Assembly (NCBI GenBank): GCA_022788085.1
Contig: JALEWA010000229.1
Coordinates: 1 to 42,552, forward strand
Direction: 5' to 3'
DNA length: 42,552 nt
Source: Lachnospiraceae bacterium
Lineage (GTDB): Bacteria; Bacillota; Clostridia; Lachnospirales; Lachnospiraceae
Shown: piece by piece, positions 1 to 42,552 of the stretch
Position numbering within the stretch: the first letter of the stretch is position 1
How the letters are laid out: each line of letters opens with the position of its first letter
Program-made: the position numbers and the translations under genes
Notes under the pieces: model-generated
The model's input: the letters and a program-made list of their open reading frames with translations, nothing else
Database searches by the model: none
What the model was told of the DNA's origin: nothing

Positions 1-2058
1 ACTTTCATCAAAGTTTGCAGATGTTGGTTGATACCAGCTATATTGTGAGAAATAATTATTCACAGCCTGGTCACTAAAGGTTCTTCCATGACGTGCAAAT
101 ATTTCATAGACTGCCAATCTTAATTCATACTGTGATAAATGACTGATATCACTGTCTGTAAGATTCACAGAATTACTATATTCCAGCAAATAACCATTTG
201 AAGAAACGTGCCTTACACGAGCATCCATTCTGTTTCCTCCAAGAACTGCATTGAAATAATCCCAGAATTCCAATACCTGGCAGTTGTTTCCTGTTTTGGA
301 AAGATTCTGGTTTATATAATCAAGAATGGTTGCTGCATCTGTTCCGGCATTGTTCATGGCAGATATCTTTTCTGTTACAAACCTTGCATATGCTTTCGTC
401 TTCTTTCCCTCAAAGTCCTCCTGTGTAAGTGTACCGTCATTTACATATTCCTGTAATTTAGACATAATCTCATTTAAAGCCGCTTCATCTCCCTGACTTA
501 CTGTTGTATTCAACTTTTCATTTGTCAAAAAGCTAATGTGTGCATTCTTAACATTCGCTTTTTTATCTACTACTTTCTGCCTGTCCACATACTGCATTGA
601 CAAGGAGTTAATACTAAGTCTGTCATATAAAGCCAGTTCTTCTTCAATGGCAGCAAAAGCACCCTCATAATCACCTGAATTCTGGCTTGCACTGACACGG
701 CTTTCAAAATCAGCGTACTGACCGGTTATAGCCTGTTCCAGAAGCTTACTCAGTGTATCCTTTTCTTCTGCCGTTACCTTTGCCAAATCTAATGCCGTAA
801 TTGCATCAATGGCTCCAATATAGTCTCCATTTGTCAACATCGTCTCATATGCTGTGAAGGTATCATTGTTCTCTTCTTCTGTTGAAATTTCTGTTGATTC
901 TTCTGTAGACTCTTCCGAGTCTGTTTTCACTTTCATGATACCTTCTCCCATAAACAGATTTCTACCAAGAATGAAAGCAGATACTCCCAGCGCTATAATT
1001 AAAATGCTTCCAACTACAATCAAAGCTATCATACCGCCATTTCCGCTTTTCTCCTTTTTCTGCGGTTTTTCCTTCTTTTTTCCCTTTTTCCCGGTTTCAG
1101 GAGGTACCATTCCTCCTACCGGTCCGGTATATGGCTGTGGCTGAACAGGCATCTGTGGTTGCATATATACCTGTGGTTGTACAGCCGGATCCGGCTTTTG
1201 AATTGGCTGCGGCTGAGCAGTTTGCGCATTCTCACCATAAAATGCCTTCCGGAAAGCAGTCATTGCCCGAAAGCGCTTTTCTCCATACACGTTAAGCCCC
1301 ATCATAAGAGCAGCTTCCTCTGCTGTCGCTATCGTAATGCCTAATTGAGAAGGTTTCTGCAACGTATCATGATTCAATCTCGTATAAGCATCCTGCGGCA
1401 CTGTCCCTGTAATGCACCTGTAAATAGTCGCACACAAAGAATAAACATCCGTTCCCGGATTTATTTCCTGCTGTTTACGATATAATTCTATAGGTGTATA
1501 ACCAACACCTGCATCTGATATCTGTCCCTCGATACAGCCAAAACCGATTAATTTCAAATTTCCTTTATTCGTAAATATCAGATTGTCCGGAGAAATATTC
1601 TGATGTATCAGACCTTTTCCATGCAATATTGACAACGAATCCATAACTGGTGCCATCAATTCTTTTATTCTCTTTACCGGAAACTGTTTACCACTCCCTG
1701 ACAAATATTTTTCCAGACTTACGCCCTCTACATATTCCATAATTGTATAAGCTGTCCCATTTTGTTCAAAGACATCAAAAACGTTCACAATGGATTCCAT
1801 CCCTATATTCTCTTTTAGAATCATTGACTCCCTTATGAACTGTTTTTTTCTTTCTTCAAAACCTTCTTTAGGAGTAACTAATATACTGTTCTCCACACGT
1901 TCGCAAAGCTTTGATGGGAAAAACTCTCTTACTACACCCCTTCGTCCTGTAGCCATATCCATACCGTCATAGGTAATACCTAGTGGATTCTCGCCCATTA
2001 CATTTTTTATCTGGTATTTATCTTTTAAAATTGTATTGGATTCCAAATATTTACTCAT
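1..2058 (-). CDS. Membrane pseudokinase with C-terminal YARHG domain (partial, runs off left edge)
   Basis: The frame is open from ATG at 2058 to position 1 (686 codons, no stop), so the C-terminus lies outside the window. The first ~270 residues have a Hanks-kinase layout, but every catalytic position I can place is altered: the glycine loop reads MGENPLGITY, the VAIK lysine region reads VVREFFP, the HRDxKxxN loop reads HQNISPDN and DFG reads GFG. A Pro/Gln-rich linker, a Lys-rich patch and one membrane segment (about residues 345-365) follow. The rest should be extracellular and ends in a YARHG-type motif (YEIFARHGR...FSQYSWY). This is a likely pseudokinase: a scaffold or regulator for the active kinase at 5053-7089. 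It is the last visible gene of the eight-gene minus-strand operon, 16 bases after the previous stop. Confidence 0.85.
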   Translation of the reverse strand, partial: MSKYLESNTILKDKYQIKNVMGENPLGITYDGMDMATGRRGVVREFFPSKLCERVENSILVTPKEGFEERKKQFIRESMILKENIGMESIVNVFDVFEQNGTAYTIMEYVEGVSLEKYLSGSGKQFPVKRIKELMAPVMDSLSILHGKGLIHQNISPDNLIFTNKGNLKLIGFGCIEGQISDAGVGYTPIELYRKQQEINPGTDVYSLCATIYRCITGTVPQDAYTRLNHDTLQKPSQLGITIATAEEAALMMGLNVYGEKRFRAMTAFRKAFYGENAQTAQPQPIQKPDPAVQPQVYMQPQMPVQPQPYTGPVGGMVPPETGKKGKKKEKPQKKEKSGNGGMIALIVVGSILIIALGVSAFILGRNLFMGEGIMKVKTDSEESTEESTEISTEEENNDTFTAYETMLTNGDYIGAIDAITALDLAKVTAEEKDTLSKLLEQAITGQYADFESRVSASQNSGDYEGAFAAIEEELALYDRLSINSLSMQYVDRQKVVDKKANVKNAHISFLTNEKLNTTVSQGDEAALNEIMSKLQEYVNDGTLTQEDFEGKKTKAYARFVTEKISAMNNAGTDAATILDYINQNLSKTGNNCQVLEFWDYFNAVLGGNRMDARVRHVSSNGYLLEYSNSVNLTDSDISHLSQYELRLAVYEIFARHGRTFSDQAVNNYFSQYSWYQPTSANFDES

Positions 2059-2074
2059 CTCTTTCACCCCATCG

Positions 2075-3706
2075 TTAATTAATACTAATATCAGTAATGC
2101 AGGTATTCTGATATGTAGTTCCCTCGTATACATCCATAATTTCTATCTTTAAAGAATTTGTTCTTACAGGATTTATGAAATTGACCTGGCATGGCTCATA
2201 AAAGTTATCTTCCAGTTCAAACTGTCTTTGTGAACCATCAGAAAAAGTAATTTGTATCATTTTTACACGATTATTCTTTTCATAGTCATCACGGCTTTTC
2301 CAATTTCCATTACGAATCGTAATACCATTCAATTCATGCGCTTCATCCAAAGATATGGAAATATATTCTCCTATGCCGTTTCCTCTTACGCCTTCTACCC
2401 ACATGGTATCTTCATTAGAATCAAAGGCATTGTCTAAATCATATCCTTGCAGAGATGAAGAAGACTGTACATCCGTAATAGCATAATTATTTACTCTTTC
2501 CCGTTTTATTGGCTTCTGACTGATAAAGTCGCTTTCTGATTCACCGTCATATTGCTTCGACTTATATACAACCCTTATACCACATTCACTATCTGACTGT
2601 TTGGTTGTATAACGGAACGAATATAAGTTTTCCTGTAATTGAAAGATTTCATAATAAATATCATACAAATCATTCATAGAAGAAATGGCATAGAATTCAC
2701 CGCCACTCTCCTTGGCTATCTCTTCCATATCCTGTGTCCAATAGGCCTGATTCATAGATGCAATAATATAAATAGGTACATGATAATACTCTGCAAGAGA
2801 AATCAGCTCCTCCTTGGAAATACTGCTGCTGTTATCTTCTCCATCCGTAAAAGCAAGTACATATTTCTGTCCCTGCTGATTCAGTGCCTGATACAGACTG
2901 TTTTCCAAAGTATCATACAGCGCTGTTCCACCTCCGGTATGCAAACCGTTCAACTGATTGCTGACTGCCGAAATATCATTGGTATAATCAATTAACGTGT
3001 TCCAGTTATTGTCAAAAGTTGTCAGGGATACATAATAGCCTCCACCCTGCATCTGCTTTAGTAATTCCTGCGCTGCCATACACAGCTGTCCGATAGAGTT
3101 ATCCATACTGCCACTGACATCCATGACCATGGCTACTGACCGTTTCGAAACATCATTTTCCGAAAGTTTGAGACTTCCTGTCATCTCTACCCACTCTTTA
3201 TCACTGTCAGATTCCAATACCTGAACCTGCTGTGGCTGTAAGTCGCTAATGAAATTTCCTTCTAAATCCTCTAAAGAAAAATATACTGTGATATTTGGGA
3301 ATTCACTGGTATCAATCTGAACAATATTTAACTCTGCCGGTTCTCTGTTCAGTTCCTGTTCTAATTCATCGAGAAGTTCCTTTAATTCCTCATCACCGGT
3401 TTCACGATAGCCTCTCTTTAAGATTTTAACAGCCTTTTCCAGCTCTCCCATTGCAATATATGCTTCAGCCATACCAAGATAAGCTTCTGTATTCTTAGGT
3501 TCCAGTTCAATTGCTATCTCAAATGCTGCGATTGCTTCCTCATACTCCATACTCAGTAAGTACTGTTGTCCCAAATCTAACTGCTCTTTTACCTTTTTCG
3601 CAGAGCCGTTCATATACATATATAGAATAATATTGACCACAACCAGCAGTATCACCAAGATTGAGATTATAAAAATTAAGACTTTTTTTCCATTCTTCAT
3701 TATCAT
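2075..3706 (-). CDS. TPR-vWA-discoidin-like surface protein
   Basis: An N-terminal membrane anchor (about residues 6-30) is followed by TPR repeats (about 35-110), a von Willebrand A domain with MIDAS motif DVSGSMD and TFTDGED-like second motif, and a C-terminal discoidin/NADase-associated glycan-binding-like domain (NYAITDVQSS... LDNAFDSNEDTMWVEG). The topology places all folded domains outside the cell. I chose the ATG at 3706 because GGAG sits six bases upstream; an ATG at 3724 abuts the preceding stop but lacks a good ribosome site. vWA plus discoidin-like modules suggest metal-dependent adhesion or ligand binding on wall glycans; the ligand is unknown. It sits between the LRR gene and the pseudokinase gene of the operon. 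Confidence 0.85.
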   Translation of the reverse strand: MIMKNGKKVLIFIISILVILLVVVNIILYMYMNGSAKKVKEQLDLGQQYLLSMEYEEAIAAFEIAIELEPKNTEAYLGMAEAYIAMGELEKAVKILKRGYRETGDEELKELLDELEQELNREPAELNIVQIDTSEFPNITVYFSLEDLEGNFISDLQPQQVQVLESDSDKEWVEMTGSLKLSENDVSKRSVAMVMDVSGSMDNSIGQLCMAAQELLKQMQGGGYYVSLTTFDNNWNTLIDYTNDISAVSNQLNGLHTGGGTALYDTLENSLYQALNQQGQKYVLAFTDGEDNSSSISKEELISLAEYYHVPIYIIASMNQAYWTQDMEEIAKESGGEFYAISSMNDLYDIYYEIFQLQENLYSFRYTTKQSDSECGIRVVYKSKQYDGESESDFISQKPIKRERVNNYAITDVQSSSSLQGYDLDNAFDSNEDTMWVEGVRGNGIGEYISISLDEAHELNGITIRNGNWKSRDDYEKNNRVKMIQITFSDGSQRQFELEDNFYEPCQVNFINPVRTNSLKIEIMDVYEGTTYQNTCITDISIN

Positions 3707-3724
3707 TCTCTGCTCCGTAATCAT

Positions 3725-4864
3725 TTAATAACCGTTCTTCAGATATTCTACCTTTGACACCGGAGACATATCAGAAATGTTTGTTCCTACAATATTTAAG
3801 TAAGTAAGTTTGTCAAGATTACTCAATACAGTAAGATCGTAAATATTTGTATGTGCCAGATTCAGTTCTTCCAAATTCAATAATTTCTCCAAAACGGTAT
3901 AATCTTCCATGTAGTTTTCGGCAAGACTGAGTCTTCGCAAACTAACCATTGAGGACAAAATATCAATGTTATTTATTGGCATATTATCCAGATACAAGGT
4001 ATCCATCATCTTCATCTTCCTGAGTGCTGATAAATCATTGATCTGATTGCCGCTTAGATTCAGATATTCCAAATCGTTCAAACTTTCCAACGCTTCTATA
4101 TCAGTTAGCCGGTTACCGCTTACATCAAGATGTACCAGATTCTTTAATTTTTTTACAGATTCGATACTCTCTATCTCATTATTGCTTACATCGAGCCAGA
4201 CAAGATTCGATAATTTCTCCAACGGCTCTAAATCCGTAATCTGATTATCAGAAAGATACAGTTCCTCCAGATTTCTGAAATTCTTTAACATTTCTAAATC
4301 AGATATATGGCAGTTATAAAGATGCAGACTTGTAATATTCGGGAAATCCTCTAAATCACTCAAATCAGAAATGTTACTATCATACAGATAGAAATCCGAA
4401 ATCTCCCATAAATCACTCAGCATGACATCACGATCCACAATTCCTGTCATTTGACGGACTGCCTGTTCAACGCCGGAATCCTTCCACTCGATATCCTTGT
4501 CCTTCTTACCGGCTTCTTCCCAGGTAATCATCGTAATTTCTCCTGCAAGAGCTTCATCCTGGGTCATCTTGTAGCCTTTCTCCATAGTATCTCTTGCCTT
4601 CTTTATCTCACCACTTGCCTTATATGCCTGAGCGAGTCCCTGATACGCTTCTACATTCTTATTATCCTCTGCAAGAACTTCCTTATAAGCTTCTATCGCT
4701 TGCTCATATTTCTCATCTTCCAGATATTCCTGCCCTTTTGCAAGCTGCCTGTCTATTTTGGAAGAAGGATTACTCATGAACATAACCAGCATGACACCGT
4801 TTATGCCCAGCAACAGCAGAAGTATCAGAATAAATATGATAATAATGCCCGTCTTTTTTTTCAT
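3725..4864 (-). CDS. Membrane-anchored TPR and leucine-rich-repeat protein
   Basis: One N-terminal membrane segment follows Lys-Lys-Lys-Thr. Two TPR units (about 40-110) come next, then about ten LRRs of 22 residues of the internalin/LRR_4 type (for example LEELYLSDNQITDLEPLEKL) to the C-terminus. No LPXTG or wall-anchor motif is present, so the N-terminal helix is the anchor and the LRR solenoid is extracellular. The ATG at 4864 is preferred because GGAG lies six bases upstream; an in-frame ATG at 4876 has no clear site. The TPR block near the membrane resembles those in the neighbouring vWA and kinase proteins, which suggests a shared docking mode. The role is likely protein-protein recognition. 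Confidence 0.87.
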   Translation of the reverse strand: MKKKTGIIIIFILILLLLLGINGVMLVMFMSNPSSKIDRQLAKGQEYLEDEKYEQAIEAYKEVLAEDNKNVEAYQGLAQAYKASGEIKKARDTMEKGYKMTQDEALAGEITMITWEEAGKKDKDIEWKDSGVEQAVRQMTGIVDRDVMLSDLWEISDFYLYDSNISDLSDLEDFPNITSLHLYNCHISDLEMLKNFRNLEELYLSDNQITDLEPLEKLSNLVWLDVSNNEIESIESVKKLKNLVHLDVSGNRLTDIEALESLNDLEYLNLSGNQINDLSALRKMKMMDTLYLDNMPINNIDILSSMVSLRRLSLAENYMEDYTVLEKLLNLEELNLAHTNIYDLTVLSNLDKLTYLNIVGTNISDMSPVSKVEYLKNGY

Positions 4865-4893
4865 AATAATCTCCATTTCCGTATACTGTATCT

Positions 4894-5022
4894 TTAGTAC
4901 TCATCCTTTAACTTTCTCATCAGTTTCTTACCAACAGCCTTTCCCATAGTAAGATATAAAATAAATATGACAATGGATGTCATCAGACATAATGCGCCCG
5001 CTATCACTAAGATCATGCCCAT
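4894..5022 (-). CDS. 42-residue single-span membrane peptide
   Basis: A short frame from ATG (5022) to TAA (4894) encodes a hydrophobic helix (residues 3-26, starting MGMILVIAGALCL) and a basic tail (KKLMRKLKDEY). It fills the gap between the kinase gene and the LRR gene exactly, 30 bases after the kinase stop and 29 bases before the LRR start. A GGGTG about ten bases upstream is a possible ribosome site. I know no family for it. Position, strand and the clean hydrophobic-basic pattern favour a real small operon member, perhaps a subunit of the membrane complex. A non-coding spacer is the alternative. Confidence 0.6.
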   Translation of the reverse strand: MGMILVIAGALCLMTSIVIFILYLTMGKAVGKKLMRKLKDEY

Positions 5023-5052
5023 ATTCTTCACCCTGCTTTCTATCTGTTATCT

Positions 5053-7089
5053 CTACAGCCAGCCACCACTTTGTAGATCACGAATCATGTTATCCAACAT
5101 AAGTATCTCGGGATCTTCCACATTCTGCTGTTCATACAGTTCCTTACATTTATCATAATATAACTTTACGGTACTATAATCCCGCTGACTATTGTTCAAA
5201 TACTGCTGTCTGTCTGCTTCCAAGAAGGCAAGCCTTTTGTACACTCTGTAATTATCAGGATAATCTGCTGCCAATTTCATCAACACAGATTTAGAAGCTT
5301 CGAAATCCTGATTTTCTTCATATAATATTGCCATATTCTCCTGTAACTGATATGTCACATAACCATTTTGCATCAGCTCCTGAAATAATGACAACGCTTT
5401 CTGATTGTAGCTGACTAACTGATCGGGATGAGTATCGCCTTGTCTCATATATGCATCCGCAAGATATTCCGTAATTACCATTTTTGCCTGTGTATCTATC
5501 TGATTTCTTGCAGTTTCCAAAAGCTCCACTTCTTCATCCAGACGATTGTTATCACGTAATGCTGTTGCGCACAGTAAAACTGCCCGCTTTTCAAGAATTG
5601 CATCATCCGTAATATCTATGGTGGTTTTAAAATGTTCAATAGCCTCTTCAATTTGTTTTCTAACTACACAAAGTTCTCCTTCTGCATAATGAATGGAATC
5701 ATCTTCCAGTCCTAATTCTATCGCTTCTTCCAGGGCTTCCTCTGCCTGATACAGATTTCCCTGTTTTGCCAAAATAATGCAATAATCACGAAAATACAAG
5801 TTATTTGTCTGATTATATTTCAAGGCACTTTCCATTGCATTTTCTGCCTTACTGTAGTCTTCCAACTCATAATAAGAATTGGCTATCAGGTAGAATATAT
5901 CACCTACGGTCTGCTTTTGCGCATCGTCAGTAGTTTCTATAAGCTGCAAAGCTATGATATCGTTTCCTCTGTCAGCACATTCCTGATAAAGACCTGCCTG
6001 ATAATAGTAATATAATTCTCTTTCATAAGCCTCTACCCTGCTCTTATATTCTTCCTCTAAGGAAACCATAGCATCGATGGCTTTCTCATAGTTGCCTTTA
6101 CCGGCTATCTTCTCTCCCTCAAGCAGCAATGCCTGATAATTCTGCTCTCTTTCTATTCCTAACTGTCTGATACCCAGACCAGTTAGCATGCTTCCGGCAA
6201 AGAACAATACCAGGGAAGTAAAAAATAGCACTCTTTCCTTTCTCTTATGAGAAACGTAACGCCTGTCCAGCTTATAGCAGTTATTCACAGCATCCAGGTA
6301 CTCTTGTCCTGTCTGATATCGGTCATCCGGATTGTACTCTATCATCTTATCAATAATAAAGGCAAAACCCTCACTTACACCCGCTATCTCTTCTGCCGGC
6401 ATCCGTGTATTAAAATTGGTTCCGGGTGGAAATCCTGCCAGCAGGTGATACAATACGCAGCCAAGGCTATATATGTCGGAGCGCAGATCAATGGAGATAG
6501 GCACCTGCGCCATGCCGGCAGTATGATAATAGGTCTGTAGTTGTTGAACATCCCTATATTGTTCCGGTGAAGAATAACCTGCACTAATTCCTAATGTTGC
6601 TTTCATGGATGAATCAATGGCAATGGAAATATTGAAGTCTATCAAACAGATGTGTCCATCCGGTGTCAGAATAATATTGGCCGGCTTAATATCAGAATGG
6701 ATGATTGCCGGTTTCTGATTATGTAAATAAGCCAATGCTTCCCCAAGCTCTTTTGCCCACTGCAATACATATTTCTGTGCAAATCTGCCATATTGGGTGA
6801 GAGCCTTGTCCATAGAAATGCCGGGTATAAAATCCATTACCGTATATACTGCTTCCGGTGTCTCTATAAAATCATATACTCTTGGAAGATATGGATGTTT
6901 TAACTTCTTTAATACATCTGCCTCTTGTCTGGATTGTATCTTACCACGTACCTCATCACGGATTCTCTTTACCACTACATCTGTCTGAAGTCGGATATGC
7001 CTTGCCTTATATACAACTCCGCCGCCTCCGGAACCGATTTCTCCTAAGATCTGGTAGGTTCCTCCTAATATCATGCCTGTCTCCAGCAT
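5053..7089 (-). CDS. Transmembrane Ser/Thr protein kinase with extracellular TPR domain
   Basis: Residues 10-270 form a PknB-type kinase domain: a glycine loop (GEIGSGGGGVVYK), Lys41 in VVVKRI, catalytic Asp133 in HSDIKPANI, and Asp151 in DFN replacing DFG. HRD to HSD and DFG to DFN are tolerated variants, so I expect activity. The APE region reads YSSPEQ. One membrane span follows at about 287-306, then about 370 residues of TPR-like helices outside the cell instead of PASTA repeats. The sensor half may therefore bind a protein rather than muropeptides. The start LETG...GGTYQILGEIG is typical of the family and has GGAGG eleven bases upstream. It is the only kinase in the operon with a full catalytic set, and no PP2C phosphatase gene is visible nearby. 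Confidence 0.92.
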   Translation of the reverse strand: MLETGMILGGTYQILGEIGSGGGGVVYKARHIRLQTDVVVKRIRDEVRGKIQSRQEADVLKKLKHPYLPRVYDFIETPEAVYTVMDFIPGISMDKALTQYGRFAQKYVLQWAKELGEALAYLHNQKPAIIHSDIKPANIILTPDGHICLIDFNISIAIDSSMKATLGISAGYSSPEQYRDVQQLQTYYHTAGMAQVPISIDLRSDIYSLGCVLYHLLAGFPPGTNFNTRMPAEEIAGVSEGFAFIIDKMIEYNPDDRYQTGQEYLDAVNNCYKLDRRYVSHKRKERVLFFTSLVLFFAGSMLTGLGIRQLGIEREQNYQALLLEGEKIAGKGNYEKAIDAMVSLEEEYKSRVEAYERELYYYYQAGLYQECADRGNDIIALQLIETTDDAQKQTVGDIFYLIANSYYELEDYSKAENAMESALKYNQTNNLYFRDYCIILAKQGNLYQAEEALEEAIELGLEDDSIHYAEGELCVVRKQIEEAIEHFKTTIDITDDAILEKRAVLLCATALRDNNRLDEEVELLETARNQIDTQAKMVITEYLADAYMRQGDTHPDQLVSYNQKALSLFQELMQNGYVTYQLQENMAILYEENQDFEASKSVLMKLAADYPDNYRVYKRLAFLEADRQQYLNNSQRDYSTVKLYYDKCKELYEQQNVEDPEILMLDNMIRDLQSGGWL

Positions 7090-7127
7090 TTATTGCTCTG
7101 CCTCCACATTCATCTTCTATTGCAAGA

Positions 7128-7161
7128 AAACGCTGAAAGCATTTCTGCCCTTTCAGCGTTT
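7128..7161 (-). terminator. Intra-operon hairpin with short T run (leaky terminator or processing site)
   Basis: On the minus strand AAACGCTGAAAG pairs perfectly with CTTTCAGCGTTT over 12 base pairs and is followed by TTTTC. It lies between the repeat-protein gene and the kinase gene, so it may lower kinase expression relative to upstream genes. Confidence 0.55.
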
Positions 7162-7193
7162 ATCCCTATCGTCTTGCTTTCTACTTCTTTTAT

Positions 7194-8936
7194 TTAAAAT
7201 AAATCATTTAATAAGTAATACAGATCACTGTCATACAATTCATCCATAATATCTTCACTCAGATCTGTGAACTCGTCTTCATCTGCATTTCCTAAGTCAA
7301 ATTCCTTGCCCTGATATTTTTTCATCTTGGCACCTTCTGAAATAGTCAGTTCAAGATTTTCTATATAATAATAACTACCTATTCTATCAATCTTAATTGT
7401 CATACCGGAACCGGATTTCGTAAGTTTACCACTGAAGCTTGTGCCAGACAGGTTAACTGAAAACTTACCACTTTCATAATTATATTCTAAGCTTCCTATC
7501 TGTTCACTATCACTTCCATATCTCTCCTTTAAGGTAAACTCTTCCTTAGAGCCATTATCCTCACCCTTAATCAGCAATTTGTATGAACCTGACTTAAGTG
7601 CCATATTCTGCATTCTGTAGTCTCCGCCTTCAAAGCAAAACTCAACTTTTTGGTCCATATCTTCGCCATCAATCTTGATTGCTGCAAGCTTATTCTTATA
7701 AATATAGAAAGAAATTTCAATATCATCGAAATCTTCAAACTCTTCTCTTAAATCTTCAAACTCTTCTGCAATATCGTCTGTATCCAGCATATCATTATCG
7801 TACATGGAAGCGTAATAATCATTCATAACAGCTTCTATACCATCTACGATATTTATCAGATTATCACTTGTAACAGTTGCTACATAACCTTTACAAGTTA
7901 CATCCTTTTCATTGATTGTATACTCTTCCTTCTCTGCATTTGCAAACTTAAGGCTCTTAAATTCTTTTACAATAACCTTCTTAATCTCTTCGGATATATT
8001 CTTATTACTACTTTTTGAAAGAGATTCTAAAAGAGAATTCAGTTCATCAATATCATCAATCTCGTCTACTAAATATCCTTTATTGTTCTGCGTATAATTA
8101 TATACAAAAACATTCTTTGATATAGCAGGAATCTGAGCTTTCACGGATTTAGAATCAATGCCTGCAAGAACCTCCAGTTTTGGATAACCATCAAAGTCCA
8201 ATGTGATTGATACCTGTTTCTCTTTGTCATTGACTCTTAATTCGCCACTCATCTTATCGCCATCCATTTCACCGGAAGCAGAAACAGTATACTTATTTCC
8301 ATTCAAAACATTTAATGGTTCTAAAGCTTCCACAAAATGTGGTGCATCCTTGAGTGTATTGCTTGTTGCAAGAATTACCTTATCAGCTTTTCCTAAAAGC
8401 AGACCGGAATTAATAATCACAAACACCACTACTGCCAATGCAACAACCGCTGCAACAACACCAATCAACAGTGGCAGTTTATTATTTTTCCCTTTTGGAT
8501 TTTGTTCCGGCATTGGATTATAGCCTGCTCCCTGACCAATTGGCATTCCTGTCATTGGGTCAAAGCCTGCTGCTCCCTGATTGGAAGCTGCTCCCTGACC
8601 GATTGGCATTCCTGTCATTGGGTCAAAGCCGCCTGCTTCCTGCTGTGGTGCTCCCTGTCCGATTGGCATTCCTGTCATTGGGTCAAAGCCGCCTACTTCC
8701 TGCTGTGGTGCTTCCGGCTGACCAATCGGTTCTCCTGTCATTGGATCAAAACCGCCTACTTCCTGCTGTGGTGCTTCCGGCTGACCAATCGGTTCTCCTG
8801 TCATTGGATCAAAGCCGCCTACTTCCTGCTGTGGTGCTTCCGGCTGACTAATCGGCTCTCCTGTCATTGGGTCATACTGCACACTGCTTGCATCATTCTC
8901 TTCAATTGGTTTTCCTGTCATCGGATCAAAAGTCAT
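7194..8936 (-). CDS. Membrane protein with seven cytoplasmic DPMTG repeats
   Basis: The first ~150 residues carry seven copies of (F/Y)DPMTG(K/E/M)PI, spaced mostly 20-21 residues apart in a Pro/Gln/Gly-rich linker; the repeat threonines fall at 7, 25, 46, 67, 88, 108 and 129. A Lys-rich stop and one membrane helix (about 154-176) follow, then a ~400-residue extracellular domain rich in Asp, Glu, Lys and beta-prone segments that I do not recognise. The orientation puts the repeats in the cytoplasm on the same side as the kinase and the FHA domain. Start ATG has TAGGAG at good spacing. The threonines could be phosphorylation sites read by the FHA protein; this is inference. The repeat region also produces long antisense frames, which I regard as artefacts. 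Confidence 0.85.
   Translation of the reverse strand: MTFDPMTGKPIEENDASSVQYDPMTGEPISQPEAPQQEVGGFDPMTGEPIGQPEAPQQEVGGFDPMTGEPIGQPEAPQQEVGGFDPMTGMPIGQGAPQQEAGGFDPMTGMPIGQGAASNQGAAGFDPMTGMPIGQGAGYNPMPEQNPKGKNNKLPLLIGVVAAVVALAVVVFVIINSGLLLGKADKVILATSNTLKDAPHFVEALEPLNVLNGNKYTVSASGEMDGDKMSGELRVNDKEKQVSITLDFDGYPKLEVLAGIDSKSVKAQIPAISKNVFVYNYTQNNKGYLVDEIDDIDELNSLLESLSKSSNKNISEEIKKVIVKEFKSLKFANAEKEEYTINEKDVTCKGYVATVTSDNLINIVDGIEAVMNDYYASMYDNDMLDTDDIAEEFEDLREEFEDFDDIEISFYIYKNKLAAIKIDGEDMDQKVEFCFEGGDYRMQNMALKSGSYKLLIKGEDNGSKEEFTLKERYGSDSEQIGSLEYNYESGKFSVNLSGTSFSGKLTKSGSGMTIKIDRIGSYYYIENLELTISEGAKMKKYQGKEFDLGNADEDEFTDLSEDIMDELYDSDLYYLLNDLF
8538..8930 (-). repeat. Tandem repeat block encoding DPMTG motifs
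   Basis: Seven imperfect units of about 60-63 bases encode the cytoplasmic repeats. Units 2-4 are almost identical at DNA level, which points to recent expansion and possible copy-number variation between strains. Confidence 0.9.
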
Positions 8937-8981
8937 TTCGTTTCTCCTATTCTCTCATTTGTTTCATTTTATATATATATT

Positions 8982-9374
8982 TTAGCCTAAAGGTGTACCA
9001 CATTTACTGCAGAATTTATAGTTTCCATCACTCTGTGTACCACATCTAGGGCAGAATTTTACAGCTCCAACGGTCTGTGCCGTTCCCAAAATCTGTTTTT
9101 CCTCGTATGCCAGCTGCTCGATTGCTCTCTTTTGCTGCTCAATCTCATCATACTTTCCCATAATCTGCTGAACAATCTGTAAAACATCCTGTTCATAGCT
9201 TTCACCCATTATTGTTTTTCCATATACAATTTCACCTATATTCATTTTCAACGTTTGTATATCTTTCTCCAATGTCGAAATATAGGTTTTACATTTGGAC
9301 TCTTCCATAAAGCTATTTGTCTTGACATTGATAGCCGTAATGCCTTTTGAAAGTGATTCTTTTAGTGAAGCCAT
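8982..9374 (-). CDS. Coiled-coil protein with C-terminal zinc ribbon
   Basis: A 130-residue soluble protein. Residues 1-100 are helical, Glu/Lys-rich and probably coiled coil; the last 30 hold two CxxC knuckles (FCPRCGTQ and FCSKCGTPLG) of a zinc-ribbon fold. There is no signal peptide or membrane segment, so it should act in the cytoplasm. It is the second gene of the operon, 58 bases after the vWA-FHA gene and 45 bases before the repeat protein. Zinc-ribbon adaptors of this kind often sit next to FHA or kinase genes; an adaptor role is inference. Start ATG follows a TGAGGAGG-like site. Confidence 0.8.
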   Translation of the reverse strand: MASLKESLSKGITAINVKTNSFMEESKCKTYISTLEKDIQTLKMNIGEIVYGKTIMGESYEQDVLQIVQQIMGKYDEIEQQKRAIEQLAYEEKQILGTAQTVGAVKFCPRCGTQSDGNYKFCSKCGTPLG

Positions 9375-9432
9375 AATTTCCTCCTCATAAATAAATGTTG
9401 CTTAACTATGCTTTATATATATTCCGGATATA

Positions 9433-10980
9433 CTACATCCGGTCATAGTTCATTTGTTGAAATTCAAAGCGCATTTCCAATCGTCCCAGTGTAATGATAT
9501 TACCTGATACAAGCTCTGTATCCGAAAAAATTCTATTTCCATTTATGAATGTTCCATTTGAAGATTGTAAGTCTTTTATCATAAGCTTACTGCCCATTGT
9601 ATAAATCTCACAATGTCTGCCCGATACTGACTGGTCATAATCTAATATGATCTGACATGCCGTTTTGCTCCTGCCTATTATTACATCTCTGTTAAAAGGA
9701 ACCCTGAAATTTCTGCCCGGCGAATGAATATCCGTCAATATGATATATGCTATAGGATACTGTTGTCCGGATAACGGTATCGCATGTCCATCTGCCAATG
9801 CTTCCTTCAATTCCAATTCTCTTTGTGTCATCAGAATCTGCGTTTTCTTTATTTCCATTTGTCGCTTTTTCTTAAAATGACGAATAAGAATAAATACAAT
9901 CATTGCAATCGCAACGATAACCCAGAATACAATCACAAACACAATAAACTTTAATGCTGATGCTCTATACAAATCATCTTCATTCTCTTGTATCGTTGTT
10001 TCCTCAACAGAGGATTCTTCTACTGTTTCTTCCTGTGTCTCTTCCGTTATTTCTTCTGTGCTTTCAGGGGATTCAATTATCTCCTGCTGTTTTACCTGTT
10101 GAGGCATCTTCATTTCTATGGAAACACTTTGTCCTTGAATATTAACTTTTACAGACTTCCTGCTTCCATCCATCATATCTGCAGGAGGTGTTGCCACAAT
10201 CTTTACAATCTGCTTATCCTCACTCAGTGCATTCACTATGGAACTTATTTCCTCTGCAGAATCCAATAGAAAATATCCGGCACCGCTAAGTCTTGACAGT
10301 GCAAAAAGTTTTTCGAGTTCTTCGCTATTTTTGCTTGTCTTGCAACCGATTGTATAAATCGGATACGTATTTTCTTTCATTAATTGATTCAATTCATCTG
10401 TGGTATACCCTATTGATTCATTGTCAATTCCATCAGCAATAATAATGATCCTTCTATATACATCCTTAGGAGCCGTAACATACTCCCTGCTTAAAAGCTC
10501 ATACAACATATCTGTTATATAAGTTTCCTGATTCTGATAAGTAATCTCTTCTACTGCATTTATTAATGTATTATAATCACTGGTATAACCTGTCAGGTAA
10601 GTAATCTCTCTGCTGAACACACCTATTGCAATTTTCTCATTTCCGGCTTTTGCATTGATAAAATTTTGCAAAAAATCGGATATTCTTCCTCTTGCATTTT
10701 GAGGTATGGATAAAGAATTATCAATTAAAATCAGAGTTTCAAATTCTGAGTCTTCTATACTTTGGCAGGTTATCCGGCTACCTTCCGAAGTGCCAATCTG
10801 AACTGTAATTCCTGACAAATCACTTCCTGCATTCTTCACATAAATTGATATATCAGTCTCACCGGTATTTGCTTCCATAATGGTTGCTGTTCCTTCTGCC
10901 TGGCATATTCTGCCATATAGTATGAGAACCAGCATGAAAACGAAAACTCCGTTTCTTAACGATTTGCCTTCTCCCTTCAT
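9433..10980 (-). CDS. Secreted vWA domain, membrane span and cytoplasmic FHA domain
   Basis: I start at ATG 10980, where GAGGGA lies eight bases upstream and the product opens with a signal peptide (MKGEGKSLRNGVFVFMLVLI). An in-frame ATG at 11073 would bury this signal. A vWA domain follows (about 40-270) with MIDAS-like DNSLS, then an acidic Glu/Thr linker, a membrane helix (about 330-355), a basic patch (HFKKKRQ) and a C-terminal FHA domain with the expected GRS, SGRHCEI and SSNGTFINGNRI motifs. FHA domains bind phosphothreonine, so this protein can link an outside vWA event to kinase output inside. It is the first gene of the eight-gene operon. Confidence 0.9.
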   Translation of the reverse strand: MKGEGKSLRNGVFVFMLVLILYGRICQAEGTATIMEANTGETDISIYVKNAGSDLSGITVQIGTSEGSRITCQSIEDSEFETLILIDNSLSIPQNARGRISDFLQNFINAKAGNEKIAIGVFSREITYLTGYTSDYNTLINAVEEITYQNQETYITDMLYELLSREYVTAPKDVYRRIIIIADGIDNESIGYTTDELNQLMKENTYPIYTIGCKTSKNSEELEKLFALSRLSGAGYFLLDSAEEISSIVNALSEDKQIVKIVATPPADMMDGSRKSVKVNIQGQSVSIEMKMPQQVKQQEIIESPESTEEITEETQEETVEESSVEETTIQENEDDLYRASALKFIVFVIVFWVIVAIAMIVFILIRHFKKKRQMEIKKTQILMTQRELELKEALADGHAIPLSGQQYPIAYIILTDIHSPGRNFRVPFNRDVIIGRSKTACQIILDYDQSVSGRHCEIYTMGSKLMIKDLQSSNGTFINGNRIFSDTELVSGNIITLGRLEMRFEFQQMNYDRM

Positions 10981-11075
10981 TTGTAAATCCCTCACATAAC
11001 AATCCGTTTCCTGATTGCTAAAATAAATATACTCTTTTTTTAATATTTCTAGCATAAATTTGACAAACAGCATGT

Positions 11076-11104
11076 TTTATCGTATGAATAACCTATTATG
11101 TAAA
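11076..11104 (-). promoter_or_regulatory. Possible promoter of the eight-gene operon
   Basis: On the minus strand TTTACA and GATAAA are 17 bases apart, about 95 bases upstream of the vWA-FHA start. The match to sigma-A consensus is moderate; other AT-rich pairs exist in the same gap. Confidence 0.35.
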
Positions 11105-11213
11105 ATCCACTGCGAATATTGTCTGTTATTGTCTGAATAAAATGTAAAATAACATGATATAATATTACCATCCTTCCCTTGTGACCACAAGTACTTTATC
11201 GCCATAAAGTGAC

Positions 11214-11248
11214 AAAAAAGAGCAAATAATCCCTTATCTGCCCTCTTA
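11214..11248 (-). terminator. Terminator of the SGNH-like gene
   Basis: Six bases after the stop of the SGNH-like gene the minus strand forms an imperfect hairpin (AAGAGGGCAGATAA with TTATTTGCTCTT) followed by TTTTTT. It separates this gene from the downstream operon. Confidence 0.65.
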
Positions 11249-11253
11249 TATCA

Positions 11254-12078
11254 TTATGATTTATTTTGTATATTTGTCATTATCTCATCAAACATTGTCC
11301 GGTAAGTTTCACCTGTATAGTGGATTTCATCCTGAAAGGTATCATGTGCAAGAAACCAATCATAATAGTCAAAATACTGATCCGGAAAAGCTTCTTTTAT
11401 TTTGGTATTAAAATCAATAATATCCTGATTATGTCTAGGAGGTAAATCAGGATGTTTGACTACCCATTCCTTCTCATCCAAAGGCGGTACGGATACAATA
11501 TATACCTTACTGTCTTTGAAAGTTTCATTCATCCATATTTTATAGTTATCTATGTATTGTTCTACGATTCCCGGCATAGTAACCATACTGGTACCATGAA
11601 TGCTGATAATATTCCAGCCTGCGATTTCCGGATGTTCTTCCATAATTGTTTTTATTCTTTCAGTACCATCCCCCTTGAGCCAGTCAAAAGTCCCCATTAC
11701 CGGATCAAGAGATGTATGTACAATAAAAAGATTTTGATTATAAACCACTCCATCCACATCGGAACCATGTACCGCATACCCTTGTCCATCGGTAACGACT
11801 GCATGACTGTCTCCAATGATAATATATCCTTCCTTCTCCTTTTCCATGGTCTCGCTGCCGGATTCTGTTTCCTCTTCTGTTGTCCCTGTATGAGTTTCCG
11901 TATTTTGGGATTCCTCCTCCAGGGAAGCTTCCTGCGCAGACTCCTGTACCTGTTCTGTTTCCTCTATCTCCTCTGGTTGCTTTCTATTTCCCTTCATAAC
12001 CTGAAAAAACAGTAACCCTGCTAAAACAACTACTGAAAAAAGCAGAATCACCAATAATATATTTTCTTTACGTTTCAT
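11254..12078 (-). CDS. Membrane-anchored SGNH hydrolase-like protein
   Basis: The ATG at 12078 has GGAGGTG eight bases upstream, and the product begins with a charged tip and membrane helix (MKRKENILLVILLF), so I reject the longer frame from 12174. A ~70-residue Glu/Thr linker leads to a ~190-residue domain with block I GDSHA and block V DEIHYTG, the nucleophile Ser and the Asp-His pair of the SGNH family. Glycine and asparagine blocks II and III are less clear. The family includes esterases and O-acetyl transferases of wall or capsule glycans, so a role on the outer cell surface is likely. It diverges from the propeller-like gene at 12364, with which it may act. Confidence 0.75.
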   Translation of the reverse strand: MKRKENILLVILLFSVVVLAGLLFFQVMKGNRKQPEEIEETEQVQESAQEASLEEESQNTETHTGTTEEETESGSETMEKEKEGYIIIGDSHAVVTDGQGYAVHGSDVDGVVYNQNLFIVHTSLDPVMGTFDWLKGDGTERIKTIMEEHPEIAGWNIISIHGTSMVTMPGIVEQYIDNYKIWMNETFKDSKVYIVSVPPLDEKEWVVKHPDLPPRHNQDIIDFNTKIKEAFPDQYFDYYDWFLAHDTFQDEIHYTGETYRTMFDEIMTNIQNKS

Positions 12079-12188
12079 GTAACGCGCACCTCCAAACAGA
12101 TTATTACATAACAGTAACATATTATACAGCAATTTTCTTCTAATTACTAATATAAGTTGTTGAATCTTGTCCATTTATGCTATACTAT

Positions 12189-12319
12189 GTTACTGTTCAC
12201 TCGTACCTCGTTCCAGTAACAATTTATGCACACAAACGCAATACATTGCGTTTGGCGCTGCTATTCTCGGGATTTTGCTTCGCAAAACACCTCGCGGAAT
12301 ATTATCTGTGAACAGTAAC
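12189..12319. mobile_element. 131-bp MITE with 12-bp terminal inverted repeats and 8-bp target duplication
   Basis: GTTACTGTTCAC at 12189-12200 and GTGAACAGTAAC at 12308-12319 are perfect inverted ends. TATACTAT flanks the element directly on both sides (12181-12188 and 12320-12327). The interior has two further perfect hairpins, AAACGCAA/TTGCGTTT and TTTTGC/GCAAAA, and no coding potential. This is a non-autonomous transposon; the mobilising family is not identifiable from the window. It sits between the divergent SGNH-like and propeller-like genes and ends 44 bases before the latter start. Confidence 0.85.
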
Positions 12320-12363
12320 TATACTATTGCAATGTTGAAAGATTATCTATAAGGAGACCAGCT

Positions 12364-13314
12364 ATGAAAATTAATATAGGAAGAAAATCCATTCAGAAAT
12401 ATATATCATTTTCTCTTGCCATAATCATCTTTAGCATTTGTGTGTATTCTATCCCTGTATATGCGGCAGAAAACGGTTATTCTTATCTGCTTATGCCAAC
12501 ACAAATCACAAAGATTAATAACACTTACTTTATTGTTGACTGCAACCATAATCAAATCATTTACTCCGACAATCTTGGCACGGAATTAAGATATTGGAAG
12601 GTTATGACCAGAAATGTAGAAAAACCTCATGCCATTACGAGCGATGGAGAAATCTATATGGTCACCGATACCGATCAGAACCGTATTCTGACCTTTGAAA
12701 AAACATATGACGGATTCAAGCCTTTACAAACTTTTGAGAATGTTGGTATCAGACCACACTTTACTTATTATGACTATACGAATGAAATATTCTATGTATG
12801 GAGTTCAATGACCGGTGAAATGTTTCTGTATAAAAGAACACCAGGGACAAAATCTGTGACTTTGCTGGAAACGAAATCCATTCCTGAGCTTAATAACTGT
12901 TATGTACGCTCCTTTACCATATTGGGAGATGTCATTCTTTTTCCTGCGGTAGAAAGAAGCAGTATCCTCATGGTCAATAAAGATACTTTTGAAATCATAA
13001 ACGAGTATCCTGTTGCTGACAATATAGCCGGGATGGTACAGATTAGTGTTGTTGACGGTTACTTTTTCCTCACAATATCTACTGACAGACAATATAACCT
13101 ACAGGCTTCTACTGTTATCCGTGCAAAAAATCTGGAAGATTTCAGTACTGGAAATTATGAGAATCTCTACCATCTGTTTGGAAATAACGGTACCCCGTAC
13201 TATGTCTCCTGTTTTGATGGTTCCTACTATATGATTCATGAAAATGCAGCTCCTAACGTGTATCGTTTTCATGCAAAAGACGGTTCTATTTGCGATATAA
13301 AAGGTATGTTTTAG
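12364..13314 (+). CDS. Secreted beta-propeller-like protein
   Basis: A signal peptide with a typical cleavage site (IPVYAAENG, about residue 35) precedes ~280 residues of repeated beta-strand segments with Tyr/Asp/Asn-rich turns such as ITKINNTYFIVD and IYMVTDTDQNRIL, which resemble NHL or six-bladed propeller blades. There is no anchor, so it should be released or bound to the wall. The start follows AAGGAGACC. The gene stands alone on the plus strand, 44 bases after the MITE and divergent from the SGNH-like gene; such pairing suggests a joint role in surface glycan handling, but no enzymatic residues are evident. The stop is followed by a shared bidirectional terminator. Confidence 0.75.
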   Translation: MKINIGRKSIQKYISFSLAIIIFSICVYSIPVYAAENGYSYLLMPTQITKINNTYFIVDCNHNQIIYSDNLGTELRYWKVMTRNVEKPHAITSDGEIYMVTDTDQNRILTFEKTYDGFKPLQTFENVGIRPHFTYYDYTNEIFYVWSSMTGEMFLYKRTPGTKSVTLLETKSIPELNNCYVRSFTILGDVILFPAVERSSILMVNKDTFEIINEYPVADNIAGMVQISVVDGYFFLTISTDRQYNLQASTVIRAKNLEDFSTGNYENLYHLFGNNGTPYYVSCFDGSYYMIHENAAPNVYRFHAKDGSICDIKGMF

Positions 13315-13320
13315 CACGCA

Positions 13321-13355
13321 AAAACCCCATTGTCTCATGATGACAATGGGGTTTT
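13321..13355. terminator. Bidirectional terminator
   Basis: AAAACCCCATTGTC and GACAATGGGGTTTT form a perfect 14-bp stem with a seven-base loop, with A and T tracts at both sides. It serves the propeller-like gene (plus) and the cbpA-like gene (minus), which converge here. Confidence 0.9.
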
Positions 13356-13356
13356 C

Positions 13357-14334
13357 TTAAGCACTCGTTCTTTTAGAATGATGCACTCTGTCATAATCCA
13401 TCAGTATCTGACGTTCCTCGGGTGTCAGATACTTCGGTACCTCTATTTGAATCACAATATATTCATCACCCTTATGACTGGGGTTTTTCATGGATGGTAT
13501 TCCTTTATTTCTAAGACGAATCTTGCTACCGGACTGCGTTCCGGCTGCAATCTTACAGGATACCTTTCCTGTAAGAGTCGGGACAATGGCTTCTCCACCA
13601 AGCACTGCTGTTGTATAGGGGATATTTACTGTCACATAAACATCATCTCCCTTTCTCTCATATCCCTTTTTAGGCATAATATGAACCTTCAGCAGAAGAT
13701 CCCCACAAGAACCTCCTCCAATACCGGCTTCGCCTTTACCCTTCAGTCGAACACTCTGACCTTCGTCTATGCCTGCCGGAATATGCACCTGCAGGGAACT
13801 GTTTTTTCCCTTTTCATCCCGTATCTGCAATATCTTATCACAACCGGAAACAGCTTCATCAAAACTAATCCTGATATCAGCATGGGCATCAGCACCTTTC
13901 TGACGAAAGCCACTTCCAAAGTCGCCTTCTGTCCGGGAATGAAATCCGCTTCTGCCATGACCATGAAACAAATCTCCAAAGAGATCATCGAAGAAATCAC
14001 CTGTACCATCACCGGTGAAGTGAAATTCCTGATAGTTGCGACCATTTCCAAAGCCACCGGAAAAATCACCCCAGTCACCGGACTGATTTCTTTCAGCTCC
14101 GAAGCCTTCTTCAAACGCCGCAAAGCCATATTGGTCATACAGCTTTTTCTTCTCTGAATCACTAAGAACATTATATGCCTCGGTAAGCTCTTTAAATTTC
14201 TGTTCTGCCTCTTTATCACCCGGATTAATATCCGGGTGATATTTCTTAGCAAGCTTTCTATATGCCCTCTTTATTTCCTTTTCATCTGCATTACGGTTTA
14301 TACCAAGGACATCATAATAATCTTTCTTTGCCAT
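13357..14334 (-). CDS. DnaJ-family co-chaperone without zinc finger (CbpA-like)
   Basis: A J domain (residues 4-70, HPD motif in [10 protein letters not shown]) is followed by a Gly/Phe-rich stretch (about 75-135) and the two C-terminal substrate-binding barrels of DnaJ. The four CxxCxGxG zinc motifs of true DnaJ are absent, so this is the class II (CbpA-like) form that stimulates DnaK ATPase. Several start codons in a row follow GGGGAGGTG; the ATG at 14334 has the best spacing. It lies 38 bases after hsp20 and shares its CIRCE promoter, so it should be a heat-shock protein delivering Hsp20-held clients to DnaK. Confidence 0.92.
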
Positions 14335-14372
14335 CATCATCACCTCCCCTGTAGGGAACTATGATTCTGCTA

Positions 14373-14816
14373 TTAACCTTCAATTGTTATAAACTTATTC
14401 TCCTCAACCTTTGGCTTTGCTTCCTTCTTTGGAACAGCAATCTTCAAAATGCCATCTTCGAATTTCGCTTTAATATCCTCCTGCTCAATATCTTCTCCTA
14501 CATAGAAGCTTCTGCTGCAGGTGCCATAATATCTTTCTCTGCGAATGTACTTTCCTTCTTCATCCTTCTGATCATTACTTGTCTTATTGGAAGCTGTAAT
14601 GGTCAAGTATCCATCCTTGAGCTGAGCCTGCACATCTTCTTTCTTATATCCGGGAAGATCAATATCCAGTTCATAGCCTGTTTCGTGCTCTTTCACATCT
14701 GTTTTCATAACAGCCGGAGCCTGTGTACTATATCCTGCTACTTTCTTAACCGGACGTGCAAAATCATCAAAAAACTCATCAAATAAACTTTCTCCAAAAA
14801 TACTAGGCATCAACAT
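14373..14816 (-). CDS. hsp20: Small heat-shock protein Hsp20 (alpha-crystallin family)
   Basis: The 147-residue product has a short N-terminal arm (PSIFGESLFDEFFDDF), an alpha-crystallin domain (about 38-135, with DIDLPGYKKEDV and FEDGILKIAVPKKE near its end) and a Lys/Glu-rich tail. Length and layout match Hsp18/Hsp20 holdases of clostridia. The ATG at 14816 has AAGGAGG eight bases upstream. The promoter overlaps a CIRCE operator, so HrcA should control it. It is the first gene of a two-gene unit with the cbpA-like co-chaperone. Confidence 0.95.
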   Translation of the reverse strand: MLMPSIFGESLFDEFFDDFARPVKKVAGYSTQAPAVMKTDVKEHETGYELDIDLPGYKKEDVQAQLKDGYLTITASNKTSNDQKDEEGKYIRRERYYGTCSRSFYVGEDIEQEDIKAKFEDGILKIAVPKKEAKPKVEENKFITIEG

Positions 14817-14884
14817 ATGTCATTCCTCCTTATAAAATGCGGTGTCATAACCGTAAATCTTTTTGTTTGCTTTGTTATATTTAT

Positions 14885-14913
14885 GTTATAACACCATTAT
14901 TAGCACTCGTCAA
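14885..14913 (-). promoter_or_regulatory. Sigma-A promoter of hsp20-cbpA
   Basis: On the minus strand TTGACG and TATAAC are exactly 17 bases apart. The -35 box lies inside the CIRCE element, so bound HrcA would block RNA polymerase. Confidence 0.85.
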
Positions 14914-14926
14914 TAACGAGTGCTAA
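14900..14926. promoter_or_regulatory. CIRCE operator (HrcA site)
   Basis: TTAGCACTC, nine bases, GAGTGCTAA: a perfect match to the CIRCE consensus. It overlaps the hsp20 promoter. Confidence 0.97.
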
Positions 14927-14975
14927 TAATTTCAATAAAGAATTTATGAACTTTATTAAGGAAAAATAAAACGGC

Positions 14976-16115
14976 TTAGTCTTTCTTCTTCTTCTTCTGC
15001 TCCTTCTTTTTCTGATACATCAGCTGGTCTGCCTCTTTTATGATCTTATCTATCTCTTTTCCTTCTCCATATGCAAACCCGACTGCTACAGACAAATCAA
15101 CTTCTGTTTTCTGATTTTTCAGCGCTACAAGTTCTTCCCACTTTTGAAGTAACGTATCGATTTCGCCTTCTTGCGGATTTTCCACAATGATAACAAACTC
15201 ATCCCCGCCAATCCGATATGCCTTTCTATTTATATCCGTTAACGTCATAATCATACTGCTTGCAGCAGTAATCAAAGCATCACCCTTTTCATGCCCTTGT
15301 GAATCATTTATCTTCTTCAGATTATTTACATCAAAGAAAATGACACACAGCTTATCCATTTGAGGATATTCATCATGAATCATGCTTAAGTACTTATTAC
15401 GGTTAAACAGACCGGTCATCTCATCTCTTTCACTTAGCTGTTTCATCGTGACTGCATATTTCTCAGATTCCTTAATATTCCGGGATATGCTTTGAATAAC
15501 CGGAAGCATCAGAGAAAGAAGAATACAACGAGGTATGGCAAAATACATCGGTAATGTATACCATGGATTTGCATTAATACTTTCAAAGCTGACACTTTTT
15601 CCTGCTAAATCCTGATAGAAACTGATAGGATCCACTGTCAGTAACAACATATTAGCATCACATAATCCCCAGAAATACCCACCCATGACAATCACAAAGG
15701 TACTGATCAATGTAAGCAGATAAGAATACACAAGTATCTTCTTATCCGCATATTGTGTCGCAATCAGCAGTGGAAGCACGCTAAGCAACAGCGTATGATA
15801 TGTTAAGGTAACTCCTAAAACCGTAATTGCACATATGGTAAAAGCAACCAGAATATATTTCACCCATGCTTTATGCAAATCAACCAATTTCCCAAATATA
15901 AGAGTAGTTATAAATATGCCTGAAGTAATCGCAACGCCTCTTGACATTATTTCCATGTTTACGATAAAGATATGCAAAAAATTCATAAGCCATATGAGTA
16001 AAATGACGATCAGCATTGTTCGCAGACACTTCAACGTATACTTGTTAATCCGAAAATCCATTTCTGTTCTCTTATTTTCATCATAGAGATTTTCCACTAG
16101 AACACCAACTTTCAT
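14976..16115 (-). CDS. Membrane diguanylate cyclase (GGDEF)
   Basis: Six or seven hydrophobic segments cover residues 28-205 and form a membrane sensor. The cytoplasmic GGDEF domain (about 225-370) has the DEMTGLFNRN entry motif, FFDVNNLKKINDSQGHEKGD and an intact RIGGDEF signature, so c-di-GMP synthesis is expected. The four residues at the usual RxxD inhibitory-site position read DINR, so product inhibition at that site is unlikely. The C-terminus is a Lys-rich tail. The start is uncertain because the ribosome site for ATG 16115 is weak; an ATG 18 codons later is possible. The gene follows the solute-binding protein by 15 bases and closes the four-gene signalling operon. Confidence 0.9.
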   Translation of the reverse strand: MKVGVLVENLYDENKRTEMDFRINKYTLKCLRTMLIVILLIWLMNFLHIFIVNMEIMSRGVAITSGIFITTLIFGKLVDLHKAWVKYILVAFTICAITVLGVTLTYHTLLLSVLPLLIATQYADKKILVYSYLLTLISTFVIVMGGYFWGLCDANMLLLTVDPISFYQDLAGKSVSFESINANPWYTLPMYFAIPRCILLSLMLPVIQSISRNIKESEKYAVTMKQLSERDEMTGLFNRNKYLSMIHDEYPQMDKLCVIFFDVNNLKKINDSQGHEKGDALITAASSMIMTLTDINRKAYRIGGDEFVIIVENPQEGEIDTLLQKWEELVALKNQKTEVDLSVAVGFAYGEGKEIDKIIKEADQLMYQKKKEQKKKKKD

Positions 16116-16130
16116 GCAATTCTATCTTCG

Positions 16131-16952
16131 CTAAAAATCCAAAACAGCACTTTCAATCCCATATCGACTTGCCAATAAATTTACCGTTCCATCTTCATAA
16201 GAGGTCTTAAGGAATTCATTTACTTTCTCTACTAAATCAGAATCTTTGCAGAAACCTACACAAATCATTTCATCGTTTAAGGAAATATCAAACCCAAGGT
16301 CGTCATACTCCTGCCCATCACCTGTATAATATGCCGCCATAATAATATCTATCACTGTGGCATCTGCTTTCTTTGCACGGACACTTTCTAACGCTTCCTT
16401 TTGCGTAGGATAAGCCGTATAGCGGTATTTTTTCTCTTTGAGCAGGAACTCACCTGTGGAACCAGCCTCTACGGCGAATAACAGGTGCTGGCATGCTTCA
16501 ACTGTACTGTATTGTCCCATTTCATTGCTTCGCAGTACTATCACCTGGGCATTGGAAAGATACGGATCAGAGCAGGAAATGGTTTCCTGCAGTTCTTCTG
16601 TCCTGGTCATTCCATTCCAGATACAGTCAATGCTCCCCTTTTCGAGAAGCTCTGTTTTCTTATCCCAGTCAATTTCCACCAGTTCCAATGTAACGCCAAG
16701 GCTTTCTGCAAAGGCTTCTGCCAGCTCAGCATCGAATCCTACCCAGTTCTCCCCGTCTTGATAGTCCATCGGTGCAAAATCCGTGATACCGACGACAAGG
16801 GTTCCTTTGGATTGTACATATTCCAAATCCGACTGTCCTCGTTCTATTCCGGATTCTGCTCTACCATTATTCTGTGCACATCCTGTAAGTGCCACTAATA
16901 CCATTGTTACTGCTGTAAGCAGCATGCTCATCTTTTTCCACTGCTTTTTCAT
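16131..16952 (-). CDS. Solute-binding lipoprotein, amino-acid type (SBP family 3)
   Basis: The ATG at 16952 follows GGGGGA and gives a lipoprotein signal with lipobox LTGC. The mature part (about 230 residues) matches family 3 binding proteins: GTLVVGITDFAPMDY, WVGFDAELAEAFAESLG, NGMTRTEEL and a hinge near ECVRAKKADATVID-like sequence. Permease and ATPase genes are absent on both sides. Placed between hybrid histidine kinases and a diguanylate cyclase, it more likely works as a periplasmic-type ligand receptor for the sensors than in uptake; sharing a permease from elsewhere is the alternative. Likely ligands are polar amino acids. Confidence 0.88.
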   Translation of the reverse strand: MKKQWKKMSMLLTAVTMVLVALTGCAQNNGRAESGIERGQSDLEYVQSKGTLVVGITDFAPMDYQDGENWVGFDAELAEAFAESLGVTLELVEIDWDKKTELLEKGSIDCIWNGMTRTEELQETISCSDPYLSNAQVIVLRSNEMGQYSTVEACQHLLFAVEAGSTGEFLLKEKKYRYTAYPTQKEALESVRAKKADATVIDIIMAAYYTGDGQEYDDLGFDISLNDEMICVGFCKDSDLVEKVNEFLKTSYEDGTVNLLASRYGIESAVLDF

Positions 16953-17010
16953 GTAAATCCCCCACATTCCTTGCTTTCATGCATCTGTTTCATAACTTCA
17001 CGGCTATAGA

Positions 17011-19680
17011 TTAGTCTTTCAGCATAAACAATAATCCAAAAGTACCCGGTCCGCAGTTTGTTGCAATAGCCGGAGATGCTTTCTGACAGATAATATGCTC
17101 AAAAGACACTTTCTCTTTCACTTGTTTTTTGATTTCATTTAACTCATCCATTGTTAATCCTGCATACGTAATAAACAAGGTTTTCCTGTCAATCTCATCC
17201 CGGATATCCAACGCAGATGCAATATATTTCTTCCATGCGCGATCCCTTGTTCCTATCCTCAGTGCTCTTACCTTCATACTGCTGTCTTTTAGGACAATTA
17301 CAGGATGTATCATAAACGCCTTGCAAAATGCATGTATTCTTTGTGATATTCTTCCAGAACGTACCAAATATTCTGTATCCGTTACAATGAAGCTGGTTTT
17401 TACCTGCTCCTTTACATGCTCCATCTCTTTTACAATAGAATCATCCGTCATTCCATTTGCTGCATATTCCGCTGCACATAGAGCCATAAGTCCCATTCCA
17501 CTTGACAGATGTCCGGAATCAATCACAATTACATTATCAAATGTCTTAGATGCCTCTAAAGCATTTTCGTATGCTTTGCTGACATTTTTCGCTAATGCTA
17601 TGTGAATGATATATTGTGCCTTTACCAGCTGCTCTGCGAAAAACTCTTCATAGTCAGCCACCTCCGGCGACAATGAGCGCACACTTTTTCCTCTTTCTCC
17701 CATGTAAGAAAGAATTCCGTCTGTCTCAGTCTCCTCTCCGTCCATGAACACACCGCCTTCAGTAAATACCCTATATGGTATTACCGCAATCTGATACTTC
17801 TCTATCAGGTACTTTGGAAGATCACTGGCACTTTCTGTGGAAATCATGATGGAAAGCTTATTTCTATGTGCAAGTACCGGAGTCTCTACTTCACCGACCA
17901 AGTTGCCTGTTGTCATCATGTTCACAAGTTCATTCGGAAGATGCCTTAAAAGTTCTGTTTCCAATTGTATACCACTGACCGGTTTCAAAAGATATCCGTC
18001 AAAACCTTCTCTTCGATAGAGAGCCTGATTCTCTCCGCCTGCATTAGCTGTAAGAATTACCACATGAGTATCCTGATTTAAGCCTCCTGTCTGCGTACGG
18101 ATTGCATGCAGACATTCAATACCATCCATTTCCGGCATAAGATGATCCATAAAGATAACATCATACCTGTTTTGAAGTGTTTTCTTTAAACATTCTCCAC
18201 CGCTGGTTACTGTCTCAATTTTCACCTTTGTATCTCTTAACAGCTTTTCCGCAACCATAAGATTGGTCTCATTATCATCAACGATCAGAACATGTGCCTT
18301 CGGTGCTTCAAAGCTTTGTTTATAATGCTGTCTTGCATTCAGGGCGTGCCGTGTTTCCAGATTAAGCTCACCAAGCTCTTTTTTATCGACAATCCCCTGC
18401 GGTAGGGTAATTACAAAAGTTGAGCCTTTCGTGTAAACACTGTTTACCGCAATCTCGCCATCCATAAGCTCCACCAGTTGTTTTACAATGGAAAGTCCAA
18501 GACCTGTTCCTTCAATATAGCGATTCTTTTCTTCGTCTATTCTCTTAAAAGCATTGAATAAAAAAGGGATGTTCTCTTTTTTAATTCCTATACCTGTGTC
18601 TGTTACCGAATACGATATTTGTGCATGACCATTCTCCTGCCTTTTGCACTGAATCGATAGTGTAACGGAACCTTCCGATGTGTATTTTACTGCATTGTTC
18701 AGCACATTAATCAGAATCTGTTTAATCCGTACCTCGTCACCATATAGCTGCGAAGGCATTGCCTGATCTACATCAACATGAAATTCGAGACCCTTTTCCT
18801 TGGTACGTACCCAGATCATATTAACAATGTCAGACAGCATAGCTCCCACATCATAAGTAACAGGCACGATATCCATCTTCCCTGATTCTATCTTAGACAT
18901 ATCCAGAATATCGTTAATAAGTGTAAGAAGCATCTTACTTGCGCCCTGAATACTTCTGGCATCTGCCGCTACCTCATCTGAAACATCCTCACGCAGAATC
19001 ATCTCATTCAAGCCAATAATGGTGTTGATTGGCGTCCGGATTTCATGGCTCATGCTGGAGAAGAAACGGTTCTGCATCTGATTCAATTCCTCAATCTCTT
19101 TTTTCTGCTTCTGCGTAGTCTCATTCTCTGAACGATAAATTACATTCTGAAACAGAATCATCCCACAGGTCAGAACTGTTACAATACTCAAAGTCACATA
19201 AGAATCTACGTATGCAGCCTGAATCGTATGTGAAACAATCATTCCGGGATAAAAGTATGCGATATAATAACAAACTGCACATATGAAAAAGCTGCTCATA
19301 ATCAAAACATATTTTATCTTTTTCTCTACAACAAGACAAACAAAGACTACTCCAAACAAAAACCAGATTGGACCACCACCATAGATTCCTCCACTTGTCA
19401 GAAAATTGAATGGCAGTACAAAATAAATAATAAGAAATGCTATGGTAACTGCTCCTAACTGTATCTTATGACAGCGGATGGTTAAATAGGCAATACCAAA
19501 AAGAAGTACAAATGCAACAGTCATTGCAATGAGATTACTTATATTTCCCCCAGACACAGCTCCTGATACAACTCCGGCAGCCAGTCCAATTAATCCAAGC
19601 GATACAAGAAGCAGAAATATGCGCTCCTGACGACTCCGATTGCAATCTCCAATAGCCTGAATCAATTTCTTTGGGTTCAT
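17011..19680 (-). CDS. Hybrid histidine kinase-receiver fused to a DegV domain
   Basis: 889 residues. Six membrane segments (about 20-183) lead to HisKA with His212 in SMSHEIRTPIN, an HATPase_c domain (about 310-430, with DTGIGI and GTGLGLSIVK), a receiver domain (about 462-585, Asp512 in DVIFMDHLMPEMDG, Lys566 in LLKPVSG) and then a complete DegV-like domain (about 609-889). The DegV part shows the family landmarks: ISTESASDLPKYLIEKY, VIDSGHLSSGMGL, TEYLVRSGRIS and the closing GPGTFGLLF. DegV proteins bind fatty acids (FakB). A kinase with an attached acyl-binding domain could sense fatty acids or hand over acyl groups; this is inference. It overlaps the upstream kinase gene by four bases (ATGA), so the two are translationally coupled. 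Confidence 0.93.
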   Translation of the reverse strand: MNPKKLIQAIGDCNRSRQERIFLLLVSLGLIGLAAGVVSGAVSGGNISNLIAMTVAFVLLFGIAYLTIRCHKIQLGAVTIAFLIIYFVLPFNFLTSGGIYGGGPIWFLFGVVFVCLVVEKKIKYVLIMSSFFICAVCYYIAYFYPGMIVSHTIQAAYVDSYVTLSIVTVLTCGMILFQNVIYRSENETTQKQKKEIEELNQMQNRFFSSMSHEIRTPINTIIGLNEMILREDVSDEVAADARSIQGASKMLLTLINDILDMSKIESGKMDIVPVTYDVGAMLSDIVNMIWVRTKEKGLEFHVDVDQAMPSQLYGDEVRIKQILINVLNNAVKYTSEGSVTLSIQCKRQENGHAQISYSVTDTGIGIKKENIPFLFNAFKRIDEEKNRYIEGTGLGLSIVKQLVELMDGEIAVNSVYTKGSTFVITLPQGIVDKKELGELNLETRHALNARQHYKQSFEAPKAHVLIVDDNETNLMVAEKLLRDTKVKIETVTSGGECLKKTLQNRYDVIFMDHLMPEMDGIECLHAIRTQTGGLNQDTHVVILTANAGGENQALYRREGFDGYLLKPVSGIQLETELLRHLPNELVNMMTTGNLVGEVETPVLAHRNKLSIMISTESASDLPKYLIEKYQIAVIPYRVFTEGGVFMDGEETETDGILSYMGERGKSVRSLSPEVADYEEFFAEQLVKAQYIIHIALAKNVSKAYENALEASKTFDNVIVIDSGHLSSGMGLMALCAAEYAANGMTDDSIVKEMEHVKEQVKTSFIVTDTEYLVRSGRISQRIHAFCKAFMIHPVIVLKDSSMKVRALRIGTRDRAWKKYIASALDIRDEIDRKTLFITYAGLTMDELNEIKKQVKEKVSFEHIICQKASPAIATNCGPGTFGLLFMLKD

Positions 19681-22283
19681 CCTGCTTCACCGCCTTCCAC
19701 TTTTTGCTGAAAGTCTTCTTGGGAAATTATTGTTCCAGCCCCCTCAACTGCCTGCTCAGAGCAATTTTTAGCTAAATCAAATATGTCCGCTATACTCTGT
19801 ACCATCTGATGATACTCAGCCATAAGCGTCTCATGGTGTTCCCTGATATAGACTTCATCATGATTTTTTGCTGCCATTTCCATGCATTTTGCATTTTCTG
19901 ACAATGAATTTGCCCCCATCGTTTTTGCAGTACTCTTCAATGCATGAACCTGGATGCCATAGTTCTGAAAATCTTCCTTTTCAAACAAATCGTTAATTTC
20001 CGTTTTCTTTCGATTGGCATCTTTTGCAAACTGAGTCAACAGCTCCATATAAAATTCCTTGTCACCACCACAGTATTGAATACCGGATTGTGTATGAATT
20101 CCGATATTTTCAAGCCGGGTCATTTTATCTTCTTCCTGATGCTTTTCCAATACCTGTTCGCCAACTGTTTCTTCCTTCTGAGACGCTTGCTCCTTTGCTT
20201 CCTCAGCCTCTAAAGATTTTCTGTCATTATCATCCACAAAGGAAATGGATGACTTAGGTAGTACTTTCTTCAGGATACGCTCCAGCTCTAAAGGTTCAAT
20301 TGGCTTAGAGACGAACTCATCAAACCCTTCCTTCAGGAACATTTCTCTCGCACCACTGACAGCATTTGCAGTAAACGCAATGACAGTAAGTACTCGTCCT
20401 GTGTCTGCATGGATTCTACGAAGCTGCTTTAATGTTTCCACTCCATCCATTTCCGGCATCATATGATCAAGAAAAATCAAATCAAAATCTTCCTTTTCGC
20501 AAAGTTCAATTGCCTTCCTGCCACTTTCTGCTGTCGTCACACTCATCTGATAGTTTTTGAATATTCCCTCCGCAACCATCAGATTCATAGGTTCATCATC
20601 CACAACAAGCACTCTGACGCCCGGACAGATCATACATTTTTCCTTAAGCAGCTCTTCATCTTCTGTTGCTTTGGCATTCAATATATTAACAATCGGTAAA
20701 CTGTAGAATGGCTTTTTGAGAATCTTTACCTTGCTTTCCTGCGGCAAGATAAAGTCTTCATCTGCCACTACAATAACCTTTATATTCTGAGCCAAATCTT
20801 CAAAATGGGATTTATTCTCTTCATATTCTTCATTTCCAATGAACAAATGTGTGAGCTGATATATAGACGTCAGTTTTTCGAGCTCATCAATATTAGAAAT
20901 CCTATGTAATGGTATATCCAGTCCCTGAACCATATGGGAAATCATTTCATTATAAAAGTCCCTTACCTTCGGAACCTCATATTTTTCCGCTCTTAAGTAA
21001 CAAGCCAGGCACAACTCCTCCCGGTTCTCCACCACCATGCCGGGTGCTTCATTCGATACCTTCTGTGGAATACTGACAGACACTGTTGTTCCTTCTCCCA
21101 CAGTACTTTTAATCTGAATGAATCCCTCCATTGCAGATACCATTCCATACACAATCGGCAATCCAAGACCAAGCCCCCCGGTCCTTCGGTTTCTTCCACC
21201 ATTGGACTGATAGAATCTCTCTCTAATCTTGTCCAGTTCTTCCTCATCAATTCCGACACCAGTGTCACTTACGCTGATACATAGATTGATGCCATATTCC
21301 TTATGCAACGCATATATTCTGACATAAATTCCGCCTTTTGGGGTAAACTTAAATGCATTATCAATAAGATGTTCTAAAATCTTTTTGATTTTCTTTTCAT
21401 CACCAAGAAGAACAGAAGGGATTCCTGCATCAATATCAAAAACCTGTTCCAACGTACTCTCTTTCTCAAATTGACGGTTTCCAATGATGATATCATTGAC
21501 AAGAGAGGAAATCATATAGGTATCTTCGCTGACCTTGATCCTTCCGGTATCTATTTCTGTATAATCAAGGATATCACCAATCTGGTTGAACAGTCTGTGA
21601 CCTGCAACCTGAATGGAAAATATATCTTTCCTTTTCTCAATATCTTCTTCCTTTTTCAACATTACTGCCGTAATACCCGTAACAGCATTAATCGGTGTAC
21701 GAAGTTCATGTGACACATTTGTCAGGAAATCTTCTGTGCTGCGGTTAGTCTCTTCCAGCTTAGCAATTGTGTCATCCGTAATTTTTCTTTCCTTCCTGCG
21801 TCTTTGCATCTCAATCTTCACCAGTTTTCCTGCCATATAGACAAGTGCAAAATGAAGAAGGGTTCTTGTGACTACAAGCGGAGAAAGTTCCATCGAACCG
21901 CCAAGCACAAACACAAAATCATACGCCATTGTCAGGAAATATGTAGCCACACAAAATCTGATAATGCTATACGTCTCTGTTGCAGAATACATAATGATGA
22001 TCATTATCATCACAGGTGCCAAATCATAGATACTGGTCTCATGAATTCCATAAAAGAAAAAAGTCAACATTGTCAGGACAAAATATAGCCAAAGTCTGAA
22101 TGATTCCGGAATTTTTTCTGTAATGTGAATCCCCCAGCTTACAGCCAGTCCTAACAAAAGCAGAACCATAGCACCTGATTCCCAACCGAGAAGAAGTGAT
22201 TCTCCCGTTAATGCGATTATCCAAATTGTACAGACAAACAATATCAAGAGATGTATTGCCCGTTGTTTTTCCTGCTCATACAT
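19677..22283 (-). CDS. Hybrid histidine kinase with receiver and HPt domains
   Basis: A membrane sensor of about six helices (10-165) precedes HisKA (His in NVSHELRTPIN, about residue 192), HATPase_c (about 290-405, GLGLGLPIVYG), a divergent receiver-like segment lacking the phospho-acceptor pattern (about 425-555), a canonical receiver (about 560-680, DLIFLDHMMPEMDG) and an HPt domain (His in VHALKSTAKTMGA, about residue 780). It can run the whole His-Asp-His relay, so its HPt could also serve the downstream kinase receiver. The ATG at 22283 follows AAGGTGG; a GTG four codons upstream is possible. It is the first gene of the signalling operon. Confidence 0.92.
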   Translation of the reverse strand: MYEQEKQRAIHLLILFVCTIWIIALTGESLLLGWESGAMVLLLLGLAVSWGIHITEKIPESFRLWLYFVLTMLTFFFYGIHETSIYDLAPVMIMIIIMYSATETYSIIRFCVATYFLTMAYDFVFVLGGSMELSPLVVTRTLLHFALVYMAGKLVKIEMQRRRKERKITDDTIAKLEETNRSTEDFLTNVSHELRTPINAVTGITAVMLKKEEDIEKRKDIFSIQVAGHRLFNQIGDILDYTEIDTGRIKVSEDTYMISSLVNDIIIGNRQFEKESTLEQVFDIDAGIPSVLLGDEKKIKKILEHLIDNAFKFTPKGGIYVRIYALHKEYGINLCISVSDTGVGIDEEELDKIRERFYQSNGGRNRRTGGLGLGLPIVYGMVSAMEGFIQIKSTVGEGTTVSVSIPQKVSNEAPGMVVENREELCLACYLRAEKYEVPKVRDFYNEMISHMVQGLDIPLHRISNIDELEKLTSIYQLTHLFIGNEEYEENKSHFEDLAQNIKVIVVADEDFILPQESKVKILKKPFYSLPIVNILNAKATEDEELLKEKCMICPGVRVLVVDDEPMNLMVAEGIFKNYQMSVTTAESGRKAIELCEKEDFDLIFLDHMMPEMDGVETLKQLRRIHADTGRVLTVIAFTANAVSGAREMFLKEGFDEFVSKPIEPLELERILKKVLPKSSISFVDDNDRKSLEAEEAKEQASQKEETVGEQVLEKHQEEDKMTRLENIGIHTQSGIQYCGGDKEFYMELLTQFAKDANRKKTEINDLFEKEDFQNYGIQVHALKSTAKTMGANSLSENAKCMEMAAKNHDEVYIREHHETLMAEYHQMVQSIADIFDLAKNCSEQAVEGAGTIISQEDFQQKVEGGEAG

Positions 22284-22446
22284 TGATTCTTCCACCTTCT
22301 TCTCCCGATTTTGGTGATAACTCTCCTATCTTATATCTACTATTTAATAATATTATAATACCCTACATGGCTCTTTTTCAATATATTTCAGCGTTTTGTG
22401 TCGTATTGTGTGTAAATAAGCATATCTATCTTATTTTGTGTATTTA

Positions 22447-22488
22447 TTAAAAAATCCAATCAGATATTTATCTCTATCTAATCGGATT
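22447..22488 (-). terminator. Terminator after the 76-residue protein gene
   Basis: On the minus strand AATCCGATTAGATA pairs with TATCTGATTGGATT over 14 base pairs, two of them G-U, followed by TTTTT. The rest of the 280-base gap before the kinase operon holds only AT-rich sequence with no other gene that I can see. Confidence 0.75.
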
Positions 22489-22565
22489 CTTGATTTTATA
22501 TTATCTTATTTCATTTTTCATTTGAGCAAAAATATGCTTCATCTCGTATATATTTGTCACGATTT

Positions 22566-22796
22566 CTACCAATAATGTTCGCATCTTTCTCTACCTGGCA
22601 TATCTTCTCCCTTTATATATCTTGCGTTGAACTCCATATTTATCTCTCGAAGTTCCTTCTTTCCATCAATATAATCCTGATACATTTCTGCAAGTCCTGC
22701 CATACAGCCATCACAGGTTGCCTCGATGTTTCCAAGAGATTCTGCTACAATCTGCTCACGTTCTTCCTTTGTTGTTTCTGAAATTAAATATCCCAT
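22566..22796 (-). CDS. Small conserved-looking protein with CxxC
   Basis: 76 residues, start ATG with AGGAG six bases upstream. It is mostly helical and acidic, with CDGCMAG in the middle and a C-terminal ERCEHYW, so three cysteines might bind a metal or form disulfides. There is no membrane segment. I do not recognise the family. It follows the NifX-SlyD gene by 40 bases on the same strand and is closed by a good terminator, so the two may be co-transcribed. Its start site and clean codon pattern make it credible. Confidence 0.75.
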   Translation of the reverse strand: MGYLISETTKEEREQIVAESLGNIEATCDGCMAGLAEMYQDYIDGKKELREINMEFNARYIKGEDMPGRERCEHYW

Positions 22797-22836
22797 ATCG
22801 TACTCCTAGCTTACCACACTTTCCCCAAACGGTTCC

Positions 22837-23691
22837 TTACAGGACCTCAACCAACTCAATTCTAAAGTTCAATTCTTTACCGGCCATCTCATGATTTGCA
22901 TCAAAGGTAATGGTTGCATCATCCTTTGCCGTCACCTTCACCGGGAAAGGCTGTCCATATGCGTTTGATAAATAAACCTGTTCTCCTACTTTCAGTTCCT
23001 CCGATCCCGGCATCTGAGCAATTTCTACTGTTAAAATTGCCTGTGGATCCGGAAAACCGTATGCCTCCTCCGGCATCAGATGAACGTCAACAACCTGTCC
23101 TACTTCCATATCTGCAACGGCTGCATCAAAGCCATGAATCATCATTCCTGCGCCACAAACAAATTCCAGCGGTTCCCCACGATCATAAGAAGAATCAAAC
23201 TGCACCCCATCATTGAAAGTGCCCTTATAATGAGCCCTTACTGTCTTCCCTACATTGCGCCCTTCTAATGTGCTATGAGATCCACATCCTCCATGGCATC
23301 CTCCGTTTTCTCCACAGGAATGTCCTTCTTCGTGATGACCACAGGAGTGACCTTCCTCATGATGATTGCAGGTAACTCCGGCAGATACTAACTCACCCTT
23401 AAGGTATGCTTCTACTGCCGAATCCGTATCTCCGGCAGCTCCGGCACATATTTCTATTCCACAGTCTTCAAGCGCTGCCACGGCACCTCCGCCAATACCT
23501 CCGCAAATTAACACATCAATCGTGTGATCTGCCAAAAGCCCCGCCAAGGCTCCGTGACCGGCACCATTAGACTCAATAACTTCACTACTGACTACTCTTC
23601 CATCTTCGACTTCATACACTTTGAAAGTCTCTGTCTTTCCAAAGTGCTGAAAAATCTGTCCATTATCATATGTAACTGCTATTCTTTTCAT
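22837..23691 (-). CDS. NifX/NifB-like domain fused to SlyD-type FKBP isomerase
   Basis: The ATG at 23691 has AAAGGAGAGG upstream; the longer frame has no such site. Residues 1-112 are a dinitrogenase iron-molybdenum cofactor-type domain (MKRIAVTYDNGQIFQHFGKT, GAGHGALAGLLADHTIDVLI, GGIGGGAV). A His/Cys-rich linker (about 113-140) contains HHEEGHSCG twice, then GGCHGGCGSH. Residues 148-284 are an FKBP domain with inserted flap as in SlyD (VRAHYKGTFNDGVQFDSS, EEAYGFPDPQ). SlyD normally has its metal-binding His tail at the C-terminus; here the metal-rich stretch sits between the domains. A metal-trafficking prolyl isomerase, for nickel or iron, is the likely role. No nif or hydrogenase genes are in the window. 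Confidence 0.9.
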   Translation of the reverse strand: MKRIAVTYDNGQIFQHFGKTETFKVYEVEDGRVVSSEVIESNGAGHGALAGLLADHTIDVLICGGIGGGAVAALEDCGIEICAGAAGDTDSAVEAYLKGELVSAGVTCNHHEEGHSCGHHEEGHSCGENGGCHGGCGSHSTLEGRNVGKTVRAHYKGTFNDGVQFDSSYDRGEPLEFVCGAGMMIHGFDAAVADMEVGQVVDVHLMPEEAYGFPDPQAILTVEIAQMPGSEELKVGEQVYLSNAYGQPFPVKVTAKDDATITFDANHEMAGKELNFRIELVEVL

Positions 23692-23771
23692 GCTTCCTCT
23701 CCTTTTCTTACATAATTCTATTATACGGCTTTGTCTCCAATATACAAGTAATTTCAATCGCCTTGATACAG

Positions 23772-23804
23772 GGGGACGCTCTTTGATACGCAAGAACCGT
23801 CCCC
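23772..23804. repeat. GC-rich inverted repeat (GGGGACG/CGTCCCC)
   Basis: Seven-base arms separated by 19 bases with partial inner pairing lie directly in front of the Dabb remnant. It looks like an inserted palindromic element of the REP type; I see no second copy in the window. Confidence 0.5.
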
Positions 23805-23807
23805 TAT

Positions 23808-23933
23808 ATGGCAATTGTCCAATTGGATACAGAGGAACATCTGCAGGACTATCTGACTCATCCCTTACATGTTCAAATGGCTCAGGATTTAAAGGATGCG
23901 CTTGCAGGAAGAACATCTTTTGATCATAACTAA
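23808..23933 (+). pseudogene. C-terminal remnant of a Dabb (stress-responsive A/B barrel) protein
   Basis: A 41-codon frame encodes AIVQLDTEEHLQDYLTHP followed by LHVQMAQDL and a short tail. The pattern of a beta strand, then Asp/Glu-rich start and YxxHPxH, is the second half of a Dabb domain of about 100 residues. The N-terminal half is missing: an in-frame TGA lies 24 bases upstream of the ATG, and a GC-rich hairpin occupies the site. It ends 22 bases before the YkvI-like gene, so an intact gene may once have headed that unit. Confidence 0.7.
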
Positions 23934-23955
23934 CTTATGAGGAAGGAAAAAATAC

Positions 23956-24963
23956 ATGAAAAAACAAAACATTTTTGCAACTTCTTATCTGGGTGTTGCA
24001 GCAGTATGGCTTGGCGGTCACTTTGGTCCCGGCTTCGCAACCAGTGCATTTAGTGTCACATACTATGTTAAGTATGGATGGGTTGGCCTGCTCATGCCTC
24101 TGTTAGCAATGCTTGTTACAGGCGGAGTAATGTTCTATATGACTGAATATGCAAGAAGTCATGGATCAGGCGAAGCTAACGTACTCATGAACTTTGGATT
24201 CAGCTATTGGGGTGCAGCAATTCCTACCATTATCATTTCTGCTCTATTATGTCTGTATGGTTCCAAGCTGCTGTCCAAAGCATCCAAATATATGATGTAT
24301 GCCATCGTTCTTGTTGTTATTTTAATAGCTGTTCTAAGTCTTGTATTTGGTCAGTATGACCTTGGCGCAGCAATCGCGGCAGCTCCCATAAGTACTAAGG
24401 AGCCTAATCTGGTTCACGCTATTTTAAGTGCTATTTTATATGGTTGTTTCCAGTCTACTATCTGTTTTAACGTTATGTCCGTTGCTGATGTATTAGAGAA
24501 CAGGGAAGAGACAAAAAAAGCAATTATTGCAGGATATATCATTACTGTTATTCTGATGATTGCCATTGCCTTTACTCTCTTCTGCTATGTAACCGTTATT
24601 CCGGATCTTTGTAACCCCGGAGTCGTTGCGGTTCCTATTATGGCAGTGCTTGGCAGACTAGGATTCTCATGGCTGACAATCGTTTTTGTTGTCCTGATGA
24701 CACTGGCAGTTCTCACAAGTGCTGCCGGACTGGCTAATGCCGGATGTGCAAGATTTGATAGACTCTTCACATTTATCAAGAATCAACAGCTCCGCCGTGC
24801 AGTCATCACTGTAATTCTTCTGGGCATTGCAGCAATCGGTGCTTCCTTCGGTATGAAGGCACTTTTGCAGAAGGGAACCTCTATTATAGGCTACATCGGT
24901 ATCCTTGCTTTAGTTCTCCCTGCATTTACCATCGTTCGTTCCAAGTTGAAGCAGAATGATTGA
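23956..24963 (+). CDS. YkvI-family membrane transporter-like protein
   Basis: 335 residues with about nine hydrophobic segments. The opening motif GGHFGPGFATS corresponds to the (G)GFATG signature of YkvI proteins, relatives of the LeuT-fold amino-acid permeases. The stretch between MTEYARSHG and YGSKLLSKASKY looks shorter than I expect for the family, which could mean one or two helices are lost; I am not certain of this. The start has AGGAAGGA at good spacing. It is a single gene on the plus strand, ended by a 42-base palindrome. Substrate unknown. Confidence 0.78.
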   Translation: MKKQNIFATSYLGVAAVWLGGHFGPGFATSAFSVTYYVKYGWVGLLMPLLAMLVTGGVMFYMTEYARSHGSGEANVLMNFGFSYWGAAIPTIIISALLCLYGSKLLSKASKYMMYAIVLVVILIAVLSLVFGQYDLGAAIAAAPISTKEPNLVHAILSAILYGCFQSTICFNVMSVADVLENREETKKAIIAGYIITVILMIAIAFTLFCYVTVIPDLCNPGVVAVPIMAVLGRLGFSWLTIVFVVLMTLAVLTSAAGLANAGCARFDRLFTFIKNQQLRRAVITVILLGIAAIGASFGMKALLQKGTSIIGYIGILALVLPAFTIVRSKLKQND

Positions 24964-24982
24964 TTTCGCAGGATATTTATCA

Positions 24983-25024
24983 AAACAGGCAGGATATCAA
25001 ATTAATTTGATATCCTGCCTGTTT
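24983..25024. terminator. Perfect 42-bp palindrome, probable bidirectional terminator
   Basis: AAACAGGCAGGATATCAAATT is followed immediately by its exact reverse complement. The hairpin would close on AATT. It lies 19 bases after the YkvI-like stop; T runs are short on both sides. Confidence 0.7.
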
Positions 25025-25083
25025 GCTTCTGTTCCCGCTTCGACAGTACACATAGAATTAGTAAAGTTTTGCTCCTTTATCTG

Positions 25084-25536
25084 TTAGATTCTATCTTTTC
25101 TACTTAACCTGCTTTTATCAATTCCGTATTTTCTGCGATATTTTTGTACTAAATCATCATACCCCTTATCATGGCTGATAACAGATATATTTTTATATTT
25201 ATTACTTTTTACGGCATTACCAAAATATCCCTTAATTCTGTTATCTACAGCCTGATTACCCGCTTTTACCAGAACTATATTAATATTCTTATTGCAATAT
25301 CTATTTAGTTTTTCCCTAAGAGCCTCTTGAGAAATAAAAATAAGAACCTTATCACTAGATGTTATTTTTTTTACATTCTTTATAGCTTCATAAACATGGT
25401 TATCTCCATCAACCAAATATAGGTTTTCATAATTTGAATTATCGTCTTTCCGCTCTTCACAAAAGCATGATTGCCTCCAAAACCAGTCTTCCTGCATATC
25501 TAGATATAATTCAGCATCGTCGCCCAAAAATATCAC
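25084..25536 (-). CDS. PIN/NYN-like nuclease-fold protein
   Basis: 150 residues. From residue 39 the sequence follows a PIN-like pattern of acidic residues on strand ends: LYLVDGDNHVYEAI (Asp43, Asp45), NQAVDNRIKGYF (Asp98) and VISHDKGYDDLV (Asp123, Asp127), with KVLIFISQ and INIVLVKAG as core strands. This suggests a metal-dependent RNase, perhaps of toxin or defence type. The first 38 residues do not fit the fold and the start (GTG 25536) has only AAAGAG nearby, so the true start may differ or the N-terminus may be altered. It stands alone next to the PARG-like gene, on the same strand. Confidence 0.65.
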   Translation of the reverse strand: MIFLGDDAELYLDMQEDWFWRQSCFCEERKDDNSNYENLYLVDGDNHVYEAIKNVKKITSSDKVLIFISQEALREKLNRYCNKNINIVLVKAGNQAVDNRIKGYFGNAVKSNKYKNISVISHDKGYDDLVQKYRRKYGIDKSRLSRKDRI

Positions 25537-25612
25537 ACTCTTTCATTACTAATATTATATATACTTTATATTTCATTTTATCAAATTGCCACTTTCAATG
25601 TAAAGACGGCTT

Positions 25613-26464
25613 TTACCGGCTTTCTATTTCGCCAATCACTCTTTTAAAAATTGTAAAATTACTCTTATCTCTAGGTGAACAATACACCGCAAATTCGATA
25701 TTATGAAAGGCATATTGGTATTCCTCAATCACATTCTTTGAAGCCAATGCTACTACTTCAGGATTGTTCATAAATGCACCACATCCAAATGCACCAAGAA
25801 TAACTGTCTCTGCTCCTTGCCAAACAGCAACGTCCAGTATTCTTCTTAATCTTTTCTCGTGTATTTCAAGCAGCTCTTTATCTGATACTTTCACAGCATT
25901 TCTTCCATCTCCTGTGTTAAATGCATTGCCTGGCTGCTCTCTCAGATTTGGAGCAGCGCATGTAATAACATCTACGTCGTACCATTCACTCTCCGGCATA
26001 AGCTTTGGTTCTGCTGTATCAGACTTAAACACTGTCACATCAGGTGTATAAATAATATCATCGTTATGAATCGGATTGTGTGCTCTCCTATGTGGTATAT
26101 AGAATCCCTTCAACATCTTCGGTGTATTCAGACTAAAGAATAATCCGGAACACCTGCATAAACATTCTTCCTGCGCACTTGATCCCCGCTCTACACCACC
26201 ACCAGGATTGGATGCAGATGCAAAATTATGTACTACAACCTTTGTATCCTTATATGCAGAAGCGGCTTCATAAGTCCTCTTTCCGGATACAATGATTTTT
26301 GCCTTCGTGTCATTCCGTTTTCTATTTACTACCGGCAGTTCATCCTTTTCTAAAATCAATTTCTGCCCTTCCGTCGATTGCCTCACTGCTTCCTTTATTC
26401 TCGCATTGTTCGTACACAATTTCTCTGTATCTTCAAATACTAATACATTTTCTGTTCTTCCCAT
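25613..26464 (-). CDS. Microbial-type poly(ADP-ribose) glycohydrolase-like protein (TIGR02452)
   Basis: 283 residues with the PARG signature: NFASASNPGGGVERGSSAQEE gives the GGG loop and the catalytic Gln-Glu-Glu. Later landmarks are the ITCAAPNLR strand and VILGAFGCGAFMNNP, a macrodomain-like phosphate loop. Length and order match the bacterial TIGR02452/DUF2263 family, so removal of ADP-ribose from a target, or hydrolysis of a related ADP-ribose derivative, is likely. The protein is soluble. It lies between the PIN-like gene and the kinase-GNAT gene, all on the minus strand, in a part of the window with other ADP-ribose-linked genes. Confidence 0.9.
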   Translation of the reverse strand: MGRTENVLVFEDTEKLCTNNARIKEAVRQSTEGQKLILEKDELPVVNRKRNDTKAKIIVSGKRTYEAASAYKDTKVVVHNFASASNPGGGVERGSSAQEECLCRCSGLFFSLNTPKMLKGFYIPHRRAHNPIHNDDIIYTPDVTVFKSDTAEPKLMPESEWYDVDVITCAAPNLREQPGNAFNTGDGRNAVKVSDKELLEIHEKRLRRILDVAVWQGAETVILGAFGCGAFMNNPEVVALASKNVIEEYQYAFHNIEFAVYCSPRDKSNFTIFKRVIGEIESR

Positions 26465-26521
26465 TTTATATTCTTATCTCCTTCAAATCATTTTTACTGC
26501 TAAAGTTCATGATTTTTGTTA

Positions 26522-27658
26522 TCAGTCCTTAAATTCCTTCACAAATAAATGATCCCTGTCACCACCATAGTTTATAATATCCTTCACATATTGGTAACCA
26601 TAATGTTCATACAATCCAAAAAACTCTGTAGGAATATAGGTCTTGTCAAAGCCGTTTTCTTTTGCATATTCATTGGCAAAATCAATTAGCATACCACTTA
26701 TCTTATAACCTCTATACTCTTCTGAGACAAATACACATGAAACCCATGGATATATTTCCGGAATTGGGTAATAATCCGTTTTCATGATGGAAGTCATTCC
26801 AATAATCTTTCCATCCATCAAAGCCACAAACATTGCTTCCCAATCTGTAAACACCCATTCTCTGATCATATATGCGATATGTTCTCTGATCTCTATCCAG
26901 GAGCAATTACATACAAAATTCAATAAATCATCAGCTAATTGAGTTCCTTTTTCAACCTTCTTAATGACTATTTCCTTTTTGTTTATCCCCCTCTGCTCCA
27001 TGAAGTCTTTTTTCTCATTCCATCCAAAATGATTTTCTATTATTCTCATCGTTTCCTGAATACTTCTTGAATCATCCCTTTCCAGATAGAAGAACTCACT
27101 TTCCTTTATTTCTTTGCATCTTCCTGTATTTACACTTTCTAAAACCTGATTACAGAGTGCCTTTGCTTTTGGCACATCCGTTGCACTTTCAATGAAATCC
27201 TTAAAATCCGTATGGTCGGGACGATTGCAATAATCATCTATTACATTCTTTGGTTCTCTTAAAAGGAATGCTATATGAGCTTCATCTGTTAGACGTCTAG
27301 CCTCTTCCACCAAAATATGACAATCGCAGATTACCTTTTGATTTTGTGATATACGGATCAAGTCAGTAATCACAAAATCTAACTGCTCCCTCGTATTATT
27401 CAGAATCCAGTCCCTGTATTCATCAAAACTTCTCCCAAAAAACTCATCTGCATTCGCAAAGCTCTGATTCATGGCAGGTTGATCTGACATATTCGAAATA
27501 GCCTGATGTTGACTGAATACCTGGTCAATATCATATACCGGAATATTATATTTATTACCTAATTCACGGGAAATTGTACTCTTTCCTCCACATGCTGTCC
27601 CTGAAATGAAATATACATTCTTTAATGCTTCTTTTAATACATTATCCTTAATATTCAT
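26522..27658 (-). CDS. P-loop kinase-like domain fused to a GNAT acetyltransferase
   Basis: The ATG at 27658 follows AAGGAG at eight bases; the longer frame starts with GTG inside that site. Residues 1-225 are a P-loop kinase-like domain: Walker A SGTACGGKSTISREL, then PVYDIDQVF, a helical lid with conserved Arg/Asp (REPKNVIDDYCNRPDH) and an arm that ends at FFYLERDDSRS. Residues 235-378 are a GNAT domain with the acetyl-CoA loop (SEEYRGYKISGMLIDFANE) and the closing FYEHYGYQ-like element (GLYEHYGYQ). Kinase-acetyltransferase fusions recall bifunctional aminoglycoside enzymes, but neither half here looks like APH or AAC(6'). Substrate unknown; a small nucleotide-like or antibiotic-like compound is possible. 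Confidence 0.85.
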   Translation of the reverse strand: MNIKDNVLKEALKNVYFISGTACGGKSTISRELGNKYNIPVYDIDQVFSQHQAISNMSDQPAMNQSFANADEFFGRSFDEYRDWILNNTREQLDFVITDLIRISQNQKVICDCHILVEEARRLTDEAHIAFLLREPKNVIDDYCNRPDHTDFKDFIESATDVPKAKALCNQVLESVNTGRCKEIKESEFFYLERDDSRSIQETMRIIENHFGWNEKKDFMEQRGINKKEIVIKKVEKGTQLADDLLNFVCNCSWIEIREHIAYMIREWVFTDWEAMFVALMDGKIIGMTSIMKTDYYPIPEIYPWVSCVFVSEEYRGYKISGMLIDFANEYAKENGFDKTYIPTEFFGLYEHYGYQYVKDIINYGGDRDHLFVKEFKD

Positions 27659-27780
27659 ACTAAATATCTCCTTATTCACTTATTTCAAAGATATTTTTCT
27701 GCATATTACCAAGATAAAAAAGATGATGTCCAGCGGCAATCATCATAACTACCACTATGTTACAGCAATTTCCTATTACA

Positions 27781-27985
27781 AAAAAGCAGGGAATCTCCCT
27801 GCAACATGAATACAAAAACAAAATGTAACACGCTCCTGTTACGTAAGCTACTATATTGCAGAAAAATATCGATTCATGGTACACAAATAAGGCGGGGGAA
27901 CCGCCTATAAAAACAATGTTCCATTATCGGTTTTTTCTACAAACACTAGTATACATTCCGTACATTTCCTTCCTTATCAAATTTA
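27781..27985 (-). ncRNA. Possible small RNA or leader-peptide unit with own promoter and terminator
   Basis: On the minus strand a promoter (27991-28020) is followed by AAGGAAGG, a 13-codon frame (27924-27965, MYGMYTSVCRKNR), a GGCGG/CCGCC hairpin with a T-rich flank, and a strong terminator (27781-27803, GCAGGGA/TCCCTGC then TTTTTT). The ~205-base unit carries no recognisable gene; a 70-residue frame that crosses it has no ribosome site and reads through the terminator. It could be a small RNA, a peptide or a dead remnant. The gap 27659-28097 otherwise holds nothing I can identify. Confidence 0.4.
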
Positions 27986-27990
27986 GCTAT

Positions 27991-28020
27991 ATAATATCAC
28001 ACTTTCTTGTGCAGTATCAA
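27991..28020 (-). promoter_or_regulatory. Promoter of the small transcription unit
   Basis: TTGATA and TATTAT are 18 bases apart on the minus strand, ahead of the AAGGAAGG site and tiny frame. Confidence 0.45.
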
Positions 28021-28050
28021 CAGATTAGATAAATAATCTTCACATTATTA

Positions 28051-28070
28051 CTAACCATTAGACCAGGAGC
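28051..28070 (-). pseudogene. 5' fragment of a tRNA-Glu-like gene
   Basis: On the minus strand the 20 bases read GCTCCTGGTCTAATGGTTAG, close to the 5' half (acceptor end and D arm) of the tRNA-Glu at 40386-40458. No anticodon arm or T loop follows, so this is a broken copy. Confidence 0.6.
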
Positions 28071-28095
28071 CGAGCTTTCTTGGCTCCATTTTTTT
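28066..28095 (+). terminator. Plus-strand terminator-like hairpin
   Basis: GGAGCCGAG pairs with CTTGGCTCC (one G-U pair, loop CTTT) and is followed by ATTTTTTT. No plus-strand gene precedes it; one arm overlaps the tRNA-Glu remnant. Confidence 0.6.
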
Positions 28096-28097
28096 AT

Positions 28098-28142
28098 TCA
28101 AGCACTAATCTGTGCACTTACGTTTGTATCAATAACAACAAT
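28098..28142 (-). repeat. Copy A of a tail sequence shared with the truncated rtcB (40496-40540)
   Basis: The 45 bases encode [14 protein letters not shown] plus stop; copy B encodes LIVIDTDVKAQISA plus stop. 35 of 45 bases are identical and many differences are at third codon positions, as expected of homologous coding DNA. Confidence 0.75.
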
Positions 28143-28388
28143 ATCATCCATAGCAACATCTAATACTACAGCAAGTACTATCAAGTTATCAATGATGGGC
28201 ATTGCTGTCCCGTGCTGCCCTGTTTTGCATCCCCCTAAATAGCGACATTCAGATAAGAGCTCTGATCCTGCGGCTCTATGAATTGCTCCATCAACACCTC
28301 CACCACCAAGTAAACTTGAATTAGCTGCATTTACAATTGCCTGTGCATCTTCAACTTTTGTAATATCTCCTCTGATTGTCTTTATCAT
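28098..28388 (-). pseudogene. Chimera: macrodomain N-terminus joined to an XRE-regulator C-terminus
   Basis: Residues 1-57 are the start of an ADP-ribose-binding macrodomain ([20 protein letters not shown], then [18 protein letters not shown] and LGGCKTG). The remaining two thirds of the macrodomain are absent. The frame continues with [20 protein letters not shown] and [17 protein letters not shown]; the first part matches the last helices of a Cro/C1-type helix-turn-helix domain (the usual xxMPxxDNLxxLAxxLxVxxDDIV pattern). The product cannot be a working macrodomain. The last 15 codons match the end of the truncated rtcB at 40496 with 35 of 45 bases identical, and both are followed by tRNA-Glu-like sequence. 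Confidence 0.75.
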
Positions 28389-28415
28389 TATTTATCTTTC
28401 CCTCTTTTCTTGTAC

Positions 28416-28601
28416 CTATCTATATCTCTCATACATCATTTGCAATTTCGTCCGCTCAACCACATCCTCCGATTTTAAAATCTTTACGCCATCTCTCAAT
28501 ACAAATATCTATCCAAGGAACCGGTCACTGACTGCCACATTTACATTCACAATAAAATATATTTTAACTGCCGGATCAATAAAAAGAGCTTCTATTTCCT
28601 T
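28416..28601 (-). pseudogene. Possible coding remnant with an internal stop
   Basis: The minus strand reads KEIEALFIDPAVKIYFIVNV in an open stretch, meets TAG at 28509-28511, and continues with VLRDGVKILKSEDVVERTKL to a second TAG. Codon use looks protein-like on both sides of the stop. I do not recognise the family. It lies between the macrodomain chimera and the tandem repeats. Confidence 0.35.
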
Positions 28602-28618
28602 AAAATTTATATTTAATT

Positions 28619-28915
28619 GGTGAGAATGTTCTCACCCCCACTAAAACATAGAAATAATTTAATTAGTCGGAATCTTTTTATTGAAAATTCCAACTAAATT
28701 GGCTAAATCCTTTATTTAGTCGGGGAAAATACACTCAAAGCCTTTACGAAAACATAGAAATAATATAATGAACAAGATTTTTTTACTAAAAATCCCTACT
28801 AGCTTAGCTATATTATCTATTTAGTCGGGGAAGGATACTCCCAAAACCCCGACTAAAACACAGAAATGATCTAATTAGTTGGGATTTTTATTGATATCCC
28901 TAATTCCTACTGCAC
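28619..28915. repeat. Tandem 106-bp repeats with internal hairpins
   Basis: Units begin at 28640, 28746 and 28852 with ACTAAAACATAGAAATAA or a close variant, an exact 106-base period; a partial unit precedes the first and the third is cut at about 28915. Each unit has two palindromic parts built from TTTAGTCGGGG and its complement, for example TTTAGTCGGGG (28820-28830) and CCCCGACTAAA in the next unit. Unit identity is moderate, so the array is old. There is no coding potential and it is not CRISPR-like. It fills most of the gap 28602-28997. Confidence 0.8.
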
Positions 28916-28997
28916 CATTTTCAGTGACAGATTTATTGTTCTTTGCGAAATGGGCAAATAGACAAAGAGCCTGCCTAATTATCAATGATGAAGTACA

Positions 28998-29339
28998 CTA
29001 GTTCCATCCCTTCCATACTTCCGGCTGATACCCCAGTGTAGACTGCTTTCCATTTCGAACAACAGGTGTCTTGATTACAGAGGGATTCTCCAGAATCTTT
29101 TCCAGCCTGTCCTCATCAGCAATGTACTTGATAAGCGCAAGAGTATCCTGACCCTTCCCTTCCCAATTAATCATATTCTCAAGACCACCATTTGCCTGAG
29201 CAACCGATGTGAATTCCCCCTTGCTCATGCCCTTCTCCTTCATATCAATAAACTGATACCTGATACCGCGTTCCTTGAAAAAGCGCTCTGCTTTCTTGGT
29301 ATCATTGCATTTCTTTGTTCCAAATATCTGAATATTCAT
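28998..29339 (-). CDS. ArsC/Spx-family thioredoxin-fold protein
   Basis: 113 residues of the arsenate reductase (ArsC/YffB/Spx) fold: IFGTKKCNDTKKAERFFKER with a single cysteine at the active loop, then the RYQFIDMKEKG strand and a C-terminal PSVIKTPVVRNGK segment, the usual cis-Pro region. There is no second cysteine as CxxC, so it resembles the YffB-type glutathione-independent reductases rather than Spx. No ars operon is nearby. It is followed on the right by the flavin reductase gene with a 38-base gap, same strand, so the two may form a redox unit. Confidence 0.88.
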   Translation of the reverse strand: MNIQIFGTKKCNDTKKAERFFKERGIRYQFIDMKEKGMSKGEFTSVAQANGGLENMINWEGKGQDTLALIKYIADEDRLEKILENPSVIKTPVVRNGKQSTLGYQPEVWKGWN

Positions 29340-29377
29340 TACTTCTAAACCCTTCTAATCTGGTTATCCCTGTATAT

Positions 29378-29929
29378 TTATTTAAGTTTTAGACCATCTG
29401 AAAAAGCCTTACCTACAACATCTCCAAGCGCAACATATGTATTTGCAGATGCATCAAAGGCAATTGGTTTGAGCTTCTTGATATCAATCTGTCCATCTGT
29501 GAGAATTGATTCATCAGCTGTTACATTCACAATCTCACCAATAAGAATCCCATCTTCAAAACTCTTGACCTTGCACTCTAAAGCTACAGGAAGTTCATTA
29601 ATAAGTGGAGCATTTACCTTTTCACTCTTTGTTGCCGTAAATCCCGCCTTCTCGAACTTATTCGGCACCTTAGATGCTGATTCAACACCAACATAATCAC
29701 AGGAAACTACAGTATCTTCTGTCGCAAAGCTAACAGTAAATGCCCCTGTTACCGCTAAATTCTCAGTCGTCTTGTGTTCTGAAAGGCTGATTGAAATTTC
29801 TTTATAATCGGAAATCATGCCCCATGCTGCATTCATAGCATTTGGAACTCCATCCTTGTCATATGTTCCAATTATTAATACCGGCATTGGAAATACCAAT
29901 GGTTTTGACCCTAAATCTACTCTACTCAT
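29378..29929 (-). CDS. Flavin reductase-like FMN-binding protein
   Basis: 183 residues with the split-barrel FMN-binding fold of the flavin reductase family: PMPVLIIGTYDKDGVPNAMN, then ISISLSEHKTTENL, FTVSFATEDTV and EIVNVTADESIL. It should bind FMN and transfer electrons; partner unknown. Start ATG follows AAGGAGG. It precedes the ArsC-like gene on the same strand and probably shares its transcript. Confidence 0.9.
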   Translation of the reverse strand: MSRVDLGSKPLVFPMPVLIIGTYDKDGVPNAMNAAWGMISDYKEISISLSEHKTTENLAVTGAFTVSFATEDTVVSCDYVGVESASKVPNKFEKAGFTATKSEKVNAPLINELPVALECKVKSFEDGILIGEIVNVTADESILTDGQIDIKKLKPIAFDASANTYVALGDVVGKAFSDGLKLK

Positions 29930-29960
29930 TTCTATTCCTCCTTAAATGCTTCGCTCAATA

Positions 29961-30293
29961 TCATTTACCACAATCAGTATATTTTTCAGTTTCATGTTGC
30001 TCTTCCGGAGATTCCTCGTCCATTTCTCTAAGCGCATCCATATAGTTATCCATCCAATCTGACATTTTTATAGCCTTTTCAGAATACTCATCAGGCTCGT
30101 CTATATCTTCCGGCCACTCATCACCTTCATCAATCCCCTGATTACAAAGCCAGTCTTCTGATACTTCAAACCGGCACTCTCTGCCATCGTCACTTTCCAA
30201 TGTAACAAGCGCCATCAATGGTTCTCCCGGCATTCTTTCCTCGCAACCATAATCAGCCTCTTCTATTCTACTCACAAACCACATACTCAACAT
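29961..30293 (-). CDS. Acidic hypothetical protein
   Basis: 110 residues, strongly acidic, with many Asp/Glu clusters in the second half (EGDEWPEDIDEPDEYSE). An N-terminal part that includes RMPGEPLMALVTLESDDG looks like a small beta domain. No membrane segment. I do not recognise a family. The ATG at 30293 lies very near AGGAG; an ATG three codons later is an alternative. It lies 31 bases upstream of the flavin reductase gene, so it may start that operon. Confidence 0.7.
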   Translation of the reverse strand: MLSMWFVSRIEEADYGCEERMPGEPLMALVTLESDDGRECRFEVSEDWLCNQGIDEGDEWPEDIDEPDEYSEKAIKMSDWMDNYMDALREMDEESPEEQHETEKYTDCGK

Positions 30294-30438
30294 CTGCTCC
30301 TACATAATTTCTGTATGTTCTCCATTCTGCCTATATAACAATTCAATTGCAATGGTCCACTTCATATTAGATATTTCGTGCCGTTCAACCGGTATACTTC
30401 AGTGAAAGCATACTTGCTTCAGGATTTCTCCCAAATAT

Positions 30439-30756
30439 TCACCTGCTCAGTATTAGCTTCACTGCATCAATCAGATCACCACTGAATCCTTCCAGATCAA
30501 CCAATGTAATAACTTTCTTTTTTACCAAAAGCGCAATATCCCAAATAGCGTCCGATTTATTTAGTTCTATCATCACGCCAGGATGCTTCTTGTCCTTTTT
30601 CATTCTCTCCTCAAGCTCCCAAAAATGATCCGATGCATTTCCGGGAGAACTGAGTAGTTTAATATACTCCTTAACCAATCGCTCCATATAATGCTCCTGC
30701 CACTCAGGAATCCTTTCTCGAAACAGCTTCCAATCCCGTTTAGAAATCTCCATCAT
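30439..30756 (-). CDS. Small helical hypothetical protein
   Basis: About 105 residues, start ATG at 30756 after AAGGGAG (a second ATG follows directly). It is helical, with WKLFRERIPEWQEHYMERLV near the start and a hydrophobic C-terminal half (VITLVDLEGFSGDLIDAVKL). It may bind protein; no catalytic motif is visible. I do not recognise a named family, though it reads like a conserved clostridial protein. It is separated from the acidic protein by about 145 bases. Confidence 0.75.
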   Translation of the reverse strand: MMEISKRDWKLFRERIPEWQEHYMERLVKEYIKLLSSPGNASDHFWELEERMKKDKKHPGVMIELNKSDAIWDIALLVKKKVITLVDLEGFSGDLIDAVKLILSR

Positions 30757-30941
30757 TATCACTCCCTTCTTGTTATGTTAAAATTAATTTAAAAAAATAT
30801 TGGACAATCCGATAAAAATATATTTATATGATACCATACAAACACTTCTCATTGGCAGAGATTTTTTAAATGTGGTCCCACTTTCTGCTCATGCGGTATA
30901 GTTGTATTATTCTATACCTCAGACTGTAGACAAAATCAAAA

Positions 30942-30991
30942 AATAATACAGCTATGTATATTAACGAATAAACATACATAGCTATATTATT
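30942..30991. repeat. Inverted repeat in the gap 30757-31136
   Basis: AATAATACAGCTATGTAT and ATACATAGCTATATTATT form a near-perfect 18-bp stem. It could end transcription from either side, but T runs are short. I see no gene in the rest of this ~370-base gap. Confidence 0.6.
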
Positions 30992-31136
30992 TTAACCTTT
31001 CGACTTTCAATATCAATTCTCATGTCTATCACCATCTCGAAAAATTTGTCACTTAAAACCCGGGCGTTGCCATGGGCATGTCCTGTTTTTTTCTTGCTTC
31101 AACTCCAGCATTGTCCTTTTCGGGGCATCTCTCTCA

Positions 31137-31700
31137 CTAATTAATCCTCCCAACCTCATACTCTTCCATGTTTTTCCCAAGCATTTTCATAATCTGCATT
31201 TCATCCCGCGCATCTGTCAATGCATTATGTACTTCACTATAGTAGTAATCTCCGGACAATAGTCTGTATATGGCTTCCACTCCAAAATTACTCTTTAATC
31301 TTCCTGTTTTGCAACACTCAAATTCATCTGTAATTTTGCTATTATGTTGTCTGTACGCAGCAAGTCGCATAATATCATACCAGACGAGATGATTAAGTTC
31401 ACTTAAATGAGAATAATCAAATTTTGCATTATAAGCAAACATCTTCTTTATTCCATTACGCTCGATAAAACCATCTAAATCTGCAATAATTTCCTGGGAG
31501 CCTGCTACATTATTAATCTCTATACCTTTATATTTCAATACATGTGAATACATCGCATGGGATTTGTATTGTGGATCAAATAATCCATAATATTCATCTA
31601 CTATTTTATAATCAGTTGCATTCACTGCAACGATTCCTACAGAAATTAATTGATTGGAAAAGTTTGTTTCTGTATCAATTACTCCAAATATTTCACTCAT
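31137..31700 (-). CDS. DEDDh 3'-5' exonuclease (RNase T / DnaQ fold)
   Basis: 187 residues with the three exonuclease motifs: Exo I IDTET at the start, Exo II AYNAKFDYSHL, and Exo III HNALTDARDE, where the His five residues before the Asp marks the DEDDh class. Length fits a free-standing nuclease. Substrate may be RNA or DNA; nothing in the sequence decides. The ATG at 31700 follows AGGCAGG. It comes right after the NhaC gene and its small overlapping frame, same strand, 22 bases away. Confidence 0.9.
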   Translation of the reverse strand: MSEIFGVIDTETNFSNQLISVGIVAVNATDYKIVDEYYGLFDPQYKSHAMYSHVLKYKGIEINNVAGSQEIIADLDGFIERNGIKKMFAYNAKFDYSHLSELNHLVWYDIMRLAAYRQHNSKITDEFECCKTGRLKSNFGVEAIYRLLSGDYYYSEVHNALTDARDEMQIMKMLGKNMEEYEVGRIN

Positions 31701-31722
31701 CATAAGTTACCTGCCTAATACT

Positions 31723-31917
31723 TTATTCTTTATCCTTCAAGACTCTCTGCCGGAAGTTAATTATTTCTTTTATAGATATAGTTCCTTTAGAGCTTCCGTT
31801 AATTGCCCCTCTGACATCTTTATCAACCAAAAATGCCATAAATTCCCCAGCTTCATCAGAACATATAAATCCCATTTGATAATCCGGATTATCAACATGC
31901 ATAGGAGTAGATTTCAT
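31723..31917 (-). CDS. Small protein frame coupled to the antiporter gene
   Basis: A 64-residue frame starts at an ATG that overlaps the NhaC stop as ATGA. The product (MKSTPMHVDNPDYQMGFICS at the start) has a charged, mixed composition, no membrane helix and no known family. The four-base overlap suggests translational coupling. A longer frame from 32100 that overlaps the antiporter end is not supported. It may be a real accessory peptide or a remnant of another gene. Confidence 0.45.
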   Translation of the reverse strand: MKSTPMHVDNPDYQMGFICSDEAGEFMAFLVDKDVRGAINGSSKGTISIKEIINFRQRVLKDKE

Positions 31918-33305
31918 GACATGTTTGATATCTTTTTCTTTCTCTTCGTCACCCCATATCCAGTAAAGACTGCTACAATCAACACAATGAGCATACAGAT
32001 TGAGTAAAAATTCACCAAAGGAATAGATGCCGGCGCAACTGCAAAGTTCTCCCCGAACTGCGCTGACTGCTGGGCTGGAATCACGCAGTGTACCGTCCAT
32101 GGCGATAAAAAGCAGAAAACACAGCCGGTACAGTCAAGCAGATTGGCACGACGACAGGGATCCACACCATTTTTTTCACCGATCTCATTTACCAGGTCAC
32201 CCAGTGCCACGATCGCCACGGAAATGACTCCTGTAATCATACTCAGGATTCCTGCAGACACAACAATTGTAGTTTCCGCACTTTTCCTTGATCTTGAAAA
32301 GCGATTCAATAAAGAACCTACACTTTCAAACATCCCGCTCGCTTCCATGACACCGGTCAGTGCAAATACCCCTATCAGCATACATATGGTACCTGCCGTA
32401 CCTGTGATTGCCGTGATCACCAAACCTTCTACAGAGAATCCCCCCGGAAAAGCCAGAAAATCACTCACTGAATAAATACCACTGATCAGTCCCACTACAG
32501 CTCCAGCTACAATCCCCCAGGATAATGCAACTACAAGATGCTTTCGCATTAGACACAACGTAATAATCACTACAGGGATCACCAGCATCAAAAGACTCAC
32601 CGGCTTCTCAGCTGCTTCTTTTACCCCCTCCAGAACAACCTTTGCATCTGTTGTTTTGGTAAAGGCAAAAAACAGGATCAAAGCACCCACCGCTGCCGGG
32701 ATGGAATAACGGGTACGGGTTTTGACCACCATCCCAAGATCTGCATGCTGGGTGGTAGAGGATGCGATGGTTGTATCTGAAATCGGTCCTAAATTATCAC
32801 CAAATGCTGCTCCCGATACAATGGCTCCAATCATATATTCCGGAGCAACCCCTGCCATCACACCGACCGGAAAAAGAATCGGAATCACAACAAAATAAGT
32901 CCCTACCGATGTTCCTGTCGCAAATGCAAGCAAGCAGGTAATCACAAATGTAGCGACAACGAAAAATCGACCTGTCAGTCCGGCAGAAACCACATACGAT
33001 GCGATGGTCTGCACCATGCCGCTGGAAGAAATCATTTTCCCGGAAATCGCTGCCAAAATGACCGCAAGCACAATGACCGAAAACATAGGCTTGCTAAGTC
33101 CATGAATAATCGCCGCTCCATAGGCCTGGTCATCCTTTGCAAAAACCGCACCAACGACTACCGCCGCAAAAAAAGCGACTACATAACCATTTACATTTGA
33201 CTGATTACATGCTGCCCATATGATTATGATGCATGCTGTTAATAAAGGCAAAAGCCTTCCTAATCTTCCCAAATAAAATTCTACTTGTTTTGGTTTCTTC
33301 TCCAT
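31914..33305 (-). CDS. NhaC-family Na+/H+ antiporter-like transporter
   Basis: 463 residues, about eleven or twelve membrane helices. The family landmark GAAFGDNLGPISDTTIASS is intact, as are the helix-rich ends. The start (MEKKPKQVEFYLGRLGRLL) is followed at once by membrane helices. DNA of this gene looks richer in G and C than its neighbours, with different codon choices, which hints at recent transfer. Na+ or organic-acid exchange is the likely function; no pathway genes lie beside it. It overlaps the small frame at 31723-31917 by four bases. Confidence 0.9.
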   Translation of the reverse strand: MEKKPKQVEFYLGRLGRLLPLLTACIIIIWAACNQSNVNGYVVAFFAAVVVGAVFAKDDQAYGAAIIHGLSKPMFSVIVLAVILAAISGKMISSSGMVQTIASYVVSAGLTGRFFVVATFVITCLLAFATGTSVGTYFVVIPILFPVGVMAGVAPEYMIGAIVSGAAFGDNLGPISDTTIASSTTQHADLGMVVKTRTRYSIPAAVGALILFFAFTKTTDAKVVLEGVKEAAEKPVSLLMLVIPVVIITLCLMRKHLVVALSWGIVAGAVVGLISGIYSVSDFLAFPGGFSVEGLVITAITGTAGTICMLIGVFALTGVMEASGMFESVGSLLNRFSRSRKSAETTIVVSAGILSMITGVISVAIVALGDLVNEIGEKNGVDPCRRANLLDCTGCVFCFLSPWTVHCVIPAQQSAQFGENFAVAPASIPLVNFYSICMLIVLIVAVFTGYGVTKRKKKISNMS

Positions 33306-33420
33306 AAATCCCCCTATCCCAAAATTTGGCAGTTTCTTTTGTTGAAATGTATTTGATATCGATCATAATGAGACTTCCTTTCGGAAATATTATAACACTT
33401 TCAGCAACTCAAACAATATC

Positions 33421-33781
33421 GTTTCAGAATATCGGTCACATTTCAGGCAAAAGTTTACCCTGACAGTGGATGAAGTTTATGGTTTAGAACTTAATGTAAA
33501 CAGTGGAAATCGTGAGGCAGACCAGGACATGTGCAATGCAGATGGCAGTGCTCTTTTGGAAGGTGAGAATATTGATTTTCAACTGATTGAGGCAGATTTT
33601 TCTGGGGGGAGTTTATGACGGTGATGAAGGAAAAATTACACTAAGTGTCATGGATAAGGACGGAGAAATGACCAGGGTACAGGGCGAAGTGTACGCAGAT
33701 CTTATCTGGGGAACAAAGTACAGAGTATACCTTACCGGAAATGCCAAAGATGGGTATTTTCTGTCAAAATCTGTGTTTTAA
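33421..33781 (+). pseudogene. Gene broken by a frameshift at a G6 tract
   Basis: Two plus-strand frames join exactly if one G is removed from GGGGGG at 33604-33609: the first reads FTLTVDEVYGLELNVNSGNR ... FQLIEADFSGG and the second continues VYDGDEGKITLSVMDKDGE to KSVF. Together they make a beta-rich, acidic domain with no signal peptide visible; the frame stays open upstream to about 33346 but lacks a clear start. I do not recognise the family. A slip in the homopolymer may be a real mutation, phase variation or a read error. Confidence 0.6.
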
Positions 33782-33937
33782 CATTATTATCTGATTAGAC
33801 TGTTGCTATTCCAACATTGTAATGGTAATGTATATATAAGTATTAATGCAATTTATTATTAATTTTTACCGGCAAATCGACCATTGCGTAAATAGATTGC
33901 CAAACTACAAAACAATATTGAAAGGTACATAGTTTAT

Positions 33938-36394
33938 ATGATAATTTTTCTTACAAGCAGTTTTTTGGATTATCAGACTGTAAGTGACTATAAACCGAGA
34001 CCTCTTCGCGATGATAATCATTTTAAAGAAAACATAAAACGATATTGGAAGCCAGACTCACATGTATTGGTTTTTTCCAGTGCTCCTGCAGATGCCCAGT
34101 TATCTGATCATATTGCGCAGGAATTTTATGATGCCTTTACATTGGCGGATTTTTCCATTGGTGAGATTCGTTGTTTTGACAATAGAACAATGGAAACCTT
34201 TCAGAATAATCACAATGATTTTACCGGAAATTCTAGCAGAGAAGCGTTAAAAGAAGCACTTCTTTGGGCAGATGTTTTCTACTTGTCAGGTGGACACGCT
34301 CCTACAGAAAATTGTTTTATGCAACAATGTGATTTGAAGGCAATTCTTTCTGATCAGACGATTTTTGATGGTCTTTTTATTGGCCTGAGTGCCGGAAGCG
34401 TAAATGCTGCTTCACAGGTTTACCTTGCTCCTGAATTGGAAGGAGAAAGTATTGACCCTGAATTTGTCAAATCTGCCAGTGGGCTTGGATTAACAAGTAT
34501 GCAAATTCTTCCCCACAGCCAATATATAAAAACGATTACTTTAGGCGGGAAGGATTACATAAACGACGTCATTACCAAAGACAGTATCGGCCGTAAAATT
34601 TACATGATTCCTGACGGAAGCTACTTTATCCTGAGAAATGGCATTACTGAATTATTCGGTAGCGGTGAAATCATAGAAAATGGTTCTATTCGACCTATTT
34701 CCAGTGGCATCATCAATGAAGACAACTACCATATTCGTGATTCCTTAAATCAGGCTTATCAAGATCATATTCGACTGTTTGACTCTCTTATTACAAATTA
34801 CTATGACTGGATACTTGAAGTTAATACGGAAACCGACGAAATAATCTTTTATCATATGAGCAGCAGATTTCTGGATAAAGGTCTGATACCTGTTCATATA
34901 GATTCTTTTGATGAGTTGGTTGCTCTGTTTTCAGCTACACTTGTTGTAACTGATGAAAAACAGGCTGTTATAGAACAAGTTTCGACCAAAAAAATCATAA
35001 GCGAACTGTCTGCTAAGGGTAGTTATGTGAGAACCATTCATATGGACGTTTGGAATAGCATTCAGGCTGTCAATTTGCGTGCGGTGCCAATTGCCGAAAA
35101 TCAGACCAGACTTCTTGTTTGTCTGGTAGATATTTCTATGGCGCTTGACCATGACTGGATGACAGATGAATACTCAAGAACCGGATTTTTAAATAAAGCA
35201 GAAATCCTGCTTAAACAGGGTAAAATAGGGGAAGGATATTCCCTTGTCTATACGAATATCCAAGGATTTAAGGCTATTAATGATTTATTGGGAACCTTAA
35301 GTGGAGATATGGTTATTTTTAGGGAACGTGATATTCTAGTCGATGAATTAGAGCCCGTTTTAATTGCCAGATTAGAAAGTGACCATTTTGTTTTGATTAC
35401 AAGGACAACAAATATCACGCCACAGAAGTTTGAAACCCTATGTCATCAGGAATATGTAGAAGGTTCAAAACGTATGCCATTGCTTATCAAATGTGGAATT
35501 TATCATATCACAGACTCCACAAAGAAAGTTCAATATATGCTGGATCAGGCAAAGCTTGCCGAAAAGGCGATTTTACCAAGGCATGGTGTTCCCTATGCAG
35601 TATCTGATGAAAAGCAAAGTAATGAGTATGTAAATCAGAGACGATTTGTTTCTGAAGTAGATCATGCTTTGCAAAACAGAGAGTTCCTGACTTACTATCA
35701 ACCAATTGTTGATGCCAAAACCCGGAAAATCATCAGTGCTGAGGCCTTAATACGATGGAAGCATCCTGAAAAAGGGATGATTCCTCCATACCAGTTCATT
35801 CCTGTTTTTGAAAAGGAAGGTATCATCAGCAAAATTGACAGTTATATGATTGATAACGTAATAAATTTTAATCTGAAAAGAGTGCAGAATGGGCAGCAGG
35901 TAATCCCATGTGCTGTTAACCTTTCGCGTGTGGATTTTTATGATACAAAGCTCCTTAACATCCTTACATCTACACTTGGTCACTATCAGAATATTCAAAA
36001 TATACTAAAGCTTGAAGTTACGGAATCTGCTTATGCAGTTCTTGAATCCGATGCTATTTCTTTTCTCAATGAAATGAAAAAGCTTGGTCTTTCGATTTTG
36101 TTAGATGATTTTGGAAGTGGAATGTCATCCTTGTCTACTTTGGAAAGCTTTGCCTTTGATATCATTAAATTAGACATTGGTTTTACCGCAAAAATCGGGA
36201 AAAATGCCAAATCAGAAGCAATTATAAAAAATACTGTCGGACTATCTCACGATATTGGTGCCAAGGTCATTGCAGAAGGAGTAGAGAATGCAGAACAGTT
36301 AGCATTCCTTCAGGAGGCAGGATGTGATATGATTCAAGGTTACTATTTTTACAAACCTATCTCAGAAGAAGAATTTACAACTATTTTACAATAA
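33938..36394 (+). CDS. Fusion of an S51-type peptidase domain with degenerate GGDEF and intact EAL
   Basis: 818 residues. Residues 1-260 resemble peptidase E/cyanophycinase (S51): FYLSGGHAPTENCF, nucleophile Ser151 in IGLSAGSVNAA, His193 in LPHSQY and an acidic residue in IPDGSYF. Residues ~270-400 look like a PAS-type sensor. Residues 405-555 are a GGDEF domain with the signature degraded to ESDHF, so no synthesis is expected. Residues 570-818 are an EAL domain with EALIRW, VNLSR, LEVTES, LLDDFGSG, KLDIGF, IAEGVEN and QGYYFYKPI, so c-di-GMP hydrolysis is likely. No membrane segment: a cytoplasmic enzyme. The peptidase domain may have become a ligand sensor or may cut a dipeptide signal. It is a single gene with a weak AAAGG site, flanked by a pseudogene and a damaged locus. 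Confidence 0.92.
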   Translation: MIIFLTSSFLDYQTVSDYKPRPLRDDNHFKENIKRYWKPDSHVLVFSSAPADAQLSDHIAQEFYDAFTLADFSIGEIRCFDNRTMETFQNNHNDFTGNSSREALKEALLWADVFYLSGGHAPTENCFMQQCDLKAILSDQTIFDGLFIGLSAGSVNAASQVYLAPELEGESIDPEFVKSASGLGLTSMQILPHSQYIKTITLGGKDYINDVITKDSIGRKIYMIPDGSYFILRNGITELFGSGEIIENGSIRPISSGIINEDNYHIRDSLNQAYQDHIRLFDSLITNYYDWILEVNTETDEIIFYHMSSRFLDKGLIPVHIDSFDELVALFSATLVVTDEKQAVIEQVSTKKIISELSAKGSYVRTIHMDVWNSIQAVNLRAVPIAENQTRLLVCLVDISMALDHDWMTDEYSRTGFLNKAEILLKQGKIGEGYSLVYTNIQGFKAINDLLGTLSGDMVIFRERDILVDELEPVLIARLESDHFVLITRTTNITPQKFETLCHQEYVEGSKRMPLLIKCGIYHITDSTKKVQYMLDQAKLAEKAILPRHGVPYAVSDEKQSNEYVNQRRFVSEVDHALQNREFLTYYQPIVDAKTRKIISAEALIRWKHPEKGMIPPYQFIPVFEKEGIISKIDSYMIDNVINFNLKRVQNGQQVIPCAVNLSRVDFYDTKLLNILTSTLGHYQNIQNILKLEVTESAYAVLESDAISFLNEMKKLGLSILLDDFGSGMSSLSTLESFAFDIIKLDIGFTAKIGKNAKSEAIIKNTVGLSHDIGAKVIAEGVENAEQLAFLQEAGCDMIQGYYFYKPISEEEFTTILQ

Positions 36395-36519
36395 TGGATA
36401 ATAATGATTGTACGTCAAAAGTGAGTGTAAAATAACTCTTGCTTTCCATTGTACTCTTTTACTGGCAAAATCGTATCATAAAAATAGCGTAAATAGTAGA
36501 CATAAGCCTTCCTCATTAT

Positions 36520-37677
36520 CTACCATCGGAATCGTGTCTGTCCTTCCACAGACATTCCAGAAGCAGTATCTGCATCAAATTCCATATCAGAAATGACAAG
36601 AACCTGCTTAGGAAGCTCCTCTCTAGGAACTTCCTTACATTTTGCCATTTCAAGAATCAAACTAAAAACTTCCTCTATGTTAGTATTAGCCACTTCACAA
36701 TGAGAAAACATAATCTCAAGTTTGTCCTTAAGGCTGGTATTATCCTTAAGCTCAATAAACTGAGGACGTTCACTGAAGGTTATGGCCTTGTTATGAAATA
36801 CTCCTTGCAGCTGCTCCGCAAAGTAAATTGCAAGTGCATTACAGATTTCTATTGCCATAACAGAACTGCTTCCTGAAGCACGTGAATACATACTTCCAGA
36901 GCCATCCGCTACTACAATAGCATCCTCAAAACCCCAGTCATTCCTAAAGCCTTCTGCAACAATCTTCTTCCACATAAGTTCAGAAAGAAGATCTCCTTTT
37001 AGGCCTCGGCAATAACTGTCGCCTTTGGTTATTCTATGAACTATTTCATAAGGCATCAGACCGTTCGCATTAAGCTTACCTTCTCCGAGAAATACCTTTT
37101 CAAAATATTCTGCTCTTCGCTCCAAATCATGCTTCTCAAAAGCTTTGTCATATTTCATGTTTGCTTTTGCAGGAACTGTTTCGTAATTAATTTCATCCCA
37201 GGCTGACTTCGACATTTTAGTCTCAACAACGTTTCCATAGGCTCTAAGCTTTGCCAGGGTCTTTCTATACTCCTTCGGAGACATTTTAAAATGCTTACAA
37301 AGTCTCTTTGCATATTCCTTTGTCTTAGCAGATGAAGTATTGATGCTTGGTAGCCACTTTGCAAGAAGGAACACTGGCTTTCCTGACTTTATAGCCTTAA
37401 GGTCTTTATCAAGCTGCTCTTTATACATTGCTGCAACATCACCGGCAAGTAAAGTATCCAAAAGGACTAACGCATCATCATATCTGCCATATTCAGGCAC
37501 ATACTTGATTACAGCCTGTGCAATCTTAGGCTGAGAAATAGCAAGATAGTGAAGACACACTCTAAATGTTCTTCTCTCACCCATTCCTTCAAGAATATCT
37601 CTTAAGAAAAAAAGCCATTTCACAGCATACATAGGTGTTTCATGGTATATGAGCCGCAATCTTCTTAGCAGAATCAA
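36520..37677 (-). pseudogene. DUF2828-type vWA/TROVE-like protein, cut at both ends
   Basis: The frame encodes most of a DUF2828 protein: FLRDILEGMGERRTFRVCLH at the start, a helical TROVE-like region, then a vWA domain with MIDAS DGSGSMYSRASGSSS. The family normally has some 60-80 more residues before the GERR region; here the frame starts inside the end of the AlkZ-related gene and has no ribosome site. At the other end it stops at MEFDADTASG plus a short foreign tail, where I would expect about 80 more residues. DUF2828 proteins resemble Ro60, the RNA-binding ring with a vWA domain. Probably a non-functional remnant of an RNA-quality-control gene. Confidence 0.75.
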
Positions 37678-38410
37678 CTGGCTCCTCTCTATATTCCTTA
37701 GTCACATAATCGTAGCCAAGTATTGTTTCTGGCATTGTATAGACATCTACAGACCATCCATACTTTTCACCCTTTTTGTTTACCTTCTGATCAAAATTTC
37801 GAACACACAAATATGTCTTCATTTCCAAATCAGTAATAGTTCCCTCAAAGTTTTTCTCACCATCTTTTCTGAATCCAGCCTGATCTTTTATTTCAAAAGA
37901 AAACAGCTCCGGACATGGCTCTTTTTCCATGAAAAGATCCATGATTTTCTTTTGCCTGATAGGCGCTTTTCCATCCTCGTACAGAGCATCAAAGTCGTAT
38001 CCATCACGCCTATAATTGGCAAAGTATGGAAACCACTCCTTTGTAATAAAGCCTGCTTTTTTACAGAAAAACTTTCCATACAGAATATTCCCACGTTCAG
38101 CAATAATCTGTCTCCATTCCCAGGGATCCTTCTCTTTGTCACCGCTCCACCAGTATTCAGGCACAGTTCTCTCTTCAAGAGAAAAGCCAGGAATATCGTT
38201 CTTAAATAAAGGCAAAAAGCCTACACTGTTAATATATTCAATTGCTTCATCTACTGTATGAATGCACTCTGGATCATTCCAGTCCAAGCCATACACTTTG
38301 AAGCTACGCTTCTCAGTCGCGGCAGCCGCCAAATGCTCAAGCAAGCTTGGCACTTGGCTCGTTGCTTCGCGCATTATCCATTCTCCTGATTCGTTTCCCA
38401 TATTCTCCAT
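37640..38410 (-). CDS. AlkZ-related protein
   Basis: 256 residues, soluble. The sequence has the features I associate with AlkZ-related proteins of clostridia: DPWEWRQIIAERGNILYGKF, AGFITKEWFPYFANYRRDGY and a C-terminal GYDYVTKEYREEP. AlkZ is a DNA glycosylase with winged-helix domains that acts on crosslinks and bulky lesions; whether this relative has activity is unknown. It starts two bases after the stop of the ATPase gene, so they form an operon. The C-terminus overlaps the DUF2828 fragment by 38 bases, which may mean that a few original residues are missing. Confidence 0.7.
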   Translation of the reverse strand: MENMGNESGEWIMREATSQVPSLLEHLAAAATEKRSFKVYGLDWNDPECIHTVDEAIEYINSVGFLPLFKNDIPGFSLEERTVPEYWWSGDKEKDPWEWRQIIAERGNILYGKFFCKKAGFITKEWFPYFANYRRDGYDFDALYEDGKAPIRQKKIMDLFMEKEPCPELFSFEIKDQAGFRKDGEKNFEGTITDLEMKTYLCVRNFDQKVNKKGEKYGWSVDVYTMPETILGYDYVTKEYREEPVDSAKKIAAHIP

Positions 38411-38412
38411 CC

Positions 38413-39834
38413 TTATGTGAACAGGTCATCACCCACAATAACATTTTGTACAATTCCGGAATATTTGCTTCGCTTATAACCATTTCCACAAATTAGAGTC
38501 AAGTGAACAGCATCTTTCGTTTCAGTCACCTTTTGAAACATAGAAAGTCTGTTTTCAATTTTCTGATACTCAGCTTCATCAGGCGAATACTCTTCATTTG
38601 TGAATTTCATTTCACAAAGATTTGAAACTCCATCTTTTCTTTTAATCACCAGATCAATCTGAGCACTCTCCCCGGGTTCTGTACTTCTCCATGCGAACTC
38701 ATGTGTTTCAATACCTCGTATTCCAAGTGCTGACTTAATCTGTTCGATATGATTAATGCATACTATTTCAAAAGCATTTCCACGCCACGCATTATAACCC
38801 GGTGTGTTAATATACTCATTCCATGAATCAAATTTTTTGTTCTTGATAAATCCTATATAAAAAAGTACAAATGGGTCTATCAACTGATAAAATGGCTCCC
38901 CTTCGCCCTTTTTACAGTTTATATACTTTCGTATAAACCCACACTCTTCAAGTTCCAGGAGGTCCTTGGTCAAAACTGATCCGCCTCCTATCGCTTTCTC
39001 CTTAGAAAGTTCAGCTCTTGTAAGTCCTGTTCTATGTTTAGCCAAGGCGTCCAGTATAGCTAAATGTTTCTCCGGCTTGTCATATAACGAATAAAACAGA
39101 TTATGATATTCATTCGCCAACTGTCCATGCTCTTTAAAGCATAATTCGTTAATGTTCTGTGCCAGACTAAGACGTGAATCATACAGACACAGATAATGTG
39201 GAATTCCACCCAAAATCATATAGCTCTCTATCATCTGCTTTCTCGTCATGACCACATCATTAAGGGCAAACAATTGCTCACACTCTGCCAACGTGAAAGG
39301 TGCCAGATGAATGCGCCTAGTAACCCTGTTGTGAAAGCCTTTTTTGTCTGTAAGCAGATTCGTTATAATCCATGAAGTAGCAGAGCCGCAGACAATCAGT
39401 ACAATATCCTCTTGTGCTGATGCCCAGCTGTTCCAAAAATAATCAAGAGCACTCTTAAAATCAGATCTCGCTGTATCCATCCAGGGAAGCTCGTCAAGAA
39501 ACACAACCCTTTTATTATTTATAGGTTCACGGTAGACATTTACACTTTCAAGCAGTGCCTTTAACCTTGAAAAGGCTTCAAACCAGTCTGCGGGGATGCT
39601 TTTTTCAGCATGTCCGTATTCGTTCAGACTTGCAGTGAAACCGCGTAGCTGTCCCTTAGTTTTTTCAGAAGTTAATCCGGTAGCATAAAAAGAAAAGCTC
39701 TTGTTAAAATACTCTCTGATTAAGTAAGTTTTTCCGACTCTCCTTCTTCCATAAACAACAACAAATTCCGGACGTTTGGAAAGCAGGCACTGCATAAGTC
39801 CTTCTTTTTCATTATTTCTGCCAACGATTCTCAC
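38413..39834 (-). CDS. ATPase with C-terminal DUF234 nuclease-like domain
   Basis: 473 residues. The N-terminal P-loop ATPase (Walker A VYGRRRVGKTYLI, Walker B RVVFLDELPWMD, sensor-like LIVCGSATSW) is followed by a winged-helix part (TRAELSKEKAIGGGSVLTKD) and a DUF234 domain with a PD-(D/E)xK-like pattern (AQIDLVIKRKDGVSNLCEMKF). This is the archaeal-type ATPase family common in bacteria and often linked to mobile or defence genes; function is unproven. Start GTG at 39834 has GAGGTGATAAA upstream. A promoter and three copies of a TGGCGAT-type motif lie in front. First gene of a two-gene operon with the AlkZ-related protein. Confidence 0.9.
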   Translation of the reverse strand: MRIVGRNNEKEGLMQCLLSKRPEFVVVYGRRRVGKTYLIREYFNKSFSFYATGLTSEKTKGQLRGFTASLNEYGHAEKSIPADWFEAFSRLKALLESVNVYREPINNKRVVFLDELPWMDTARSDFKSALDYFWNSWASAQEDIVLIVCGSATSWIITNLLTDKKGFHNRVTRRIHLAPFTLAECEQLFALNDVVMTRKQMIESYMILGGIPHYLCLYDSRLSLAQNINELCFKEHGQLANEYHNLFYSLYDKPEKHLAILDALAKHRTGLTRAELSKEKAIGGGSVLTKDLLELEECGFIRKYINCKKGEGEPFYQLIDPFVLFYIGFIKNKKFDSWNEYINTPGYNAWRGNAFEIVCINHIEQIKSALGIRGIETHEFAWRSTEPGESAQIDLVIKRKDGVSNLCEMKFTNEEYSPDEAEYQKIENRLSMFQKVTETKDAVHLTLICGNGYKRSKYSGIVQNVIVGDDLFT

Positions 39835-39862
39835 TTTATCACCTCAAAACATAATTACGTTT

Positions 39863-39935
39863 ATAAATCGCCATATTTGACATGTCATCAGCTCATTTGG
39901 CGATTTATATGTTGTATTTACATTATATATCGCCA
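39863..39935. promoter_or_regulatory. Triple TGGCGAT-type operator in front of the ATPase operon
   Basis: ATAAATCGCCA (39863-39873) and TGGCGATTTAT (39898-39908) are perfect inverted copies; a third, ATATCGCCAA (39926-39935), overlaps the promoter. Spacing and symmetry suggest a repressor site; the winged-helix ATPase itself is a candidate. Confidence 0.5.
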
Positions 39936-39950
39936 ACCAATCATTTTCAA
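39922..39950 (-). promoter_or_regulatory. Sigma-A promoter of the ATPase operon
   Basis: TTGAAA and TATAAT are 17 bases apart on the minus strand, about 90 bases upstream of the GTG start. A copy of the TGGCGAT motif lies across the -10 side. Confidence 0.75.
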
Positions 39951-40015
39951 GTTCTATCTATCAAATATTATATTCTATCCCTTATTTATTATTCTACGCC
40001 GCAACTGTAACCACT

Positions 40016-40282
40016 TTATTTTAGTCCTACCAGAAGTTTCATCTGATCAATAGCAACCTTTTTAAGTACGGCACTTCCAAGGCTATTGAATACAGAAAGC
40101 AGTTCCTCTTCCTCCTCAGTAAGCTCTGCTTCAATTCCATCTGCAAGATAGGATACAGAAGTACACAATACCTTAAGACTTGTATTCTCTTTCAGGTCAA
40201 TAAACTTCGGATGACCACTGAATGTTATGGTCTTATTATGGAATACTTTTGCATCATACCTCTCTTCAAACACATCATAAAA
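40016..40282 (-). pseudogene. Second DUF2828 scrap joined to an unknown C-terminus
   Basis: VFHNKTITFSGHPKFIDLKE and NTSLK match the region after the vWA MIDAS in the DUF2828 fragment at 36520-37677 (VFHNKAITFSERPQFIELKD). The frame then changes to an unrelated tail (CTSVSYLADGIEAELTEEEE, then VAIDQMKLLVGLK) that I cannot place. The longer frame that runs back to 40471 crosses the tRNA-Glu gene and is false. There is no start signal of its own. Confidence 0.7.
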
Positions 40283-40329
40283 AATGAGCTGTACAATAAA
40301 AACGTCAGCCCTATTTAGCGTTTGCGGAA

Positions 40330-40359
40330 GGGCGCAAACAGTCCGGTGGACTGTTGCCC
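40330..40359. repeat. GC-rich hairpin element beside tRNA-Glu
   Basis: GGGC, AACAGTCC, loop GGT, GGACTGTT, GCCC form a nested stem in a GC-rich stretch that contrasts with its AT-rich surroundings. It resembles a REP-type palindrome and lies 27 bases from the tRNA 3' end. Confidence 0.6.
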
Positions 40360-40385
40360 TGCGCCGACCGAAACGGAGTGTAAAA

Positions 40386-40458
40386 TGATCCCCACGGGAC
40401 TCGAACCCGGTATCTCTGACGTGAAAGGCCAGTGTCCTAACCATTAGACTAGGGGACC
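40386..40458 (-). tRNA. tRNA-Glu (TTC)
   Basis: Acceptor arms GGTCCCC and GGGGATC, D arm with AATGGTT, anticodon stem CTGGC/GTCAG with loop CTTTCAC (anticodon TTC), T loop TTCGAGT and discriminator A. The first T-stem pair is a mismatch and CCA is not encoded. It sits between two truncated genes. Confidence 0.93.
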
Positions 40459-40495
40459 GTATTGGAGTCAATAAATCTCAGCTCCGCATATTTTT

Positions 40496-41083
40496 TCATG
40501 CGCTAATCTGCGCCTTTACATCTGTATCGATAACAATAAGGTTAATTGCTAATCGCTGATATATTTCTGCTACCTGCTTACCAAGATTACGGCTGCCTGA
40601 ATGAATGATTAAATACTTTGTCCCATCTGCAGCTTCGTCAATCTCGATAAAGTGATTTCCACCACCAAGCGTGCCAAGAGATCTCTCAAGTCTCTTTGAA
40701 TCCTTAAGTTCTCTGTAACAGCGAAGTTCTGTAAGATCAAATCGCTCTTGACGGCCTTCCCACACGTTCATTCCTGAGGGAATAAAATGGGCTGCCTCAT
40801 CTACCTTTTCAAAATCAACCTCTATTTTTCCAAGATTTACCGTGTACATTCCACATCCGATATCGACTCCAACTACATTTGGAACTGCCTTATCAACGAT
40901 TGTCATTGTGGTTCCAATAGTGCAGCCTTTACCGGCATGAACGTCAGGCATGATTCTTATCTTTGAGCCTTCTGTCATTACGTAATCGCACATACGTCTA
41001 ATCTGCTCTATAGCCTCATCCTCTACTACCTTTGCGTAGCAGATAGCTGTATTTACTTTTCCTTTGATCTCTAATGCTTCCAT
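40496..41083 (-). pseudogene. rtcB: Truncated rtcB (RNA 3'-phosphate ligase), N-terminal half
   Basis: The ATG at 41083 has AAAGGGAGC upstream. The frame matches RtcB closely: GSKIRIMPDVHAGKGCTIGT, VDIGCGMYTV, SLGTLGGGNHFIEID and HSGSRNLGKQVAE, which include the metal-binding Cys and His residues. RtcB proteins have about 380-480 residues; here homology ends at residue ~180 (EIYQRLA) and a foreign tail of about 15 residues follows (NLIVIDTDVKAQISA). The part with the guanylylated catalytic His is missing, so the ligase cannot work. The tail matches the end of the macrodomain chimera at 28098. tRNA-Glu follows 38 bases downstream and tRNA-Lys lies 35 bases upstream. Confidence 0.88.
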
Positions 41084-41117
41084 AATTGCTCCCTTTCTGA
41101 AAATATCATTGGACAAA

Positions 41118-41189
41118 TGCTCCTCATGGGATTTGAACCCACAACCTACCGGTTAAAAGCCGGTTACTCTACCATTGAGTTAAAGAAGC
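41118..41189 (-). tRNA. tRNA-Lys (TTT)
   Basis: Acceptor GCTTCTT/GAGGAGC with two G-U pairs, D stem ACTC/GAGT, anticodon stem ACCGG/CCGGT with loop CTTTTAA (anticodon TTT), T stem GTGGG/CCCAT with loop TTCAAAT, discriminator A. CCA is not encoded. The acceptor stem is weaker than usual for a chromosomal tRNA-Lys, which fits a mobile-element or phage origin. Confidence 0.92.
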
Positions 41190-41267
41190 ATAAAAAATAC
41201 CGCTTGACCTCATCATCCAAGGTAAGCGGTACGCTAAAACATGTTTATCTATTTTTGTCCTTCTATC

Positions 41268-41426
41268 CTATTTCCCCGGATTCGCGACAATCTCTAAAAC
41301 ACAATTTTCTCGTTTATGCTTAGCCTTAAATGAGCGCATAGAATCAAAACTCCACTCATATCCTTTGAGGAGTGTAGCTGCTTTACGTTCAATATGAAGC
41401 TGATATAAACGATTCATTGTTGCCAT
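41268..41426 (-). CDS. 52-residue basic protein
   Basis: ATG at 41426 follows AAAGGAAAAAGAC. The product (MATMNRLYQLHIERKAATLL at the start, ending in LEIVANPGK) is basic and helical. No family recognised. It lies about 80 bases upstream of tRNA-Lys on the same strand. It may be a real small protein or another fragment of a longer gene. Confidence 0.45.
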   Translation of the reverse strand: MATMNRLYQLHIERKAATLLKGYEWSFDSMRSFKAKHKRENCVLEIVANPGK

Positions 41427-41609
41427 GTCTTTTTCCTTTCTGTGGAGCGCTTTTTGCTCCGCTTATCTTTTATCTATATCGTACTATAGCACAGTTATCT
41501 TTCGTTGTCATTATACTTGTGGTATAAAATGTCATCTTAAAATCCTTCATCTTGATCATCCACTTTTTCCATGTTTACCAGATTCTTTTTACCAATTTTA
41601 TAGTATTTG

Positions 41610-42017
41610 CTATTTCTCAAGTTTTTTCAAATACTGATAAGGAACTTCTTTCGTAAGCCAAACACCATTTGCAGAAAGATAAAACTTATATCCATCATCA
41701 TGCATCTGCTTAGCAAGTATATGATAAAGCACTGGCTTTCCATGTCTAGATCCGACTTTAACTGCAGTTTCTTCATCCTTAGATAAATGTACATATAGTC
41801 TACTCTTTGGAATCAAACCTTCCCTATCTATTGATTCAACGTACTTCTCACCAGTTCCGTGCCACAGGATTTTTGGTGGCTCCTGTTCTTCTAAGTCAAC
41901 ATCAACGGGAATAGAATGTCCCTGATTTGCACGAATTAGCGTTTTATCCTCATTGAAAGAATATCTCTGCTTACTTCCGTTAATACCATTTTCAAATCTC
42001 TCCTTGTAATTAATCAA
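41610..42017 (-). pseudogene. kptA: N-terminally truncated kptA (RNA 2'-phosphotransferase)
   Basis: The frame holds the catalytic domain of KptA/Tpt1: [53 protein letters not shown] and [15 protein letters not shown], with the Arg-His-Arg-type residues in place. KptA moves an RNA 2'-phosphate to NAD+. The usual N-terminal winged-helix part of about 50 residues is missing; the frame opens with a TTG without a ribosome site. Just upstream is a short unrelated coding scrap (IPDEWTNFIQSKEWMDK, ending at 42014). The gene is therefore a probable remnant, although the catalytic half might still fold. Confidence 0.85.
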
Positions 42018-42118
42018 ATATCAAGCAACATTTTATCCATCCACTCTTTACTCTGAATAAAATTAGTCCATTCATCAGGAATGCCTTATTCATCGTCCTC
42101 TATTTGGTTCACTTTGTT

Positions 42119-42159
42119 CTATTAGCCATTTTCTTCTTTTTTTCATTTTTGGCTAATAG
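42119..42159. repeat. Inverted repeat CTATTAGCCA/TGGCTAATAG
   Basis: Perfect 10-base arms enclose a T-rich loop of 21 bases. It ends two bases before the stop of the next fragment and could act as its terminator. Confidence 0.6.
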
Positions 42160-42161
42160 CA

Positions 42162-42365
42162 TTATTTATCCAACAACCAATCTTGTACTGATGAGTTAAT
42201 GGCAGATAAATATTCCAAATTCGGTCCTGCTCCCAGAACTCCTTCCTGTATGCAACTTTCATATATATTGTCCATTTGGTTATGTAAGATAATCCCAGAC
42301 TCTTTGCTGATGTGCGATAAAGAAGTAATAGAAGTGTAAAAAATTTTGCCGTTCCTATCCGGCAC
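42162..42365 (-). pseudogene. C-terminal gene fragment next to a mobile-element end
   Basis: The frame encodes FYTSITSLSHISKESGIILH and later DNIYESCIQEGVLGAGPNLE, ending WLLDK. The family is unknown to me. Its apparent start (MPDRNG) lies in the junction with the mobile element, so this is the tail of a gene that the element interrupted. There is no ribosome site. Confidence 0.5.
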
Positions 42366-42392
42366 TTAGGGCTGTGTCGGATAGGTCAGGCG

Positions 42393-42552
42393 TTAGGCTT
42401 CCGGCAAGTCTATCTTGCCGACAAAGCTGTAATAAATCTCAATGTCCTGCCTGCGGGTGCCGTTCTCATCATAGCTGCACTCATGCACCACAATTTTCTC
42501 GATCATTTCCCGCAAGAGAGTGGGGGTCAGTTCTTCAAAGGCAAGGTGCTTG
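42393..42552 (-). CDS. C-terminus of a large serine recombinase (partial, runs off right edge)
   Basis: The last 53 codons read KHLAFEELTPTLLREMIEKI, VVHECSYDENGTRRQDIEIY and YSFVGKIDLPEA, the end of the DUF4368-type region found in large serine recombinases of Tn4451/Tn5397-like elements. The catalytic N-terminus lies outside the window. GC content is higher than in the DNA to the left. The element should extend to the right, with its end within the ~30 bases left of the stop codon (about 42360-42392). Confidence 0.85.
   Translation of the reverse strand, partial: KHLAFEELTPTLLREMIEKIVVHECSYDENGTRRQDIEIYYSFVGKIDLPEA

What the first reader, a model, noticed from the sequence alone, without database searches (positions are those of the whole stretch)
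1..10980. Eight-gene trans-envelope phospho-signalling operon
One operon joins an active Ser/Thr kinase, a pseudokinase, an FHA protein, a protein with seven Thr-bearing repeats, a zinc-ribbon protein, a tiny membrane peptide and surface proteins with TPR, LRR, vWA, discoidin-like and YARHG domains. Predicted topology sorts all phospho-signalling parts to the inside and all recognition parts to the outside. I know of no described system with this set. Hypothesis: outside contact is sensed by the vWA, LRR and TPR parts, the kinase phosphorylates the DPMTG repeats, and the FHA domain clusters the complex.
Basis: partly seen in the sequence, partly recalled or inferred. Interest (0 to 1): 0.88.

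Follow-up and report, generated by a model that had tools for sequence, protein, structure and literature searches.

The report
Phospho-signalling half of a secretion locus
The eight linked genes are the front part of a type VII protein-secretion gene cluster of a gut bacterium, and they look like a switch that could let the cell control that secretion machine in response to contact outside the cell.

Summary
The eight genes are real but are not a stand-alone operon. Window position 1 is a contig end; contig C105 of the same genome overlaps it exactly over 141 nt. C105 carries the end of gene 8, then an EssC-type ATPase, LytTR regulator, EspG-fold chaperone, YukD and WXG100 genes: a type VII secretion system, T7SS. 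The hallmark gene, vWA-TM-FHA, is full length in 10 of 200 sampled genomes of the family. All 10 have EssC, against 51 of 200 overall (p 6e-7); 41 of 51 EssC genomes lack it, so it marks one T7SS lineage. In 46 of 63 named loci it lies within 10 kb of EssC or WXG100; in 11 others it sits in Tad-pilus-like loci (L130 by gene order). The eight-gene set recurs in three other Lachnospiraceae genomes. Gene 8 is a dead kinase; one orthologue is intact. T7SS subtypes with kinases, phosphatases and FHA proteins were published in 2024, so this is a new variant of a known kind. Phospho-gating of secretion is the best mechanism but untested; DPMTG repeats as phospho-sites are conjecture.

The parts
9433..10980 (-). 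Gene 1: signal peptide, vWA (outside), one helix, FHA (inside); hallmark vWA-TM-FHA protein
   Evidence: Pfam VWA and FHA; helix; 61 of 61 aligned rows keep DxSxS, 44 of 61 keep the FHA residues R, S, H, N
8982..9374 (-). Gene 2: 130-aa zinc-ribbon protein, no helix
   Evidence: PF13240, 30 bits, cut-off 25
7194..8936 (-). Gene 3: repeat tail (predicted inside), one helix, beta-rich ectodomain
   Evidence: model pLDDT 64.9
8534..8930 (-). Seven DPMTG repeats of gene 3 (approximate extent)
   Evidence: motif positions 4-130 of the protein
5053..7089 (-). Gene 4: Ser/Thr kinase with intact catalytic residues, one helix, TPR ectodomain
   Evidence: Pkinase E 4e-39, TPR; K-E-D-N-D
4894..5031 (-). 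Gene 5: 45-aa single-helix peptide; found only in window, L081, L082, L083
3725..4876 (-). Gene 6: helix, TPR, leucine-rich repeats
   Evidence: Pfam
2075..3724 (-). Gene 7: helix, TPR, vWA, NADase-type discoidin domain
   Evidence: Pfam PF25302, NF047619
1..2133 (-). Gene 8: pseudokinase, one helix, YARHG; 3' end lies on contig C105 (L065:1-213)
11254..12174 (-). Upstream SGNH/GDSL-like gene; a relative lies upstream of gene 1 in L082 and L083
   Evidence: PF00657, 23.9 bits, cut-off 23.6

Best explanation
The eight genes are the sensing and regulatory half of a type VII secretion locus of Lachnospirales (core order EssC-LytTR-EspG-YukD-WXG100). SHOWN by sequence: continuation of the gene row into the T7SS core, its conservation, the domains, the catalytic and binding motifs. 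INFERRED: the kinase of gene 4 reads its surroundings through its TPR ectodomain and neighbouring TPR-anchored surface proteins (LRR, vWA-discoidin); it phosphorylates threonines on cytoplasmic partners (candidates: tails of genes 1 and 3, gene 8, EssC); the FHA domains of gene 1 and EssC bind the phosphothreonines, so assembly or activity of the EssC channel is gated by outside contact; a PP2C phosphatase resets the switch in most relatives but is not on this locus. The pseudokinase of gene 8 would be a scaffold, comparable in layout to EssB of T7SSb. Split odds: part of a T7SS locus 0.95; phospho-gating of secretion about 0.6; DPMTG repeats as main phospho-site about 0.25.
For: Exact 141-nt contig overlap. 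Without any join, L081 holds genes 2-8, gene 1 and EssC in one row, and L083 holds genes 1-8 then the start of the pectinesterase-like gene that also follows gene 8 on C105. Full-length gene 1 in 10 of 200 genomes, all 10 with EssC, EssC in 51 of 200 (p 5.7e-7, or 2.2e-6 without the own genome). EssC or WXG100 within 10 kb in 46 of 63 named loci; PP2C in 48 and a kinase in 43 of 63. FHA pocket residues R, S, H, N in 44 of 61 gene 1 rows; 62 of 66 kinase rows catalytically intact. Published T7SS subtypes carry kinase, phosphatase and FHA parts, and their authors suggest phospho-regulation (PMC11217815).
Against: 41 of 51 EssC genomes in the sample lack full-length gene 1, so it is no general T7SS part. 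Five of 14 genomes in the same EssC subclass lack it too (three of those five contigs are cut). No PP2C on C42 or C105. In EssC the R/K of the FHA pocket is R or K in only 20 of 38 ungapped rows. The same module also occurs in 11 loci without T7SS genes. The named-locus scan was seeded by two vWA peptides, so it favours close relatives. No experiment links phosphorylation to secretion here.
Confidence: 0.6

Rival explanations
1. The set is mainly structural: gene 8 and gene 1 stand in for EssB/EsaA as envelope parts of the channel, and the kinase folds serve as docking domains rather than a dynamic switch.
For: EssB and EsaA profiles find nothing over cut-off in the gene 1 genomes; EssB is a pseudokinase with an ectodomain (PMC9600267, title and abstract start); gene 8 has lost its catalytic residues.
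Against: 62 of 66 kinase rows are catalytically intact and PP2C is present in 48 of 63 loci; gene 8 with ectodomain is found in few loci (11 hits in all).
Confidence: 0.2
2. The surface proteins are the point: TPR-anchored exchangeable ectodomains are adhesins or receptors that hold target or host cells, and the kinase genes only control their expression or envelope homeostasis.
For: TM-TPR proteins in 30 of 63 named loci, three or more in 11 (the 60-bit threshold also catches some WG-repeat proteins of the Tad-like loci); LRR, vWA-discoidin and vWA-lectin ends.
Against: Seven of ten such proteins scanned have no domain other than TPR; FHA, PP2C and kinase are more constant than the surface genes.
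Confidence: 0.12
3. One reading: a self-standing signalling system that merely happens to lie beside a T7SS.
For: The vWA-FHA gene with PP2C and/or kinase occurs in 11 of 63 loci beside Tad-pilus-like genes without T7SS genes.
Against: Neighbourhood in 46 of 63 loci and 10 of 10 co-occurrence in genomes; the 11 exceptions lie in another pilus/secretion-like locus.
Confidence: 0.08

Closest known systems
T7SSi (Garrett, Higginson & Palmer 2024, PMC11217815)
   Same: WXG100, YukD, ATPase with N-terminal FHA, EspG-like chaperone, LytR-like regulator; Vallitalea is in the same order
   Different: No vWA-TM-FHA, PP2C or TPR kinase in the description; T7SSi said to be found only in Vallitalea; no T7SSi ATPase could be put in the trees
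T7SSj and T7SSe (same paper)
   Same: Membrane Ser/Thr kinase (with TPR end in T7SSj), PPM phosphatase in relatives, separate FHA protein, small single-helix protein
   Different: Their FHA protein TsxJ has DUF6382 and no vWA; large TsxI not seen; window locus has no PP2C
T7SSb (S. aureus / B. subtilis type)
   Same: EssC over the TIGR03928 cut-off, YukD, WXG100; pseudokinase with ectodomain in layout
   Different: EssB and EsaA not found by profile
T6SS threonine phosphorylation pathway (PpkA, PppA, Fha)
   Same: Kinase, phosphatase and FHA protein gate a secretion machine (abstract start of PMC3953482; vWA in PpkA is recalled)
   Different: Different machine; only an analogy
Archaeal ArnA-ArnB (FHA and vWA)
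   Same: FHA and vWA under kinase/phosphatase control of a pilus-like machine (abstract starts)
   Different: Two separate proteins; here fused across the membrane

Membership tests
Type VII secretion system (broad) | EssC/EccC FtsK-type ATPase | tested here: met
   TIGR03928 827 bits, cut-off 778, at G000:C105
Type VII secretion system (broad) | WXG100 protein(s) | tested here: met
   Five matches on C105, three over the cut-off
Type VII secretion system (broad) | Secretion activity | not testable with these tools
   Needs experiment
T7SSb | EsaB/YukD | tested here: met
   PF08817 29.9 bits, cut-off 27
T7SSb | EssB/YukC | tested here: not met
   PF10140: no match at E<=1 in own genome, 0 of 14 genomes over cut-off
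T7SSb | EsaA | tested here: not met
   TIGR03929: no match in own genome; 3 of 16 genomes match, all below cut-off and none with full-length gene 1
T7SSi | ATPase with N-terminal FHA | tested here: met
   PF00498 E 9e-14 at residues 117-180 of the EssC protein
T7SSi | EspG-like chaperone | tested here: met
   Model of the L102 orthologue: best 17 Foldseek PDB rows are EspG or EspG-complex entries, TMq 0.41-0.55
T7SSi | LytR-like regulator | tested here: met
   PF04397 E 1e-21
T7SSi | ATPase in the TsiC clade | not tested
   No published TsiC sequence was available here
T7SSj/T7SSe | Membrane Ser/Thr kinase (TPR end in T7SSj) | tested here: met
   Gene 4
T7SSj/T7SSe | PPM/PP2C phosphatase at the locus | tested here: not met
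   Own matches only on C135, C68, C170; present in 48 of 63 related loci
T7SSj/T7SSe | DUF6382-FHA protein TsxJ at the locus | tested here: not met
   None among the eight genes and 17 C105 proteins scanned with Pfam; own genome has two PF19909 matches, the one listed is on C113
T7SSj/T7SSe | Large envelope protein TsxI | not tested
   No TsxI profile used; no other ORF of that size was seen in C105:1-20000 apart from EssC

The most novel reading that the evidence does not exclude
A portable trans-envelope phospho-switch (vWA-TM-FHA transducer, TPR kinase, usually PP2C) has been attached to two unrelated machines of Lachnospirales, type VII secretion and Tad-like pili, and takes in contact through exchangeable TPR-anchored receptors. 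In the window lineage a second kinase of the locus has decayed into a pseudokinase scaffold, which would show how an EssB-like pseudokinase can arise from a working kinase.
Probability: 0.35. Interest if true: 0.78.

Novelty: new variant of a known kind. Interest (0 to 1): 0.62.

Why it matters
EssC was found in 51 of 200 sampled genomes of this gut-bacterial family, yet the paper searches made here found no study of T7SS in Lachnospiraceae. If the reading holds, these commensals gate a secretion machine by threonine phosphorylation much as Gram-negative bacteria gate T6SS. The vWA-TM-FHA protein would be a direct physical link from outside contact to a phosphothreonine reader at the ATPase. 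The same module beside Tad-like pili would make it a general envelope control unit, and the intact/dead kinase pair (L089 versus window) makes the origin of T7SS pseudokinases testable.

Tried and rejected

Limits of the counts: iterated profiles for gene 1, gene 7, EssC and two C105 genes drifted onto shared FHA, vWA or helical domains, so bit-score and length cut-offs were set afterwards and the counts depend on them. Repeated contigs were dropped from trees: four from the EssC tree, one from the gene 1 tree; L098 and L099 are both kept in the 63. In the gene 1 tree L082 and L083 were labelled T7 although the fetched stretches end before EssC, and L130 was labelled Tad from gene order only. 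L135 counts as Tad-like only by its DUF6382-FHA and WG-repeat relatives. The second EssC tree used 35 of the 52 earlier rows plus 13 new ones; its three 'canonical T7SSb' rows were labelled by gene order and size only. In the first EssC tree three of the 12 rows labelled 'no gene 1' come from short contigs (L146, L149, L150).
Full report
WHAT IS THERE. Gene 1 has a vWA domain (predicted outside) and an FHA domain (inside) around one helix. Gene 3 has seven DPMTG repeats before its helix. Gene 4 is a kinase with all five catalytic positions; gene 8 has lost the lysine, the catalytic aspartate and the DFG aspartate. The inside/outside sorting fits a hydropathy scan.

THE GENE ROW DOES NOT STOP AT THE WINDOW EDGE. 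Position 1 is a contig end. Contig C105 of the same genome begins with the last part of gene 8, and the two ends are identical over 141 nt. C105 then reads: pectinesterase-like protein, EssC-type ATPase of 1660 aa with an FHA domain, LytTR regulator, a 225-aa ORF, YukD, a 117-aa ORF, and five WXG100 matches, three of them over the cut-off. Further on lie a DUF4176 protein (recalled as a T7SS partner family), a 363-aa ORF, a TM-TPR protein and a lipase-like protein (PF11187; its helical C-terminal end was judged by eye), a candidate substrate. Two named contigs show the neighbourhood without any join: L081 has genes 2-8, gene 1 and EssC in a row; L083 has genes 1-8 followed by the start of the same pectinesterase-like gene. 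A model of the 225-240-aa ORF (orthologue in L102, 24 sequences, pLDDT 86.6) matches EspG chaperone entries in its best 17 PDB rows.

IS THE ASSOCIATION REAL? In 200 genomes of the family, full-length gene 1 (E<1e-20) occurs in 10 (103 of 200 have some match at E<=0.001, mostly FHA only) and EssC in 51. All 10 lie in the 51: p 5.7e-7, or 2.2e-6 without the own genome. Conversely, 41 of the 51 EssC genomes lack full-length gene 1, so it marks one T7SS lineage; in the EssC subclass of the window (two-piece profile match) 9 of 14 have it. A scan of named species genomes, seeded by two vWA peptides, returned 63 loci. Gene 1 of good length and score is seen in 60 of 63, EssC in 36, WXG100 in 43, either in 46, PP2C in 48, a kinase in 43, LytTR in 30, the EspG-like ORF in 29, YukD in 28; many stretches are cut, so these are lower bounds. 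Of the 17 with neither EssC nor WXG100, 10 carry two or more relatives of the L119 locus proteins and L130 has the same gene order. The L119 locus has a T2SSF protein, DUF5702, a DUF6382-FHA protein, PP2C, vWA-FHA and two kinases; calling it Tad-pilus-like rests on T2SSF and on recalled pilin and peptidase features. The other six (L082, L083, L097, L101, L133, L136) are cut or unresolved. The Tad-like gene 1 proteins fall among the T7 type with at least three changes on the tree; holding them in one clade is only just rejected (AU p 0.048, quick tree), so one to three transfers are possible.

HOW WIDE IS THE EIGHT-GENE SET? Genes 1-8 together occur in L083, in L082 (with one extra TPR gene before gene 8) and, with gene 1 moved, in L081. 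Gene 3 also occurs in L089, L091 and L102; gene 5 only in the window type. The wider core is vWA-FHA, kinase, usually PP2C, and T7SS; the eight-gene version is one lineage of it.

KINASES. Of 66 non-identical kinase rows read, 62 keep K-E-D-N-D; the four exceptions are gene 8 of the window, L081, L082 and L083. The gene 8 orthologue of L089 has kinase and YARHG domains and intact catalytic residues, so the pseudokinase most likely decayed from a working kinase. EssB of T7SSb is also a pseudokinase (PMC9600267, title and abstract start), but no EssB-family member was found here.

FHA AND REPEATS. The vWA motif DxSxS is kept in 61 of 61 gene 1 rows; the FHA residues R, S, H, N are all present in 44 of 61. 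In EssC, S and H are kept in 36 and 35 of 38 ungapped rows and N in 40 of 40, but the R/K position is R or K in only 20 of 38. The window's EssC has GK, S, H and N. The repeat is FDPMTG in L081-L083 (5-7 copies) and FDP[E/N/K]TG in L102 (7), but L089 has one copy and L091 none with T-G. A phospho-acceptor role is possible, not shown.

SURFACE PROTEINS. Genes 6 and 7 share an N-terminal helix-TPR part with proteins found in 30 of 63 named loci, three or more in 11 (threshold 60 bits, which also catches some WG-repeat proteins). Of ten scanned with Pfam, three have another domain: LRR, vWA plus C-type lectin, RHS-like repeats; seven have TPR only.

PLACE AMONG KNOWN SYSTEMS. Garrett et al. 2024 (PMC11217815; abstract, Results and passages of the Discussion read) describe T7SSc-j, often with kinases, PPM phosphatases and FHA proteins, and suggest phospho-regulation by analogy with T6SS. 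The window's core (FHA-ATPase, LytTR, EspG, YukD, WXG100) is closest to T7SSi of Vallitalea, in the same order; its kinase with TPRs is like TsjD. No vWA-TM-FHA protein is described in the text read; 'lachnospir' does not occur in it, and its supplements could not be read. Paper searches on T7SS with Lachnospiraceae gave nothing further. EssC trees place the window's ATPase in a well-supported, mostly Lachnospiraceae clade, apart from T7SSb-like loci, but no published T7SSc-j ATPase was in them.

VERDICT. The gating mechanism is inferred, and the decisive tests are biochemical and genetic.

Noticed in passing
L119:1-11563; also L104, L111, L115, L123, L128, L130, L135, L140, L141, L142: The same vWA-FHA gene, with PP2C and/or kinase in most, sits in Tad-pilus-like loci together with a DUF6382-FHA protein.
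   Followed up: partly
L092:252-5912, L117:7068-13846, L126:18561-20414: Tandem rows of helix-TPR proteins (five in L092, seven in L117), some with different C-terminal domains such as vWA plus C-type lectin: a possible exchangeable receptor repertoire.
   Followed up: partly
L065:10485-15449: Candidate T7SS cargo region: DUF4176 protein, a 363-aa ORF, and a lipase-like (PF11187) protein next to a lipoprotein-like ORF.
   Followed up: no
L081:11555-21518: In this nearest relative the profiles find no LytTR, EspG-like or YukD gene between EssC and the WXG100 genes.
   Followed up: no
L049 (own C170) and L050 (own C68): Two further kinase/PP2C clusters of the own genome, alike in layout (PP2C next to a 561-aa kinase); purpose not studied.
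   Followed up: no
200 genomes of the family: DUF6382 (PF19909) is found in 192 of 200 genomes and in none of 14 control genomes, so it is nearly universal in this family.
   Followed up: no
window 12364-13314 (+): 316-aa secreted-looking protein with no Pfam or NCBIfam match.
   Followed up: no
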